Of a DNA stretch of 64,000 nt, positions 1 through 64,000 are shown in pieces. The number at the start of each line of letters is the position of its first letter. The first letter of the stretch is position 1. This DNA comes from Massilia sp. H6 (GTDB taxonomy: Bacteria > Pseudomonadota > Gammaproteobacteria > Burkholderiales > Burkholderiaceae_D), in contig NZ_CP103371.1 in the NCBI RefSeq assembly GCF_024802625.1, positions 1,488,001-1,552,000 of the forward strand, given 5' to 3'. Both the position numbers and the translations under genes were made by a program. The notes beneath the pieces are model-generated. The model was given only the letters and a program-made list of their open reading frames with translations. It was not told the origin of the DNA and searched no databases.

Positions 1-532
1 ATGCCAGCACCAGGTCGATCGCGTTGTTCAGCGCGATCAACTCGGAGCGGAAGCGGGCCGCGATGCCGGCCCACTTCACCGCATGGTCGTCGGCCAGAAA
101 GGCATCCCAGCCCGCGTTGGTCAGGGTGGCGCGGGCCAGTTTGCCGTAATTGCGCGCCCATGCGTCGTGCGCGGCGAACAGCGGCGTGATGCTGTTGCAG
201 AGCTGGTCGTTGATGTCGACATAGCGGCTGGCGATCTGGCGCACCTGCGCGGCGGTCAATTCCGGATGCTTGTTGACGCCAACCCCGCGATGCAGGCCCT
301 GCAGCAGCCCGATGCTGACCAGGCCAAGCTTGTCGCAGCGATCTTGCTCAAGGAAGCGTGAGGTGAGGATGACATTGACCACCCCGGCCGGGCTGGCGGC
401 AGCGGCGGGCAGGGCGGCGCCGAGCGCGAGCAGCGCAGCTGCACAGGCAGCGCAGCTGCGCAAATAGCGCCGCAGACACTGGCGGACGAAGCGAAGCGCC
501 GGATGCTGCGGCGTGGGAGCGTGAACGGGCAT
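1..532 (-). CDS. Secreted hypothetical protein, 3' end cut off by window edge
   Basis: An open frame starts at the ATG whose complement is at 530-532 and stays open to base 1, so only the first 177 residues are visible. The N-terminus carries a long basic stretch and then a hydrophobic Ala/Leu-rich segment ending in an AAAAS-type cleavage region around residues 30-52, which looks like a signal peptide. The following part is a mixed-charge domain with one Cys pair (QDRCDKLG and NDQLCNSI) and conserved-looking aromatic residues. I do not recognise the family. It is divergent from the small gene at 807. The codon third positions are GC-rich as in its neighbours, which supports real coding. Confidence 0.6.
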   Translation of the reverse strand, partial: MPVHAPTPQHPALRFVRQCLRRYLRSCAACAAALLALGAALPAAAASPAGVVNVILTSRFLEQDRCDKLGLVSIGLLQGLHRGVGVNKHPELTAAQVRQIASRYVDINDQLCNSITPLFAAHDAWARNYGKLARATLTNAGWDAFLADDHAVKWAGIAARFRSELIALNNAIDLVLA

Positions 533-806
533 GGCGTCTCCGGGCGGTGGCGTGAAACGGTCGACAACCCGGAAATTGTAGGGAGTGCTTGCGGTTGGCA
601 AGTCGGGAACGCGCACGTGCGGCGAACTTTACCTATCAATGCGTTTGATCGGTATCGATTGTTTTACCGATTTCTCGGACGCAAACTAACCGGCAGCCTG
701 CACCAGCTTGACCGCACACGGCAGAAATGCTCCCTTGACCTCTGCGCAGGGCGGTCTAAAGTGAGTAGGTCCAGCGGCCTTGCCGCGCCACTAACAGGAG
801 CCCATC

Positions 807-1130
807 ATGCTACAGCCTGCCGAAATTCAACAACGCTTCAGCCAGATCCAGCAGACGATCAACCAGGCCGAAGAAGTCACCCGCAACGACCAGGGTGCGC
901 CCGACGACATTCGCGACTGCATCCAGAAGATCGCGCATGAGATGCCGGCCGCCGAACGCGCGATGCGTTCGAACGACCAGAGCCGCATCATCGAATGCAT
1001 CGACCGCCTCGAAGAGATGGGCGACGATGCCAAGCGCATGGTACGTAGTTCACAGCCTTCGCCGCAGGTGGCGTCGGTGGTGACGCGGGTGCACGACGTG
1101 TTATCCGATCTGAAGCACCAGCTGCACTGA
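807..1130 (+). CDS. Small helical hypothetical protein (107 aa)
   Basis: This 107-residue protein starts at an ATG preceded by AGGAG seven bases upstream. It is rich in Gln, Glu, Asp and Arg, has no membrane segment or signal peptide, and is predicted by eye to be mostly alpha-helical (QQRFSQIQQTINQAEEV, then DRLEEMGDDAKRMV). No catalytic motif is visible and I do not recognise a named domain. It stands alone between the divergent secreted protein and the convergent CoA transferase gene, whose stop lies one base beyond its own stop. A cytoplasmic stress-type or structural protein is possible but not shown. Confidence 0.7.
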   Translation: MLQPAEIQQRFSQIQQTINQAEEVTRNDQGAPDDIRDCIQKIAHEMPAAERAMRSNDQSRIIECIDRLEEMGDDAKRMVRSSQPSPQVASVVTRVHDVLSDLKHQLH

Positions 1131-1131
1131 A

Positions 1132-2379
1132 CTACACGACGCCCTTGCCGCGCAATGCGGCAATCTCGGCCTCATCCAGGCCCAGCACGCCGGCCAATAC
1201 CTCGTCGGTGTGCTGGCCCAGCAGCGGCGGCGCCTTGTCGCTGGTCGCCGCCGTGCCCGACATCCTGATCGGGTTGCGCACCAGCTTGACCTTGCCTGCG
1301 GTCGGATGCGGCAGCTCGAATGCGACCTCGCGCGCCTGTACCTGGGGGTTGGCGAACACGTCGCCGATATCGTTGATCGGTCCGCAGGGCACGCCGACCG
1401 ATTCGAGCAGGTCGATCCAGGCGTCGCGGCTGCGCAGCTTGACCATCTCCGCCAGCATCGGCACCAGCAGGTCGCGGTTCTGCACCCGCAGCGGGTTGCT
1501 GGCAAAGCGCGGATCGCTGGCCAGTTCCGGGCGGCCGCCGGCCTCGACGAACTTCTGGTACTGGCCATCGTTACCGGTGGCGACGATGATATGGCCGTCC
1601 GCGCAGGCGAAGGTCTGGTAGGGCACGATGTTGGCGTGCGCATTCCCCCAGCGCTTGGGCGGCTTGCCGCTATTGAGGTAATTGCTGCCCATGTTGGCCA
1701 GCATCGCCACCTGCGTGTCGAGCAGGGCCATGTCGATGTGCTGGCCTTGTCCGGTGCGGTCGCGCTGGGTCAGCGCGGCCAGCACCGCCACGGTGGCATA
1801 CATGCCGGTCATCAGGTCGGTGAGGGCCACGCCGGCCTTTTGCGGGCCGCCGCCGGGCAGGTCGTCGCGCTCGCCGGTGACCGACATCAGGCCGCCCATG
1901 CCCTGGATCAGGAAGTCGTAGCCGGCCCGGTGCGCATAGGGGCCGTCCTGGCCGAAGCCGGTGATCGAGCAATAGACCAGGTCGGGCTTGATGCCCTTGA
2001 GCGTAGCGTAATCCAGGCCATAGCGTGCCAGGTGCCCGACCTTGAAGTTCTCCAGCACGACGTCGCAATGGCGCACCAGTTCGCGCAGCAGCGCCTGGCC
2101 CTGGCTGCTGGCGATATCCACCGTCACCGAGCGCTTGCCGCGGTTGGCCGCCAGGTAGTAGGCCGCTTCGCTGGTGTCGCGGCCTTCCTCATCCTTTGCG
2201 TACGGCGGGCCCCATGCGCGCGTATCGTCGCCGTGGCCGGGGCGTTCGATCTTGATCACGTCGGCGCCGAGGTCGGCCAGGTTTTGCGAGCACCACGGGC
2301 CGGCAAGCACGCGCGACAGGTCAAGCACGCGGATGTGGCCAAGCGCCTTGGGCAGCGCGGCGGAAGAGGTGAGCGTCAT
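1132..2379 (-). CDS. CaiB/BaiF-type (class III) CoA transferase
   Basis: This 415-residue protein is full length for the family III CoA transferases, which move CoA between carboxylic acids through an aspartyl-CoA thioester. The N-terminal part has the typical RVLDLSRVLAGPWC and ADLGADVIKIE segments (residues 17-45). The likely catalytic Asp is D188 in ALTDLMTGMYA. The start chosen is the ATG at 2379, which has AGGAA just upstream and gives the usual N-terminus; the open frame extends further upstream without a plausible ribosome site. The acyl substrate cannot be read from sequence. It lies 92 bases after the antiporter gene on the same strand, so co-transcription is possible. Confidence 0.9.
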   Translation of the reverse strand: MTLTSSAALPKALGHIRVLDLSRVLAGPWCSQNLADLGADVIKIERPGHGDDTRAWGPPYAKDEEGRDTSEAAYYLAANRGKRSVTVDIASSQGQALLRELVRHCDVVLENFKVGHLARYGLDYATLKGIKPDLVYCSITGFGQDGPYAHRAGYDFLIQGMGGLMSVTGERDDLPGGGPQKAGVALTDLMTGMYATVAVLAALTQRDRTGQGQHIDMALLDTQVAMLANMGSNYLNSGKPPKRWGNAHANIVPYQTFACADGHIIVATGNDGQYQKFVEAGGRPELASDPRFASNPLRVQNRDLLVPMLAEMVKLRSRDAWIDLLESVGVPCGPINDIGDVFANPQVQAREVAFELPHPTAGKVKLVRNPIRMSGTAATSDKAPPLLGQHTDEVLAGVLGLDEAEIAALRGKGVV

Positions 2380-2471
2380 GGCGTTCCTGCTGGAATAAGG
2401 GACAGCGCGGATTATAGCTGCCTGCGCGTCGTGGGTTGAAGCGAAGCGCGCCCAGCCAGAGCGCTCAGCAA

Positions 2472-4238
2472 TTACGCGCGGTTTTCTGGTTCCAGCAGTC
2501 CGGCGGCGAACAGCGCCCGTTCGTGGTCGACGATGCCATCGACCAGGCGCTCGTCCAGGCCCATCGCTTCGAGCACGAAGGCCGACAATTGCAGGCTCGC
2601 TTCCAGGGTTTCCGGCACCACCACCGTGGCGCCGGCCAGGCGCAGCGCGCGCGCATCGTTCTCGTCGCGCGAGCGGACAAACAGGGGAATGTGCGGGAAC
2701 TCGCGCCGGATGCCGCGCACAGCCTGCATCGCCGAGCCGGGGTGGTCCATCGTCAGCACGATGGCCGGCGCTTCGCCGGCATGCACGCGGCGCAGCAACT
2801 CGGGGCGCGATGCGTTGCCGAAGTAGACCGGCTTGCCCTCGGCGTGCAGGCTTGACACCAGCTTGGCATTGCATTCGAAGGCGACGAAGGGGATGTGTTG
2901 CTGGGTCAGCAGCTTGGCCAGTTGCTGGCCGACGCGGCCGAAGCCGGCAATGATGATGCGCCCGCGCGCCGATGCCAGCTGGGCCCCGTCCTGGCTGGCC
3001 GCCAGTTCGCGCGCGGTGGTATCGCCACGCTCGCCGATGATGCGGCCCAGGCGCGCCAGCATTGGCGTGATGAACAGGCTCAGGCCCACCACCAGTATCA
3101 CGCGCGCGCCCAGTGCCGGCTCGAGCACCTGCGAAGTGACGGCATAGCCGATCGCGACAAAGGCGAATTCACCGCCCTGGCCCAGCAGCAGGCTGCCCTC
3201 CAGCGCGCGGCTCCACGGCAACCCGCCGATCCGCAGCAGCGGCGCGATCACGCTGGCCTTGATCAGCACCAGGCTGCCCACCAGGGCGGCCAGCAGGAGC
3301 GGACCTTCCAGTACCTGCCGGGTATCGATGCTCATCCCGACACTCATGAAGAACAGGCCCATGAGCAGGCCCTTGAACGGTTCGATCATCAGTTCGACTT
3401 CGTGCTTGAATTCGGTCTCGGCCAGCAGCAGGCCGGCGATCAAGGCGCCCAGCGCCATCGACAGGCCGGCGGCGGCGGCCAGGCCCGCGATGCCGAAGGT
3501 AGTGAGCAGGATCAGGGCCATAAAGACGTCCGGCTGGCGGTGCTCGGCAAAGGAGCGAAACAGTTTATGCACCACGCGGGCACCGACCAGGTAGATCAGG
3601 GCAATGGCGGCAACGGCCTTGGCCAGCGTCAGCAGCGCCAGCATGGCAACACCCTCGCCACCGCCGTGCGCGCCCGGCCCGAGGGCGCCGATCAGCAGCA
3701 GGATCGGCACCACGGCCAGGTCTTGCAGCATGAGAATGGCGAAGGTGGCCTGGCCCAGCGGGGTGCCAGTAGCTCCCTGCTGGGCCAGCAGTTGCAAGAC
3801 CACTGCAGTGGAAGAGAGCGACAGCAGCAGGCCGATGATGATCGCGGTCTGGGTGTCGGGCTGCTCGAACAGGTAATAAGCGCCGCCGATCAGGGCCGCG
3901 CTCGCCAACACCTGCGCGCTGCCCGCCCCGAACACCCAGCGCCGCATCGCCCACAGGCGCGCGGTGGACAATTCAAGGCCGATCATGAACATCAGGAACA
4001 GCACCCCGATCTCGGCCAGCATCGAGGTTCCTTCGCCGCGCGGAAAGGTCAAAAAGGCGAGCCAGGGCAGTTCGCCGGCCAGCAGGCCGAGCCCGAACGG
4101 ACCGACCAGCGTGCCGGCCGCCAGGAAGCCGACCACCTGGTTGATGCGCAGGCGTTGCAAGGTAGGGATCAGGACGCCCGCAAGGACCAGGAAGAGAATG
4201 ATCTCACGCAGGAAGGGAAAGGCGTGTTGCTCTTGCAC
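2472..4238 (-). CDS. CPA2-family cation/proton antiporter with TrkA-N (RCK) domain
   Basis: The 588-residue protein has about twelve hydrophobic membrane segments over residues 8-385, typical of Na+(K+)/H+ exchangers of the monovalent cation:proton antiporter-2 family. It is followed by a cytoplasmic Rossmann-type RCK domain from about residue 425 (IIIAGFGRVGQQLAKLL) that in relatives binds NAD(H) or a related ligand and gates transport. The layout matches KefB/KefC/YbaL. No ancillary KefF/KefG oxidoreductase gene is adjacent, so glutathione gating cannot be inferred. The role is probably potassium or sodium efflux and pH homeostasis at the inner membrane. Confidence 0.9.
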   Translation of the reverse strand: MQEQHAFPFLREIILFLVLAGVLIPTLQRLRINQVVGFLAAGTLVGPFGLGLLAGELPWLAFLTFPRGEGTSMLAEIGVLFLMFMIGLELSTARLWAMRRWVFGAGSAQVLASAALIGGAYYLFEQPDTQTAIIIGLLLSLSSTAVVLQLLAQQGATGTPLGQATFAILMLQDLAVVPILLLIGALGPGAHGGGEGVAMLALLTLAKAVAAIALIYLVGARVVHKLFRSFAEHRQPDVFMALILLTTFGIAGLAAAAGLSMALGALIAGLLLAETEFKHEVELMIEPFKGLLMGLFFMSVGMSIDTRQVLEGPLLLAALVGSLVLIKASVIAPLLRIGGLPWSRALEGSLLLGQGGEFAFVAIGYAVTSQVLEPALGARVILVVGLSLFITPMLARLGRIIGERGDTTARELAASQDGAQLASARGRIIIAGFGRVGQQLAKLLTQQHIPFVAFECNAKLVSSLHAEGKPVYFGNASRPELLRRVHAGEAPAIVLTMDHPGSAMQAVRGIRREFPHIPLFVRSRDENDARALRLAGATVVVPETLEASLQLSAFVLEAMGLDERLVDGIVDHERALFAAGLLEPENRA

Positions 4239-4348
4239 GTTGGGCGCCTGAAGTCGAGGGTCTGGTCGATTGTAGCGCGAGCAGGCAGGCCGGGCCGCTA
4301 CGCTGGCGGGCCTGCGCCCGGTCGACGCTTACCAGGGCCGACCAGACC

Positions 4349-6667
4349 CTAGCAGTTCCCCGCCTGCACCGCCTCTGGCGGAGTCTCTTCTTGCTGCCGG
4401 TGGCCGCTGGCGACCGGCTGGCGGCTTTCGGCGGTCAGTTGCAGTTCGTCGATCTCCGGATCGTCGACGTTGCGCAGTTCGAGGTAGCGATCCAGGGCCT
4501 GGTCGAGGCGGGGCAGCAAGATGCCGCGTTCGCTGGCCAGTGCGCAATAGGCGGGGCGCGCCGCCGCGAAGGCGACCGGTCGTGCATCCAGGCGACTGGC
4601 ATCGACGCCGGCGCGCTCGGCCGCTTTAAGGGCCAGCTCGGCCCAGCTCAGCGCGCCGCCGTTGGACAGGTGCCAGATCCCGGCCTCGCGGTCGACTGCC
4701 AGGTCGAGGCAGGCGTGCACCAGATCTGGCACATAGGTCGGCGTGATGGTCAGGTCGCTCGAGGCGGTAAACGACTCGCCGCGCGCGAGCGCATCGAGTG
4801 CCAGGGTGACGAAATTGTGCTGGTCCCAGGGGCCGAAAAAGGCGCTGGTGCGCACCATGAGCGCGCCCGGATGCTTGTCCAGCACCGCGCTTTCGGCCTC
4901 GGCCTTGCTGCGGCCATAGACACCCAGCGGGGCCACCGGGTCGGATTCGACATAGGGGCGCTGTTGCCGGCCGTCGAATACCAGGTCGCTCGAGAAGGTG
5001 GTGAGGTGCACGCCGTGGCGGGCGCAGGCGGCCGCCAGGATCGCCGGGCCGGCGGTGTTTTCGCGGAAGCAGCGCTCGGCGTCGTTCTCGGCATCGTCAA
5101 CCCGCACATAGCCTGCGGTATTGATGACCGCCCACGGCTGGTGTTCGGCCAGGGCGCGCTCGACCGAATCAATGTCGGCGATGTCCATCTCCTGGCGCGA
5201 CAGCAGGCGGTAGGCGATGTTGCGCTTGCGGCAGACGCGGGCAAAGGCGCGGCCCAGCGTGCCGGTGGCGCCCAGGATCAGGATCGGGGCGGCGCCGGTG
5301 CCGACCAGGCGGTGGCCGTCGGCCGCGATCGAGGTCAGGGCGCTCGGGGTGGCCACCGGCGGATGGCACAGGAAGCGGCCCGGACGGCGCCACCAGCCCT
5401 GGCCGCGCAGCACCGGATGCGATAGCGGCTGGCCGGAAGAGAGCTCTTGCATCATCTTCGCCAGCGCGGTCGGGCGCGGCGCGGGCGAGCGCACGTCGAA
5501 CGGCCCCGGCTCGTAATAGCCCTTGTTCTGCGTGACCAGGCTGTTCCAGTCGAAGGAGCCGAGCAGCGACCAGACGGTCACGGCGCGCACGTCGATGCCG
5601 TTCTGCTGCGACTGCTGAGCCGCTTCCCAGATTTCGAGCAGCCAGCGCAGCTGGTCCTCGCGGTTGGCGTCGATGTGGGCTTCGGTGATCGCCAGCGGGA
5701 TGGCATAGCGGTCCCAGACTTCGGCCAGCAAGGGGGCGATGCCGGGCGTCGGCGTGGCCAGCACGCGCGAGGCTTCGATGTCGGCGCAGGCGATGCCATC
5801 GGCCATGCCGCGGCGGTTGTCCGGAAAGCGCTCCGGACGATGGTCGAGCCAGCGCTCGGAAGTGACGTAGTAATTGACACCGATGATGTCGGGCGGGCAG
5901 GTGTTTTCGCGGAACCACAAAAATTCGGCGGCGTCGATCCCGGTCTTGAGCAGGTAGTTCCAGAGTGCGTGCTCGGGGCCGACCATGCCGCACAACAGGT
6001 CCCAGGCCAGCCAGCGCCGTTCGTTGTAGAACTCGGCAACTGCGGCCATTTCAGGCGTGCCATAGGTCTTGCCGAGGTCGTCGGTCTGGACCAGCTTGGC
6101 ATTCGGGTTGACGGCGCGGATCGCGCGCATCGACAGCACGGTCGCACGGCATTGCACCAGCAGCGCCTCGATGAAGGTGCGGTCGTCGCGGCCATGCGGA
6201 TACCAGACACCGTACAGGCCGGCGAAGCGGGCGGTGGTGCAGGGCTCGTTAACCGGGGTGTAGAGCTCGACCCAGGGATAGCGCGCGGCGACCGCGCCGG
6301 CGTACTCGGCCAGCTGTTGGGCAAAGTCCGGGTCGACCAGGCTGGTATGGCGCGGGCCGCTGCCGTGGTGCACCAGACCGACGATCGGGTTCACGCCGGC
6401 CTCGCGCAGCGCCGCCAGGCGCTCGTCGGGCCAGCTCCAGTCGGCATTCGACAGGCCTTCGGGGGCGGTACGCTCCCAGAGCACGGGATAACGGATGGCG
6501 CGGATGCCAGTGGAGGCGAAGCGTTCGATGTCGCAGGCGCGTCCGGCATGGCCGTTGCGGTCGAGTTGACTGAAATATTCGTCGCGCACGCGGTTAACCG
6601 TGCATTCGAGGCCACCCCACAGTTCCAGGGGGCGGGTTTGGCTGTTCGTGCTCTTTTTTGGATTCAT
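4349..6667 (-). CDS. Fusion protein: GH1-like glycoside hydrolase + RmlD-like dTDP-4-dehydrorhamnose reductase
   Basis: The protein has about 772 residues. Residues ~12-410 resemble family GH1: the acid/base Glu lies in TPVNEP (E141) and the nucleophile Glu in AITEAH (E329). Residues ~460-735 are an RmlD-type extended SDR: GATGTLG nucleotide-binding loop at 466-472 and catalytic YGRSK (Y584, K588). RmlD reduces dTDP-4-keto-rhamnose to dTDP-L-rhamnose. No rmlA, B or C genes are nearby. The start is uncertain: ATG at 6667 is chosen, an ATG four codons upstream (6679) is equally possible, and neither has a strong ribosome site. The substrate of the hydrolase part is unknown; a role in exopolysaccharide or glycan metabolism is inferred. 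Confidence 0.82.
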   Translation of the reverse strand: MNPKKSTNSQTRPLELWGGLECTVNRVRDEYFSQLDRNGHAGRACDIERFASTGIRAIRYPVLWERTAPEGLSNADWSWPDERLAALREAGVNPIVGLVHHGSGPRHTSLVDPDFAQQLAEYAGAVAARYPWVELYTPVNEPCTTARFAGLYGVWYPHGRDDRTFIEALLVQCRATVLSMRAIRAVNPNAKLVQTDDLGKTYGTPEMAAVAEFYNERRWLAWDLLCGMVGPEHALWNYLLKTGIDAAEFLWFRENTCPPDIIGVNYYVTSERWLDHRPERFPDNRRGMADGIACADIEASRVLATPTPGIAPLLAEVWDRYAIPLAITEAHIDANREDQLRWLLEIWEAAQQSQQNGIDVRAVTVWSLLGSFDWNSLVTQNKGYYEPGPFDVRSPAPRPTALAKMMQELSSGQPLSHPVLRGQGWWRRPGRFLCHPPVATPSALTSIAADGHRLVGTGAAPILILGATGTLGRAFARVCRKRNIAYRLLSRQEMDIADIDSVERALAEHQPWAVINTAGYVRVDDAENDAERCFRENTAGPAILAAACARHGVHLTTFSSDLVFDGRQQRPYVESDPVAPLGVYGRSKAEAESAVLDKHPGALMVRTSAFFGPWDQHNFVTLALDALARGESFTASSDLTITPTYVPDLVHACLDLAVDREAGIWHLSNGGALSWAELALKAAERAGVDASRLDARPVAFAAARPAYCALASERGILLPRLDQALDRYLELRNVDDPEIDELQLTAESRQPVASGHRQQEETPPEAVQAGNC

Positions 6668-6804
6668 GACCTTCACCATTCTTAATCTTATTGCAACAAA
6701 AAAACTGCAGGTCGGCAACCCGGTTAACAAATACTAGAAGGGGAGCCGCGCCTGCCAGGTCATGGCGCCGGAAGCGGTTGACAGCAGAGCGTCAACCTGC
6801 AACC

Positions 6805-6864
6805 ATGCAGTCCATGAATTTTCCGAAAGCACATTCTAATTTCCCTGCCTGGTGGCGCTGCTGA
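6805..6864 (+). CDS. Putative Trp-rich leader peptide of trpS (19 aa)
   Basis: A short frame, ATG at 6805 (second in-frame ATG at 6814) to TGA at 6862, encodes a 19-residue peptide that ends Pro-Ala-Trp-Trp-Arg-Cys. The two Trp codons are adjacent (6850-6855) and lie just before the stop, as in classical trp leader peptides. No clear Shine-Dalgarno sequence is seen before either ATG, which is the main weakness. It sits upstream of an intrinsic terminator hairpin and 118 bases ahead of the trpS start. That it is translated and regulatory is an inference. Confidence 0.5.
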   Translation: MQSMNFPKAHSNFPAWWRC

Positions 6865-6933
6865 CAGCGCGCGGCCACGGAAATGATGTGCATTTCAACT
6901 AACGCCGCCTCGATCCGGGTGGCGTTTTCTTTT
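6851..6933 (+). promoter_or_regulatory. Candidate transcription attenuator of trpS
   Basis: Three RNA elements can be read. GCGCTG (6855-6860) pairs with CAGCGC (6865-6870) around the leader stop codon. GCGGC (6871-6875) can pair with GCCGC (6904-6908). AACGCCGCC (6901-6909) pairs with GGGTGGCGTT-type bases 6918-6926 to form a nine-pair stem with one G-T wobble, followed by a T-rich tract (6925-6933), which is an intrinsic terminator. The second pairing would block the terminator. A ribosome stalled on the Trp codons would cover the first hairpin and free 6871-6875, so low Trp-tRNA would favour read-through into trpS. A small hairpin GAAATG/CATTTC (6880-6896) lies between. Confidence 0.5.
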
Positions 6934-6982
6934 GGGGCGCAGGACGATCGGGGCTTTGAAAGAATAAAGCCAAGGAAACACG

Positions 6983-8017
6983 ATGAGCTCGCAAAACCCC
7001 TCCGCACCACCTGCCAACCCTGCGCCAATCATCCTGACCGGTGACCGGCCTACCGGTCCGCTGCACCTCGGCCACTTTGTTGGCAGCCTGCGCAACCGTG
7101 TCGCTTACCAGGACACTTACCGTCAGTTCATCATGCTGGCCGACGCCCAGGCGCTGACCGACAACATGGATGACATTGGTAAGGTACACCGGAACGTTGT
7201 CGAGGTGGCGCTCGATTACCTCGCCTGCGGCATCGACCCGGCCCGGACCACCATCCTGATCCAGTCGCAAATCCCCGAGCTCACCGAGCTCACTTTCTAT
7301 TACCTGAACCTGGTCACGGTGGCGCGCCTGGAGCGCAATCCGACGGTCAAGGCCGAAATCGTCCTGCGCGGTTTCGAGCGCGACATCCCGGCCGGCTTCC
7401 TGACCTATCCGGCCAGCCAGGCCGCCGACATCACCGCCTTCAAGGCCACCGTGGTACCGGTCGGCGACGATCAGATCCCGATGATCGAGCAGTGCAACGA
7501 AATCGTGCGCAAGTTCAATCGCAATGTTGGGCAAGAAATCCTGGTCGAGTGCAAGGCGATCGTGCCTGAAGTAGGCCGCCTGCCGGGCATCGACGGCCGC
7601 GCCAAGATGAGCAAGTCGCTGGGCAACACCATCAACCTCGGCGCCTCCGCCGATGAGATCCGCGCGGCGGTCAAGCAGGTATATACCGATCCGCTGCACC
7701 TGAAGGTGTCCGACCCCGGCCATATCGAAGGCAACGTGGCCTTCATCTATCTCGATGCCTTCGATACCGACAAGGAAGGCCTGGCCGAGATGAAGGCGCA
7801 CTACCAGCGTGGTGGCCTGGGTGACAGTGTCGTCAAGAAGCGCCTGGAAGGCATCTTGCAGGAAATGCTGGCGCCGATCCGCGCCCGCCGCGAAGAATTC
7901 GCCCAGGACCGGGGGCAGGTGATGCAGATGCTCAAGGAAGGCACGATGCGCGCGCGCGAAGTGGCGGCGGCGACGACCGATGAAGTGCGCAAGGCGCTGG
8001 GGCTGTCGTACTTCTGA
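6983..8017 (+). CDS. trpS: Tryptophanyl-tRNA synthetase
   Basis: This 344-residue class I synthetase charges tRNA-Trp with tryptophan in the cytoplasm. The ATP-binding signatures are present: HLGH at residues 28-31 (HIGH motif) and KMSKS at 208-212. The length and the Rossmann fold fit the bacterial TrpRS family. The ATG at 6983 has AAGGAA eight bases upstream. A leader peptide with tandem Trp codons and a terminator hairpin precede it, suggesting control by Trp-tRNA charging. It ends in a hairpin (8043-8065) shared with the convergent DUF3597 gene. Confidence 0.97.
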
Positions 8018-8042
8018 TTGGTCACTGTGTTTCGATGACACG

Positions 8043-8065
8043 GGCCGGCTGAACCTCAGCCGGCC
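8043..8065. terminator. Hairpin between convergent trpS and DUF3597 genes
   Basis: GGCCGGCTGA (8043-8052) and TCAGCCGGCC (8056-8065) are perfect 10-base arms around a 3-base loop. It lies just past the trpS stop and before the DUF3597 stop. The following bases (TGTCGTCTTG) are only moderately T-rich, so it is a plausible but not ideal intrinsic terminator. Confidence 0.6.
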
Positions 8066-8098
8066 TGTCGTCTTGCTAGCGCGCGCGGCGCGCGGTCT

Positions 8099-8530
8099 TC
8101 AATCGCGCAGGTCGGCCGGCACCTTGCCGCCATTGGCCGCCAGCTTGTTCATGACCTGCTTGTGCAGCCAGATGTTCATCTTGGCCGAGTCGCTGGTGTC
8201 GCCGCTGTAATGCAGTTCGGCGGCCAGTTCCTTGCGGGCCTGCAGGCTGCTGTCCAGGTCGAGCAGCTTGAGCAGGTCGACGATCGAGCTGCGCCAGTTC
8301 AGCTGCTGACTGGAGGCCTTTTGCTTGGCAGTCAGGATCTGCTCGACGTCGACCTGGTCCATGGCGGCCGGGGCAGGGGCTGCAGGAGCTGCCTGCGGCT
8401 GGGCCTGCGGGGCAGGGGCTGCAGGGGCGGCCGGGGCCGGTGCCGGTGCCTGAGCAGGCGCGGCCGCGTCCTTGTTGGCGGCATGCGATTTCGGGAAGAT
8501 CTTGCTGAAAATATTGCTTAGAATGCCCAT
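8099..8530 (-). CDS. DUF3597 domain-containing protein
   Basis: The 143-residue protein begins MGILSNIFSKIFPKS, followed by a low-complexity Ala/Pro/Gln linker (about residues 20-57), then a compact C-terminal domain (residues ~58-143) with VDVEQILTAKQ, WRSSIVDLLKLLDLDSS and LAAELHYSGD, which are the conserved features I associate with DUF3597. The function of this family is unknown. The ATG at 8530 is preceded by GAGGA. The amino-terminal helix may associate with the membrane surface, and the linker suggests a flexible tether. It is transcribed convergently with trpS. Confidence 0.85.
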   Translation of the reverse strand: MGILSNIFSKIFPKSHAANKDAAAPAQAPAPAPAAPAAPAPQAQPQAAPAAPAPAAMDQVDVEQILTAKQKASSQQLNWRSSIVDLLKLLDLDSSLQARKELAAELHYSGDTSDSAKMNIWLHKQVMNKLAANGGKVPADLRD

Positions 8531-8830
8531 GGGGTCCTCGTCATTGGTGGATGGTTGGCAGGGTGTGGCAAAGCAAGGGCGCAGCTTGTGCGCCATCGCC
8601 AGTTCAATGGCGTTCTCAAAGATTCTGCAACGCGCGGTGGAAGATCGAGGGTAGGCGCGATGAGCGGGCTTCTCTGTTCGGTAACCAACGGTGGCCCGGT
8701 GAAAGGCGCACTTCGTTTCCATATAGACATCTAGCCACTGGCCGGGTAAGCTCCCTGCATGCGTCGGCCCGCCTGGGCCCGGCGCGGCTGGCAAGCCAGT
8801 TGGTTGAGATCCTTCGGGAGGAGTGCAAGC

Positions 8831-9586
8831 ATGTGGCCATATCCCCGCATCCTGTCCCATCGTGGCGGCGGCACGCTCGCTCCGGAAAACACCGTGGCCG
8901 GCTTGCGCCGGGCCATGGATCATGGTTTTCGCGCGGTGGAATTCGACGTCATGCTGGCACGCGACGGCGTGCCGGTGGTGATGCACGATCCCTACCTGGG
9001 CCGCACCGTCAGCGGCGCTGGCCACGTTTTCGACTACGACGCGGCCGAACTGGCAGGCATGGATGCCGGCAGCTCGTTCGGCGCGGACTACCGCGGCGAA
9101 CCGGTACCCTTGTTCGTGGAGTTCGCCCAGTATTGCAAGGCGCACGGGATCTGGATGAACATCGAGATCAAGCCGGCGCGCGGGTTCGATGTCGAGACCG
9201 GCGAGACCGTGGCGCGCCTGGCGCGTGCCATGTTCGCGGACGAACTTGCGGCAGGCGCGCTGGCGCGGGCGCCGCTGTTGTCGTCGTTTAGCCTGGCGGC
9301 GCTCACGGCCGCGCAACGGGTCGCGCCAGACCTGCCGCGCGCCTGCCTGATGAGCGAACTGCCGCCGGGCTGGGAGCCGCTGGCGCGCTCGGTCGGGGCA
9401 ATCGCCATTCATACCAACCACAAGCACCTGACGCCGGAACTGGCGCAGGCCGTGCGCGATGCTGGTTTTGGCCTGTTCTGCTACACCGTCAACGAGCCGC
9501 AGCGGGCCATGCAGTTGCTGGCGTGGGGCGTCGAGGCGTTCTGCACCGACCGGATCGACCTGATCGGACCGGACTTCGGCAGCTAG
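8831..9586 (+). CDS. Glycerophosphodiester phosphodiesterase (GDPD family)
   Basis: The 251-residue protein hydrolyses glycerophosphodiesters to glycerol-3-phosphate and an alcohol. The family core is clear: [13 protein letters not shown] near the N-terminus (catalytic His and Arg), [12 protein letters not shown] (metal-binding Glu and Asp) and VMHDP (second catalytic His). There is no signal peptide, so it is the cytoplasmic UgpQ type rather than periplasmic GlpQ. The ATG at 8831 has a strong GGGAGGAG site eight bases upstream; the upstream extension of the frame has no such site. It is a single gene between DUF3597 and alaS. Confidence 0.92.
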
Positions 9587-9668
9587 CCTGCCCGGCCGGC
9601 ACAGCACAATCGCCCGCTGCTATAATCGGTTCTTTATCCAGCATGCTGTCTCCTCACGCCCATACGAC

Positions 9669-12278
<2,610 letters not shown>

Positions 12279-12299
12279 TCCTTATCCCTGGCAATGACG

Positions 12300-12325
12300 A
12301 CGCCGCCTTCGGGCGGCGTTTTTTT
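12300..12325 (+). terminator. Intrinsic terminator of alaS
   Basis: ACGCCGCC (12300-12307) and GGCGGCGT (12312-12319) form an 8-pair GC-rich stem with a TTCG tetraloop, followed directly by seven T residues. It lies 22 bases after the alaS stop codon. Confidence 0.92.
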
Positions 12326-12432
12326 GAGCGCTGCAACCCTGCTATTTACCCATGATGCATAATACGGGGCGCATGGCAAGCGGCGCAACGGGGCGCAAAA
12401 GTGTTGTAAAAAAGTGCATTAGCATGGTGTAT

Positions 12433-12461
12433 TTGACATCCGGTTGCAGGCCTGCAACAAT
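12433..12461 (+). promoter_or_regulatory. Candidate promoter of the TusA-like gene with embedded palindrome
   Basis: TTGACA at 12433-12438 is a perfect -35 match, and AACAAT at 12456-12461, 17 bases later, is a four-of-six -10 match. The spacer contains GTTGCAGGCCTGCAAC (12443-12458), a perfect 16-base palindrome reaching into the -10 box. A regulator bound there would occlude RNA polymerase. The gene starts 87 bases downstream. Confidence 0.4.
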
Positions 12462-12547
12462 GTGTGACAATTTTGGTGCGCTGCGTCATACGGCCGGAAT
12501 TGGAGTATATTCGAGTTCCGAGTACCACCCATTAAGTAGGGCAAGCG

Positions 12548-12805
12548 ATGAGCGTCACCATTATCGACATTGACACCATGGAATTCCAGAGAGACCTGGA
12601 TGCGCGCGGGCTAAATTGCCCGTTGCCTATCCTCAAAGCCAAGAAGGCACTCGCCGACATGGAAAGCGGGCAGGTATTGCGTATCGTCGCTACCGACACC
12701 GGTTCGGTACGCGATTTCCAGGCCTTCGCCAAACAGACCGGCAACGCCTTGCTGGCCCACACCAGTGAAAACGGCGAATTCACCTTCCTGATGCGCCGCA
12801 AATAA
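12548..12805 (+). CDS. TusA/SirA-family sulfurtransferase-like protein
   Basis: The 85-residue protein has the TusA fold signature DARGLNCPLPILKAKKAL, in which the Cys of CPxP accepts persulfide sulfur. TusA proteins relay sulfur to tRNA 2-thiouridine formation or to molybdenum cofactor and other sulfur pathways. The remainder (GQVLRIVATDTGSVRDFQAFAKQTG) matches the second half of the domain. No other tus genes are in the window, so its exact partner cannot be named. A mobB gene is present but 36 kb away. The ATG at 12548 is preceded by TAGGG. Confidence 0.9.
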   Translation: MSVTIIDIDTMEFQRDLDARGLNCPLPILKAKKALADMESGQVLRIVATDTGSVRDFQAFAKQTGNALLAHTSENGEFTFLMRRK

Positions 12806-13196
12806 GCGCGGCGCTGTCGTGCTGGCGGCGGCCTGCGCCGGGGCTGCCCGCTTTGCATGACTAATATGTTCGGCCGATGCAGCGACGCATGCTGATCGTG
12901 CTGTCTGCGCCACCTCCTTTCCCCTCTTCATCTGAACAAAAGCCGTTGCTGGCAGTGCCGCATGTGGCAGAATTGACCATGATCGATCTGTTACGGGTTT
13001 TGGCTGGCCCTCTGATGGCCTGGGCAAGGCGCTGGCCGGGCAGGGCAAGGATGCCGACGCCCCATCGCGCGCGCGGTTTAGGGGAAACCCTCTAGCATGA
13101 AATCGCACGATCGTGCTTTAATTTCGACCTGAAGCCGAATTTCTCATATAATCTAGGCCCTCGTCTGTCACTCACTTCATTTTCTAAAGGCACCCT
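12806..13196. other. 391-base intergenic region before etfB
   Basis: No convincing gene is seen here. A 72-codon frame at 12877-13095 has no ribosome site and an unusual composition, so it is left out. The last 100 bases hold an AT-richer promoter-like segment with a perfect palindrome and a TATAAT box, described separately. Confidence 0.6.
13105..13152 (+). promoter_or_regulatory. Candidate etfBA promoter with upstream palindrome
   Basis: TATAAT at 13147-13152 is a perfect -10 box 45 bases before the etfB ATG. The -35 region near 13123 (TTCGAC) is a poor match, which suggests an activator may be needed. GCACGATCGTGC (13105-13116), a perfect 12-base palindrome, lies just upstream and is a candidate regulator site. 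Confidence 0.5.
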
Positions 13197-13946
13197 ATGA
13201 AAGTCCTGGTACCCGTCAAACGCGTGGTCGACTATAACGTCAAGGTCCGCGTCAAATCCGACGGCAGCGGCGTGGATATCGCCAACGTCAAGATGTCGAT
13301 GAACCCGTTCGACGAGATCGCGCTGGAAGAAGCTACGCGCCTGAAGGAATCGGGCAAGGTCACCGAAGTGGTGGCAGTCTCGGTGGGCGTGGCCCAGTGC
13401 CAGGAAACCCTGCGTACCGGCATGGCGATCGGCGCCGACCGCGGCATCCTGGTCGAGACCAATGGCGAGACCGAGCCGCTGGCCGTGGCCAAGATCATGA
13501 AGGCGCTGGCCGACAAGGAACAGCCGCAGCTGATCATCCTGGGCAAGCAGGCGATCGACGACGATTCGAACCAGACCGGCCAGATGTTGGCAAGCCTGCT
13601 GGGCTGGCCGCAGGCCACGTTTGCCTCGAAAGTGGTGCTCGAAGAAGGCAAGGTCACCGTGACCCGTGAAGTCGACGGCGGCCTGGAAACCATCTCGCTG
13701 ACCCTTCCGGCCATCATCACCACCGACCTGCGCCTGAACGAGCCGCGCTACGTGACGCTGCCGAACATCATGAAGGCCAAGAAGAAGCCGCTGGAAACCG
13801 TCAAGCCGGAAGACCTGGGCGTCGACGTCAGTCCGCGCCTGAAGACCCTGAAGGTCGTCGAGCCGGCCAAGCGCTCGGCCGGCGTCAAGGTGCCGGACGT
13901 GGCGACGCTGGTGCAGAAGCTGCGCACTGAAGCCAAAGTCATCTGA
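13197..13946 (+). CDS. etfB: Electron transfer flavoprotein, beta subunit
   Basis: The 249-residue protein is the small ETF subunit, which with EtfA carries one FAD and one AMP and passes electrons from acyl-CoA dehydrogenases to ETF:ubiquinone oxidoreductase. The start [20 protein letters not shown] and the recognition-loop region [12 protein letters not shown] are typical, as is [18 protein letters not shown], which belongs to the AMP-binding region. The ATG has AAAGG upstream. etfA follows after 32 bases and an acyl-CoA dehydrogenase gene after that, giving a functional module for beta-oxidation electron transfer. Confidence 0.97.
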
Positions 13947-13978
13947 TCGCAGTACGCAACCCAATACAAGGAAATAAC

Positions 13979-14920
13979 ATGGTCGCACTCGTCATTGCAG
14001 AACACGACAACGGCTCCCTCAAGGGCGCTACCCACCACACCGTGACCGCCGCCGCCCAGTGTGGCGAAGGTGGCGCAAATGAGGTCCACATCCTGGTCGC
14101 CGGTTCGAACTGCGGCGCCGCCGCGCAAGCCGCCGCCGACATCGCCGGCGTCACCAAGGTGCTGGTCGCCGATGCGCCGCATTTCGCCGATGGCCTGGCC
14201 GAGAACGTCGCCGAGCAGGTGCTGGCGATCGCCGCCGGCTATTCGCATATCCTGGCGCCGGCCACCGCCTACGGCAAGAACATCCTGCCGCGCGTGGCCG
14301 CCAAGCTGGACGTCGCCCAGATCTCGGAAATCACCAAGGTCGATTCGCCGGACACCTTCGAGCGTCCGATCTACGCCGGTAACGCCATCGCCACCGTGCA
14401 ATCGAGCGACAGCGTCAAGGTCATCACCGTGCGCGGCACCGCCTTCGATTCCGCCGCCGGCGGTGGTTCGGCCACGGTCGAGCAGATCGCGCCTAGCGCC
14501 GATTTCGGCAAGTCGGCGTTTGTCGGCCGCGAGCTGGCCGTCTCGAGCCGTCCGGAACTGACCGCCGCCAAGGTGATCGTCTCGGGCGGCCGCGGTCTTG
14601 GTTCGGCCGAGAACTTCAAGATCCTCGAGCCGCTGGCCGACAAGCTTGGCGCCGCCATGGGCGCCTCGCGCGCCGCGGTCGACGCCGGCTATGTGCCGAA
14701 CGACTGGCAGGTTGGCCAGACCGGCAAGATCGTCGCCCCAAGCCTGTACGTCGCCATCGGTATCTCGGGCGCGATCCAGCACTTGGCCGGCATGAAGGAT
14801 TCCAAGGTCATCGTCGCGATCAATAAAGACCCGGAAGCGCCGATCTTCTCGGTGGCCGACTACGGCCTGGTGGGCGACTTGTTCGACGCCGTGCCGCAGA
14901 TGGTGACAGAACTGGGTTAA
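13979..14920 (+). CDS. etfA: Electron transfer flavoprotein, alpha subunit
   Basis: The 313-residue protein is the large ETF subunit. The C-terminal FAD-binding domain is evident from [25 protein letters not shown] and from [26 protein letters not shown] and [22 protein letters not shown], the segments that wrap the isoalloxazine and ribityl parts of FAD. It is translated just after etfB, with AAGGA ahead of its ATG. A very strong terminator hairpin follows the gene. Confidence 0.97.
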
Positions 14921-14958
14921 GCCCTGTTCACGGTGGTAGTCACCACCACCCCATGACC

Positions 14959-14991
14959 CGTCGTTCCCGCGCATGCGGGAACGACGTTTTT
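14959..14991 (+). terminator. Strong intrinsic terminator after etfBA
   Basis: CGTCGTTCCCGC (14959-14970) and GCGGGAACGACG (14975-14986) form a perfect 12-pair stem with a GCAT loop, followed by TTTTTG. It separates etfBA from the acyl-CoA dehydrogenase gene, so the latter probably needs its own promoter. Confidence 0.93.
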
Positions 14992-15070
14992 GCTTGACAC
15001 GGTCATTGGCTGCGGCGTTCGACGCCGGCAGCCATGCCCACAGAATCAGACGTCACATCAGGAGACAAGC

Positions 15071-16861
15071 TTGAGCTACCATGCCCCGCTGAAAGACATG
15101 CAGTTCGTACTCAACGAGCTGGCGAACCTGGCCGAGATCAGCCAGCTGCCCGGATGCGAAGACGCTACGCAAGATACCGTCAGCGCCGTGCTGGAAGAAA
15201 GCGCCAAGTTCTGCGGCGAAGTCATCGCCCCGCTGAACCACGCAGGCGACAAGGAACCGAGCTATTGGCGCGACGGCAGCGTCACCACCTCGAAGGGCTT
15301 CAAGCAAGCCTTCCGCGCCTTTGCCGACGGCGGCTGGCAGGGCATCCAGCACCCGAGCGAATTCGGCGGCCAAGGGCTGCCCAAGCTGGTGGCCACCCCC
15401 TGCATCGAGATGCTGCACGCTGCGAACCTGTCGTTCGCGCTGGCGCCGCTGCTGACCGATGGCGCCATCGAAGCGCTGCTCACCGCCGGCAGCGACGAAC
15501 AAAAGGCGCTGTTCCTCGAGCCGCTCATCAGCGGCAAGTGGACCGGCACCATGAACCTGACCGAGCCGCAGGCCGGCTCCGACCTGGCCGCCGTGCGCAC
15601 CCGCGCCGAGCCGCAGGGCGACGGCACGTTCAAGGTGTTCGGCACCAAGATCTACATCACCTACGGTGAGCACGACATGGCGGAGAACATCATCCACCTG
15701 GTGCTGGCGCGTACTCCCGATGCGCCACCGGGCGTGAAGGGCATCTCGCTGTTCATCGTGCCGAAATTCCTGGTCAATGCCGACGGCTCGCTGGGCGCGC
15801 GCAACGATGCGCACTGCGTCTCGATCGAGCACAAGCTGGGCATCAAGGCGTCGCCGACGGCGGTGCTGCAGTTTGGCGACCATGGCGGCGCCATCGGCAC
15901 CCTGGTGGGCGCAGAGAACCGCGGCCTGGAATACATGTTCATCATGATGAACGCGGCCCGCTTTGGCGTCGGCATGCAGGGCGTCGGCCTGGCCGAGCGC
16001 GCCTACCAGCAGGCGGTGGCGTTCGCGAAAGAGCGCGTGCAGTCGCGCGAAGTGGCCGGCTCGCCCGGCCCGGTGGCGATCATCAACCACCCGGACGTGC
16101 GCCGCATGCTGATGTCGATGCGGTCGCAGACCGAAGGCGCGCGCGCGCTGGCCTACGTGGGCGCGGCTTACTCTGATATCGCCCACAGCCATGCCGACGA
16201 AGCCACGCGCAAGGCCAACCTCGCCATCTACGAATACCTGGTCCCGATCATCAAGGGCTGGTCGACCGAGATGAGCGAGAACGTCACGCGCGACGGCGTG
16301 CAGGTGCATGGCGGCATGGGCTTCATCGAAGAAACCGGCGCCGCCCAGCATTACCGCGACGCCAAGATCCTGACCATCTACGAGGGCACCACCGCGATCC
16401 AGGCCAATGACCTGGTCGGCCGCAAGACCGTGCGCGACGGCGGCGCCGTGGCCAAGGGCCTGATCGAGCAGGTGCGCGCGGTCGAGGCGCAGCTGGGCCA
16501 GGTGCAGGGCGAAGAGTTCGCAGCCATCCGGCGTCAGCTGGCCTCTGGCAGCACCGCGCTCGAGCAGGTGGTGGAGTATGTCGTGGCCAATGCCAAGTCG
16601 GACGTGCGCGCCGTGTTCGCCGGCAGCGTGACTTACCTGAAGCTGGCCGGCATCGTGCTGGGCGGCTGGCAGATGGCGCGCGCCGCGCTGGCGGCGAGCA
16701 AGATGCTCGAAGCGGGCGAGGGCGATGCATCCTTCCTGCGCGCGAAGATCGCCACCGCGCGCTTCTTTGCCGACCACCTGCTGTCGACGGCGCCGGGGCT
16801 GCGCACCGCGATCGTCGAAGGCGCGCCTGGCGTGCTGGCGCTGGAGGTCGAGCAGTTCTAA
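15071..16861 (+). CDS. Acyl-CoA dehydrogenase (long, DmdC/AcdB-like form)
   Basis: The 596-residue protein is longer than classical ~380-residue acyl-CoA dehydrogenases and has the extra C-terminal helical domain seen in DmdC-type and related enzymes. The FAD site segments MNLTEPQAGSDLAAVRT and the dehydrogenase motif GVQVHGGMGFIEETGAAQHYRDAKILTIYEGTTAIQANDL are clear; the catalytic Glu is in YEGTT. The start is a TTG at 15071 with GGAG six bases before it, giving MSYHAPLKDMQF. Electrons probably go to the EtfBA pair encoded just upstream. Acyl chain preference cannot be read. Confidence 0.93.
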   Translation: MSYHAPLKDMQFVLNELANLAEISQLPGCEDATQDTVSAVLEESAKFCGEVIAPLNHAGDKEPSYWRDGSVTTSKGFKQAFRAFADGGWQGIQHPSEFGGQGLPKLVATPCIEMLHAANLSFALAPLLTDGAIEALLTAGSDEQKALFLEPLISGKWTGTMNLTEPQAGSDLAAVRTRAEPQGDGTFKVFGTKIYITYGEHDMAENIIHLVLARTPDAPPGVKGISLFIVPKFLVNADGSLGARNDAHCVSIEHKLGIKASPTAVLQFGDHGGAIGTLVGAENRGLEYMFIMMNAARFGVGMQGVGLAERAYQQAVAFAKERVQSREVAGSPGPVAIINHPDVRRMLMSMRSQTEGARALAYVGAAYSDIAHSHADEATRKANLAIYEYLVPIIKGWSTEMSENVTRDGVQVHGGMGFIEETGAAQHYRDAKILTIYEGTTAIQANDLVGRKTVRDGGAVAKGLIEQVRAVEAQLGQVQGEEFAAIRRQLASGSTALEQVVEYVVANAKSDVRAVFAGSVTYLKLAGIVLGGWQMARAALAASKMLEAGEGDASFLRAKIATARFFADHLLSTAPGLRTAIVEGAPGVLALEVEQF

Positions 16862-16882
16862 GGAAGCCTGACGTCAGCAAGC

Positions 16883-16908
16883 AAAAAAGCGGCCTCGGCC
16901 GCTTTTTT
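16883..16908. terminator. Bidirectional terminator between convergent genes
   Basis: AAAAAAGCGGCC (16883-16894) pairs perfectly with GGCCGCTTTTTT (16897-16908). The A-run and T-run make it a good terminator on both strands, for the acyl-CoA dehydrogenase on the left and the histidine kinase gene on the right. Confidence 0.92.
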
Positions 16909-16911
16909 GTT

Positions 16912-16959
16912 ATGCAAATTAAATTTGCATTTAAGGTGAAAAATGCAAATTAAATATGC
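16912..16959. repeat. Two copies of an AT-rich inverted repeat
   Basis: Copy 1 is a perfect inverted repeat, ATGCAAAT-TAA-ATTTGCAT (16912-16930). Copy 2, ATGCAAATTAAATATGC (16943-16959), differs by one base over its length. The two begin 31 bases apart, about three helical turns. They lie between the terminator and the stop of the hybrid kinase gene, in DNA much richer in A+T than the surroundings. They are not placed as a promoter operator. Confidence 0.6.
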
Positions 16960-16972
16960 CTGATTGAACGTT

Positions 16973-19120
16973 TTACTGGGGAATATTCCAGGACCGAAGG
17001 CTCGACAATACCGTCAGCAGCTCGGCCGGCTCTACCGGCTTGGCCACGTGCATCTGGAAGCCCGCCGTCAGCGCGCGCATGCGGTCCTGCACCCGCGCGT
17101 AGGCGGTCAGGGCCACGGCAGGAACGCCCGGTTGTCCAGCTTCCCGTTCACGCCTGCGCAGCTCGGCAATGAACTCGTAACCGTCCATGCCGGGCATGCC
17201 GATATCGCTCACCACCAGGTCGGGATGGATCCCGTCGAACAGGGTCAAGGCTTCGCTCGCGTTGGAGGCGGTTTCGACCACGGCGTGCGCACTGAGCAGG
17301 ACCGAGGCGAGCATGCTGCGGGCATCGTCGTCGTCTTCCACCAGCAAGATCGTGGCACCCCGGAGGCCGAACTCTTCGGTATCTTGCGGGAGCGTGAAGT
17401 TGGCTGCCGCCGCCGCGCCGGCTTCCGGCGCGGCCCCAGATTCCTTGACGGCCGCCAGCGGCAGCGTCACGGTGAACACCGACCCTTTGCCCACGCCGGG
17501 GCTGCTCGCCTGTACGTAGCCGCCGTGCAGCTCGACCAGCTTCTTGACGATCGCCAGGCCCAGTCCCAGCCCGCCCTGCTGCCGGGTCGAGCTGGGGTCG
17601 ACCTGCGTGAAGGTGTCGAAAATGGCCGGCAGGTGTTCGGCCGGTATGCCTGCGCCGTTGTCGCCGACGATGATCTGGACGTTGGAGTCGATCTTTTTCA
17701 GCGTCAGGTAAACCCGGCCCCCCTTGGGGGTGAACTTGACCGCATTGGACAGCAGATTCCAGACGATTTGCTGGAGCCGCTCCGGGTCGCCGGAAATCGG
17801 ACCGGCCGAGGGATCAAGCACCAGTTGCAGGGTGATGTTCTTGGCCTGGGCGGCCGGGCGCAGCGACTCGAGCGCGGCATCGACCGACATCTGGGGCGAA
17901 AACAGCTGGACGTTCAGGCGCAACTTGCCGTTGACGATGCGCGAGATGTCGAGCAGGTCTTCGACGATCTGGGCCTGGCTGCGCGCGTTTCGCTCGATCG
18001 TGTTGATGGCGCGCTGGCGCATCGTGTCGTCGAGCTTGCCCGAAGTGAGCATCTGCGCCCAGCCCAGGATCGAGGTCAGGGGAGTGCGCAATTCGTGCGA
18101 AACGGTAGCCAGGAACTGGTCTTTCGCCTCGTTGGCGCGCGCCGCTTCTTCGTACAGCTTCTGTTTTTCGAACGCATCGAGTTCGGCGCGGCGCCGGGCG
18201 AACAGGGCTTCCTGGTACAGCGAAGCCTTGTTCAGGCCGATTGCTGCCTGGGCTGCCAGGGTTTCCACCAGGCGCTCATGGCTTTCGGTAAAGCGGTCGG
18301 TATCCTCGTGACCGAAGAACAGCCCGCCAATCACCTCGCCACCGCCGAGGCTGACCGGAACCGCGAGATACGAGCGCACCGGCAGATGGCCGGGCGGCAT
18401 GCCGTGATGCGGGGCCATCTTGCCGTAGCGTGGGTCGGCGCGAATGTCGCCGCTGCGAATCGCGCCTTCACCCCGGAAGGTCGGGCCGAACAGGTGGGTC
18501 GCCCGGGGCAGCGGAAACTGGCTGAAGTTCTCTTTCGGCACGCCCGCGATGGTATACAAGGTATAGCTTTCGCCGGCCTCGTCCTGGACGTTGTAGAAGA
18601 ACGCCCCGAACTGGGCGCCGATCAGCCCGGTAGCCGCCTCGGTGACGGCTTCCACGATTTTTTCATGGCTCAGCTCTTGCAGGATCAGCGAGCCGATCGA
18701 GTGCAGCGCTTCCCGTTCGCGCTCCTGTTGCTTGCGCGGGCGCGCATCCTGCACCTCGATCACCGTCCCGACCACCTTGCCCTCCCGGCGCACCGGGCTG
18801 GCAGTGAAATAGACCGGGTAGAACGAGCCGTCGCGGTGCACGAAGATTTCTTCGCCCTGCTCCTGCATGTTGGCAGGAGCGGCCTGGTCGATGGGGCATT
18901 CTTCGAGCGGATAATGCGTGCCGTCCGGCCTGGTATGGTGGACGAAATTGTGCAAGGGCGCGCCTTGCACCTCCTCGAGCTGGTATCCCGTGAGCATTTC
19001 AGCCGCGGGATTCATGTAGACGCAGCACTGGCGCTCGTCCATGACGAACATGGCGACGGTTGCGTTGTCGCAGACGTCCTGGAGGTGCGAGAGGAGAGTA
19101 AGTCGGATGGGTGAGGACAC
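16973..19120 (-). CDS. Hybrid sensor histidine kinase (PAS-PAS-GAF-HisKA-HATPase-REC)
   Basis: The 715-residue protein has no clear membrane segment. A PAS domain (residues ~10-130, including VAMFVMDERQCCVYMNPAAEMLTG) is followed by a GAF domain (~145-310), a HisKA domain with the phospho-acceptor in VSHELRTP, an HATPase domain with DNGAGIP and GLGLGLAIVKKLVELHGG, and a C-terminal receiver with DDDD acid pocket, phospho-acceptor Asp in VVSDIGMPGMDG and Lys in AKPVEP. The start is GTG at 19120; no better ATG precedes the PAS domain. No HPt or output protein is adjacent, so the downstream partner is unknown. Confidence 0.9.
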   Translation of the reverse strand: MSSPIRLTLLSHLQDVCDNATVAMFVMDERQCCVYMNPAAEMLTGYQLEEVQGAPLHNFVHHTRPDGTHYPLEECPIDQAAPANMQEQGEEIFVHRDGSFYPVYFTASPVRREGKVVGTVIEVQDARPRKQQEREREALHSIGSLILQELSHEKIVEAVTEAATGLIGAQFGAFFYNVQDEAGESYTLYTIAGVPKENFSQFPLPRATHLFGPTFRGEGAIRSGDIRADPRYGKMAPHHGMPPGHLPVRSYLAVPVSLGGGEVIGGLFFGHEDTDRFTESHERLVETLAAQAAIGLNKASLYQEALFARRRAELDAFEKQKLYEEAARANEAKDQFLATVSHELRTPLTSILGWAQMLTSGKLDDTMRQRAINTIERNARSQAQIVEDLLDISRIVNGKLRLNVQLFSPQMSVDAALESLRPAAQAKNITLQLVLDPSAGPISGDPERLQQIVWNLLSNAVKFTPKGGRVYLTLKKIDSNVQIIVGDNGAGIPAEHLPAIFDTFTQVDPSSTRQQGGLGLGLAIVKKLVELHGGYVQASSPGVGKGSVFTVTLPLAAVKESGAAPEAGAAAAANFTLPQDTEEFGLRGATILLVEDDDDARSMLASVLLSAHAVVETASNASEALTLFDGIHPDLVVSDIGMPGMDGYEFIAELRRREREAGQPGVPAVALTAYARVQDRMRALTAGFQMHVAKPVEPAELLTVLSSLRSWNIPQ

Positions 19121-19168
19121 GGGCGGCTCGCTAAAGTGAGCCGCAATTATACATAGCGGCGCGTGCTC

Positions 19169-21403
19169 TCACTGTCCCGTTGGTACCAGCCGTGGCCGGC
19201 TGGCCTGGAGCGCGATGTCGGCCAGGATCGCCAGCAGCACGTCGGTGTCGACCGGCTTTGCCAGATGATGGTCGAAACCGGCCTGGCGCGACCGTTCCCG
19301 GTCGCGCGGCTGGTGATAACCGGTCACCGCCACCAGCGGCACGTCCGCTGCCTGCGGCATGGCGCGCAGCCTGGCGGCCAGCGCCAGGCCGTCCATGTCG
19401 GGCAGGCCGATATCGAGCAGGAATACCTGCGGGCATCGCGTGGCTGCCGCCGCCAGCGCCGCCGCGCTCGAATACACGGCCTGCGCGTCATGTCCGAAGG
19501 CCGACAGCAGCGCTGCCAGTGCATCGGCAGCGTCGCGGTTGTCGTCCACCACCATTACCCGCAGGGGGTGACCGGCCGTGCTGGCCGGCGCTGGCCGGCA
19601 ACTGCCGGCATCCCCGGCATGCCCGGCAAGGCGCGGCAGGCGGATGGAAAACGTGCTGCCCAGTCCGGCGCCCAGGCTGGCCGCCGCGATCGTCCCGCCA
19701 TGCAGTTCGACCAGGCTCCTGGCCAGCGCCAGGCCCAGTCCCAGGCCGCCCTGGGTCCGGGCGAGCGTGCGCCCGCCTTGCACGAACAGGTCGAAGACCT
19801 GGGCCGCCAGGGCCGGATCCATGCCGATGCCCGTGTCTGTTACCGCCAGCTCGACATCGGCCCCGTCGGCGCGCAGTTGGATGGCGATGCTGCCGCCGTC
19901 CGGCGTGAACTTGTTGGCATTGGAGACGATATTGGCGAGCACCTGAATGATGCGCTTCGGGTCCGCGTTCACCAGCACGGGGTCGGCGGGCAGGTCGAGC
20001 TGCACGCGCTGGCGGCGGGCCTGGGCCAGCGGGGCCACCTGCTCGACGGCGTCGGCCACCAAGGTGCGCAGATCGATGGGGGAGCGGTCGAGCACGACAA
20101 GGCCGCGGGTGACCCGGGCAACGTCGAGCAGGTCGTCGATCAGGCCTGTCATGTGCCGCACTTGGCGCGTGATGACGCCTGCCGCATAGCGCACGCGCTG
20201 CGGATCGTCGGCCATGATCGCCAGCATCTGCGCGGCCGAGCTCACCGGCGCCAGCGGGTTTCTCAGTTCGTGGGCAAGCATCGCCAGGAATTCGTCCTTT
20301 GCCCGATTACTTTGGGACAGCTCGGTCACCAGGTCTTCGCGCTCGCGGTGCAGCTGCGCCAGCAAGTGGCGTTCGGTTGCGTCGCGGGTAAAGCAGCGCG
20401 TATAGCGCAAGCTCCCGTTCTCGAAGCAGGCGTTCGAGCTGATGACCACATGGCGGATCGTGCCGTCGCTGCACAGCAGGCGAGCCGGTTCGTCCTGCAG
20501 GGTCTGCCCACGTTGCAGGCGATCCAGGATCGAGGCGATGACTTCGGCGTCGGCATGGAACTCGGCAATGTGATGGCCCACGTACTGGTCCCACCGGTAG
20601 CCTAGCAGCGCGAGTTCGGCCTTGTTGGCCCACAGGATGGTGCCGTCGGGCCCTACCCGGTGCAGCGATTCGGCGGCATTTTCCAGGAAGTCCATCAGTT
20701 CACGCTCGCGTTGGCGCAGCATCGCCTCGGCCTGCCTGGCCCGTTCGAGCTCGCCTTGCAAGGCGCGATTGTGCTGTTGCGCGATGGCGAGCTGGCGCGC
20801 GACATCTTGGGCAGACTCGTGCGCGGCGCCGGCATGCACCCCGCCGCAGACATGGTCGTGCGCGGCGCAAATGCGGCGGAAGGCCACGGCCTCTTCGGTC
20901 GTGGAAAACTGTTGCCACGGATAGGCGCAAAACAGCGCGAACCTGCATTCTTGCGCCAGGGTGTTCCAGTATTGCTCGAGCCGGACCGCCGCGTCGTAGA
21001 GTCCGCGCGCGCACAGCAGGGCAACCATTTCGCCGAACGCTTGCACGGGTGTGCCGGGCGCGCAAGTGGCGCGGACGACGTCGCCGACCGCAATGCCGAA
21101 CAGCTGTTCATCGGGCCAGTCGTCGACCATGATGCGCGCCAGCGTCGCCCCTGCATCGAGCACCAACAGTTGTTCAGCAGACCAGCGGCGCCCCTTGAGT
21201 GATGCCAGCCCCATCAGCTGTTGCTGCAACGCCTGCGCATGTTCGGCCGTCGCAATGATTATCCCCGTGCCGCCGCCGTCGAGTCCCTGGTCGATGAACT
21301 CCGCGACTTCGGTCAGTAAGGCGAGGTCGCCCTGGTAGAAGCGGACGAAATGGGATGACGCCGGCGCTGGCTGGTAGAGAGGATAGTCGAGGTGTGCGGA
21401 CAT
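19169..21403 (-). CDS. MEDS-PAS hybrid histidine kinase with receiver domain
   Basis: The 744-residue protein begins with a MEDS-like sensor domain (SSHFVRFYQGDLALLTEVAEFIDQGLDGGGTGIIIAT) of a type seen in methanogen and proteobacterial sensors. A PAS domain follows (ESLHRVGPDGTILWANKAELALLGY), then HisKA with LAHELRNPLAP, HATPase with TDTGIGMDP and GLGLGLALARSLVELHGG, and a receiver with phospho-acceptor Asp in VFLLDIGLPDMDG. The ATG at 21403 has CAGGGG upstream; the open frame's TTG five codons earlier is less likely. It lies 48 bases upstream of the other hybrid kinase on the same strand, so the two are probably co-transcribed. Confidence 0.9.
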   Translation of the reverse strand: MSAHLDYPLYQPAPASSHFVRFYQGDLALLTEVAEFIDQGLDGGGTGIIIATAEHAQALQQQLMGLASLKGRRWSAEQLLVLDAGATLARIMVDDWPDEQLFGIAVGDVVRATCAPGTPVQAFGEMVALLCARGLYDAAVRLEQYWNTLAQECRFALFCAYPWQQFSTTEEAVAFRRICAAHDHVCGGVHAGAAHESAQDVARQLAIAQQHNRALQGELERARQAEAMLRQRERELMDFLENAAESLHRVGPDGTILWANKAELALLGYRWDQYVGHHIAEFHADAEVIASILDRLQRGQTLQDEPARLLCSDGTIRHVVISSNACFENGSLRYTRCFTRDATERHLLAQLHREREDLVTELSQSNRAKDEFLAMLAHELRNPLAPVSSAAQMLAIMADDPQRVRYAAGVITRQVRHMTGLIDDLLDVARVTRGLVVLDRSPIDLRTLVADAVEQVAPLAQARRQRVQLDLPADPVLVNADPKRIIQVLANIVSNANKFTPDGGSIAIQLRADGADVELAVTDTGIGMDPALAAQVFDLFVQGGRTLARTQGGLGLGLALARSLVELHGGTIAAASLGAGLGSTFSIRLPRLAGHAGDAGSCRPAPASTAGHPLRVMVVDDNRDAADALAALLSAFGHDAQAVYSSAAALAAAATRCPQVFLLDIGLPDMDGLALAARLRAMPQAADVPLVAVTGYHQPRDRERSRQAGFDHHLAKPVDTDVLLAILADIALQASRPRLVPTGQ

Positions 21404-21576
21404 GCATGGCCCCTGCAAAAGGGTAGAAAGTGCCTACAAGCGGCAATTGTATCAGCCCTGTCCAGGATGAATGACACAGTGTTTATTAATAGCATTACTT
21501 ATCAAGCGATTTGTGCTTGATATAGATCTAGCGCAAAAGAGCGGCATGTTGCGCCGTGTCCGCTTGCGCATTGCAG

Positions 21577-22350
21577 TCAAGGCTGCCAGCGCCGGTCGCG
21601 TGCCTTGCGCTCGGCTGCGGCGTCGAGGGCGGCGCCGGCAATGCGCTCGTCGATGGCGTCGAGCACGGCGGCAGGTGCCGCGCTGGATGCTTGCCGGTAT
21701 GCAGCGCCATCTGCGGTACCCTCGCGCAGGACCGGAATGCGCCAGTGCTCGCCCTGGCGGCAGGCCAGGCCGGCACTGCCGCTGACCGTGAAGCTGCGGC
21801 AAAAGCTGCCGTCGCGCGCCGCGAAGCTCAGCCCGATCTGGACCGGCTTGCCCGCTTGCCCGCTGCCGGCAAGCTGCTCGGTCAAGGCATTGGCCAGCGC
21901 GCCGCGTGCCAGCAGCTGCCCGCTGGCGTCGAGGGCGGCGAAAGCGCTTTCGTCACCGCCTGGGCCGCCGAGCCAGGCCTGGCCGGCCAGCACGCCAACC
22001 ACCAGCGAGGCCGCCAGCGCCCCCCAGCGTGGCCAGTTGCGTGCACGCGCATCTTCGATGCGGGGCAGGGCAGCGGCCAGCCGGGCCTTGCGCTCGCGCG
22101 CGGCGCCTAACGAGCTGATGTTGCCACCCGCGCCGGCGGCGGCCGCGGTGCCGGCCTGCAGATGGGCCGGGATCGGCTCGTCGAGCACGCCGTCGAAGGC
22201 GGCGAACACATCGGCGCGCAAGGCGCGGTGACGCGCAATAGCCGCGGCGACTGCGGGATCTTCGCGTTCGGCGCGCTCGACCAGGCTGCGTTCGGGCTCG
22301 TCGAGCTCGCCGTCGGCGTAGATCATCAGGGTGTCGTCGGAAAACTTCAT
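21577..22350 (-). CDS. Anti-sigma factor, transmembrane
   Basis: The 257-residue protein starts MKFSDDTLMIYADGELDEPERSLVER, a typical anti-sigma N-terminal domain, here without the zinc-binding HxxxCxxC motif. One membrane helix is seen near residues 110-127 (WGALAASLVVGVLAGQAWLGG), placing a ~125-residue C-terminal domain in the periplasm with two Cys (FCRSF, LACRQG). It overlaps the sigma gene by four bases (ATGA), so the two are translationally coupled. It is expected to hold the sigma factor at the membrane until a signal is received. Confidence 0.85.
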   Translation of the reverse strand: MKFSDDTLMIYADGELDEPERSLVERAEREDPAVAAAIARHRALRADVFAAFDGVLDEPIPAHLQAGTAAAAGAGGNISSLGAARERKARLAAALPRIEDARARNWPRWGALAASLVVGVLAGQAWLGGPGGDESAFAALDASGQLLARGALANALTEQLAGSGQAGKPVQIGLSFAARDGSFCRSFTVSGSAGLACRQGEHWRIPVLREGTADGAAYRQASSAAPAAVLDAIDERIAGAALDAAAERKARDRRWQP

Positions 22351-22853
22351 GCCGGGCTCCTCGCTCCATCTTGCAAGATTGTCTGTAATGTGTCGCGCGC
22401 CCGCGCCAGGCGGCTGGTCAGGGTGCCGATCGGTATCTCCAGCACCGCTGCCGCCTCCTTGTAGGGCAAGCCATCCACCAGTACCAGCGCGACCACGATG
22501 CGATGCTCGTCGGACAGCAGGCTCATGGCTTTTTGTACGGCCATGCGCTGCTGGTGCGCGCCGATCGCGTCGTGTCCGACCTGTTCGCCCTCGTCTTCGG
22601 GTGCGAACAGGTGGTCACGCCGCACCCGGCTGCGCACTTCATCGATCCAGGCATTGCGTACGATGCGAAACAGCCAGCTGTCCAGGCGCGTGCCTTCTGT
22701 ATATTGCTCGGTGCGTCCCAAAGCGCGTTCCATGGCGACCTGCACCAGGTCGTCCGCGTCTTCACGGTGAAACGTCAATGACCGCGCAAAGCGGCGCATG
22801 CGGGGCAACAGGGCGGCAAGTTCTTCGGCAAGCATGGGAAAGTTGGCGGTCAC
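22347..22853 (-). CDS. ECF-type RNA polymerase sigma factor
   Basis: The 168-residue protein has region 2 (HREDADDLVQVAMERALGR and WLFRIVRNAWIDEVR, the -10 recognition part) and region 4 (LVLVDGLPYKEAAAVLEIPIGTLTSRLARARDTL, the -35 recognition helix-turn-helix). It lacks region 3, as in extracytoplasmic-function sigma factors. The GTG at 22853 is chosen; an ATG six codons later is possible. It is translated just ahead of its anti-sigma gene and is divergent from a protease and a Gly/Ala-rich secreted protein that are candidate targets. Confidence 0.93.
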   Translation of the reverse strand: MTANFPMLAEELAALLPRMRRFARSLTFHREDADDLVQVAMERALGRTEQYTEGTRLDSWLFRIVRNAWIDEVRSRVRRDHLFAPEDEGEQVGHDAIGAHQQRMAVQKAMSLLSDEHRIVVALVLVDGLPYKEAAAVLEIPIGTLTSRLARARDTLQTILQDGARSPA

Positions 22854-22944
22854 AAGAGATAAACGTCTGGGCCAGGGATTTTATTCCATCTGCCGTTCGT
22901 TTACTTCGATATAGTTCTCAATTTCAACGAAAGCCTGCCCAGCC

Positions 22945-24288
22945 ATGACACTCGGTCGATCGCTGTTCGCCATCCTGGCGCATGCCGCTATTGCACTGGG
23001 CCTGTACTGGCCCGGCATGGCCACGGCCCAGCTGCGCCTGCCATCCCTGAACTTGCCGCAAGGCCTGGGCAACCCCGGTCTCGATGGCCTGGTGCGGCCG
23101 GTTGGACCGCTGCTGGACCGGGTGGTGCCGGGCCAGTTGGACAAGTTGCGGCTGGAGGGGGTAAGCGAGCTGCTGCGCCGCCATCCTGACGTGCTCGAGA
23201 CCGATACGCGCGGCGAACCGGTAGTGCGCTCCGAGATCCTGGCCTCGTCCCCGACACCGGCGCTGATGGCCGCTGCTTTGCGCCTGGGTTTCGAGGTGAT
23301 CCGCGAGCAGCGCTTCGAGCTTCTCGGTGAATCGCTGGTCGTGCTGCGCGCGCCTGCCGGCTTGAGCACGGGCGCCGCACTGGCAAGCCTGCGCGGGCTC
23401 GACCCGCAAGGCGCGTTCGATTTCAATCATGTCTACCTGGGTGGCTCGAGCATGGCGCTAGGTGGCGGTACTGGCGCGAACATCGGTGCCAGTGCCGGTG
23501 CCGGTGCCGATGCTCGCGCCGCGGCAAGTCGCGGCGGCGTCGGGCTGATCGACAGTGGCGTGGCCAGCGCGCACCCGGTGTTTGCCGGGACGACGATCGA
23601 ACAGTTCGGCTGTGGCGGCACGCGCCATCCGGCGCCGCACGGCACCGCCGTGGCCGCACTGATGGTAGGCCGCAGCGACCGTTTTCGCGGCGCCGCGCCC
23701 GGCCTGCGGCTGTTTGCCGCCGATATCTATTGCGACGCTCCGACCGGCGGCTCGGCCGACAAGATCGCCGCGGCCCTGGAATGGATGGCCAGGCGCCAGG
23801 TTGGCGTGATCAACCTGAGCGTGGTCGGCCCGCCCAACGCGACCCTGGGGCGGGTGGTCGGGGCAATGCTCGCGCGCGGTCACTTGCTGGTGGCGGCGGC
23901 AGGCAACGATGGCCCGGCGGCGCCGCCGCTGTACCCGGCCAGTTATCCCGGCGTGGTGGGCGTGAGCGGCGTCGACCCCGAGGGCAGGCCGCTGCCGGAA
24001 TCGGCGCGTGGGCCGCAGGTCATGTTTGCCGCACCGGGCAGCCAGATGGTAAGCGCGGCGCTGGGGGCGCCGCCTTATCGGCAAGTGCGGGGCAGTTCGT
24101 TCGCCGCGCCGATTGTCTCGGCCTTGCTGGCGCAATCCTTGCCGCAACCGGAACGCGATGCCGCGGCGCGCGCCCTGGCCGCGCTGGCGCGGCTGGCGGC
24201 AGGCAGCAACCAGGCGACGGTGAGCAATGCGACCGGCCATGGCGTGGTTGGCGCAGCGCTGCGGATGGCGCCGGCAAGGTTTCGGTAA
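22945..24288 (+). CDS. Secreted S8 (subtilisin-like) serine protease
   Basis: The 447-residue protein has a hydrophobic N-terminus ending in MATAQ (about residue 29), consistent with a signal peptide. A ~130-residue propeptide-like region follows, then a Gly/Ala-rich stretch (residues ~172-198) leading into the catalytic domain. The catalytic triad is visible: D203 in GLIDSGV, H232 in PHGTAVA and S385 in RGSSFAAP, with oxyanion Asn at N321 in AAGND. It is divergent from the sigma/anti-sigma pair and 95 bases ahead of a Gly/Ala-rich protein gene. Its substrate is unknown; the anti-sigma factor or the neighbour are possibilities only. Confidence 0.9.
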   Translation: MTLGRSLFAILAHAAIALGLYWPGMATAQLRLPSLNLPQGLGNPGLDGLVRPVGPLLDRVVPGQLDKLRLEGVSELLRRHPDVLETDTRGEPVVRSEILASSPTPALMAAALRLGFEVIREQRFELLGESLVVLRAPAGLSTGAALASLRGLDPQGAFDFNHVYLGGSSMALGGGTGANIGASAGAGADARAAASRGGVGLIDSGVASAHPVFAGTTIEQFGCGGTRHPAPHGTAVAALMVGRSDRFRGAAPGLRLFAADIYCDAPTGGSADKIAAALEWMARRQVGVINLSVVGPPNATLGRVVGAMLARGHLLVAAAGNDGPAAPPLYPASYPGVVGVSGVDPEGRPLPESARGPQVMFAAPGSQMVSAALGAPPYRQVRGSSFAAPIVSALLAQSLPQPERDAAARALAALARLAAGSNQATVSNATGHGVVGAALRMAPARFR

Positions 24289-24301
24289 AAAAATATTTTT
24301 T
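24288..24301. repeat. Perfect A/T palindrome between protease and Gly/Ala-rich gene
   Basis: Six A, TA, six T (24288-24301) form a perfect palindrome overlapping the protease stop region. It is bend-prone DNA and might act as an UP-like element for the next gene or as a weak transcript pause site. It lacks the GC stem of a normal terminator. Confidence 0.4.
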
Positions 24302-24383
24302 GGGTGAGGGAATAAACGGCCGAGCCCGCTCGTTTTCCATGTATCGGCGCGCACTTCGCGTGCTACCTACAGGAGAATTCACC

Positions 24384-25349
24384 ATGAAAACCACCACTAT
24401 CGCCCGTCATCTCGCCATCGTCATCATGTCGGGCTTTGCCGTGTCGGCCCAGGCCCAGTTGCTCGGCGGCGGGGGCGGCGGCCTGGGCCTGGGCGGCGGG
24501 GCCGGCGGCATGATCGGCGGCGGCTTGAGCGGCCGCATGGGCGCGATGGGCGCGATGGACGCGATGGGCACCCGTGGTGCACTGGAGGCGCCGCGCGGCA
24601 TCGACCGCCGCGCCGCGCGCTCCGCGGTCGTGCCGGCCGCCGCCCCATCTGCATTGTCGGGAGCGGCAGGCATGGACGGCGCCCTGGCCGGCAGCCTGCA
24701 ATCGACTGGCCGTGCGGCCAACGCCGGTTCTGCTGGCAGCGGCCTGCGCGGGATGCTGGCTGGCGGCGCCAATGGCGCCGCAGCGATGGGTGACAATGAA
24801 GCGGCGCAATCGGGCGGCCTGGGTGGCAATGCGGCGGGCGCACTGCAGCGCCGCGGGCTCTCGGCGGCAGGTGCAGCTTCGCGCTCCGCCAACGCCGGAG
24901 CTGGATCAATGGGCGAGCCGGCACGGGCAGGTATGGCCGGCGGTGAGGCCGAGGCCGGCGGGAACGGCTCGCTCGGATTATCCGGCGCCCTGTCGGGAAG
25001 CGCCGGCATGCAGGCTGGACAGGAAGCAGCGGCCATGGGCAGCAGCACCGGCGCCAATGCCGCCGGTGGGGTGGCGTCCGCTACGGCGTCCGCTACGGCG
25101 TCTGGTGCGGCAGCTGTCCGTGCCCAGGCCGGCAACGCGGCCCGGCAAGCCGGCTCGGCAGCGCGCGCCGCGCGCGGCGCAGTATCTGGCGCAGTATCTG
25201 GCGCAGTATCCGGCGCAGTATCTGGCGGCGCAGGTGCTGCCGGTTCGGTGGTGCAAAAGGCGAAATCGACGCAGTTGCCGGCCTCGGTCCAGGCTGGGGG
25301 CTCGGTCTCGGCCAGCGCTTCGGCGAGCGGCGAAGCCGGCGCTGATTAA
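24384..25349 (+). CDS. Gly/Ala/Ser-rich low-complexity secreted protein
   Basis: The 321-residue protein begins MKTTTIARHLAIVIMSGFAVSAQAQ, a clear Sec signal peptide. The mature part is almost wholly Gly, Ala, Ser and Met, with runs such as LLGGGGGGLGLGGGAGG and repeated GAMGAMDAMG. Four in-frame copies of Ala-Val-Ser-Gly and two of a 12-base Ala-Ser-Ala-Thr unit lie near the C-terminus. There are no Cys and no known catalytic motif. AGGAGA precedes the ATG. Its place next to a secreted protease and an ECF sigma pair suggests a cell-surface or matrix protein, but the function is unknown. Confidence 0.8.
   Translation: MKTTTIARHLAIVIMSGFAVSAQAQLLGGGGGGLGLGGGAGGMIGGGLSGRMGAMGAMDAMGTRGALEAPRGIDRRAARSAVVPAAAPSALSGAAGMDGALAGSLQSTGRAANAGSAGSGLRGMLAGGANGAAAMGDNEAAQSGGLGGNAAGALQRRGLSAAGAASRSANAGAGSMGEPARAGMAGGEAEAGGNGSLGLSGALSGSAGMQAGQEAAAMGSSTGANAAGGVASATASATASGAAAVRAQAGNAARQAGSAARAARGAVSGAVSGAVSGAVSGGAGAAGSVVQKAKSTQLPASVQAGGSVSASASASGEAGAD
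25074..25226 (+). repeat. In-frame 12-base tandem repeats inside the Gly/Ala-rich gene
   Basis: GCGTCCGCTACG occurs twice in tandem (25074-25097). GCAGTATCTGGC occurs four times in tandem (25179-25226) with one C for T change in the third copy. Both units are multiples of three, so copy-number change would alter length without shifting the frame. Confidence 0.85.
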
Positions 25350-25397
25350 CCCAAACGCCAACGCGGCCAGTCGCGCAGGTTCGGCATGGGCTTGTTG

Positions 25398-26495
25398 TTA
25401 GTGTAGCGCAATCGGCAAGCGGATCTCGAAACGGCTGCCCTGGCCCGGACCGTCGGAAAACGCCTCGATGGTGCCGCCGTGCCTGCGGGCGAGGTCCAGG
25501 GCCAGCGCCAGGCCGATCCCCATGCCGCCCTGGCGCGCACTGTCCTGGTGGTCGATTTGCGCATACAAGGTGAAAATCTCGGACAAGCGGCCAGGTTCGA
25601 TCCCGATGCCATCGTCGCTGATATTGATGATCACGACCTTGCCGGCCAGTGCGACAGCGACGTCGATGGCGCCATGGTGCGGGGTGTACTTGCTGGCGTT
25701 GGCAAGGATGTTGCCGATCAGCTGGGCGACGCGCACATCGTCGCAGTCGACCATGAGCGACTCTGGCAGCGGCGCGATGCTCAAGCGCTGATGGCGCAGG
25801 TCGATCGATGGACGCGCCATGTCGAGCGCCACCAGCAGCACGCGCTGGAACGGCACGGCGGCCTTGTGCAGGGGCAGGTCGCCGCGGGCGATCCTGGAAG
25901 CGTCGAACAGGTCGTTGACCAGGCGTCCGAGCATGCGGGCCTGGCGCGTGATGACGCCGGCCATGCGTTTCATGGTATCCGGGCTGTCTGTCGTCTCGAT
26001 CATTTGCGCGGCCGACATGATGGGCGAGAGCGGGCTGCGCAGTTCATGCGCCACGGTGGAAATAAAGGCGTCCTTGCGCAGGTGGCTCTCGAGCAGCTGG
26101 TTTTCTGCGAGGCGGCGTTCGGTGATGTCGATCACGACATTGACCGCTCCCGCAACCTGGCCGTGCGCGTCGTGGATCAGCCGTGGATGGGCCAGCACGT
26201 AGCGCCGCTCGCCACCTGGCCGCTCCAGCATGGCCTCGATGCGGCCTACCTCGCGGCGCTCGCGCAGGGCAAGCGCCATCGGACACTCGTCATGTCGCAA
26301 GGCCACGCCCTGCGCCGTAAAGAGCGCTTTCGAGCCGCACCAGTATTCGGCCCCGAGCGCCGGAGCGCGTCCCCACAGCACTTCGGCGGCGCGGTTGAAG
26401 TCGATGACGCGGCCTTCCAGATCACAGCTGTAGACGGCCTCGGGCAGATAATCGGCAAGCTGGCGCTGACGGGTTTCCACGATGTGTTCTCCCAT
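25398..26495 (-). CDS. PAS-domain sensor histidine kinase
   Basis: The 365-residue protein has a PAS domain (residues ~10-125: YLPEAVYSCDLEGRVIDFNRAAEVLWGR, ending in the ITERR PAC signature), a HisKA domain with VAHELRSPLSP, and an HATPase domain with ISDDGIGIEPG and GGMGIGLALALDLARRHGG. There is no membrane segment and no receiver domain, so it should be a soluble kinase needing a separate response regulator. None is encoded next to it. It is convergent with the Gly/Ala-rich gene. HisKA spacing is like that of the two hybrid kinases at 17-21 kb, suggesting related signalling. Confidence 0.9.
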   Translation of the reverse strand: MGEHIVETRQRQLADYLPEAVYSCDLEGRVIDFNRAAEVLWGRAPALGAEYWCGSKALFTAQGVALRHDECPMALALRERREVGRIEAMLERPGGERRYVLAHPRLIHDAHGQVAGAVNVVIDITERRLAENQLLESHLRKDAFISTVAHELRSPLSPIMSAAQMIETTDSPDTMKRMAGVITRQARMLGRLVNDLFDASRIARGDLPLHKAAVPFQRVLLVALDMARPSIDLRHQRLSIAPLPESLMVDCDDVRVAQLIGNILANASKYTPHHGAIDVAVALAGKVVIINISDDGIGIEPGRLSEIFTLYAQIDHQDSARQGGMGIGLALALDLARRHGGTIEAFSDGPGQGSRFEIRLPIALH

Positions 26496-26627
26496 TAAAG
26501 TAGGCGAGAAGGGCGCAGGATGAAGCCTGGAATTCCACTATACACCGACCCCAGGGCGCTGTGCGGCGAAGGTTTGGCACGGCATGGAAGAAATGGGCCG
26601 GTCGCAGGCAAACCGGCGTCCAGCAGC

Positions 26628-27041
26628 TCAGCCGTAGGCGCCACCCGTATACAGCAGGTCGAACACCCGCGCAATCGTGCCGATCAGCGCAACCGCCCCC
26701 ACACCCACGGTCAGCACCAGCAACAGTGCCAGCATCCAGTTCGAGCGCGAGCTCTTGCCGCTACCCGGGTTGTATTGCGCATCCCAGGCGTCGTCCGGCG
26801 TGAGTCCGATCACCAGGCCCTCGATAAATCCTGCCACATACGACAGCAGGATCGGTAGCGCCACATAGAAGGGGTGGGGCTGCACCACGGCCCACAGTGC
26901 GGCGCTCATGGGCAGGCTGCCCAGGTGCAGCAGGCCGAGCCGGTCGAGCGGCCCCTTCAGGTAAAAGCGGTGGGCGCCCACGCCGCCCAGCAGCAGGGCG
27001 AGCAGGGTCGCGAAGGTCTTGTTCTTGTGCCAGACAGCCAT
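26628..27041 (-). CDS. TM2-domain membrane protein
   Basis: The 137-residue protein has a TM2-like N-terminus (KNKTFATLLALLLGGVGAHRFYLKG) containing the G-AHRFYLG signature of the family. Further hydrophobic segments lie at about residues 40-60, 62-80 and 100-125 (WMLALLLVLTVGVGAVALIGTIA). Members are small inner-membrane proteins of unknown function. The gene is divergent from rpsP, with 317 bases between them, and nothing in the neighbourhood points to a specific role. Confidence 0.85.
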   Translation of the reverse strand: MAVWHKNKTFATLLALLLGGVGAHRFYLKGPLDRLGLLHLGSLPMSAALWAVVQPHPFYVALPILLSYVAGFIEGLVIGLTPDDAWDAQYNPGSGKSSRSNWMLALLLVLTVGVGAVALIGTIARVFDLLYTGGAYG

Positions 27042-27358
27042 GAGCGTTGCCTAAAGTTCAGTAAAGCAGCAGTATGGTGCAAATTGACAAGGATGTCGCC
27101 TGCGAAGCGGTCGAATACCATCGCGTCTCGCGCGGCCGTCTCGCGCGGCCGTCACGCGCATTTCGGCGCGCATGCGCAAGATCCCGGTGGGACAATCGCC
27201 GCCAAGGACAGGCAACGGTAGTCTTGCGGCGCGAAATCGGCGATAATGCTCAATTCGCCGGGGTTGCGCGCCGGGTTGTCATTAACGCTTGCTGCTGTGC
27301 GGACATGCGCGCTATAATCGTCGGCTTTCTCCGTCCAGTACAACTTTTTGGAATTATT
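27042..27358. other. 317-base divergent intergenic region before rpsP
   Basis: No gene is supported. The region holds a short direct repeat GTCTCGCGCGGCC (two copies near 27123-27150) and the rpsP promoter at its right end. An upstream extension of the rpsP frame covers part of it but lacks a start context. Confidence 0.6.
27289..27318 (+). promoter_or_regulatory. rpsP operon promoter
   Basis: TATAAT at 27313-27318 is a perfect -10 box, and TTGCTG at 27289-27294 is a partial -35 match with an 18-base spacer. The predicted start is about 35 bases before the rpsP ATG. Confidence 0.6.
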
Positions 27359-27607
27359 ATGGTCGTTATCCGTTTGGCTCGTGGCGGCGCAAAAAAGCGC
27401 CCGTTCTACAACATCGTTGCAACCGATTCGCGTAACCGTCGCGATGGTCGTTTCATCGAGCGCATCGGTTTCTACAACCCGATGGCGTCGGGCGCTGAAG
27501 TCGGCCTGCGTATCACTGCTGACCGTCTGGCCTACTGGCAAGGCGTTGGCGCACAACTGTCGCCAACCGTTGCTCGTCTGGTCGCAAACCAGCAGCCTGC
27601 AGCCTAA
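27359..27607 (+). CDS. rpsP: 30S ribosomal protein S16
   Basis: The 82-residue protein [20 protein letters not shown] is the standard S16, which binds 16S rRNA early in 30S assembly. The start chosen (27359) gives the invariant N-terminus of the family; the open frame extends upstream but that extension is non-conserved. It heads the conserved operon rpsP-rimM-trmD-rplS. Confidence 0.98.
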
Positions 27608-27623
27608 GTAAGGTTTTACCGGT

Positions 27624-28184
27624 TTGATCGATTCAGCAGCATCCGGGGTGGAAGTCCCCGACGACCTGGTGCAGGTTGGCTATGTGTCCGGTGCGTTTGG
27701 AATCGTGGGTGGACTGCGTGTTACCCCGTTTTCTACCGACGCAGATGCGCTGCTGAGCATCAAGACCTGGTGGATCGACAAGCCGGCACTGCATTCCGTG
27801 AAGCCTCGGAATGCAAAAATGCATGGTGGCGACGTGGTCGTCACCCTGGTCGGCTTGCGCGACCGTAACGATGCCGAGGCGCTCAAGGGTGCAGCGGTGT
27901 TGGTATCGCGTAAAGAATTCCCGCAGCTCGAAGAAGACGAGTATTACTGGTCCGACCTGATCGGCCTGGATGTGGTCAACCTCGAAGGCGACGCCCTCGG
28001 CAAGGTGACTGACATGATGCACAACGGCGCGCAGTCTATCCTGCGTATTGCCCCTGTGCCCGTTCCAGAAGCAGCACCCGAGGTCAAGGTGCCGGAGCGC
28101 CTCGTGCCGTTCGTGGACCAGTTTGTCAAGACCGTCGACCTGGGCGCGAAACTCATTACCGTGGACTGGGGTCTGGATTATTAA
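27624..28184 (+). CDS. rimM: Ribosome maturation factor RimM
   Basis: The 186-residue protein has the N-terminal RimM barrel ([22 protein letters not shown]) and the C-terminal PRC-barrel ([25 protein letters not shown]). It assists S19 docking and 16S processing on the 30S head, and its family partner gene rpsP is just upstream. The start is a TTG at 27624, 17 bases after the rpsP stop; no ATG is available before the conserved core. Confidence 0.96.
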
Positions 28185-28210
28185 CCCCGCCAATGCGAAG
28201 CGAGGTCCCG

Positions 28211-28972
28211 ATGCAATTTGACGTCGTGAGCTTGTTTCCAGAAATGTTTGCCGCGCTGACGCAGTCGGGTGTAACCCGGCGCGGCATCGAGCAGCAGCGC
28301 TGGGGCCTGACGCTCTGGAATCCGCGCGATTTCACGCAGGACCGCCACCGTACCGTGGATGATCGCCCCTATGGTGGCGGCCCCGGGATGGTGATGCTGG
28401 CAAAACCGCTCGAAGCCGCGATCGCCGCCGCCAAGCAGCGCCAGGTCGAGCTCGGCTTGAGCGCGCCGCGCGTGGTGTTCATGTCGCCGCAAGGCAAGCC
28501 GTTGACCCATGCGCGCGTGATGGCGCTGAAGGACGAGCCAGGACTGGTCGTGCTGTGCGGCCGTTACGAAGGAGTGGACCAGCGCTTGCTGGACCGCTGC
28601 GTCGACGAAGAAATCTCGCTCGGCGACTTCGTGCTCTCGGGCGGCGAACTGCCAGCAATGGCCTTGATGGATGCAGTGGTGCGGCAACTGCCCGGTGTAT
28701 TGGGCGACGATGCCTCGGCGATCGAAGACAGCTTTGTCAACGGCCTGCTCGATTCGCCGCATTACACGCGCCCCGAAGTCTATGATGGCGAGCCGGTGCC
28801 GCCGGTGCTGATGGGCGGCAACCATGCAGAGATCACCAAGTGGCGCCGCCAGCGCATGCTGGAAGCGACCTGGACAAAACGGCCGGAACTGATAGGCAGG
28901 GCGCGCGACGCCGGCCTGTTGACGAAGCTGGACGAAAAGTTTCTGGCAGGGCTGGACCAACCTGCCGAGTAA
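28211..28972 (+). CDS. trmD: tRNA (guanine-N1)-methyltransferase
   Basis: The ~253-residue protein methylates G37 of tRNAs reading CNN codons, preventing +1 frameshifts. The SPOUT trefoil-knot motifs are present: [17 protein letters not shown] and [23 protein letters not shown], as well as the N-terminal [13 protein letters not shown] and [11 protein letters not shown]. The ATG at 28211 with GAGG six bases upstream gives the usual start; an ATG six codons earlier is also in frame. Confidence 0.97.
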
Positions 28973-29088
28973 GAATGTACCTTGTGTGCATGTAATGCAG
29001 GCAATTTGCCTGCGTGTTCAACCCCATCCTCTACCGGGCGTCGCAGTTCAACAGTACGCGCCAGCAAGATGGTTAATGGAGTCATAAA

Positions 29089-29475
29089 ATGAATCTGATT
29101 CAGCAACTCGAGCAAGAAGAGATTGCGCGCCTCGGCCGCAGCATTCCTGATTTCGCACCAGGCGACACCGTCGTCGTCAGCGTCAACGTCGTCGAAGGCA
29201 ACCGCAAGCGCGCCCAGGCATACGAAGGCGTCGTCATCTCGCGTCGTAACCGCGGCCTGAACTCGAACTTCATCGTTCGCAAGATCTCGTCCGGCGAAGG
29301 CGTCGAGCGTACGTTCCAGCTGTATTCGCCGCTGATCGCTTCGATCGAAGTCAAGCGCCGTGGTGACGTCCGTCGTGCGAAGCTGTACTACCTGCGCGAG
29401 CGTTCGGGCAAGTCGGCACGTATCAAAGAAAAGCTGCCACAGCGTAAAGTCAAGACCGCACCAGCCGCAGCGTAA
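29089..29475 (+). CDS. rplS: 50S ribosomal protein L19
   Basis: The 128-residue protein has the L19 core ([44 protein letters not shown] and [27 protein letters not shown]). It lies at the 30S-50S interface. It is the last gene of the rpsP operon and is closed by a terminator at 29493-29520. Confidence 0.98.
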
Positions 29476-29492
29476 TAGCGTCTGTGTTCTGG

Positions 29493-29520
29493 AAAAGGCA
29501 TCCGCAAGGATGCCTTTTTT
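29493..29520 (+). terminator. Terminator of the rpsP-rplS operon
   Basis: AAAAGGCATCC (29493-29503) pairs with GGATGCCTTTT (29508-29518) around a GCAA loop, followed by further T residues. It lies 18 bases past the rplS stop. Confidence 0.93.
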
Positions 29521-29543
29521 CGTTTGCGTTAGAGGAAGATGAT

Positions 29544-30212
29544 TTGATCAAGCCTGTATTCGATCCGATGGTGTTTCCGGTGGATGGCATCGGCGGCGAG
29601 GCCGCGCTCGACCCCGCCGCCCTGAGCGCCGCCAGCGTTCGCGCGCGCTTCGCCCGGACGCTGCCCTGGGAGCCCGAGGCCTCGGATGAAGCGCTTGGCA
29701 CGCCAGCATTGCGCCTGCGCCGCGCCGCGGTGCTGGTGCCGCTGGTCGAGCGCGGCACCAGCCTGAACGTGCTGCTGACCAGGCGCACCGACCACCTGGC
29801 CAGCCATGCCGGCCAGGTCAGCTTTCCGGGTGGCCGCGCCGAAGAGCTCGACTCGTCGCCGATCGAGACCGCGCTGCGCGAGACCGAGGAAGAAATCGGC
29901 CTGCATCGCCGCCACATCGAGATCGTCGGCGTGCTGCCCGATCACGCCACCATCAGCGCCTACCGCATCACCCCCGTGGTGGCGCTGGTGACCCCGCCTT
30001 TCACGTTGCATGCCGATCCAGGCGAAGTGGCCGAGATCTTCGAGGTGCCGCTGACTTTCCTGATGGCCGGCGCACATCACCAGCGGCGCACGATGGACTT
30101 GCCCGAAGGGGCGGGCAAGCGCACTTTCTACGCAATGCCGTACGAGCAATATGTTATCTGGGGGGCCAGCGCGGCGATACTGCGCAATCTGTTTCACTTT
30201 TTGCGCGCTTGA
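29544..30212 (+). CDS. NUDIX hydrolase, CoA pyrophosphatase-like (NudL type)
   Basis: The 222-residue protein has the NUDIX box GGRAEELDSSPIETALRETEEEIGL preceded by the SHAGQVSFPGG segment that marks the coenzyme A pyrophosphatase group. Such enzymes cleave CoA or acyl-CoA to 4'-phosphopantetheine and 3',5'-ADP. The start used is the TTG at 29544, which has GAGGAA six to seven bases upstream; an ATG eight codons later (29568) is the alternative. It lies just past the rpsP operon terminator. Confidence 0.9.
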   Translation: MIKPVFDPMVFPVDGIGGEAALDPAALSAASVRARFARTLPWEPEASDEALGTPALRLRRAAVLVPLVERGTSLNVLLTRRTDHLASHAGQVSFPGGRAEELDSSPIETALRETEEEIGLHRRHIEIVGVLPDHATISAYRITPVVALVTPPFTLHADPGEVAEIFEVPLTFLMAGAHHQRRTMDLPEGAGKRTFYAMPYEQYVIWGASAAILRNLFHFLRA

Positions 30213-30337
30213 GTTTTTTCCAGGACGGGCCCGGATACGCTACTGAAGAATTATTCCACCCCCTGATTTGATTCCGGCCCACTTCTCCGTTATCGTAGCG
30301 GCAGCACAGTATTGCCAGAACAAAAAAGGATTCCTGA

Positions 30338-31297
30338 ATGACATTTTTCTCCATCCTAGTCGCGCTGATCATCGAGCAGCTCAAGCCTTTGCGCGCCGAC
30401 AACCAGGTCTATGGTGGCATCAAGCGGTTCGCGATGCGCATCGAGGGCTGGTTCAATGCGGGCGAGCAGAACAATGGTCGGATGGGCTGGATCCTGATGA
30501 TGCTGGCACTGCTGCTGCCGACCTGGCTGGTGTACTGGGTGTTCATGCATTACAACCTGGTATTGCTGGCCTTTGCCTGGAATGTGCTGATCGTCTACAT
30601 GACGCTGGGCTTTCGCCATTACAGCCATTACTTCACCTCGATCCAGCTGGCACTGAACACGGGCGACCACGCCGGCGCGCGCCAGTTGCTGGCAGAGTGG
30701 ACCCGCATGGATACGGTCGGGATGGACGCCACCGACATCACCCGGATAGCGGTGGAAAAGGCGCTGGTGACCACCCACCGCAATGTATTTGGCGTATTCT
30801 TCTGGTTCCTGATGCCGCTGGGACCTGCCGGTGCGGTGTTGTACCGTGTGTCCGAATACCTGGCGCGCGCATGGAATGAACCCGAGCACATGCGTAACGA
30901 AGCCTTCGGCCAGTTCGCGGCCAAGGCGTTTTACTGGGTCGACTGGCTGCCGGTGCGCCTGACGGCGGTGGCCTTTGCCGTGGTTGGCAATTTTGAAGAC
31001 GCCATCTACGCCTGGCGCAATTTTGCGCGCCGCTGGGCCGACGAATCGCGCGGTATCATACTGGCGGCGGGTGGTGGTGCGATGGGCGTGCGCCTGGGCA
31101 CGCCGAACGAAAACGCGCCGCAATTGTTGCCGCTCGACGCAGCCATCGTGGACCTGGGTGACAGCGAATCCGATACCTTGCCGGGCGAAGAGCCAAACCT
31201 GCGCGCCCTGCAAAGCACCGTGGGACTGGTGTGGCGGGCGCTGGTGCTGTGGATGATCCTGCTGCTGCTGCTGTCGAGCGTGGTGTGGCTCGGTTGA
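30338..31297 (+). CDS. CobD/CbiB-family membrane protein
   Basis: The 319-residue protein has hydrophobic segments at about residues 1-15, 50-95, 150-170 and a C-terminal helix (VLWMILLLLLSSVVWLG). The central part (ARQLLAEWTRMDTVGMDATDITRIAVEKALVTTHRNVFGVFFWFLMPLGPAGAVLYRVSEYLAR) matches the CobD/CbiB adenosylcobinamide-phosphate synthase family. No other cobalamin genes are nearby, and this shorter betaproteobacterial form is often found outside cobalamin operons, so a role in B12 synthesis is doubtful. Confidence 0.85.
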   Translation: MTFFSILVALIIEQLKPLRADNQVYGGIKRFAMRIEGWFNAGEQNNGRMGWILMMLALLLPTWLVYWVFMHYNLVLLAFAWNVLIVYMTLGFRHYSHYFTSIQLALNTGDHAGARQLLAEWTRMDTVGMDATDITRIAVEKALVTTHRNVFGVFFWFLMPLGPAGAVLYRVSEYLARAWNEPEHMRNEAFGQFAAKAFYWVDWLPVRLTAVAFAVVGNFEDAIYAWRNFARRWADESRGIILAAGGGAMGVRLGTPNENAPQLLPLDAAIVDLGDSESDTLPGEEPNLRALQSTVGLVWRALVLWMILLLLLSSVVWLG

Positions 31298-31400
31298 CCC
31301 ATAACTGCACCTGGCCTCGTACCTGAGTCTTCTATAAGATATAATACTGCGCTGAAGTTGTCCTCATCCACGCAGTATTCTTGTTTCAGCAAGCAGCACT

Positions 31401-31739
31401 ATGGCCGAGTTACCGCACACCGCGGATAAAGAACTCACAGACGAGTTTTTTATCCTGGGCATTACCAGCAATGGCAGGCAGTTCCGGCCCAGCGACTGGG
31501 CCGAGCGCCTGTGCGGCGTCATGTCGTGCTTCGCGCCGGGCAAGGCCGGTCCAAATTCTCACCTGCAGTTTTCTCCCTGGGTACACCCAACCGTGGTCAA
31601 CGGCACCAAGGCCGTGGTCGTCAGCCGCGAGCTGCAGAAGGTCGAGCCGCTGGCCTACCACTTCGTGCTCAATTTCGCAAAAGACAATGACTTGCAGGTT
31701 GCCGATGCCTGCTTCGTGCCGCCACCAAAAAGCACGTAG
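31401..31739 (+). CDS. DUF3579 domain-containing protein
   Basis: The 112-residue cytoplasmic protein carries the DUF3579 pattern FFILGITSNGRQFRPSDWAERLCG, with SPWVHPTVVNGTKAVVVSREL downstream. The family is typical of Betaproteobacteria and has no established function. A TATAAT box at 31340-31345 lies 56 bases ahead of the ATG. The gene stands alone between the CobD-like and CBS genes. Confidence 0.9.
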   Translation: MAELPHTADKELTDEFFILGITSNGRQFRPSDWAERLCGVMSCFAPGKAGPNSHLQFSPWVHPTVVNGTKAVVVSRELQKVEPLAYHFVLNFAKDNDLQVADACFVPPPKST

Positions 31740-31891
31740 CGCACCGTCGGGTGCGAACAATTTGACCTTACACATTCCGGAACTGGCGCTATGATGAACT
31801 CATGGCGCCAGCGTCGTTTCTGGGGGGCGAATGGTGATGCCCACCGCTCGTCCTGGCCCGGCCGCTGCGCCCACAGCTCGGGAGAATCAAC

Positions 31892-32341
31892 ATGCATATC
31901 GGTGAAATCTGCACCAACCAGGCTAGCTACTGCGGCCGCGACGAAACCGTCCAGGGCGCGGCCCTGATCATGCGCCGCTACCACGTGGGCGACGTCATCG
32001 TGGTCGACCAGTCCGATAGCGCCAAGGTTCCGGTCGGCATCCTGACCGATCGCGACATCGTGGTGTCCGTCATCGCCCCCGGCCTCGACCCGGCCAGCCT
32101 GCAGGTGGGCGACATCATGAGCGACGACCTGCTGACCGCGCGCGTCTCCGACGACGTCTACGAAACCATCGATCGCATGCGCCTGCGCGGCATCCGGCGC
32201 GTGCCTGTCGTCGACGCCGCCGGCAGCCTGGCCGGCATCGTGAGCGCCGACGACCTGCTCGAGTTTCTCGCCGAAGAAATGGGCGAGTTGTCCCGGATCA
32301 GTCCTCACCAGCAGGCCCATGAACGGCGGGCCCGGCAATAG
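31892..32341 (+). CDS. CBS-domain protein
   Basis: The 149-residue protein consists of a CBS pair: DVIVVDQSDSAKVPVGILTDRDIVVSVIAPGLDP and MRLRGIRRVPVVDAAGSLAGIVSADDLLEFL. Such free-standing pairs bind adenine nucleotides or NAD and act as energy or ligand sensors. GGGAG lies upstream of the ATG. It is followed by a 90-base gap and the M16 peptidase gene; the gap contains mutually exclusive hairpins. Confidence 0.92.
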   Translation: MHIGEICTNQASYCGRDETVQGAALIMRRYHVGDVIVVDQSDSAKVPVGILTDRDIVVSVIAPGLDPASLQVGDIMSDDLLTARVSDDVYETIDRMRLRGIRRVPVVDAAGSLAGIVSADDLLEFLAEEMGELSRISPHQQAHERRARQ

Positions 32342-32375
32342 CCGGTAGACCGGCCGCGGGCGAGGTCTGTTACCA

Positions 32376-32414
32376 TCCTGCATGTTCAAATCATGCAGGA
32401 CGGCAGTGTCCTGC
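32376..32414 (+). promoter_or_regulatory. Mutually exclusive hairpins upstream of the M16 peptidase gene
   Basis: TCCTGCATG (32376-32384) pairs with CATGCAGGA (32392-32400). The same middle arm, as GCAGGAC (32395-32401), can instead pair with GTCCTGC (32408-32414). The two folds cannot coexist, and the second ends 17 bases before the ATG. This is switch-like geometry, but no ligand or protein is implied by the sequence. Confidence 0.4.
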
Positions 32415-32431
32415 CAATATAACGGGGCACT

Positions 32432-35254
32432 ATGAACTGGATCGATGGAATGGACCCGCGGCGCGTTGTTGCCGTGCGGGTGGTGGCTGCCAGCCTGGCT
32501 TTTGGTGTCGTCGGCTCGGCCTGGGCGGCGGTTGCGGCGCAGCCGCCTGAAAAGCAGGCAGAAAAGCAGGCCGAGAAGCAGGCAAAGAAGCAGGCAAAGA
32601 AGCAGGCCTCGCCGTTGCCGAAAGGCGTGGTGCTGGGACCCTCGGTCGAGGGCATCACCGAATACCGCCTGCCGAATGGCCTGAAAGTGCTGCTGTTCCC
32701 CGATGCCTCGCGCCCGACCGTGACCGTGAACGTCACCTACCTGGTCGGCTCGCGCCACGAGAACTACGGCGAAACCGGCATGGCCCACCTGCTCGAACAC
32801 CTGCTGTTCAAGGGCACAAAGAACAACCCCGACATTACCAAACAGTTCGCGCGCCGCGGCATGGAGTTCAACGGCACCACTTCGCTCGACCGTACCAATT
32901 ACTACGAGGTATTCCAGGCTTCGCAGGACAACCTGGACTGGGCGCTGCAGATGGAAGCCGACCGCATGGTCAATTCTCCGGTGGCGCAGAAAGACCTCGC
33001 TTCCGAGATGACGGTGGTGCGCAACGAGTTTGAAAGCGGCGAGAACTCGCCCGGCAACGTGCTGTTCAAGCGCATGCAGAGCGTAGCCTACGACTGGCAC
33101 AGCTACGGGCGCTCGACCATCGGCAACCGCAGCGATATCGAAAACGTCAAGATCGGCAACCTGCAAGCCTTCTACCGCACCTGGTACCAGCCTGACAATG
33201 CGGTGCTGCTGGTGGCCGGCAAGTTCGATGCTGATGCGACTTTGGCGACCATCAACCGCCTGTTCGGCGCGATCCCGAAACCGAAGCGCACGCTGCCGCA
33301 GTTCTGGACGGTCGAGCCGACCCAGGATGGCGAGCGCAGCTTTGCGGTGCGGCGCCAGGGCGACGTGCAGATCGTCGCGGTCGGCTACAAGATCCCTTCC
33401 GACCTGCATCCCGATGCCGAGGCCCTTGGCTTTGCGTCCGAGGTGCTGGGCGACGCGCCCAACGGCCGCCTGCACAAGCTGCTGGTCGAATCGGGCAAGG
33501 CCAGCCAGGTGTTTGGCTTCGCGCAGTCGGGCTATGCGCCGGGGCTGCAGTTCTTCGGCGCGGTAGTGAAAAAAGGCGAGCCCATCGAACCGGTACGCGA
33601 CGCCCTGATCGAGGCCGTCGAGGGACTGGCCGGGCAAGCCCCGACACCCGACGAAATGGAGCGCGTGCGGCGCTCTTACCTGAACACCATCGAACGCAGC
33701 CTGAACAACCCGCAGGCGGTCGGCGTGGCGCTATCCGAAGTAATCGCGCTGGGCGACTGGCGCCTGTACTTCCTGGCCCGCGAGCGCGTCAAGGCGGTCA
33801 AGGCCGACGCAGTCGCCGCGAGCAGCAGCCGTTACTTCATGCGCAGCAACCGCGTCACCGGCACCTTCGTGCCGGAAGACGCGCCGCAGCGCGCGCAGGT
33901 GCCGGCCGCGCCGACGGTAGAGGCGGTGATGAAAGACTTCAAGCCGGCGGCAAGCAGCCTGGTGTCGGAAGACTTCGACCCGAGCCAGGCCAACATCATG
34001 CAGCGCACGACCCTGACGACGGTGGGTGGGGTAAAGCTGGCCCTGCTGCCCAAGAAGAACCGCGGCGAGACGGTGACGGTGAGCCTGCGCCAGCATTTCG
34101 GCGACGAGAAGAATTTGTTCGGCAAGGGCGCGGTTGCCCACCTGACCTCGGCCATGCTCGAGCGCGGCACCACGAAATACAGCCGCGCCGAGCTGGCCGA
34201 CGCCTTCGACAAGCTCAAGATGACGGGTAGCCCGAATCACTTCCAGACCACGCGCGAACACCTGGTAGAAGCAATCAAGCTGGCGGCCCATGTGCTCAAG
34301 GAGCCGGCGTTCCCGGCGGCCGAGTTCGAGCAGCTGCGCAAGCAGATGCTGGTGGGGCTGGAGGCTGGCCGCGCCGAGCCGCAAAGCGTGGCCGCGCGCG
34401 CGCTGGCCGCGCACTTCGAGCAGTACCCGCGCGGCGACATCCGCCATGCCAACACCCTGGAAGAAGACATCCAGGACATCCAGGCCGTGCGCCTCGAAGA
34501 CCTGGCCCGGCACCACCGCGAATTTCATAACAGCAGCCCGGCCGAGATGGCGATCGTTGGCGACTTCGACCCGAAGCAGGTGCTGCCGCTGGTCGATACG
34601 CTGTTTGGCACCTGGACTTCGCCAGCGAATGTGGCGCCGGTACTGAACAAGCATGCCGAGGTGGCGCCAGCCACCAGGATGCTCGACACCCCGGACAAGG
34701 AAAACGGGTTCTTCGTGGCGCGCATGAATCTCGACCTGAACCTGGAAGACCCGGATTACCCGGCCCTGATACTGGCCAATTACATCTTTGGCGAAGGCGG
34801 CCTGAAGTCGCGCCTGATGGACCGCATCCGCCAGAAAGACGGCCTGTCGTATGGCGGCGGCTCGAGCCTGGCGGCGGGCGACTTCGACCGCGCCGGCGCC
34901 TTCACGATCAGCGCCATCGCCGCGCCGCAGAACCTGCGCAAGCTCGATGCCGCCGTGCGTGCCGAACTCGAACGCGCGGTCAAGGATGGCTTCACGGCCG
35001 AAGAACTGGCCGGCGCCAAGTCGGGCCTGATGCAGCAGCGCCTGCAGAACCGTACCAGCGACGGCGTGCTGGCCTCGGGCTGGACCAGCTACCTGTACCG
35101 TGACCGCACCTTCGAGTGGTCGGCGGCGCTGGACCGCAAGCTGCAAGCGGTCACGCTGGCGCAGCTGAACGCGGCCTTTCGCAAGGCGATCGATCCTGCC
35201 AGGCTCAGCGTGGTGATGGCGGGCGACCAGGCCAAGGCCAAGGCAGCGCCCTGA
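32432..35254 (+). CDS. Periplasmic M16-family zinc metallopeptidase (two-domain)
   Basis: The 940-residue protein contains two M16 halves. The first has the inverted zinc motif HLLEH (H119, E122, H123) with the downstream Glu in VVRNEFESGENSPG; the second half (from about residue 520) lacks the motif, as usual. A hydrophobic segment (~residues 11-35) suggests export. It is followed by a KQA repeat (residues 41-59) encoded by 12-base tandem units. Relatives degrade peptides in the periplasm. The start could also be an ATG six codons downstream. Confidence 0.92.
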   Translation: MNWIDGMDPRRVVAVRVVAASLAFGVVGSAWAAVAAQPPEKQAEKQAEKQAKKQAKKQASPLPKGVVLGPSVEGITEYRLPNGLKVLLFPDASRPTVTVNVTYLVGSRHENYGETGMAHLLEHLLFKGTKNNPDITKQFARRGMEFNGTTSLDRTNYYEVFQASQDNLDWALQMEADRMVNSPVAQKDLASEMTVVRNEFESGENSPGNVLFKRMQSVAYDWHSYGRSTIGNRSDIENVKIGNLQAFYRTWYQPDNAVLLVAGKFDADATLATINRLFGAIPKPKRTLPQFWTVEPTQDGERSFAVRRQGDVQIVAVGYKIPSDLHPDAEALGFASEVLGDAPNGRLHKLLVESGKASQVFGFAQSGYAPGLQFFGAVVKKGEPIEPVRDALIEAVEGLAGQAPTPDEMERVRRSYLNTIERSLNNPQAVGVALSEVIALGDWRLYFLARERVKAVKADAVAASSSRYFMRSNRVTGTFVPEDAPQRAQVPAAPTVEAVMKDFKPAASSLVSEDFDPSQANIMQRTTLTTVGGVKLALLPKKNRGETVTVSLRQHFGDEKNLFGKGAVAHLTSAMLERGTTKYSRAELADAFDKLKMTGSPNHFQTTREHLVEAIKLAAHVLKEPAFPAAEFEQLRKQMLVGLEAGRAEPQSVAARALAAHFEQYPRGDIRHANTLEEDIQDIQAVRLEDLARHHREFHNSSPAEMAIVGDFDPKQVLPLVDTLFGTWTSPANVAPVLNKHAEVAPATRMLDTPDKENGFFVARMNLDLNLEDPDYPALILANYIFGEGGLKSRLMDRIRQKDGLSYGGGSSLAAGDFDRAGAFTISAIAAPQNLRKLDAAVRAELERAVKDGFTAEELAGAKSGLMQQRLQNRTSDGVLASGWTSYLYRDRTFEWSAALDRKLQAVTLAQLNAAFRKAIDPARLSVVMAGDQAKAKAAP

Positions 35255-35361
35255 CTGTCGACCGCGATGCAACACCTCGGGTGTCCGACTGTGACAGCAC
35301 CCCGATGCTGCTGTAAAATGTTTCTTTTAGGAAGCATCAGTTGCAAGGCATCGGGAGCATC

Positions 35362-36153
35362 ATGAAAGCAACATCCAAAGCACAGCCGGCAGACGGTTCT
35401 GCATTCGCCGGAAAAGTCGCACTCGTCACCGGCGCCGCCAGCGGCATCGGTCGCGCCACCGCACTGGCCTTCGGGCGTGCTGGCGCCCACGTGGTGGTGG
35501 CCGACACCACCATCGACGGCGGCCACGCCACTGCCGCCATGATCGTCGAGTCGGGCGGCAAGGCGCTGTTCGTGCGCTGCGACATCACCCGGGCCGACGA
35601 CGTCCGGGCGCTGGTCGACAAGGCGGTCAGCTATTACGGCCGCCTCGATATCGCGGTCAATAACGCTGCCCTCGACGAAGAGGCCGCGCCGCTGGCCGAG
35701 GGCGCCGAAGACCAGTTCGACCGCATCATGGGCACCAACGTCAAGGGCGTCTGGCTGTGCATGAAATACCAGCTGCGCCAGATGCTCGAGCAGGGTAGCG
35801 GCGCGATCGTCAACGTGTCCTCGGTCGCGGGCCTGGTCGGCGCGCCGAACCGGTCGATCTACGCCGCCAGCAAGCATGCGGTGGTGGGCCTGACCAAGAG
35901 CGCGGCCGCCGAATACGCACGCTCGGGCATACGCATCAATGCGCTGTGCCCGGCCGCGGTGAAGACCCCGATGCTGGCGCGCGCCGTCGAGCGCGATCCA
36001 GCCAGTGAGAAGAAGCTCAAGGCGGCCCAGCCGATGGGGCGTTTCGCGGAAACGGCCGAGATCGCGAACGCCGCGCTGTGGCTGTGTTCGGAGGGGGCTT
36101 CCTACGTCAACGGGCACGAGCTGATGGTCGACGGCGGCTTGACCGCGGTGTGA
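35362..36153 (+). CDS. Short-chain dehydrogenase/reductase
   Basis: The 263-residue protein is a classical SDR. It has TGAASGIG for cofactor binding (residues 23-30), NNA, the catalytic Ser in NVSSVAG (about 153-154), and YAASK (Y167, K171), ending in the usual PMGRFAETAEIANAALWLCSEGASYVNGHELMVDGG. The ATG at 35362 has GGGAGC upstream. The Asp after beta-2 (VVVADTT) suggests a preference for NAD(H). The substrate is not evident. Confidence 0.92.
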   Translation: MKATSKAQPADGSAFAGKVALVTGAASGIGRATALAFGRAGAHVVVADTTIDGGHATAAMIVESGGKALFVRCDITRADDVRALVDKAVSYYGRLDIAVNNAALDEEAAPLAEGAEDQFDRIMGTNVKGVWLCMKYQLRQMLEQGSGAIVNVSSVAGLVGAPNRSIYAASKHAVVGLTKSAAAEYARSGIRINALCPAAVKTPMLARAVERDPASEKKLKAAQPMGRFAETAEIANAALWLCSEGASYVNGHELMVDGGLTAV

Positions 36154-36167
36154 CGCCCACGCGGCCC

Positions 36168-37238
36168 TTACTTGGGGCGCGGACTGGTCAAGGGGTGCTG
36201 GACCACGGCTACCCGGCCGGCGCGGATTTCGCTCACCGCCGCGCTCACTGCACGCGCCACGTTGCGCATTTCCTCTTGCACCGCGCAGTCGCGGTCGAGC
36301 GTGGCGTGGCTGTCGGCATACGACTCGTAATACCCGATATAGCGGTCGAGCTGGGCGAAGCTGCCGGCGTCGACCAGACCCATCCACGATAGCCAGTCGG
36401 CCAGCGAACGGCGCGTGCCTTCGATACCGGCCACGTCGCCATGCACCATCAGGCCGTAGGCACGGCCGGCCAGGTGCTTGGGATAATCCCAGCCGGCCAG
36501 TTCGACCTCCTTGGCCCGCTCGGCCGACTTGCCCTGGGTCGAGGTCGGGTCGGGGTTGCCGCCGTCGGCACAGACCAGGCGGTCGATCATCAGCTTGAGC
36601 ACCGCGGGCGTCTGGTACCAGTAGACCGGGGTCACGATAATGACGCCGTGGGCCAGCACCCAGCGCTCGTAGATCTCGCTCATCCAGTCGTTGACCTGGC
36701 GCTCGCCGTGGTTCGGGTAGCAGCTGCAGGGCCAGTGGCACAGCGGCATGGCGGTGGACACGCAGCCTTTGCACGGGTGGATATGGCGGTCGTAGTCGGA
36801 GTTGAGCAGGCTCAGGTCGAGCAGGTCGGCCTCGACGCCATCGGCCTCGAGTACTTCGCGCGCCAGCTGCGCCATGCGCCAGCTCTTCGACACTTCGCCG
36901 GGGCAGGTGCCGTCGTTGCGCGCCGAGCCGTTGATGATCAGGACCCGGCTGCGCGTAGCGGGATCTTTCTGGTGCTGCTCGGCGGCCAGCAGGCGGTCGC
37001 GCGTCTGCTTCCATTCGACCGACAGATCGTAGTCGGGATCGGCAAAGCCCGGTCCGGCCTTGGCCGTGCGCGGCGCCTTGCGGCCTTCGTCATAGGCTTC
37101 CCAGGCCACCTTTTCGATGGCGTCGAGTTCGTGTGCGAGCTGGTCGTAGGCGGGGTCGTAGAAGGCTTTGCGAAAGTGCAGGTGAAATTCGTTGCGCCCG
37201 AGTTTTGCGGGCGCCTGGCCCTTGCGTATCGTCGTCAT
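36168..37238 (-). CDS. NAD(P)H-dependent FMN reductase/flavodoxin-like oxidoreductase
   Basis: The 356-residue protein has an unusual ~95-residue N-terminal part rich in charged residues, then a flavodoxin-like domain (RVLIINGSARNDGTCPGEVSKSWRMAQLAREVLE) with VIIVTPVYWYQTPAVLKLMIDRLVCADGG, the isoalloxazine-contact loop of the NADPH-dependent FMN reductase family. CKGCVSTAMPLCHWPCSCYP contains five Cys and may bind metal or form disulfides. It is convergent with the SDR gene. The physiological acceptor is unknown. Confidence 0.85.
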   Translation of the reverse strand: MTTIRKGQAPAKLGRNEFHLHFRKAFYDPAYDQLAHELDAIEKVAWEAYDEGRKAPRTAKAGPGFADPDYDLSVEWKQTRDRLLAAEQHQKDPATRSRVLIINGSARNDGTCPGEVSKSWRMAQLAREVLEADGVEADLLDLSLLNSDYDRHIHPCKGCVSTAMPLCHWPCSCYPNHGERQVNDWMSEIYERWVLAHGVIIVTPVYWYQTPAVLKLMIDRLVCADGGNPDPTSTQGKSAERAKEVELAGWDYPKHLAGRAYGLMVHGDVAGIEGTRRSLADWLSWMGLVDAGSFAQLDRYIGYYESYADSHATLDRDCAVQEEMRNVARAVSAAVSEIRAGRVAVVQHPLTSPRPK

Positions 37239-37318
37239 GTTGCCTCCCGTGATGTCATTGGATTATCGGCCGGGCAGGGCGCTGCAAATGTTCGCGCACG
37301 CACATAGCGTTAACGAAA

Positions 37319-37373
37319 CTGGGGTGGGTGGGGTGTTTCCTGGCATTGCCTGGAAACACCCCGCCCACCCCAG
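37319..37373 (-). terminator. Very long hairpin after the TPR gene
   Basis: A 22-base arm (37319-37340) pairs with 37352-37373 with one T-G wobble; the loop can add GGC/GCC pairs. It lies 18 bases past the stop of the TPR gene in the reading direction and ahead of the FMN reductase gene. The T-tract after it is poor (CAGTTTCG), so termination is likely but efficiency is uncertain. Confidence 0.55.
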
Positions 37374-37390
37374 GGGAAAGCGAAAAAAAC

Positions 37391-38698
37391 TTACTTGGCC
37401 GCGGTCGCCGCACCATCCTGCTGGTTCAGCAGCATGATCCAGTACTTGGCCAGGTCGCCGGCACCAGCACCGCCCTTGACGCCTTCGAAGGTCTGGATCG
37501 CTTCGGCTTTCTTGCCGGCGCGCGCCTGCGCCATGCCCAAGCGCAGCTTGGCTTCTTCGGGATTCTTCAGGCCACCCTTGGCAATACCCTGCTGGATGAA
37601 GCCGATGCCCTTGTCGGCCTGGTCCATCGTGGCATAGGCCCAGCCCAGGTTGACCAGGCCGGCACCGGTCTTGGCCTTGGCCGCGCCCGCTTCACCGCTG
37701 GCGATGTTGCGCGCATCGTCGGCCGCGCCCTTGTTGGCCTTGTCGCGCAGCGCGGCGTGGGTCTTGGCGTTGGCGCCCTTGCCCAGCACGCCGGCTGCGT
37801 AGCCCGCATCCAGCACCTTCTTGGCTTCGGTCGGGAAACCGTCGCGCAGCGCCAGTTCGGCCAGGTCGACGTATTCTTCAGGCGCCATCTGCTTTACGGC
37901 CGCGAACTCGAGACGGTAGACGTTGACCATGTTGGTCTGGGCGTCGAAGCCCTTCTGGCGGGCGACACCGCGGTTGAGCAGGTCGGTCCAGAAGTCGTCG
38001 TTCGGGTAGTAGCGCGCCAGCTTCTCGAGGCCGACCAGGTAGGCGGCATCGTCCTTGACCTTGACCGCGGCCGAGGCCAGCAGGCGCAGGTCTTCCTCGC
38101 TCGGCTTCTGTCCAGCTTTTTCCATCTCGTTGATCATTGGCAGCAGCGCACTCTTGGCGGCGGCAAAGTCGCCACCCAGGTATTGGGCGCGAATCTTCGA
38201 AGAGCGCACTTTCTCGGGCGTCGGGCTATCTTTCTCGTAGCGGTTGAACCACTCGATCGCCTTCGGATAATCCTTGGCGTTGTAGTGCATGTTGGCCAGA
38301 GCCTGGATGAAGTCGGCGCGTTCGGCCGGGGACAGGCGCTCCGAATTGATCACCGCTTCCAGCGCCGGCATGGCCATGGCATTGTTATTGGTGGTCGAGC
38401 CCAGCGACAGCTTCATGCGGTTGATCACGTACTGCTCGTACGGGGTCTGGTTCGGGAAGGCCTCGGCCTGGGTGATGCGGCTCTGGATTTCGGTGTAGTT
38501 CTTGGCGTCCATCAAAGGTTTGATGGCGGCCGGATCGAGCAGCTTGAAGATTTCCGGACGGACAGTGTCCTTCGCCGGGGCAGGCGCGGCGGCCGCATCG
38601 GTCTTTTGCTGAGCGTGGACACTGGTTACCAGCGCCGGGGCGGAGACGCCGATTGCGGCGAGCATCAGGCAGAGGCGGGCAAGACGGAATTGGGCCAT
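37391..38698 (-). CDS. Secreted TPR-like repeat protein
   Basis: The 435-residue protein has a signal peptide (MAQFRLARLCLMLAAIGVSAPALVTSVHAQ), then a Lys/Ala-rich helical body with TPR-like hairpins, for example SPAERADFIQALANMHYNAKDYPKAIEWFNRYEKDSPTP and GAGLVNLGWAYATMDQADKGIGFIQQGIAKG. It is probably a periplasmic scaffold for protein or envelope assembly. The ATG at 38698 has AAGGA upstream; further upstream the frame is non-conserved. No dedicated partner gene is adjacent. Confidence 0.85.
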   Translation of the reverse strand: MAQFRLARLCLMLAAIGVSAPALVTSVHAQQKTDAAAAPAPAKDTVRPEIFKLLDPAAIKPLMDAKNYTEIQSRITQAEAFPNQTPYEQYVINRMKLSLGSTTNNNAMAMPALEAVINSERLSPAERADFIQALANMHYNAKDYPKAIEWFNRYEKDSPTPEKVRSSKIRAQYLGGDFAAAKSALLPMINEMEKAGQKPSEEDLRLLASAAVKVKDDAAYLVGLEKLARYYPNDDFWTDLLNRGVARQKGFDAQTNMVNVYRLEFAAVKQMAPEEYVDLAELALRDGFPTEAKKVLDAGYAAGVLGKGANAKTHAALRDKANKGAADDARNIASGEAGAAKAKTGAGLVNLGWAYATMDQADKGIGFIQQGIAKGGLKNPEEAKLRLGMAQARAGKKAEAIQTFEGVKGGAGAGDLAKYWIMLLNQQDGAATAAK

Positions 38699-38850
38699 GG
38701 AGTATCCTTCAATCAAGTCGATAATGATGAGAAATGCACATAAGCCAATATGGCAAAAATGCCAATCTCGGCAAAGGGAGCATTGTCCCATAAAGCGCCG
38801 TTTTCAGGCTCGGCAATTGTGCCGCAGGGCGCGCCGGCGCGCCCGTGTCG

Positions 38851-40383
38851 TTACATAGCGTTACTGTCTGGCGCAAGCACAGGGCCGAAGCCCGGTACCG
38901 GGCAGCGCCCCGCAGCCTCGGTCTCGCCGGCCAGCCAGGCGATGGCGGCATCCACGGCGGGCGCCGCAAAGCCATAGGTCATCAGTGCGGGGGCATCGAA
39001 GTCGAGCGCCTGGTAGGGGTTCCACAGTGCCAGGTGCAGGTCCGGGCGCCAGCTGGCGCGGGCATGCGGGCCATAGCGGCGGCGCGAGGTCGAGGCCAGG
39101 ATGGTAAAGCAGCCGTCCTGCGGCAGGGCATCCCAGGCGAAGTTCTCGGCATCGACAAAGGTGACCAGCTCGACCTGGTACAGGCGCTCCAGGCTTGCTG
39201 CCACGCTCGCTGCCGGCACGCCGGATTCCGAGACGCCGTCGCTGACCACGTCGGCGCGCGCCACCAGGCGTATCTTGCTGCCGCGTGGGGGACGCTGGGG
39301 CTGGCCCCGCGTGGTCAGGCCGGCGCGCCAGGCGCGTGCCATCAGGGCGCGATCGCTTGCGTCGGTCAAGTAGCTGGCCGCGCCGGCGGGGAAGCTGGCG
39401 GCCAGGCTGGACAAGCGCGCCAGGCGCGCCTGGACTTCGGGCGGCGGCAGCAGGCCGTCCCGGATCGCCTCTGCAATGGCGTGCACGGTCTCGATTTGCG
39501 ATTCGCGCGAGCCGATCGCCATGACCATGTCGGCACCCGCCAGCAGCGCATTGACCGCGGCCTGGCCGGCGCGGTAGCGGTGGGCGATGGCGTGCATGTC
39601 CATGCTGTCGGTAATGATCACACCCTGGAAACCGAAGCGCTCGCGCAGGATGCCGGTCAGGATGGGGCGCGACATCGTGGCCGGGAACTCCGGGTCGAGC
39701 GCCGGGTAGACGATGTGCGCGGTCATCACGGCGCGCGCCGGCTGGTGTGCCTGGGCGGCGATGCGAAAGGGCGCGAACTCGAAGCGCTCCAGTTCGGCCA
39801 GCGGCTTGTCGACGGTCGGCAGGTCGCGGTGCGAATCGACATGGGTGTCGCCATGGCCGGGAAAGTGCTTGACGCAGCAGGCCACGCCTTCGGCTTCGCT
39901 GCCGGCCATCCAGGCCAGCGCAAGGCCGGTCGCAACGTGCGGATCGGCGCCGAAGGAGCGCTCGGCGATCACCGGGTTGTGCGGGTTGTTGTTCAGGTCC
40001 AGCACCGGCGCGAAATTCCAGTTGAAGCCGAGCGCGCGTACCGCGCGCGCCACCGCGGCGCCAACCTCGCGCGCCAGTTGCGGGTCGTTCGCCGCGCCCA
40101 GCGCCATCGCGCTCGGCGGCGCCGGCACCCAGGTTGCCCGGACCACGGCGCCGCCTTCCTGGTCGAGTGCGATCAAGGCATTCGGGCCCATGGCCTGGCG
40201 CAGGCCGGCGGTAAAGCGCGCCAGTTGCACCGGGTCGAGCATGTTCTGGCGGAACAAACAGGCGCCGCGCACCTTGTGGGCGCGCAGGAAAGCGTCGGCC
40301 TCGGCATCGAGTTCGGTGCCGGACAGCCGCACCATCATCAGCTGGCCGGCCAGTTCGAGGTAGTCGTGCATTGTTAGGCTCAT
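38851..40383 (-). CDS. GH3-family beta-N-acetylhexosaminidase (NagZ-like)
   Basis: The 510-residue protein has a GH3 (beta/alpha)8 barrel with the NagZ signature KHFPGHGDTHVDSH (K172, H173, H177, D179) and the nucleophile Asp in ITDSMDM (D259). The C-terminal ~170 residues form an extra domain absent from E. coli NagZ (~340 residues). There is no signal peptide, so it probably releases GlcNAc from imported chito-oligosaccharides or muropeptides in the cytoplasm. It is the last gene of the amino-sugar operon, 15 bases after the SIS deaminase gene. Confidence 0.9.
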   Translation of the reverse strand: MSLTMHDYLELAGQLMMVRLSGTELDAEADAFLRAHKVRGACLFRQNMLDPVQLARFTAGLRQAMGPNALIALDQEGGAVVRATWVPAPPSAMALGAANDPQLAREVGAAVARAVRALGFNWNFAPVLDLNNNPHNPVIAERSFGADPHVATGLALAWMAGSEAEGVACCVKHFPGHGDTHVDSHRDLPTVDKPLAELERFEFAPFRIAAQAHQPARAVMTAHIVYPALDPEFPATMSRPILTGILRERFGFQGVIITDSMDMHAIAHRYRAGQAAVNALLAGADMVMAIGSRESQIETVHAIAEAIRDGLLPPPEVQARLARLSSLAASFPAGAASYLTDASDRALMARAWRAGLTTRGQPQRPPRGSKIRLVARADVVSDGVSESGVPAASVAASLERLYQVELVTFVDAENFAWDALPQDGCFTILASTSRRRYGPHARASWRPDLHLALWNPYQALDFDAPALMTYGFAAPAVDAAIAWLAGETEAAGRCPVPGFGPVLAPDSNAM

Positions 40384-40398
40384 GGGATCTTTCGTGCG

Positions 40399-41424
40399 TC
40401 AGTTGGTCCGGGTGACCTTGCTCAGGTGGCGCGGGCGGTCGGGGTCGAGGCCGCGCGCCTGCGCCAGGTTCGCCGCCAGCATGTAGAACGCCTGGATCGC
40501 GACGATCGGGTCGAGCTCGGGGATGGCCGCGGTGGGTAGCAGCAGGTCGCGGCTGGCGACATCGTGCGGCGCGGCCAGCAGCACGCGCGCGCCGCGCCCG
40601 CGCATCTCGTCGGCCAGCGCCACCAGGCCAGCTTGCGCCGGGCCGCGGGTGGCGAAGATCAGGAGCGGATAGCCTTGCTCGATCAGCGCCATCGGGCCGT
40701 GCTTGATCTCGGCGCCCGAGAACGCTTCGGCCTGCAATGCCGAGGTTTCCTTCAGTTTCAGGCTGGCTTCCAGCGCCACCGGAAAGCTGATGCCGCGACC
40801 GACCACCATGATGTTGCGGGCCGGAGCCAGCACCTCGAGCGCGGCCGACCAGTCGCTCTGGCTGGCCGCGCGCAGGGCGTCGGGCAGGGCGGCGATGCCG
40901 GCGCGCAGTATGGGGTCGTCCTGCCATTCGGCCACCAGGCGCGCACCGGCGACCATGCTGGCAATGAAGCTCTTGGTCGCAGCCACGCTCTGCTCCTTGC
41001 CCGCATGCAGCGGCATGGTCCATTCGGCGGCCTGCGCCAGCGGCGATGTGGCGTCATTGACCAGCGCCACCGTGGTGGCGCCGCCGGCGCGGAAGTATTG
41101 GATCGGCTCGACCACGTCCGGACTCTGGCCCGACTGCGAGATCGACACGGCCAGCGTGTCGCGCGTGACCAGGGGCGACTTGTACAGGGTCACCAGCGAC
41201 ATCGGCAGCGAGGTCACCAGGCGGCCCATGCGCGCCATGATCAGGTAAGCCAGGTAGCTCGAGGCGTGGTCCGAGCTGCCGCGGGCGACCGTCACCACGC
41301 TGTGCAGGGTGCTCGCGCGCAGGGTGCGGCCCAGTTCCGCGTAGCGGTCGGCGTCGCGCGCCAGCTGCGCGGCGATGCAGTCGCCCGCGGACAGGGCTTC
41401 GTGATACATCAGCGAACCCGTCAC
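40399..41424 (-). CDS. SIS-domain glucosamine-6-phosphate deaminase (NagB-II type)
   Basis: The 341-residue protein has two SIS domains (VTVARGSSDHASSYLAYL and ISQSGQSPDVVEPI; VVGRGISFPVALEASLKLKETS), as in the isomerase half of GlmS but without the glutaminase domain. This matches NagB-II deaminases that convert GlcN-6-P to fructose-6-P and ammonia. The start is GTG at 41424, with GGAG upstream, overlapping the nagA stop by four bases (GTGA). Position between nagA and the hexosaminidase supports the catabolic assignment over GlmS-like biosynthesis. Confidence 0.88.
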   Translation of the reverse strand: MTGSLMYHEALSAGDCIAAQLARDADRYAELGRTLRASTLHSVVTVARGSSDHASSYLAYLIMARMGRLVTSLPMSLVTLYKSPLVTRDTLAVSISQSGQSPDVVEPIQYFRAGGATTVALVNDATSPLAQAAEWTMPLHAGKEQSVAATKSFIASMVAGARLVAEWQDDPILRAGIAALPDALRAASQSDWSAALEVLAPARNIMVVGRGISFPVALEASLKLKETSALQAEAFSGAEIKHGPMALIEQGYPLLIFATRGPAQAGLVALADEMRGRGARVLLAAPHDVASRDLLLPTAAIPELDPIVAIQAFYMLAANLAQARGLDPDRPRHLSKVTRTN

Positions 41425-42518
41425 AGCGCTACTCCTTCGATATAGACAGCCTTGATGTTCAGGTCGCGGTCCAGCACCACGATATCGGCATGGCAGCCCG
41501 GCGCCAGGCGGCCGCGCTCGGTTTCGCCGAGGTAGTCGGCAGCGTTGGTGGAGACGCGGCGGCTGGCGTCTTGCAGCGACAGTCCGATCTTGACCAGGTT
41601 GCGCAGCGCCTGGTCCATCGTCAGGGTGCTGCCGGCCAGGGTGCCGTCGGGCAGGCGCACGCCGCCCATGCATTTGTGCACCACCTGGCGGCCCAGCATG
41701 TACTGGCCATCGGGCATGCCGGCGGCGGCGGTGGAGTCGGTCACGCAGAACAGTTTCGGGATGCAGCGCAGCGCAGTCTTGATCGCGCCGGGATGCACGT
41801 GCAGCAGGTCGGGGATGATCTCGGCGTACTCGGCGTGGGCCAGCGCCGCCCCCACCATGCCTGGATCGCGGTGGTGCAGGCCGGGCATGGCGTTGAACAG
41901 GTGGGTGAACCCGACCGCGCCATGCTCCAGGGCCTGCACGCCGGTGTCGTACGAGCCGTTGGTGTGGCCGATCTGCACCCGGATGCCGGCATCGGCCAGC
42001 GCGCGCAGCAGTTCCATGTGGCCGTCGATCTCGGGCGCCACCGTGATCAGGCGCATCGGCGCCTGCGCGCCGAAGCGGCGCACTTCGTCCAGGCTTGCCT
42101 CGCGCGCGTATGGCGGCTGGGCGCCCAACTTGCCCGCGTTGATATAGGGCCCTTCGAGGTGCACGCCGAGGATGCGTGCCTCGTTCTTGCCGCGCGCGCG
42201 GCAGGCCGCCCCAATGGCGCCCAGGGCCCGTTCGATATCCTCGAGCGGGGCGGTCATGGTGGTGGCCAGCAGGGAGGTGGTGCCGTGCCTGGCATGCATC
42301 GCGGCGATCACGTGCGGCGCGTCGCCGCCTTCCATCATGTCGCGCCCGCCGCCGCCATGGACGTGGACGTCAATGAAGCCGGGCAAGATAAAGTCGTCGC
42401 CGTTGGCAGACGGGTCGACTTGGTGGCCGTCGATGCTGTCGATACGTGCGTCGAAGCCGGCGCCATGGCGCAACTGGCCATGGATCCAGCCGTCCGGAGT
42501 GAGGATATTGCCCTTCAT
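41421..42518 (-). CDS. nagA: N-acetylglucosamine-6-phosphate deacetylase
   Basis: The 365-residue amidohydrolase removes the acetyl group from GlcNAc-6-P. It has the metal-binding start GFIDVHVHGGGGRD, the Glu site in ILGVHLEGPYIN, the His in IGHTNG and in FTHLFNAM, and the catalytic Asp in CVTDSTAAAGM. The ATG at 42518 overlaps the stop of the kinase gene (ATGA). It is the second step of the pathway encoded by this operon. Confidence 0.95.
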   Translation of the reverse strand: MKGNILTPDGWIHGQLRHGAGFDARIDSIDGHQVDPSANGDDFILPGFIDVHVHGGGGRDMMEGGDAPHVIAAMHARHGTTSLLATTMTAPLEDIERALGAIGAACRARGKNEARILGVHLEGPYINAGKLGAQPPYAREASLDEVRRFGAQAPMRLITVAPEIDGHMELLRALADAGIRVQIGHTNGSYDTGVQALEHGAVGFTHLFNAMPGLHHRDPGMVGAALAHAEYAEIIPDLLHVHPGAIKTALRCIPKLFCVTDSTAAAGMPDGQYMLGRQVVHKCMGGVRLPDGTLAGSTLTMDQALRNLVKIGLSLQDASRRVSTNAADYLGETERGRLAPGCHADIVVLDRDLNIKAVYIEGVAL

Positions 42519-43393
42519 TGCACTGCTCCTTCGAGTGTGGTCCGGATCATGCGTAGTGCGCCGGCAGCCGAGTCGCCTTGCGCCGGCACGCAGCGCGCCA
42601 GCGTCTGCGGCGGCAGCCAGGCGCGCAGCGCTTCGCCCAGGCCGCCGCACAGGGCCAGCGGCAGTGCGCCGCTGCGGTCGAGCGCTGCGGCGATGCTGGC
42701 CACTTCGCGGCCGGCATGTTCGAGGATGGCGCGCGCCACCGGATCGGTGTCACCATGCGCCAGCACGAAGCGCGCCAGGCTGGCATAGGCGGCCGGATTG
42801 GCCTGGCCGAGCCAGACCTGCACCGCGTCGCGCGAGCCGCCGCAGAAGGCAATGACCTCATGCGCAAAGGCGCGGCCTGCGACGCGGCCATCGAGTACCT
42901 GCTCGATGTGGTTGAGCGCGCGCAGGCCCATCCAGGCGCCGCTAGCTTCGTCGCCGGCCGGAAAGCCCCAGCCGCCGACTTCGACCTTGCTACCGTCGTC
43001 CAGCAGCGCTTCGCCGACGCTGCCGGTGCCGATGGCGACGATTGCGCCGGGCCGGCCGCCGTGCGCGCCCATCAGGGTGGTGAAGCCGTCGGTGTCGAGC
43101 GTGAGCAGGGCATAGCCTGGATCGGCGGCCACGAATTGCGCCGCCCACTGCTTGTTGTGCACGCCCGCCAGGCCAAGGCCGATGGCGCACGAGCCCAGTG
43201 GCGTGGCGGGGATGCCGATGGCGGCGAACGCCTGCCCGACGGCGGCGCCGATCGTGATCCAGGCATTGTCGATGCCGCGCGACAGGGCAGACGGCCCGCC
43301 GCTGGCCTGGGCCAGCTCGGTGCCCTCAAAAGAGGCCACGCGCACGCGCGTACCGGTGCCGCCGCCATCGACGCCGATCAGATAATCGATCAT
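42515..43393 (-). CDS. BadF/BadG-type ATPase, probable N-acetylglucosamine kinase
   Basis: The 292-residue protein belongs to the ASKHA fold: phosphate-1 loop IGVDGGGTGTRVRV, connect motif and AIVAIGTGSVGEALL as phosphate-2 loop, and LALCGGLG near the C-terminus. BadF-type kinases of this size include GlcNAc and glucosamine kinases. Its place as first gene of a GlcNAc operon with no PTS component makes GlcNAc phosphorylation the likely role. It is preceded by an excellent promoter at 43425-43453. Confidence 0.87.
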   Translation of the reverse strand: MIDYLIGVDGGGTGTRVRVASFEGTELAQASGGPSALSRGIDNAWITIGAAVGQAFAAIGIPATPLGSCAIGLGLAGVHNKQWAAQFVAADPGYALLTLDTDGFTTLMGAHGGRPGAIVAIGTGSVGEALLDDGSKVEVGGWGFPAGDEASGAWMGLRALNHIEQVLDGRVAGRAFAHEVIAFCGGSRDAVQVWLGQANPAAYASLARFVLAHGDTDPVARAILEHAGREVASIAAALDRSGALPLALCGGLGEALRAWLPPQTLARCVPAQGDSAAGALRMIRTTLEGAVQ

Positions 43394-43424
43394 GGGAATA
43401 AGTGTTCTGCCGAGAGGTCAGCGC

Positions 43425-43453
43425 ACTATAGGCAGGCGTTATGGGGCTGTCAA
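43425..43453 (-). promoter_or_regulatory. Near-consensus promoter of the amino-sugar operon
   Basis: On the minus strand TTGACA (43448-43453) is a perfect -35 box and TATAGT (43425-43430) a five-of-six -10 box, with an ideal 17-base spacer. The start would fall about 25 bases ahead of the kinase ATG. Such a strong promoter next to a catabolic operon implies repression when the substrate is absent. Confidence 0.85.
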
Positions 43454-43471
43454 CAGGTATTTAAGTGGTAT

Positions 43472-43517
43472 GCAAATATTGTAGGCAGTGCTCGCTTAGA
43501 TGCCAGAGAATATTTGC
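43472..43517. promoter_or_regulatory. Inverted repeat between the divergent amino-sugar and TonB-receptor promoters
   Basis: GCAAATATT (43472-43480) and AATATTTGC (43509-43517) are perfect 9-base inverted copies 28 bases apart. AAGTG occurs next to each outer/inner edge. The position between two divergent promoters fits a shared operator, possibly bound by two dimers or through a loop. No regulator gene is present in the window. Confidence 0.45.
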
Positions 43518-43615
43518 CTAAGTGATTGAATTTGCGAATGTTTTTACTGATGAGGGGTGTGGTGCGTACGCCCCTTGCGAACCCGTTGCCAGGCTAGACA
43601 AGCTGTAAACTTTGC

Positions 43616-43645
43616 TTGAGTACACAGTTGCCGGCTTGCTATAGT
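43616..43645 (+). promoter_or_regulatory. Promoter of the TonB-dependent receptor gene
   Basis: TTGAGT (43616-43621) and TATAGT (43640-43645) are separated by 18 bases. The predicted start lies about 40 bases before the receptor ATG at 43693. Confidence 0.65.
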
Positions 43646-43692
43646 TGCGTATTTACCAGTCCGCTTTTCGTCCAACTCATTCGAGGATACCC

Positions 43693-45972
43693 ATGACACG
43701 CCGCGCTTTCCCACGTTGCCGCACCCTGATGTGCCTGGCCATTGCCAGTGCTTTTCCCCTCGACGCGGCCCTGGCGCAAGAAGCCGGCGCCGTCCAGGAA
43801 GCACCGGCCGCGCAGGCAGGCCAGCGCCTCGACGTGGTGATCGTGACGGCCCAGCGCCGCTCCGAGAATATCCGTGAAGTGCCGATGGCGATCACTACCC
43901 TCAGCGGCGACAAGCTCGATACCCTCACCGCCGGCGGCCAGGATATCCGCTTCCTGTCGGGCCGCTCGCCGAGCCTGAACGTGGAATCCGACTACGGCCG
44001 CTCGTTCCCGCGCTTTTACATTCGCGGCCAGGGTAATACCGACTTCGACCTGAACGCATCGCAGCCGGTTGGCCTGGTGGTCGACGACATCGTGCAGGAA
44101 AGCCCGATGCTCAAGGGCTTCCCGGTATTCGATACCGAGCAGATCGAAGTGCTGCGCGGCCCGCAGGGCACCCTGTTCGGGCGTAATTCGCCGGCCGGCG
44201 TGATCAAGTTCGATTCGGTGCGCCCGGTCTTCAAGCAAGAAGGTTACCTGAGCCTGGGCGTGGGTAACTATGGCGCCCGGAATGCCGAGGGCGCGTTCAA
44301 CCTGCCGCTGAGCCAGACGGTGGCCGCGCGCGTGTCGCTGCAGTCGCAGAACCGCGACGACCGCGTGCACAATCCGCGCCCGACCGGCACCCGCGATTTC
44401 GAGGGCTATCACGACAACGCCGGCCGCATCCAGGTGCTGTTCCAGCCGAACAAGCAAATGAGCGCGCTGTTGAACGTCCATATGCGCGACCTCGACAACA
44501 ACGCCACGCTGTTCCGCGCCAACATCATCAAGGCCGGCACCAATGACCTAGTGGACGGCTTCGATTACGCCAGCTACCCGACCGACGGCATCAACCAGCA
44601 GACCCTCAAGACCAAGGGCGCCAACATGCGCCTGCGCTGGAACCTCGAGAACATCACCCTGCATTCGATCACCGGCTACGAGTCGGCCGATTTCTACAGC
44701 CGCGCCGACGTCGACGGCGGCTACGGCGCCGTGTATGCGCAGCCGATGGGCCCGGGCTATATTCCGTTCTCGGTGGAGACGGCCGACCTGCTGCCGCACC
44801 ACCGCCAGTTCACCCAGGAGTTGCGCGTCGAGTCGAACGGCACTGGCCCGCTGCAGTGGATCGGCGGCCTGTTCTACTTCAACGAAGACATCCAGATCGA
44901 CAGCATCAGCTTCAATTCGCTGGCGCCGGGCAATCCGCAAAGCCCGTTCTTCGCGACCCAGAACCAGTCGACCGAATCGTGGGCGGCCTTCGGCTCGCTG
45001 AACTACACGGTGTCGGACAGGTTGAAACTGCGCGGCGGCCTGCGCTACACCAGCGACCAGAAAAACTTCTCGGCGCGGCGCGTCGAGGCCACCACCGCCG
45101 GCCCGTTCATCATCGACAACGACTCGACCAACATCAGCTGGGACCTGAGCGGCACCTATGCGCTCGATGCCGACACCAACCTGTTCGCCCGCATCGCCAC
45201 CGGCTACCGTGCACCGAGCATGCAGGGCCGCCTCAACGGCCTGCTTGATCGCCCATCGTTTGCCGATGCCGAAAAAGTCCTGTCCTACGAGGCGGGTATC
45301 AAGCAGGAACTGTTCGACCGCCGCGCACGCCTGTCGGCCAGCGTGTTCCAGTACCGCGTCAATGACAAGCAGCTCACTGCCGGCAGCGGCGTGATCAACA
45401 TGAACCAGTTGATCAACGCCGACAAGGTGACCGGGCAGGGCGTCGAGCTCGATTTCCAGGCGGTGCTGGCCGATGGCCTGCGCCTGTCGACCGGCGTGAG
45501 CTACAACGACACCGAGATCAAGGATAGCGCCCTGTTCGTCCAGCAGTGCGGCAACTTCGCCAATACCGGCGGGCGCGCCGGCTGCACCGTGGTCGATCCG
45601 GCCGGCCCCTTCCCCGGCACCGTGCGCATCGACGGCAACCCGCTGCCGCGCGCACCGAAATGGCAGGCCAACGTGAGCCTGTCGTACACGATGCCGCTGG
45701 CCGACGGCGACTTCTTCGCCAGCACCGACTGGGCCTACCGCACCACCTACAACATGTTCTTGTACGAAGCGAAAGAGTACAAGGCACGCGCGCTGCTCGA
45801 AGGTGGCCTGCGCGCTGGCTACAAGTGGAACGACGGCAAGTACGAGGTGTCCGCGTTCGCGCGCAACATCACCGACCGCGTACAGGTGGTCGGCGCGATC
45901 GATTTCGACAACCTGACCGGCATCCTGAACGAGCCGCGTACGCTGGGAGCGCAGTTCAAGGTGAACTTCTAG
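43693..45972 (+). CDS. TonB-dependent outer-membrane receptor
   Basis: The 759-residue protein has a signal peptide (to about residue 25), a TonB-box-like VVIVTAQRR segment, a plug domain with FYIRGQGNTDFD and VFDTEQIEVLRGPQGTLFGRNSPAGVI, and a beta-barrel ending in a C-terminal Phe (AQFKVNF) as required for BAM insertion. The ATG at 43693 has GAGGA upstream; an in-frame ATG 16 codons earlier lacks one. Divergent placement from the GlcNAc operon suggests uptake of chito-oligosaccharides or GlcNAc-containing glycans, although barrel sequence alone does not tell the ligand. Confidence 0.92.
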   Translation: MTRRAFPRCRTLMCLAIASAFPLDAALAQEAGAVQEAPAAQAGQRLDVVIVTAQRRSENIREVPMAITTLSGDKLDTLTAGGQDIRFLSGRSPSLNVESDYGRSFPRFYIRGQGNTDFDLNASQPVGLVVDDIVQESPMLKGFPVFDTEQIEVLRGPQGTLFGRNSPAGVIKFDSVRPVFKQEGYLSLGVGNYGARNAEGAFNLPLSQTVAARVSLQSQNRDDRVHNPRPTGTRDFEGYHDNAGRIQVLFQPNKQMSALLNVHMRDLDNNATLFRANIIKAGTNDLVDGFDYASYPTDGINQQTLKTKGANMRLRWNLENITLHSITGYESADFYSRADVDGGYGAVYAQPMGPGYIPFSVETADLLPHHRQFTQELRVESNGTGPLQWIGGLFYFNEDIQIDSISFNSLAPGNPQSPFFATQNQSTESWAAFGSLNYTVSDRLKLRGGLRYTSDQKNFSARRVEATTAGPFIIDNDSTNISWDLSGTYALDADTNLFARIATGYRAPSMQGRLNGLLDRPSFADAEKVLSYEAGIKQELFDRRARLSASVFQYRVNDKQLTAGSGVINMNQLINADKVTGQGVELDFQAVLADGLRLSTGVSYNDTEIKDSALFVQQCGNFANTGGRAGCTVVDPAGPFPGTVRIDGNPLPRAPKWQANVSLSYTMPLADGDFFASTDWAYRTTYNMFLYEAKEYKARALLEGGLRAGYKWNDGKYEVSAFARNITDRVQVVGAIDFDNLTGILNEPRTLGAQFKVNF

Positions 45973-46103
45973 CCTAACGCCCGCGCAACAGACGTGTCCA
46001 CCCCGCGCGCGCTCGGCGGCTCCTGGGGTGGTCGCCGCGCGCCAGCCGGGTGGCATTGCCACCCCGGGCGGTGGCATAATGGCGGCATGCTAGGAGAACC
46101 TTC

Positions 46104-46289
46104 GTGATTCGCTATATGGGCACCCGCACCAACAGTGACGGGGCGGCTGTCTACGTCTTCATCGTCAATGGCATGCAGAAAGAAGTGCGTGAGCATGCGC
46201 TCAAGCAGCACCCGGGCTGCTTCGACGCCCTGCCAGCCACGGTCAAGGCCAAGATCGCGGCCAACCGCGCCTGGCTGTCGAAACTCTGA
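46104..46289 (+). CDS. Small hypothetical protein (61 aa)
   Basis: This 61-residue protein starts at a GTG at 46104 with AGGAG eight bases before it. It reads MIRYMGTRTNSDGAAVYVFI then an amphipathic helix (MQKEVREHALKQHPG) and a basic C-terminus. No signal peptide or known motif is visible. The stop lies five bases before the next gene, suggesting translational coupling. The clear ribosome site and spacing support a real gene of unknown function. Confidence 0.65.
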   Translation: MIRYMGTRTNSDGAAVYVFIVNGMQKEVREHALKQHPGCFDALPATVKAKIAANRAWLSKL

Positions 46290-46294
46290 TTCCC

Positions 46295-46789
46295 ATGCTG
46301 CTGCTGCCGCTGCGCTCGCCGCGTCTCGCCTCTCTCGTGCTGCCGCTTCTGTGCACGCTGGTGCCGGGCGGCGTGGTGCAGGCCATGCCTTCGACCTTGG
46401 GGCCGGTGATCGGCCATGCGCTGCTGTGCCGCAGCCAGCTCGACAACCGTTATTTCCACGATTACCTGAGCACCGCCTTCGGACCGGCCTACAAGCGCGA
46501 GGGCGGGGCCTGGTGGTTCAAGGCCGAAGGCGCCGCGCTGTGGGGCGTCGAGGTGAAGGAATTCATGGTCAGCGACGACAGCAACGAACTGGTATTCATC
46601 GCGGCCGTCATGGATGCGACCCCGCTAGAACTGGAGCAGGGCATCCGCACCGCCTACGGCATCCGCTTCAAGCCGGTCGACGCCACGGCGTTTTCCTTGC
46701 GCGTGTCGAACCCGGGCAGCACGATTGCTTATGTGAACGATAAAAGCAAAATATACTGCGCGAAGTTCAAACCGCAGCCGGTGCGCTAG
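46295..46789 (+). CDS. Secreted hypothetical protein (164 aa)
   Basis: The 164-residue protein has a Leu-rich signal peptide (residues ~1-30, ending VVQAMP). The mature part has two Cys (HALLCRSQ and KIYCAKF) that could form a disulfide, and segments RYFHDYLSTAFGPAYKREGGAWWFKAEGAALWGVEVKEFMV. I do not recognise the family. It is 5 bases downstream of the small gene and 11 bases upstream of gspA, so it may belong to the same transcript. Confidence 0.75.
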   Translation: MLLLPLRSPRLASLVLPLLCTLVPGGVVQAMPSTLGPVIGHALLCRSQLDNRYFHDYLSTAFGPAYKREGGAWWFKAEGAALWGVEVKEFMVSDDSNELVFIAAVMDATPLELEQGIRTAYGIRFKPVDATAFSLRVSNPGSTIAYVNDKSKIYCAKFKPQPVR

Positions 46790-46800
46790 CCCCTCCACGC

Positions 46801-48390
46801 ATGTATAACCACTACTTCCAGCTCAAGGGCGCGCCGTTTTCGATCGCGCCCGATCCGCGCTACCTGTTCATGAGCGAGCGTCATCGGGAGGCGCTGGCGC
46901 ATCTGTTGTACGGCATTGGCAGCGGCGGCGGCTTCGTGCTGCTCACCGGCGAGATCGGCGCCGGCAAGACCACCGTGTGCCGCTGCTTCATGGAGCAGCT
47001 GCCCGAGAACTGCCGCCTGGCCTATATCTTCAACCCGCGCCTGAGTGTCGAGGAGCTGTTGCTCAGCGTGTGCGACGAGCTGCGCATCGCGCTGCCGCCG
47101 GCCGCCACGCCACTCAGCCTCAAAGGCTACGTCGATGCGATCAACCGCTACCTGCTGGCATCGCACGCGCAGGGCCTGAACAACGTGCTCGTCATCGACG
47201 AGGCGCAGAACCTGTCGGCCGAGGTGCTCGAGCAGCTGCGGCTGCTGACCAACCTCGAGACCAGCGAGCGCAAGCTGTTGCAGATCATCCTGATCGGCCA
47301 GCCGGAATTGCGCACCATGCTGGCCCGTCCCGATCTGGAGCAGCTGGCGCAGCGCGTGATCGCGCGCTACCACCTGGGACCGCTGTCGGAGCCGGAAACC
47401 GGCGCCTACGTCGGGCATCGGCTGGCGGTGGCCGGTGCCAGCGGCATGCCGTTCCCACCTGCGCTGACGCCCACCATTCATGCCCTGAGCCATGGCGTGC
47501 CGCGCCGCATCAACCTGCTGTGCGACCGCGCGCTGCTGGGCGCCTATGTCGAGAACCGTCCGCAGGTAACCCGCCAGATCCTGGCCAAGGCCGCCACCGA
47601 AGTGTTTGCGGGCGAACCGCTGGCACGCCGCCTGCGCTTGCCGCGGCTAGCCGGCGGCGTGCTGGCCGCGCTGGCCGTGGCGTCGGTGGCTGCCGCGGCC
47701 TGGCAGATCTTGCCCGAGCGCGCGACCATCCCGGTGGTCGCGGCGCCGGCGGCCGCAAGGGTAGGCGCGGCGGTGCCGCCGTTCCCCCCGGTGCAGGCCG
47801 ACGAGCAAGAAGCGCTGCGTGAACTGGCGCTGCTGTGGGGGCAACAGCTCGAAGGCGCTGCTTCTTGCGAAGCGGCCCAGCGCCTGGGGTTGCGCTGTCA
47901 CCAGGGCCGCGGCGGCCTGTACGAGCTGCGCCAGCTGGACCGGCCCGCCGTCGTCACCCTGCACGACGGGCCGCGCACCGGCTATGCGGTGCTGGCGGCG
48001 CTGGATGCCCAGGGCGTGGTCCTGGGCGCCGGCGCCCGCCGCGAGCGCATCGACCTGGCCACTTTTGTTAGCCGTTTCGGCGGCGAATTCACGACCCTCT
48101 GGCGCATGCCGCGCGGTTTCCGCGAGCAGCTGTCCGAAGGCGACCGCGGCGCCGATGTCGACTGGCTCGCCGCGCAGCTGGCCAGGGATCAAGCTGCACC
48201 GGCGCCGGCGGCCGGGCGCGCCTTCGATGCCGACATGCGGCAATGGCTGCAGCGCTTCCAGGCCGCGCACAACCTCAAGGCGGACGGCGTGGCCGGCCCG
48301 CGCACCACCATGCGCCTGAACCAGGTCTCGGGCGTGCCCGAGCCACGCCTGCTGGGCGCCAGCCTGGCAGCAGCCGGCACCGGAAAATAA
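46801..48390 (+). CDS. gspA: ExeA/GspA-like ATPase of the type II secretion pathway
   Basis: The 529-residue protein has an AAA ATPase domain with Walker A GEIGAGKTT and Walker B LVIDEAQNL, plus the MYNHYFQLKGAPFSIAPDPRYLFMSERHREALAHLLYGI start typical of ExeA. A membrane helix lies near residues 283-300. The periplasmic part ends in a peptidoglycan-binding domain (QWLQRFQAAHNLKADGVAGPRTTMRLNQ). ExeA/GspA with GspB helps the secretin pass through or anchor to peptidoglycan. gspB follows directly, but no other gsp genes are in the window. Confidence 0.92.
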   Translation: MYNHYFQLKGAPFSIAPDPRYLFMSERHREALAHLLYGIGSGGGFVLLTGEIGAGKTTVCRCFMEQLPENCRLAYIFNPRLSVEELLLSVCDELRIALPPAATPLSLKGYVDAINRYLLASHAQGLNNVLVIDEAQNLSAEVLEQLRLLTNLETSERKLLQIILIGQPELRTMLARPDLEQLAQRVIARYHLGPLSEPETGAYVGHRLAVAGASGMPFPPALTPTIHALSHGVPRRINLLCDRALLGAYVENRPQVTRQILAKAATEVFAGEPLARRLRLPRLAGGVLAALAVASVAAAAWQILPERATIPVVAAPAAARVGAAVPPFPPVQADEQEALRELALLWGQQLEGAASCEAAQRLGLRCHQGRGGLYELRQLDRPAVVTLHDGPRTGYAVLAALDAQGVVLGAGARRERIDLATFVSRFGGEFTTLWRMPRGFREQLSEGDRGADVDWLAAQLARDQAAPAPAAGRAFDADMRQWLQRFQAAHNLKADGVAGPRTTMRLNQVSGVPEPRLLGASLAAAGTGK

Positions 48391-48392
48391 CG

Positions 48393-49061
48393 ATGTCGTA
48401 CATCCTCGAAGCCCTCAAGAAGGCCCAGGCCGAACGCCAGCTCGGCAACGCCCCCACCATCCATGCGCCGGCGCCCTCGTATGCACCGCCGGCGTCGGGC
48501 GGCAACCGCAAGGCGCTGCTGATCGGCCTTGGGGCCGGTGCGCTGGCGGTGGCCGCGGCGGCGCCGTTCGTGCTGCGCCAGCCGGCAGTCGTGCCGGCCG
48601 TGCAGGTGGCAGCTAGCGCCGCGCCGGTGCCGGCCGCCGCGATCGCCGTGCCGGCGCCGGACGTTGCGCCGCCGAGGCAAGCCGCAGCCCGCGTCGAACC
48701 GCCACGGCAATCCAAGCCCGAACCCGAACCCGAACCTCGGCGCCGCGCCACAGCCGTCGCAGCCGTGCCGGAGCCGGCGCCTGCCGCCCGGCCTGCGGCC
48801 GCGCTCCCGGTCGATCCACCGGGTGCCGACGACAGCGTCGGCCCGGCGCAGTCGCTGCCCGAGGCGGTGCAGCGCGAGCTCCCGACGGTAGCCTTTGGCG
48901 GCTATATCTATTCGCCGAATCCGGCCGAGCGCCTGCTCCTGGTGGACAAGACGCTGCGCCGCGAAGGCGAAGAAGTCGCCCCCGGGCTGGTGCTGGAACG
49001 CCTGCTGCCGAAGGCGGCAATCCTGAACTTCCGTGGTTACCGCTACCGTGTCGCTTACTGA
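48393..49061 (+). CDS. gspB: GspB-like general secretion pathway protein
   Basis: The 222-residue protein starts [18 protein letters not shown], the standard GspB/ExeB start, and has one membrane helix ([22 protein letters not shown], ~38-60). A Pro/Ala/Glu-rich periplasmic linker (residues ~62-150) leads to the C-terminal T2SSB domain ([53 protein letters not shown]). It begins two bases after the gspA stop. ExeB partners ExeA. Confidence 0.9.
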
Positions 49062-49671
49062 ATCACATCCAAACTTACACCCGGACTCACACCCGGACCC
49101 TGGCGCGCGCCGCGGCCCGGTGCTGGGCGTGGTCGGCTGGTCCGGCAGCGGCAAGACAACGCTGCTCGAGCACCTGATCGGGCGGCTGGCGGGGCAGGGG
49201 CTGCGCGTGAATATCGTCAAACACAGCCATCACGACATCGAGCTCGAAGCGCCGCGCAAGGACAGCGCCCGCCTGCGCATGGCCGGCGCGGCCGAGGTCA
49301 TGATCGCGTCGCCCTACCGCGTGGCGATCCTGCGCGAACTGCGCGGCGCGGCCGAACCTTCGCTGGCCGAGCACCTCGCACGGCTGGCCCCGGCCGACCT
49401 CACGCTGGTAGAAGGCTATAAATGGGAGCGCATCCCCAAGCTGGAAGTATTCCGGCCGGTGCTGGGCAAACCGGCCTTGTACCCGGACGATGCCGACATC
49501 ATCGCCGTGGTCTCCGACCTGCCGTCTCCCGGCGCCCTTGCCGGGAGGGCCTGGCTCGACCTGAACGATCCGGACCGGGTGCTCGCCTGGCTGGCCGGCT
49601 GGATGCGCAGCAATCCTCAAGTTCCGTTCGCGGCTGCCGATAACGGTAGAGTCGCCTCAATCGGAGAATGA
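49048..49671 (+). CDS. mobB: Molybdopterin-guanine dinucleotide biosynthesis protein B
   Basis: The ~207-residue protein has the MobB P-loop [40 protein letters not shown] and the later [23 protein letters not shown] and [17 protein letters not shown]. MobB binds GTP and aids MobA in attaching GMP to the molybdenum cofactor. The start is uncertain: GTG at 49048 is used, overlapping gspB by 14 bases; GTG at 49033 is possible. The first ~25 residues are His/Pro-rich and variable. mobA is not in the window. Confidence 0.88.
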
Positions 49672-49672
49672 T

Positions 49673-49870
49673 ATGGATGTCTCGAACATTGCCAAGCTGT
49701 CCACCAGCCTGGCCGAAACGGGTACCCGCCAGGAAGTAAGCCTGGCTGTCTTCAAGAAGGCCCAGCAGATCGACGCCGCAACCGCCACCCAGCTACTCGA
49801 CGCGCTGCCGGCGGTGCCATCGGCAAACTTGCCGGCGCACCTGGGAAACAAGATCAACACGACGGCTTGA
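49673..49870 (+). CDS. YjfB-family putative motility protein
   Basis: The 65-residue protein MDVSNIAKLSTSLAETGTRQEVSLAVFKKAQQID matches the small YjfB family, sometimes linked to motility by genome context. It is likely cytoplasmic and helical. The ATG at 49673 lies two bases past the mobB stop, with GGAGA upstream inside the end of mobB, so they are coupled. Confidence 0.8.
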   Translation: MDVSNIAKLSTSLAETGTRQEVSLAVFKKAQQIDAATATQLLDALPAVPSANLPAHLGNKINTTA

Positions 49871-49981
49871 TTGCGGCGCCAGGCGACTCGGGCCGCGACG
49901 TTCTGGCGTGGCTCCCGCCCTTGCTTCTTTGCCCCACCTGATAAATACTGTCCCCTTCCATTCCAGAGCCGGAGTAGCAGC

Positions 49982-50284
49982 ATGAATAACCGTCACGCCC
50001 TGATCGCCGCCGCCCTCGCCAGCGTCTGCGCCACCCAAGCCGCCGCGCAGGACATGGGGGCGCCGAAGGCCGACCAGGAAGCCTGCTACGGGGTCGCCAA
50101 GGCCGGCCAGAACGACTGCGGCACCGCCACCCATGGCTGCGCCGCCGCTGCCAAGACCGACAACGACCCGAACGAATGGAAGTTCGTTGCCAAGGGCACG
50201 TGCACCAGCATCGGCGGCGCGCTCGTTCCAGGCAAGGCGCAGCCGGCCAAGGCTGAACCGGCCGCGCCGGCGCCGCAGAAATAA
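49982..50284 (+). CDS. bufA: Bufferin precursor (DUF2282, BufA1-like)
   Basis: The 100-residue protein has a Sec signal peptide (residues 1-22, ending ATQAAAQ) and the DUF2282 core [20 protein letters not shown]...KGTCTSIGG with four Cys at 35, 46, 53 and 74. In the characterised Caulobacter bufferins these Cys are modified to thiooxazoles or form disulfides, giving a copper-binding secreted peptide. The C-terminal tail (residues ~82-100) is Lys/Ala/Pro-rich. A GGAG lies nine bases before the ATG. The modification gene follows after 4 bases. Confidence 0.9.
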
Positions 50285-50288
50285 ACCG

Positions 50289-52028
50289 ATGTCGGTCGCG
50301 CCCGCGGGCGCCAGCATGAAGGCCGGGGTCGGCTTGCGCGCGCCGCATTACCGCGCCTTTCTTGAAGCACGACCGGCGCTCGGCTTCATCGAAGTCCATA
50401 GCGAAAACTACCTGGCCCGCACCGGCTGGGACTGGCATGTACTGGCTACGCTGCGGCGCGACTACCCGGTCAGCCTGCATGGCGTGGGCCTGGGCCTGGG
50501 CTCGGCGCGCGGCTTTTCGCAAGAGCACCTGGCGCGCGTGTGCGCGCTGGCCGAGGCGGTCGATCCTTTCCTCGTCTCCGAACACCTGAGCTGGGGCGCA
50601 CTGGCCGGCCGCCAGCTCCACGACCTGCTGCCCGTCACGCTCACACCTTCGACGCTGGCGCTGGTGTGCGAACGCGTCGAGCGGGTGCAGGATGCCCTTG
50701 GCCGCCGGCTGCTGCTCGAAAACGTCTCGACCTATGTCCGCTTTCGCGCGGATGCGATGAGCGAGGCGCAATTCTTGGTGGAGCTGGCGCGCCGCACCGG
50801 CTGCGGCATCTTGCTCGATGTGAATAATCTCTACGTCAACCAGCACAACCACGGCGCCGACGCCCTGGCCGCGCTCGATGCGCTCGCGGCGCTGCCGCCG
50901 GGCAGCGTCGGCGAAATCCACCTGGCCGGCCACCTGGCCACGCCGCTGGCGCTGCTGGACCACCACGGCGCGCCAGTGGCCGAGCCGGTGTGGCAGCTGT
51001 ACCGCGCCGCACTCGAGCGCTTCGGCCGGGTACCGACCCTGGTCGAATGGGATGCCGAACTGCCCGCGCTCGATATTCTGCTGGCCGAGGCGGCGCGGGC
51101 CGACGCCGTCGCCCACGATGTCGCGCCGGCGCAGCCCGCGCCACCCGCGACCGCGCCGGCAGCGCCGGCAGCGCCGGCATGGGGGCGGCACACCGCAAGC
51201 GACGACGACCTGGCGGAACTCCAGCAGCAATTCGGCGACGCGTTGCTCGATCGCCGTCACGAAGCCAGCCTGGCGCCGCTGCTGGCAGCGGGTGGGGTAG
51301 AGCGCTTGACGTTTTACCGCGGCAACCTGGCCGCTGGCTGGGAGCGCGCGCTGGGCGAGGCTTTTCCGGTCGTTCGCCAACTCGTCGGCGAAGAATTCTT
51401 CCAGGGACTGGCGCGCGTCTATGGTAAGGCAACGCCCTTGCACGACCCCGACCTGGCCGGCTTCGGCGTGCACTTTGCGGGTTTCCTGGACGGTTTCGCC
51501 CCGGCCGCCAGCTTGCCCTATCTGCCCGACATGGCGCGCCTGGAATGGGCGGTTCACCGCGCCTGCCTGGCGCCGGACGCGGCACCGGCTTGCATCGAGG
51601 TGCTGGCGCAGCTGTCGCCGCAGGCGCTGGCCGCCGTCCGCTTCACCCTGCACCCGAGCCTGGCGCTGCTGCGTAGCCGCTGGGCAGTGGTGCCGTTATG
51701 GCAGGCGCACCAGGCCGGTGGGCCGGCGCTGCCGTCACAGGTGCAGGTGCCCTGCGTGGCGCTGGTGCTGCGGCCGCGCTGGGCGGTCCAGGTGGTGGAG
51801 CTCGATCGGCTGGAAGGTGTCGTGCTGGAGCAGTTACTGGCGGGCGCCAGTTTTGGCGAGGCGCTCGATGCCATGCTGGCCTGCGCGGCAGACGGGAAAG
51901 AAGAATCGGGCGGGGCTGCGCCGGACATTGGCGCCATGCTGCAAGGCTGGTTCAAGCTCGGCGTGGTGGTGTCGGTAGTGACGGGCCCGCAAGGCGCGGC
52001 GCCCGCCGGGGCCGGCCAGCCGGCTTAA
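50289..52028 (+). CDS. bufBC: Fused bufferin maturation protein: DUF692 (BufB/MbnB-like) + DUF2063 (BufC-like)
   Basis: The 579-residue protein joins two proteins that are normally separate. Residues ~10-272 are a DUF692 TIM-barrel with probable metal ligands: H37/E39 (EVHSEN), H64 (SLHG), H99 (SEHLSW), E144 (LLENV), D177/N180 (LLDVNNL), H211/H215 (IHLAGH) and E253/D255 (EWDAE). A Pro/Ala linker (~279-298) precedes a DUF2063 domain (~305-560) with [34 protein letters not shown]692 enzymes are iron-dependent and convert Cys to heterocycles; DUF2063 binds the precursor. There is no frameshift; the linker is continuous. No bufD-type DoxX gene follows. Confidence 0.9.
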
Positions 52029-52309
52029 TGAAAGGCGCGCAGGATGCGCTGCTCGCCAGAGTAGATCTGGAAGCGTTCGTTGGCGGCGCGGGTGGCGGCC
52101 ATCATGCGCTCGAGCTGGGCGTCTTCGAAGCGCGCCAGTTCTTCGTTGGCCGCTTCCAGGGCCAGCGCCAGCTTGGCACGGGCGTTCTGGTATAGCGCGC
52201 TGGTGTAGTGATCGGTGTTCTTGAGCAGTTCTTCGGCGTTTTCTATCACCATACGCAGATCGCCGATGAGCTGCTGTTGCGATTGCGCGCACTGGTTAGG
52301 GGTTTCCAT
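52025..52309 (-). CDS. DUF883-like (ElaB/YqjD-type) helical protein without membrane anchor
   Basis: The 94-residue protein reads as a continuous helix ([60 protein letters not shown]), like the N-terminal part of ElaB/YqjD proteins that bind ribosomes in stationary phase. The C-terminal membrane helix of those proteins is absent. It overlaps the end of the fused buf gene by four bases on the opposite strand. Confidence 0.75.
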
Positions 52310-52443
52310 TGCTTCACCTTTTGCCGTTGATATTTGTCGATGCCTGATGACTTAAAATATAAACAAGGAAGCCCCGTTCTGTTTGTTAGCGCGCAAACAT
52401 AAGCCCGCCAATAAACCGTAATTCTGCAGCCGTCTATCGCCCT

Positions 52444-52656
52444 TTATTGCACGCGAATCTGTACATCGCCCAGCGTTACCAGCTGGCCGCGGCGGATCTT
52501 GGCTGTCTTGCGGAGCTCTTGCTTGCCGTCGACCGACACGTCGCCGCTGGCGACCATGTGCTTGCCGGCGCCGCCGCTGTCGGCCAGGCCTACCAGCTTG
52601 AGCAGCTGGTTGATCTCGACGAATTCTGATGTCAAATCGAAAACTATTTTTTGCAT
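52444..52656 (-). CDS. Small S4-domain RNA-binding protein (YbcJ-like)
   Basis: The 70-residue protein is a single S4 domain: FVEINQLLKLVGLADSGGAGKHMVASGDVSVDGKQELRKTAKIRRGQLVTLGD. It matches the small YbcJ family, which is thought to bind RNA; the target is unknown. The ATG at 52656 is followed on the other side by fumC, 66 bases upstream on the same strand. Confidence 0.9.
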   Translation of the reverse strand: MQKIVFDLTSEFVEINQLLKLVGLADSGGAGKHMVASGDVSVDGKQELRKTAKIRRGQLVTLGDVQIRVQ

Positions 52657-52722
52657 TCTATCCTCGGGCTGGGTAAGGGGGGCGTACGATTGATGAGCGC
52701 CTGGGGGGAATCGATCGTGCGC

Positions 52723-54126
52723 TTACTCGACCACATCGGGCCGGGTCATGTCGATTGGCACGATCCACTGATCAAATTGCTGCGCGTTGACGAAACCGGA
52801 CTGCAACGCGGCCTGGCGCAGTGTCAGGCCCTCGTGCGACGCGGTCTTGGCGATCTGGGCGGCGCGATCATACCCGATGTGCGGGGCCAGTGCAGTCACC
52901 AGCATCAGCGATTTTTCCATCAGCTCGGCGATGCGATCGTGGTTGGGCTCGATACCCTGGGCGCAATGGGTGTCGAAGGAACGCATGCCGTCGGCCAGCA
53001 GGCGCGCGCTTTGCAGAAAATTATGCGCGATCATGGGCTTGAACACGTTCAGCTCGAAATTGCCCTGCGAGCCACCGACCGTGATGGCCACGTCGTTGCC
53101 GAACACCTGGCAGCACAGCATGGTCAGCGCTTCGCACTGGGTCGGATTCACCTTGCCAGGCATGATCGAGCTGCCCGGTTCGTTCTCGGGGATGCTGATC
53201 TCGCCCAGGCCCGAGCGCGGGCCCGATGCCATCCAGCGCACGTCGTTGGCGATCTTCATCAGCGCGGTGGCCAGGGTTTTCAGTGCGCCGTGGCTGGATA
53301 CCAGGGCATCGTGCCCGGCCAGCGCCATGAACTTGTTCGGCGCGGTCTTGAACGCCAGTCCGGTGAGCGAGGCCAGTTCGGCGGCAATGCGCTGCGCAAA
53401 GTCGGGGTGGGCGTTCAGGCCGGTGCCCACGGCCGTGCCGCCGGCCGCCAGGGCCAGCAGGCCGGGCAAGCTGGAGCGGATCGCGCTTTCGGCAAATTCG
53501 AGCTGGGCGACATAGCCCGAGAATTCCTGGCCCAGGGTCAGCGGGGTGGCGTCCTGCAGGTGCGTGCGGCCGATCTTGACGATGTCGTCGAAGTCGCGCG
53601 ATTTGCGCAGCAAGGTCGAGCGCAGCTGGCCCAGCGCCGGCAGCAGGTTTTTCGCGACGGCCACGGCCGCCGCCACGTGCATGGCAGTGGGGAAGATGTC
53701 GTTCGACGATTGCCCCATGTTGACATGGTCGTTCGGGTGCAGCAGGCGTTGCTCGCCGCGCTCGCCGCCCATGAGCTCCGAGCCGCGGTTGGCCAGCACC
53801 TCGTTCATGTTCATGTTGCTCTGGGTGCCGGACCCGGTTTGCCAGACCGCCAGCGGGAATTGGTCCGGGTGTTCGCCGGCCAATACTTCGTCGGCGGCGC
53901 GGATGATGGCGCCGGCCTTGTCGGAGGGCAGCTTGCCCAGCGAGCGGTTGACGGCGGCCGCAGCGCGCTTGACCTGGGCCAGCGCGGCGACCAGTTCCGG
54001 CGCCATGCGTTCGGTCGAAATATGGAAATGGTGTAGCGAACGCTGGGTCTGCGCGCCCCAAAGACAGTCTGCCGCTACCTCGATCGGGCCGAAACTGTCT
54101 TTTTCAATCCTGTTTTCCATGGGCAT
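52723..54126 (-). CDS. fumC: Class II fumarate hydratase
   Basis: The 467-residue protein interconverts fumarate and malate in the TCA cycle without an iron-sulfur cluster. Diagnostic segments are [57 protein letters not shown] and the signature [11 protein letters not shown], which carries the flexible catalytic loop. The start is ATG at 54126; an ATG two codons later is also possible. It is divergent from the FimV-like gene. Confidence 0.96.
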
Positions 54127-54167
54127 GTCCTGTCGAATGCGATACTGGGATTAAAGAGTTTATCGCA

Positions 54168-55274
54168 ATGTCCGTTAATGACGCTTGGGCTTCATTTTTG
54201 GCGTTCGATATGGCTTGCCGCCTTTTACTGTTATTGCTGTGTACGCTGCTGGGCGCCGGGCCCGGACCGGCCCAGGCCGCCGAGCTCGGTGAGCCGCGCG
54301 TGAGCTCCTTCATCGGCCAGCCGCTGGTGGCCGATATCGAATTGATCATGCTCGAAGACGCCGCCGCGCCGGTCCGGGTGCGCCTGGCGCATCCGGACGT
54401 CTACCACGGCGCAAACGTCGGTATGCCACCCGTGTTGTCGACGCTGACATTTTCCGTGATGCGGCGCGAGGGGCGCCAGTTCCTGCACATTACCTCGCTC
54501 AAACCGGTCGAACCGGCGCACCTGCACCTGTACCTGGAGCTGGTCGACGGCGCGCAGCGCAGCGTGCGCCTGGCAACCCTGTGGCTGTCGCCCGATCCGC
54601 AGCCAGCGCCGGCGCCTTTGGTAGTGGCGGCCGTGCCGCCGGTCGTGGCCAGCGCAGCGGTACCCGAGCCGCGTCAGCTGCGGATGGAAGCGCCCGTGCC
54701 CGCGCCGGTCCGTCCACAGCCAGCCGTGGTTGCCGCGCCGCGCCTGGCCAGGGCAATCGCGCCGCCCCCAGCCAGGCCGGTGCCGGTGCCGGTGCCGGCA
54801 GCGTTGGTCGCGCTTGCACCGGCGCCCGCCGCCTGCGCGCCGCAAGCCAATCCCGAACAAAACACCTGCGCCGTGCTGGAGGCGAAGAATGCCGCGCTGC
54901 TCGGGCAGCTCGACGGGCTCGAAGACAAGGTCAAGCTGCTGCAGGTAGCGGTCGGCGCGGCACCGACCCCCGCGGCGGCGGCGGGGCCGGCCGCCGCACC
55001 GATCAAGCCGAAGAAGAACCAGCCCGCCGCGCCGCCGCAGGCCGCTACGCCATGGCTGCTGGTCGCCAGCGCCATCGCCGGCCTGCTGCTACTGATTGCC
55101 GGCGCAGTAATGCTATGGCGCCGCAGCAAGAAGGGCAAGGGTGGCGCTACGGCGCGCCATGTGGAGCCGACCGTGCCCCTGGGCGCGCGCCTGAAAGCGC
55201 GGCTGGGCGGCTTGGGCAAGACGGCAAAGGCGACGCCAGCCGCCGCCGCGCACAACTCGTCTACACAAGCTTGA
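54168..55274 (+). CDS. FimV N-terminal-domain protein, short form
   Basis: The 368-residue protein has a signal peptide (about residues 15-38) and then the FimV N-terminal pattern AELGEPRVSSFIGQPLVADIELIMLED. It continues with FSVMRREGRQFLHITSLKPVEPAHLHLYLELVDG. A long Ala/Pro/Val linker (~145-240), a short coiled-coil (NTCAVLEAKNAALLGQLDGLEDKVKLLQ) and one membrane helix (TPWLLVASAIAGLLLLIAGAVMLW) follow. Full FimV (~900 residues) has cytoplasmic TPRs; these are missing here. Relatives act in type IV pilus assembly and pole organisation. The start could be the ATG at 54210. Confidence 0.85.
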   Translation: MSVNDAWASFLAFDMACRLLLLLLCTLLGAGPGPAQAAELGEPRVSSFIGQPLVADIELIMLEDAAAPVRVRLAHPDVYHGANVGMPPVLSTLTFSVMRREGRQFLHITSLKPVEPAHLHLYLELVDGAQRSVRLATLWLSPDPQPAPAPLVVAAVPPVVASAAVPEPRQLRMEAPVPAPVRPQPAVVAAPRLARAIAPPPARPVPVPVPAALVALAPAPAACAPQANPEQNTCAVLEAKNAALLGQLDGLEDKVKLLQVAVGAAPTPAAAAGPAAAPIKPKKNQPAAPPQAATPWLLVASAIAGLLLLIAGAVMLWRRSKKGKGGATARHVEPTVPLGARLKARLGGLGKTAKATPAAAAHNSSTQA

Positions 55275-55300
55275 TTTTTACGTTATACTTAAATTGTGGT

Positions 55301-55583
55301 CGTTTAGATCACAAACGGCACAGAGGTCTGGCGCAGTCACCAACGATAGCGTGGCGCGGAAAGCAGACAACGTTGAAGAAACGCCTGTGTCCGGAAGCGG
55401 TTCGCATGCCAACTGCGGCAGCGAACGCCGGATGCAACCGGCAAGAGGCGACGCCAGGAGATACCTGGCGCTCGCTCTCCCTCATTCCATGTCCGAGCAT
55501 CGCGCTCGGCAGTTCATGTCCGAGCATTGTGCTCGGCAGTTAGACCCAGGCGCCCGCGGGCGCCGTTGGCGTTTCCAGCCGGG
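55301..55583 (+). ncRNA. Candidate structured RNA element of unknown family
   Basis: Consecutive stems can be drawn. CGTTT (55301-55305)/AAACG (55313-55317). GTCTG-GCGC-CAC (55326-55340) with GTG-GCGC-CAGAC (55351-55368). TCCGG (55390-55394)/CCGGA (55428-55432) enclosing GTTCGC (55400-55405)/GCGAAC (55421-55426). CGCCAGG (55452-55458)/CCTGGCG (55464-55470). Two CCGAGC/GCTCGG stems at 55493-55536. A TATACT box at 55284-55289 could drive it. It could be a long 5' leader for the HDOD gene or a separate RNA. I do not match it to a known riboswitch. Confidence 0.35.
55488..55541 (+). repeat. 27-base tandem duplication with hairpin in each copy
   Basis: Two units, 55488-55514 and 55515-55541, are identical except for two C-to-T changes in the loop. 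Each contains CCGAGC and GCTCGG arms. In the second copy the change adds an A-T pair to the stem. Confidence 0.9.
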
Positions 55584-55669
55584 TTTTCTTTGTGCTACCC
55601 CATCTGCATGACCGCCATCCTGCCCACTACCGAACGGCGCTACAATCCTGTCTATCGAAGCGGGCTAGC

Positions 55670-56641
55670 ATGAAAAATTGGATCAATCGTTTATTGAGCA
55701 GCAGTGCAGACACCCAGGCGCAGGCGGTCGAGGCCGAGCCTGCGCATCTTGATGCCGCCAATCCGGCCGATGCCGGGCAGGTCGACGCGCTGTATTACCG
55801 TTGGCTGCTGGGTTCGGCCGGCGAGCTCGCACTGCCAGAAACCGAGCACCATATTCTCGATCAGGTGCGCAGCCTGGCGCACAGCCCTGGCCTTGCTGCC
55901 GAACTGGTGCCGCGGGTGCCGGAGCTGATCCCCAGGCTGCTGCGCAGCCTGCGCGATGACAGCGTCAGCACCGGAGAATTGGCGCAGCAGGTGGCGCAAG
56001 ACGTCGTGCTGGTCGCCGATGTGCTGCGCGAAGCCAACAGCGCCTATTACCGGCCGCTGACCCCGATCAAGACCATGGATGCCGCCATCATGCTGCTGGG
56101 GCAGAATGGCTTGCGCATGCTGCTGGCCCGGGTCGCTTTTCGCCCGATCATCCGCATGCACGAGGCCGGTTTTGCGCGGCGGGTAGCGCCGCAGGTCTGG
56201 AACCATTCCGAAAAATGCGCGGTTGCCGCCAGCCTGATGGCGCCGGGACTGAGCGCCGACATTTTCTCTGCCTGCCTGGCCGGGCTGATGCAGGATGTCG
56301 GCCTGATCGTTGCCTTCCGCCTGGCCGACCGGGTTTGCCAGAATGGCAAGGTGCCGGCTTCCCCCGAATTCGGTATCGCGCTGCTGGCGTGCAGCCGGCA
56401 ATTGTCGGCGGTGATCGCGGCGCACTGGGATTTTCCGGGCGAGGTCACGCAGGCTATTGCACAGGCGGGCGAACCGGACGCGTCGAACCTGGCACAGTCT
56501 CTGGCGCAGGGAGACCATATTGCCAAGCTGCGCATCCTGATCGATGCGGGAATGCTCGCGCAGGACGATGTCCTGGTCACTGAAGGATTGAACAGCTTCC
56601 AGCGGCGTTGCCTGGGAAAACTGAGCAAGCTGGAAGACTAG
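55670..56641 (+). CDS. HDOD-domain signalling protein
   Basis: The 323-residue protein has an HDOD domain over residues ~75-270 (LPETEHHILDQVRSLAHSPGLAAELVPRVPELIPRLLRSLRDDSVSTGELAQQVAQDVVLVADVLREANSAYY, then MDAAIMLLGQNGLRMLLARVAF). Catalytic HD pairs of HD-GYP enzymes are not conserved, as usual for HDOD. Such proteins act as scaffolds in c-di-GMP and pilus or surface signalling. The ATG at 55670 has GCGGG upstream. The long structured leader is directly ahead. Confidence 0.87.
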   Translation: MKNWINRLLSSSADTQAQAVEAEPAHLDAANPADAGQVDALYYRWLLGSAGELALPETEHHILDQVRSLAHSPGLAAELVPRVPELIPRLLRSLRDDSVSTGELAQQVAQDVVLVADVLREANSAYYRPLTPIKTMDAAIMLLGQNGLRMLLARVAFRPIIRMHEAGFARRVAPQVWNHSEKCAVAASLMAPGLSADIFSACLAGLMQDVGLIVAFRLADRVCQNGKVPASPEFGIALLACSRQLSAVIAAHWDFPGEVTQAIAQAGEPDASNLAQSLAQGDHIAKLRILIDAGMLAQDDVLVTEGLNSFQRRCLGKLSKLED

Positions 56642-56684
56642 CGCACCAGCCGAGGCCCAACGCCATTCCGTCTTGCCCGCAATA

Positions 56685-56710
56685 ACAAAGGCACCCGCAG
56701 GTGCCTTTGT
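56685..56710. terminator. Bidirectional terminator between HDOD and FliT-like genes
   Basis: ACAAAGGCACC (56685-56695) pairs perfectly with GGTGCCTTTGT (56700-56710) around a CGCA loop. It serves both convergent genes. Confidence 0.85.
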
Positions 56711-56726
56711 CCGAATTGCTGGCGAA

Positions 56727-57008
56727 TCAGTGCGCGCACAGGGCGCGGTCCAGCTGGCCCATCCACGGTTCGGTGACGTCGCGGATCGCGCGGTCGTTGG
56801 CCATCAGCTGCTTGATCAAGTCGATCTTGCGCTGGCGCTGGGCGCCTTCCAGCGCCGGCACGCCGCACAGGGCAGCAGCGGCAGTGACGCTTGCCTGCAC
56901 GTTCAAGGTATCGAAAGCTGTCCAGTCGCCCGCCTGTGCCGCGCTCTTCATCTGGCCGCTTACGCCAGCGAGTTTGTCGTACATCGAGAGAACGTCGTTC
57001 GATTTCAT
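56727..57008 (-). CDS. FliT-like flagellar export chaperone
   Basis: The 93-residue all-helical protein MKSNDVLSMYDKLAGVSGQMKSAAQAGDWTAFDTL has the layout of FliT, the chaperone of the filament cap FliD, with IDLIKQLMANDRAIRDVTEPWMGQLDRALC at the C-terminus. The family is poorly conserved, so this is an assignment by size, helical pattern and the AAQAGDW segment. No fliD or fliS gene is adjacent. A longer frame upstream to 57137 lacks support. Confidence 0.55.
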   Translation of the reverse strand: MKSNDVLSMYDKLAGVSGQMKSAAQAGDWTAFDTLNVQASVTAAAALCGVPALEGAQRQRKIDLIKQLMANDRAIRDVTEPWMGQLDRALCAH

Positions 57009-57151
57009 ATGAGCACCAAGGCAGGCTGCAGCGGCTGGATTGCCGGCTGTCTTCCCATTTACGGATGCGTATTCCGGAACTTTAGGGTTACGGACAAAAT
57101 AATCGACATATTTTTTTCGGCGATAATACGGCATCACTCCCAGGCACGCCC

Positions 57152-57769
57152 ATGACCCCCGACGACATCTCTCACCGCACGCTCGAGCATTACAACCTTA
57201 ATGCCGAATCCTTTTTCGCCGGCACCATCGACCATGACGTGCGTCAGAACATCGATGCGCTGCTGGGCGCGATCGAGGCACCGGCGCCATTGACGCTCCT
57301 CGATCTCGGCTGCGGTCCTGGCCGCGACCTCAAGACCTTCACCATGCTTGGTCACAAAGCCATCGGCCTGGACGGCAGCGAACGCTTCGCCGAGATGGCG
57401 CGCGACTACAGCGGTTGCGAGGTCTGGTGCCAGGATTTCCTGCACCTTGACCTGCCCGCGGACACGTTCGACGGAATTTATGCCAATGCCTCGCTGTTCC
57501 ATGTACCGAGCGCCGCACTACCGGCGGTGCTGGCACAGCTTCATGGCGCGCTGAAACCCGGTGGCGTCCTGTTCAGCTCGAATCCGCGCGGCGACAACCA
57601 GGAAGGCTGGAACGGTCCGCGCTATGGCAGTTATTACGACTATCCTGCCTGGGAGCGCTACCTGAGCGCTGCCGGCTTCGTTGCCCTGCATCATTACTAT
57701 CGCCCGCCAGGCCTACCGCGCGAGCAGCAACCCTGGCTGGCCAGCGTATGGCGCAAGCCGAAGTGTTAA
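57152..57769 (+). CDS. Class I SAM-dependent methyltransferase
   Basis: The 205-residue protein has a Rossmann methyltransferase fold with motif I LLDLGCGPGRDLKTF, motif II acidic end AIGLDGSERFAEMAR, motif IV FDGIYANASLFHV and post-motif LKPGGVLFSSNPRG. The substrate cannot be read; small-molecule methyltransferases of this kind include ubiquinone-type and phospholipid-type enzymes. It is a single gene, divergent from the FliT-like gene. Confidence 0.9.
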   Translation: MTPDDISHRTLEHYNLNAESFFAGTIDHDVRQNIDALLGAIEAPAPLTLLDLGCGPGRDLKTFTMLGHKAIGLDGSERFAEMARDYSGCEVWCQDFLHLDLPADTFDGIYANASLFHVPSAALPAVLAQLHGALKPGGVLFSSNPRGDNQEGWNGPRYGSYYDYPAWERYLSAAGFVALHHYYRPPGLPREQQPWLASVWRKPKC

Positions 57770-57840
57770 ATGGCGAACGGAGCGATGCCGTGTTTGCGCC
57801 TAAGGTAGAACTTCATTCACAAGCACACGAGGTGATTGCA

Positions 57841-58017
57841 ATGAACGAAGACCAGATCAAGGGCAAGGCCAAAGACGTCGGCGGCAAGATTCAGGAAAAA
57901 ACCGGCGAAGTCACTGGCAACCGCCAGCAGCAGCGCGAAGGCATGTCCAACCAGGCCGAAGGCAAGGTGCAAGAGAAGGCCGGCGATGTGAAAGAAAGCA
58001 TCAAGGGCAACCGCTGA
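57841..58017 (+). CDS. CsbD-family stress protein (58 aa)
   Basis: The 58-residue protein MNEDQIKGKAKDVGGKIQEKTGEVTGNRQQQREG is a typical CsbD-family member: small, hydrophilic, with repeated GKxQEKxGxV units. CsbD is a general-stress protein of unknown mechanism. GAGGTG precedes the ATG. A second CsbD gene lies 1.4 kb downstream. Confidence 0.92.
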   Translation: MNEDQIKGKAKDVGGKIQEKTGEVTGNRQQQREGMSNQAEGKVQEKAGDVKESIKGNR

Positions 58018-58036
58018 CACGCATTGATTGTTGCTA

Positions 58037-58067
58037 CGAAAAAGCCGCGCACCGCGCGGCTTTTTCG
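58037..58067. terminator. Terminator between CsbD and the AI-2E transporter gene
   Basis: CGAAAAAGCCGCGC (58037-58050) pairs with GCGCGGCTTTTTCG (58054-58067), a perfect 14-pair stem with an A-run and a T-run. It can work on both strands. Confidence 0.92.
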
Positions 58068-58080
58068 TGGGCCGCCGCAA

Positions 58081-59199
58081 TCAGCCCTGCGTGTGATCAA
58101 GCATGCTTCGGTCTCCCAGTACATCCTCGATGTAGAGCATCTTGACCAGCACCGCCAGGCCAGCGGCCAGCGGCGTTGCCAGGGCCACGCCCGCAAAGCC
58201 GAACAGGGTGCCGAATACCAATTGCATGACGATCACCAGTGCCGGCGGCAGGTCGACCGCCTTCGCTTCGATCAGCGGCTGCAGCACATAGCCTTCGATC
58301 ATCTGGATGCCGACGAACAGCAGTAGCGTGTACAGCGCCAGGTCAGGGCTGATCGACAGCGCCAGCAGCACGGCCGGGATGCCAGCCATGATCGGGCCGA
58401 GGTAGGGAATAAAGTCGAGCAGGCCCGCGATGATGCCCAGCACCAGCGCCAGCGGTACTCCCAGCAGGCTCAGGCCGACTGAAGTCACGATGCCCACGAT
58501 CAGCATGGACGCTGCCTTGCCCAGCAGCCAGCTGGACAAGGTTTGCCCCAGTTCGCGCTGCACTTCGCGTGCGCGCGGACGCTGGCTTTGCGGCACCAGC
58601 CGCACCAGCCCGTTGGTGTAGAGCTGCGGCGAGGTGGCGAAATAAATGCCGACGAACAGGATAATGATGATATTGCCCAGCGTCCCGATAACGCCGCCGA
58701 AGAACAGGCCGGCGTTGGGGACCAAAGCGCCCATCTGCTTGACGACCTGCTCGGGAGGCGGCAGCTCGGCCACGATGCGCCTCAAGATCGGGTGCTGCTG
58801 GACTTCGCTTTGCAGGCGCTCGACGGCGGCCGGGATTTCTTTCGCCAACTGGCCGGACTGTTCGGCAATCTGCGGCGCCATGGCCCAGCCGCCCACGCCA
58901 ATGATCGTGCACAGCAGGGCGACCACCAGCGCCAGCGCGAGCTTGCGATTGATACGCAGCCTGCGCCCCACGATGTCGCTGAGCTTGTAGAACAGGATGG
59001 CGCACAGGATGCAGGCAAATACCAGCAGCAGCGCATCGGCTGCCAGCACCACCGCGGCCACGCCGGCGCCGAACAACACGGCAATGCCGCTGATCATGGT
59101 GGCGCGGCGTGCCACGCGGGCCTGGGACTGGGCCTGGGGCTGGGTCTGGGCCTGGGACTGGGGCAGGTCAGCGGCAAGATTGTCTTGTGGGTCGTTCAT
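58081..59199 (-). CDS. AI-2E/PerM-family inner-membrane transporter
   Basis: The 372-residue protein has about eight membrane helices, with a soluble helical region (residues ~90-165, AEQSGQLAKEIPAAVERLQSEVQQHPILRR) between the first and second clusters, and the family end DFIPYLGPIMAGIPAVLLAL and GYVLQPLIEAKAVDLPPALVIVMQLVFGTLFGFAGVALATPLAA. Substrates in the family range from AI-2 export to Na+(Li+)/H+ exchange. A Gln/Ala repeat (residues ~14-27) is coded by 6-base repeats. The ATG at 59199 is used; the frame extends upstream. Confidence 0.88.
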   Translation of the reverse strand: MNDPQDNLAADLPQSQAQTQPQAQSQARVARRATMISGIAVLFGAGVAAVVLAADALLLVFACILCAILFYKLSDIVGRRLRINRKLALALVVALLCTIIGVGGWAMAPQIAEQSGQLAKEIPAAVERLQSEVQQHPILRRIVAELPPPEQVVKQMGALVPNAGLFFGGVIGTLGNIIIILFVGIYFATSPQLYTNGLVRLVPQSQRPRAREVQRELGQTLSSWLLGKAASMLIVGIVTSVGLSLLGVPLALVLGIIAGLLDFIPYLGPIMAGIPAVLLALSISPDLALYTLLLFVGIQMIEGYVLQPLIEAKAVDLPPALVIVMQLVFGTLFGFAGVALATPLAAGLAVLVKMLYIEDVLGDRSMLDHTQG

Positions 59200-59377
59200 G
59201 GTTATCGGTCCGTGAGCGGGCGCGCCGCGTTGATAAAAGATTAGCATTTATCAAGCAATATCGCGCGCCGGGGCACACTCGCGCGCTATGTGCGAACGCG
59301 TACAGAAGGACACAGGCAACTAACTTATTCTGGACTCAACACATGGCCATCCGGACATGTTTTCTTAGGAGAAGACC

Positions 59378-59596
59378 ATGAACAAAGACCAAGTTGAAGG
59401 CAAAATGAAAGACATCGGCGGCAAGATTCAGGAAGAATTCGGCGATGCAATCGATAGCCCTGAGCAAGAAGCCAAGGGCCTGGCGACCCAGGTCGAAGGC
59501 AAGACCCAGAAGAAGCTGGGCGATGTGAAAGAAGCGCTGGACGATGCGACCGATACCCGCACCACCACCACCACCACGACGACCCACCGTCCATAA
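59378..59596 (+). CDS. CsbD-family stress protein with poly-Thr tail (72 aa)
   Basis: The 72-residue protein MNKDQVEGKMKDIGGKIQEEFGDAIDS is a second CsbD-family member, with AGGAGA before its ATG. It differs from the first copy by an acidic middle and a C-terminal run of eight Thr followed by HRP. The run is coded by ACC/ACG triplets and may vary in length. A terminator follows at 59617-59640. Confidence 0.9.
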   Translation: MNKDQVEGKMKDIGGKIQEEFGDAIDSPEQEAKGLATQVEGKTQKKLGDVKEALDDATDTRTTTTTTTTHRP

Positions 59597-59616
59597 TCGC
59601 TGATCCAGCGATGTGC

Positions 59617-59640
59617 AACAGCCGCCCCAGGGCGGCTGTT
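59617..59640. terminator. Terminator between CsbD and the S9 peptidase gene
   Basis: AACAGCCGCC (59617-59626) pairs with GGCGGCTGTT (59631-59640), followed by GTTATTT. It lies between two convergent genes. Confidence 0.8.
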
Positions 59641-59684
59641 GTTATTTACATGGCTGCGGCCAGCGCTTGGGGTAGCAGCCGGTC

Positions 59685-61916
59685 CTAGTTTGCCTGCACC
59701 CCACCCAGGTGTTTCTTGAAGAAGGCTTCGATCATCCCGTACACGTGGCGCTGGTTGACCTTGCCCGAGATGCCGTGCTTGGCGCCTGGATAGGTCATCA
59801 GGTCGAACTGCACGTTGCGCTTGACCAGTTCGTCGATCAGGCGGGTGGTGTTGGTAAACAGAACATTGTCGTCCGCCATGCCATGGACCAGCAGCAGCGG
59901 CGAAGTCATGCCATCAAGATGCGCGAATACGCCACTGCGCTGGTAGGCTTGCGGATCGGACTTCGGGGTGCCACCCACATAGCGCTCGGTATAGTGGGTG
60001 TCGTACAGTGCCCAGTCGGTCACCGGCGCAACCGACACGCCCATCGCGATCTTGCTTGATGCCGCCGCCAGCAGGCGCAGCGTCATGTAGCCGCCATAGC
60101 TCCAGCCAAACACGCCCACCCGCTTCGGATCGACAAAGCTCTGCTTCGCAAGCCAGTCGATGCCGGCCAGCTGGTCTTCGACTTCGACCTTGCCCAGGTT
60201 GTTGTAGAGGGCGTCGGTAAAGGCGCGTTCGCGGCGGCCCGAGCCGCGGTTGTCGAGGCGGAACACCACGAAGCCCTGTTGCGCCATGTACTGGTCAAAA
60301 TAATTGCCCCAGGTGCGGGTGACGCGCTGCGAGTGCGGACCGCCATACGTGAACAGGAAGACCGGGTAGCGCTTGGTCGCGTCGAAATTCGACGGCTTGA
60401 TGATCGAGTAGTGCAGCACCTGGCCATCCTTGGCCTTGAGCGTGCCGTATTCGGTCGGCAGGTGCTCGGCCATGTGCTTGCCATAAGGGTGGCTTGCGTT
60501 GAGTTCGTTCTTTTCGAGCCATTCCACCATGCTGCCGTCGGCGCGGCGAATCGACACCTGCGGCGGTGTCGTCGGGCTCGAATAGGTATCGACGAAAATC
60601 TTGCCGTTGCCCGAGAATGCCGCTTCGTGCCAGCCGTCGCCACTGGTAATGCGGGTCGGCGCGCCGGCATTGCTGCCGTCGAGCTTGAGTGCATAGGTCT
60701 GCTTGTCGATCATGGCGTCCTTGCCCGACGAGATGTAGAGCTTGCCGGCTGCTTCGTCGACCGCCAGGATGTTGTCCACGCCCCATTCGCCCTTCGACAA
60801 CGGATACTGCAGCTTGCCGTCCAGGCCGATCAGGTAGAGATGCTTGCGGCCGCTGCGCTCGGAGGCCCAGATGAAGGCCTTCTTCTGCTTCAGGAAGCGC
60901 AGGTCGTTGTGGATCTCGACCCAGGTAGGCGAAGTTTCGCTCAGCAGCGGACGCTGGGCCAGGGTATCGACGTCCACGGCAACCAGGTCGAGGCGCTTCT
61001 GGTCGCGACTCTGGCGCTGGTACACCAGGGTCTTGGCGTCGGCGCTGAAATCGGCGCGGACCAGGTAGATGTCCTTGTCGGGACCCAGGTCGACCTTGCG
61101 CTGCTGGCCGGTAGCCGGGTCGACGATCATCAGTTCGATCAACACGTTCGGGTCGCCGGCGGCGGGGTAGTGCTGGTCGATCACTTCGGTGCGGTCGGCA
61201 AAGATCTCGAAGCGGCGCACCACCGGCACCGGGGCTTCGTCGTAGCGCCGATAGGCAATGGCGGAATCGTCCGGCGCCCAGTAGTAACCGGTGTGCTGGT
61301 CCATTTCTTCTTGTGCGACGAACTCGGCCTCGCCGTTGTGGATCGTGCCTTTGCCGTCGTGGGTCAGCTGGCGCTCGGCGCCGGTCTGCAAATCGATCAC
61401 GACCAGGTTCTGGTTGCGCACGAAGGAGACGTAGCGGCCCTTCGGCGAAATCTTGGGATCGATTACATTGCCCGACGCCACCTTGCGCGGCGCGTCCGGC
61501 CGGGCGGCATCGACCAGGTAGAGGTCACCGGCGATCGGCACCAGCAGCTTCTTGCCGTCGGGCGACCAGTGATAGGTCAGGATGCCCGACAGGCCGGCGG
61601 TACGCGCGCGCTCGCGCCTTGCCTTTTCTTCCAGCGACAGTTCTTCGTTCGGCACCAGGCGCTTGGAATCGACCAGACGCTGGGTGGTCTTGGTCTTCAT
61701 GTTGTATTCCCACAGGTCCTGCTGGTGCTGGTTGTCGGCACGGCCGCGCAGGAAAGTAACGCGTTCGCCGTCCGGCGACACGCGCAGGTTCTTCACGCCG
61801 GGACCGGCCAGGGCGGTGTCGCCGTAGATGCGGTCCAGCGTCAGGCGTTCGGCCGAGGCCGGAACGGCCGCGAAGGTGGCCGCGCAAGCGGTCAGGAGGA
61901 GCAGGAGAGGGCGCAT
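59685..61916 (-). CDS. S9B-type prolyl peptidase (dipeptidyl peptidase IV-like)
   Basis: The 743-residue protein has a signal peptide (MRPLLLLLTACAATFAAVPASA), a beta-propeller domain (residues ~30-490) and an alpha/beta-hydrolase domain with the nucleophile in GWSYGGYM, the Asp in HGMADDNV and the His in PGAKHGI. The EAEFVAQEEM helix carries the double-Glu motif of DPP-IV. It probably removes Xaa-Pro dipeptides in the periplasm. The ATG at 61916 is chosen because it starts the signal peptide; the frame continues upstream. Confidence 0.93.
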   Translation of the reverse strand: MRPLLLLLTACAATFAAVPASAERLTLDRIYGDTALAGPGVKNLRVSPDGERVTFLRGRADNQHQQDLWEYNMKTKTTQRLVDSKRLVPNEELSLEEKARRERARTAGLSGILTYHWSPDGKKLLVPIAGDLYLVDAARPDAPRKVASGNVIDPKISPKGRYVSFVRNQNLVVIDLQTGAERQLTHDGKGTIHNGEAEFVAQEEMDQHTGYYWAPDDSAIAYRRYDEAPVPVVRRFEIFADRTEVIDQHYPAAGDPNVLIELMIVDPATGQQRKVDLGPDKDIYLVRADFSADAKTLVYQRQSRDQKRLDLVAVDVDTLAQRPLLSETSPTWVEIHNDLRFLKQKKAFIWASERSGRKHLYLIGLDGKLQYPLSKGEWGVDNILAVDEAAGKLYISSGKDAMIDKQTYALKLDGSNAGAPTRITSGDGWHEAAFSGNGKIFVDTYSSPTTPPQVSIRRADGSMVEWLEKNELNASHPYGKHMAEHLPTEYGTLKAKDGQVLHYSIIKPSNFDATKRYPVFLFTYGGPHSQRVTRTWGNYFDQYMAQQGFVVFRLDNRGSGRRERAFTDALYNNLGKVEVEDQLAGIDWLAKQSFVDPKRVGVFGWSYGGYMTLRLLAAASSKIAMGVSVAPVTDWALYDTHYTERYVGGTPKSDPQAYQRSGVFAHLDGMTSPLLLVHGMADDNVLFTNTTRLIDELVKRNVQFDLMTYPGAKHGISGKVNQRHVYGMIEAFFKKHLGGVQAN

Positions 61917-61988
61917 GAAATGTCTCTGGTAGAAGTTAATCAGCAACAACGGCGGAACGATACCAGAGTCCCTCTTGAAAAGCTGTAA

Positions 61989-63425
61989 TTACGTCGGCAC
62001 TTTCCCGGTTGCCGCTACTGGCGCGAGCGGCGCGGCGCGGATGCGCTGGCGCGCCAGTTTCTCGAACGACCAGGTCAGGAGCACGGCCGCCACCGTCAAG
62101 GCCACGACCAGGCCGATCCAAAAACCAGTGGCTTCCATTGGCGCGCTCGGGGCCCACGCAAACCATGCCGGCGCCAGACCCAGGATATAGCCGAGCGGCA
62201 GCGATATGCCCCAGAAGGCGACCAGCTGGATGAGCATCGGCGGGCGTGTCACCTGGTAGCCGCGAATGGCCGAGGCGGTTGCGACCTGGACCGCATCGGA
62301 GAGCTGGAACAGCGCCGCGAACAGCAGCAGGTGGGCACAGGCGGCCTGCACCGCCGGGTCGGAGGTATAGGCGGCCGCAATCTCCCAGCGGAACACGGCG
62401 ATGCACAGCGCCGACAGCGCGCCGAACGCGACCGACATCCCGATCCCGACCCAACCGGCAAAGCGCGCGCGCTCGGGCTGGCCTTCGCCCATCGCCTGGC
62501 CGACGCGCGTCATCATGCCGATCGATAGGCTCAGCGGCACCATGAACATCAGCGAGGCGAAGTTCAGCGCAATCTGGTGGGACGACACTGCCACCACGCC
62601 GAAACGCGCCACCAGCAGGCTGATGAGTCCAAAAGCGCTGACTTCGGCGAAATAGGTAACGCCGATCGGCAGGCCGATGCGCAGCATCTGGCCGATCGCG
62701 CGCCAGTCCGGGCCTTCCCAGCCGGTGAAAGGCGTGGTCATGCGGTAGACCGGCGACGCGCGAATCCAGAACACCATCGCGGCGAGCATCAGCCACATGC
62801 CCACCGCCGTCGATACCGCGCAGCCGACCGCGCCCAGCGCCGGGAAGCCCCAATTGCCGTACACCAGCAGCCAGTTCGAGCCCACGTTGAACAGCAGGCC
62901 GAAGATCGCGATCCACATGATGGGGATGGTCTGGTTGATGCTGGTGGTATAGCCATACAGGGCCCGGAAGCAGGCAAAGGCCGGCATGCCGAGGCTGATC
63001 ACGTGCAGGAACAGCGCCGCCCGGTCGGCAACCGGCTGGTCCAGCCCGACATGGTCGAACAGCAAGGTACACACATTCGCGAACAGGCAGGCCACCAGGC
63101 CCACGAGCACGCCCTTCCACAGGGACTGGCGCACCGAATGCGGAATCTGGTCGAAGCGTGCCGCGCCGATCTCGTGCGCCACGACGGTGTTAATCGCCAT
63201 CATCGTGCCCATCACGGTGACCAGCACGATGGTCCATACCGAGGTGCCGAGCGACACCGCGGCCAGCTCTTCGGCGCTGACATGCCCGGTCATGGCCACA
63301 TCGGCCACCCCCATGCCCACGGTGGCCAGCTGACCCACCAGCATGGGCCAGGTCAGGCGCCAGAGCGTGGCAATTTCGGTGCGGACTGGCGAGGTGGCCG
63401 TGGCGGCGGAGGTGGCGGTGGACAT
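61989..63425 (-). CDS. MATE-family multidrug efflux transporter (NorM-like)
   Basis: The 478-residue protein has twelve membrane segments in two homologous halves, as in MatE transporters (LWRLTWPMLVGQLATVGMGVADVAMTGHVSAEELAAVSLG and IGQMLRIGLPIGVTYFAEVSAFGLISLLVARFG). Members extrude cationic drugs in exchange for Na+ or H+. It lies 72 bases upstream of the S9 peptidase gene on the same strand; co-transcription is possible. No local repressor gene is seen. Confidence 0.93.
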   Translation of the reverse strand: MSTATSAATATSPVRTEIATLWRLTWPMLVGQLATVGMGVADVAMTGHVSAEELAAVSLGTSVWTIVLVTVMGTMMAINTVVAHEIGAARFDQIPHSVRQSLWKGVLVGLVACLFANVCTLLFDHVGLDQPVADRAALFLHVISLGMPAFACFRALYGYTTSINQTIPIMWIAIFGLLFNVGSNWLLVYGNWGFPALGAVGCAVSTAVGMWLMLAAMVFWIRASPVYRMTTPFTGWEGPDWRAIGQMLRIGLPIGVTYFAEVSAFGLISLLVARFGVVAVSSHQIALNFASLMFMVPLSLSIGMMTRVGQAMGEGQPERARFAGWVGIGMSVAFGALSALCIAVFRWEIAAAYTSDPAVQAACAHLLLFAALFQLSDAVQVATASAIRGYQVTRPPMLIQLVAFWGISLPLGYILGLAPAWFAWAPSAPMEATGFWIGLVVALTVAAVLLTWSFEKLARQRIRAAPLAPVAATGKVPT

Positions 63426-63596
63426 GGGCAGGCGACAGATAGGAACAGCCCGCCATTTTACTGACTAAGAGCGCCTAACAAAACCCTCTAGTTGCTCAGC
63501 AGGCAACAGCCGAGTACACTGAGCCGTGCCAACCGTCCGCTTTCGGCCAGAAGCGGTCATAGCCAGAAATTTAAACGACGTTCTCAACTCGTCCCC

Positions 63597-63914
63597 ATGA
63601 AATTGATCGATGCGATTTTCCTGTCGGCTCAGATGCCAGAAGACTCTGTCATATGCGCACGGGCGCCATTTCACCAGAGCAGTGAAGCAATGATCGTTCA
63701 GTTCGCGGACGACTTTTCGATTCCGCCGCACGTAACGCAGGAAGGCTATGCCTATTTCCTTGAGACGGACGGCGTGACAGAACTGCTTGAAATGATCAGC
63801 CAAAAGCGCAGCTCTAGAGAAACAAAGGCTGAATTTGTCTGCTACTACGCTTCATGGGATGCGTACCCGGCGTTTTACAACGATCTAGAAGACGCAGCCA
63901 CGCCGACTGAATAA
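63597..63914 (+). CDS. Small orphan protein of lower GC content (105 aa)
   Basis: The 105-residue protein MKLIDAIFLSAQMPEDSVICARAPFHQSSEAMIVQF is acidic, with no membrane segment. GFAYF-like and WDAYPAFYNDL segments recall small immunity-type or DUF proteins, but I cannot name a family. Its GC content is clearly below that of the neighbours. An inverted repeat, CCGCTT/AAGCGG (63537-63556), lies ahead of it. Foreign origin is possible. The ATG has only a weak ribosome site. Confidence 0.6.
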   Translation: MKLIDAIFLSAQMPEDSVICARAPFHQSSEAMIVQFADDFSIPPHVTQEGYAYFLETDGVTELLEMISQKRSSRETKAEFVCYYASWDAYPAFYNDLEDAATPTE

Positions 63915-64000
63915 CCGCTTCGGGTCGATTCCGGTCGGTCGTGACCGTCCGTTACTTTTCCAGCCTGACATAGTGCTATGCTGAACCGAACGGCCGGGTT

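Follow-up and report, generated by a model that had tools for sequence, protein, structure and literature searches.

The stretch of DNA analysed here (the window: 64,000 nucleotides of the Massilia sp. H6 contig NZ_CP103371.1) carries the gene trpS at positions 6983 to 8017 of the plus strand, preceded by a leader region that contains a small open reading frame (ORF) with tandem Trp codons and a predicted terminator. The gene encodes a TrpRS II-like tryptophanyl-tRNA synthetase (TrpRS) of 344 amino acids and begins with an ATG at 6983, where the original prediction had placed its start. Its assignment rests on a match to the TIGR00233 trpS model (222.7 bits; cut-off 176.75) and on its best matches among solved structures, 1yi8 (E = 1.3e-119) and 2a4m, named TrpRS II (E = 9.1e-118). 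Both of these structures come from Deinococcus radiodurans. The nearest named TrpRS sequences are those of Telluria aromaticivorans (97%) and of Massilia species, among listed matches that may omit the source genome itself. The source genome yields one TrpRS match at E values up to 0.001, namely this trpS; because the ordinary type of TrpRS scores about 1e-37 in relatives, the TrpRS II-like gene is the only TrpRS found in the source genome, whereas several relatives carry both types. An ORF resembling alanyl-tRNA synthetase, as judged by eye from its translation, lies shortly downstream of trpS at 9669-12278.

The leader region and its predicted promoter

The leader ORF (6814-6864, plus strand) comprises 16 codons for the peptide MNFPKAHSNFPAWWRC, and its 3' end reads TGG TGG CGC TGC TGA, the stop codon occupying 6862-6864. 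The tandem TGG codons, the presumed sensor, are found at 6850-6855 just ahead of this stop, as had been noted originally. The frame had been thought to begin at 6805; that start is rejected, as the ATG at 6805 is unconserved and overlaps the predicted -10 element, and the conserved start is the ATG at 6814, invariant in all 29 aligned leaders. A GC-rich inverted repeat stands directly 3' of the Trp codons. The hairpin formerly drawn at 6855-6870 is predicted as a stem of larger extent, since the single-sequence fold of this protector stem (1:2) spans 6850-6877 and encloses the Trp codons; its exact register is uncertain and differs between the single-sequence fold and the consensus fold. The stop codon ends six bases 5' of region 2 (GCGGC, 6871-6875), the candidate antiterminator (2:3) partner of 6904-6908, and an outer helix supported by covariation, P0, would join 6829-6835 to 6885-6891.

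The terminator hairpin 3:4 lies at 6901-6926, with region 3 at 6901-6910 and region 4 at 6917-6926, and is accompanied by the T-tract TTTTCTTTT at 6925-6933. A terminator at 6901-6933 had been predicted with nine pairs; the hairpin and the tract are both present, and the hairpin folds with ten. About 50 nt separate the end of the hairpin from trpS, and the sequence AAGGA at 6972-6976, likely the Shine-Dalgarno (SD) element of trpS, lies outside the hairpin. The same hairpin and T-tract were also considered as the terminator of the upstream gene and rejected as such, that frame (4349-6730) being divergent, on the minus strand.

The -35 box TTGACA (6778-6783, plus strand) is followed after 17 nt by a -10-like AACCAT (6801-6806), a weak match to the consensus, and on sequence and conservation the two would constitute the promoter. 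The box and the ATG at 6814 are about 36 nt apart, and every one of the 29 aligned leaders has both. A looser rule collected 136 leaders with tandem Trp codons (WW leaders). In 107 of them a TTGACA-like box, with one mismatch allowed, stands 34-39 nt before an in-frame ATG, a count somewhat inflated by the preference given to the ATG with a box where several were in frame. Of these boxes 98 stand at 35 or 36 nt from the ATG and few at other distances, and by a hand count 16 of the 29 leaders that have no box carry a TATACT that ends 7 nt upstream of the ATG. SD-like 4-mers precede the leader ATG in 4 of the 136. The fixed distance of the TTGACA-like box and the rarity of SD-like motifs suggest a leaderless message, which, judging from the sequence, probably starts at or near the ATG at 6814, placing this codon at about +1. 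Because the TTGACA box and this ATG are invariant in the aligned leaders, a transcription start downstream of 6864 appears unlikely.

Occurrence among relatives and association with one type of TrpRS

The distribution of the leader was assessed by a strict rule, namely an ATG-initiated ORF of 6-32 codons with WW within its last 12 codons, in the approximately 330-340 nt upstream of the gene. By this rule a WW leader precedes 129 of 190 related trpS loci (the window copy, L001, counted), with 34 of 70 loci in the family set, 65 of 80 in the named-genome set, 13 of 20 in the order set and 17 of 20 in the phylum set, it being understood that the named-genome set may share species with the others and that related genomes are not independent. 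The means of 50 dinucleotide shuffles give expectations of 0.24, 0.4, 0.06 and 0.04 for these four sets, a sum of 0.74. The reverse strand of all 190 upstream regions contains 1 such frame, and the 330 nt before the match at ordinary trpS genes contain none in 20 controls, hand-picked from plus strand matches in the family genome search. The whole arrangement could in principle be a coincidence, a small two-Trp frame that happens to stand near an ordinary terminator, and the window's own antiterminator pairing is weak when taken alone (P = 0.27 against shuffled spacers). However, 129 leaders against 0.74 expected, their absence from the 20 ordinary trpS genes and the constant spacing of the -35-like box in 107 of 136 leaders make such a coincidence scarcely credible.

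The count over the 190 loci is the unselected measure of conservation, as distinct from the aligned set, which was selected by motif. The close alignment began with 80 candidates (the window and 79 named loci), of which 20 were dropped for want of the terminator or Trp-codon motif; 29 of the 60 that passed were retained as non-redundant, and removal of L067 left the 28-row alignment A2. Conservation of the Trp codons and the terminator in the aligned set is therefore partly due to the set having required both motifs. A lack of conservation of the Trp codons and competing stems in relatives had been set beforehand as the result that would count against an attenuator, and the comparison left the attenuator reading standing.

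The TrpRS type encoded in the window was found in 71 of 145 family genomes (E no higher than 1e-118), with 70 of the 71 loci examined, and, at the thresholds used, in 31 of 250 genomes of the order sample, 2 of 229 of the class sample and 27 of 398 of the phylum sample, where each count includes the source genome and those of the order and phylum also include further genomes counted before. The genomes sampled from the window's order, class and phylum all include some with WW leaders. More specifically, in the phylum sample such leaders precede 9 of 9 loci of the window's class, and the eight loci of other classes comprise six with WW, one with a single Trp and one with none. The leader peptide differs between clades except for its start and its Trp codons, with the following Arg in many.

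Departures from the rule are of several kinds. Besides the 65 WW leaders, the named-genome set includes 11 loci where a small ORF has just one Trp close to its end, in several cases apparently by chance, and 4 loci with neither. Across all sets, 28 of the 190 loci are counted as lacking both WW and a single Trp towards the end of a small ORF, the loci listed without either being 22 family, 4 named, 4 order and 2 phylum ones; examples of loci without a Trp leader by the rule are L017, L022, L023, L027, L152, L168, L174 and L192. Six of the listed family loci (L029, L030 and L112-L115) do carry WW, but farther from the stop and outside the strict rule. Single-Trp leaders do exist, such as MNFFTTLLIDWRRS (L018) and MYSSFTLHCGHWRNTYF (L095, Undibacterium), and a single Trp codon was seen in a similar leader position in L018, L020, L026, L067, L087, L093, L095 and L145. 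Upstream of trpS in L120 and L123 no Trp-containing leader ORF is seen by eye or by the rule, but a TTGACA box is there, as is a hairpin resembling a terminator; this may be a decayed attenuator. In L015, L016, L017, L022 and L025, which have the same trpS type, no such leader was seen by eye, and a long GC-rich hairpin with a T-run of the AAAGCCGCCGG type lies upstream.

When 141 family genomes, some of which may have been used to build the model, were searched with a covariance model of 28 close leaders, 29 strong matches (E up to 2.5e-6) resulted, and all 29 lie directly upstream of this trpS type. Six weak matches (E = 0.0009-0.009) lie away from trpS and look like chance; the search took 25 first-look candidates per genome through strict filters, at which weak copies elsewhere could be lost. 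The DNA pattern of Trp codons plus region 2 occurs twice in the source genome, here and elsewhere on the other strand. This tie to one gene bears on the alternative that the short RNA or its peptide acts in trans, as the trpL RNA and peptide of Sinorhizobium meliloti do, with control of trpS in cis being secondary. The probable leaderless start and the terminator at the end of the leader do resemble S. meliloti trpL as described in excerpts of PMC7298713, but the strong matches adjoin one gene only and the peptide varies between clades beyond the start, the Trp codons and, in many, the following Arg, and action in trans as the main function is thus considered very improbable.

No family of Rfam 15 matches in the window at the gathering threshold, and a T-box or other known riboswitch is rejected on this ground. 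The only Rfam match to 6760-7000 at E values up to 5 is RF00513 (Trp_leader), which scores 17.5 bits (E = 0.33) against the leader, below its gathering cut-off of 41; in L181 it reaches 25.6 bits, also below the cut-off.

Pairing within the leader RNA

Folding energies are -16.2 kcal/mol for the terminator (z = -3.99) and -48.4 kcal/mol for the complete leader (z = -4.37). In the close alignment 98.3% of cells of the terminator are paired, in a set selected for the terminator motif, and 89.7% of those of stem 1:2. No covariation was seen for 1:2, 2:3 or 3:4 in close relatives, as these elements are nearly invariant, and RNAalifold likewise reported no double change; stem 1:2 has no double changes in the close alignment. 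The antiterminator pairing of 6871-6875 with 6904-6908, put forward in the original prediction, is upheld on comparative grounds: region 2 and the 2:3 pairing are invariant in 28 of 28 leaders, neither helped nor harmed by covariation. At one position of region 4 both U and C occur opposite an invariant G of region 3, a single site at which the variation fits a second use of region 3.

The outer helix P0 is the element for which the close alignment does show covariation. Its cells are paired in 88.7% of cases versus at most 52.9% for slid partners, with 15 double-change cells versus 5.3 in shuffles and a covariation score of 0.187 versus 0.068 in shuffles, although one slid version scores 0.139 and kinship alone can exceed shuffles without any structure. 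For these three measures 0 of 500 shuffles were as high. Two others do not set P0 apart in this way: 406 of 500 shuffles were as high in the number of pairs showing a double change, and 229 of 500 in further pair types. The 5' arm of P0 overlaps codons of the leader peptide and stops 14 nt short of the first Trp codon. Across clades, P0-like pairing has P < 0.05 in 12 of 33 representatives and is without support in, for example, L095, L141, L144 and L166.

These 33 representatives were chosen by hand, those of the same clade not being independent, and in all of them a region 2 capable of pairing with the 5' arm of the terminator begins 7-17 nt past the last Trp codon, in a search that began 6 nt after it. 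Compared with shuffled spacers, 17 of the 33 have P < 0.05 and two more have 0.050; the 5-bp helix of the window is not significant by this measure. The paired sequences themselves vary by clade: GCGGC/GCCGC in the window, AGGGUGGC/GCCGCCCU in L095, and GGCGGC..CCGG with CCGG..GCUGCC in L103. In the representatives, region 3 was assigned manually because the automatic terminator finder misjudged the window, L024, L125, L154, L157, L160, L166 and L170; in L125 the automatically called ORF was also wrong.

When nascent RNA ending at region 3 is modelled with a ribosome on the Trp codons, the probability of 2:3 is 0.99 or 1.00 in 33 of 33 representatives. For the window it is 0.40 with the ribosome at the stop codon and 0.00 with no ribosome. 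Among the representatives it stays above 0.5 in 16 of 33 when the ribosome has reached the stop and in 12 of 33 without a ribosome; under this simple model the switch would not be clean in every clade. Shuffled spacers reach 0.99 in 271 of 1320 trials, spread over 22 representatives, all of which give 1.000 unshuffled.

Proposed attenuation of trpS and related systems

Features of a trp-type attenuator are found together here: a leader ORF with tandem cognate codons, a predicted intrinsic terminator before the gene and, in 33 of 33 representatives, a candidate antiterminator pairing that would exclude the terminator and lies just beyond a ribosome on the control codons. The layout is conserved and linked to a single gene type, which makes ribosome-mediated attenuation by Trp-tRNA by far the best explanation. 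On comparative sequence evidence the leader very probably senses charged tRNA-Trp through the ribosome that translates it, and controls trpS by attenuating transcription. The original interpretation is thus supported in its main point, having overlooked the start codon, the outer helix, the probable leaderless start, the enzyme type and the breadth of occurrence.

In the proposed mechanism, transcription would begin at or beside the AUG at 6814 and the first ribosome would load on a leaderless message. When Trp-tRNA is scarce, the ribosome would wait on UGG UGG, covering the 5' side of stem 1:2, and region 2 (6871-6875), just past its leading edge, would pair with region 3 (6904-6908), so that the terminator would be too late to form and trpS would be transcribed. 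When Trp-tRNA is plentiful, the ribosome would reach the stop codon and cover region 2, or depart so that P0 and 1:2 re-form; with region 2 hidden in either way, 3:4 would form and transcription would end at about 6933. P0 probably reinforces this off state when the leader carries no ribosome. In the window the RNA beyond a stalled ribosome still folds preferentially as the terminator, from which it follows that antitermination would have to be kinetic.

An alternative is that the leader senses Trp-tRNA but acts mainly on translation or through Rho. A stalled ribosome would then alter how accessible the ribosome-binding site of trpS is, or the access to Rho, and the hairpin (6901-6933) would be a minor stop. 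Three loci with a WW leader (L186, L189, L190) lend this some weight, as in their predicted folds the trpS start region lies in a hairpin, with TATCTCC paired with GGAGATA beside the start; these folds suggest translational control there and that the output part may differ by clade. In L190 a second hairpin followed by TCTCTTTT, which may be a terminator, lies upstream and gives less weight to an exchanged output. In the window, by contrast, the hairpin has an energy far below that of shuffles and runs into its T-tract some 50 nt from trpS, with AAGGA outside it, and a mainly translational or Rho-dependent output is accordingly judged unlikely.

Attenuation of trpS has already been reported in Streptomyces; new here are the wide occurrence among proteobacteria, the start, which is probably leaderless, and the additional helix. 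Attenuators of Streptomyces trpS were reportedly described by Vecchione and Sello in 2010. A survey by Lopatovskaya, Seliverstov and Lyubetsky from about 2010 is said to treat attenuation of synthetase genes and could include some of the leaders considered here. According to extracts of PMC1262725, attenuators were predicted upstream of Streptomyces trpS genes, including trpS2 of S. avermitilis, and extracts of PMC8079986 describe a leaderless trpL2 (MMTRTCTQLWRAA) before trpS in S. lividans. These systems share with the window a Trp leader peptide upstream of trpS, leaderless in S. lividans (PMC8079986). They belong to a different phylum, however, and in the extracts S. lividans has one Trp codon and no uridine-rich stretch is reported, whereas most of the present leaders have two or more Trp codons and the window leader has a U-tracted terminator and a covarying outer helix. 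The likeness to the Streptomyces leader could be convergent. TrpRS1 of Streptomyces is listed as indolmycin-resistant in an excerpt of PMC9437257.

The trp operon attenuator (RF00513) aligns with the window leader in register at the tandem Trp codons and the terminator; here, in contrast, a synthetase gene lies downstream, the start is probably leaderless and P0 is an additional helix. The pheST attenuator of gammaproteobacteria concerns Phe, not Trp. It is also a case of leader-peptide attenuation of a tRNA synthetase operon, and is named in extracts of PMC1262725. In S. meliloti, the trpL RNA begins with the leader ATG, contains Trp codons and acts by attenuation (excerpts of PMC7298713); that leader precedes trpE(G), whereas the present one precedes trpS. 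A putative small leader CDS before trpS in Caulobacter appears in an excerpt of PMC4117421. In the sections of the open-access literature searched, no description of a trpS attenuator in Betaproteobacteria was found, and trpS has 0 occurrences in the main text of Naville and Gautheret 2010 (PMC2965389).

If the attenuator works as drawn, control of TrpRS by its own product through ribosome stalling would also be widespread in proteobacteria and trpS attenuation would be tied to one TrpRS type. A wider reading is offered tentatively, with somewhat more doubt than confidence: the leaderless Trp leader may be a regular companion of TrpRS II-like genes across Pseudomonadota that moved with these genes into scattered lineages, the sensor being kept and the output exchanged (a terminator in many, a hairpin over the trpS start in some). 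In the window's lineage, where this is the sole TrpRS found, the attenuator would then provide feedback control of an essential enzyme. The layout is stable while the peptide and RNA sequences vary by clade, which makes these leaders a good natural set for the study of attenuator evolution and perhaps of a change of output.
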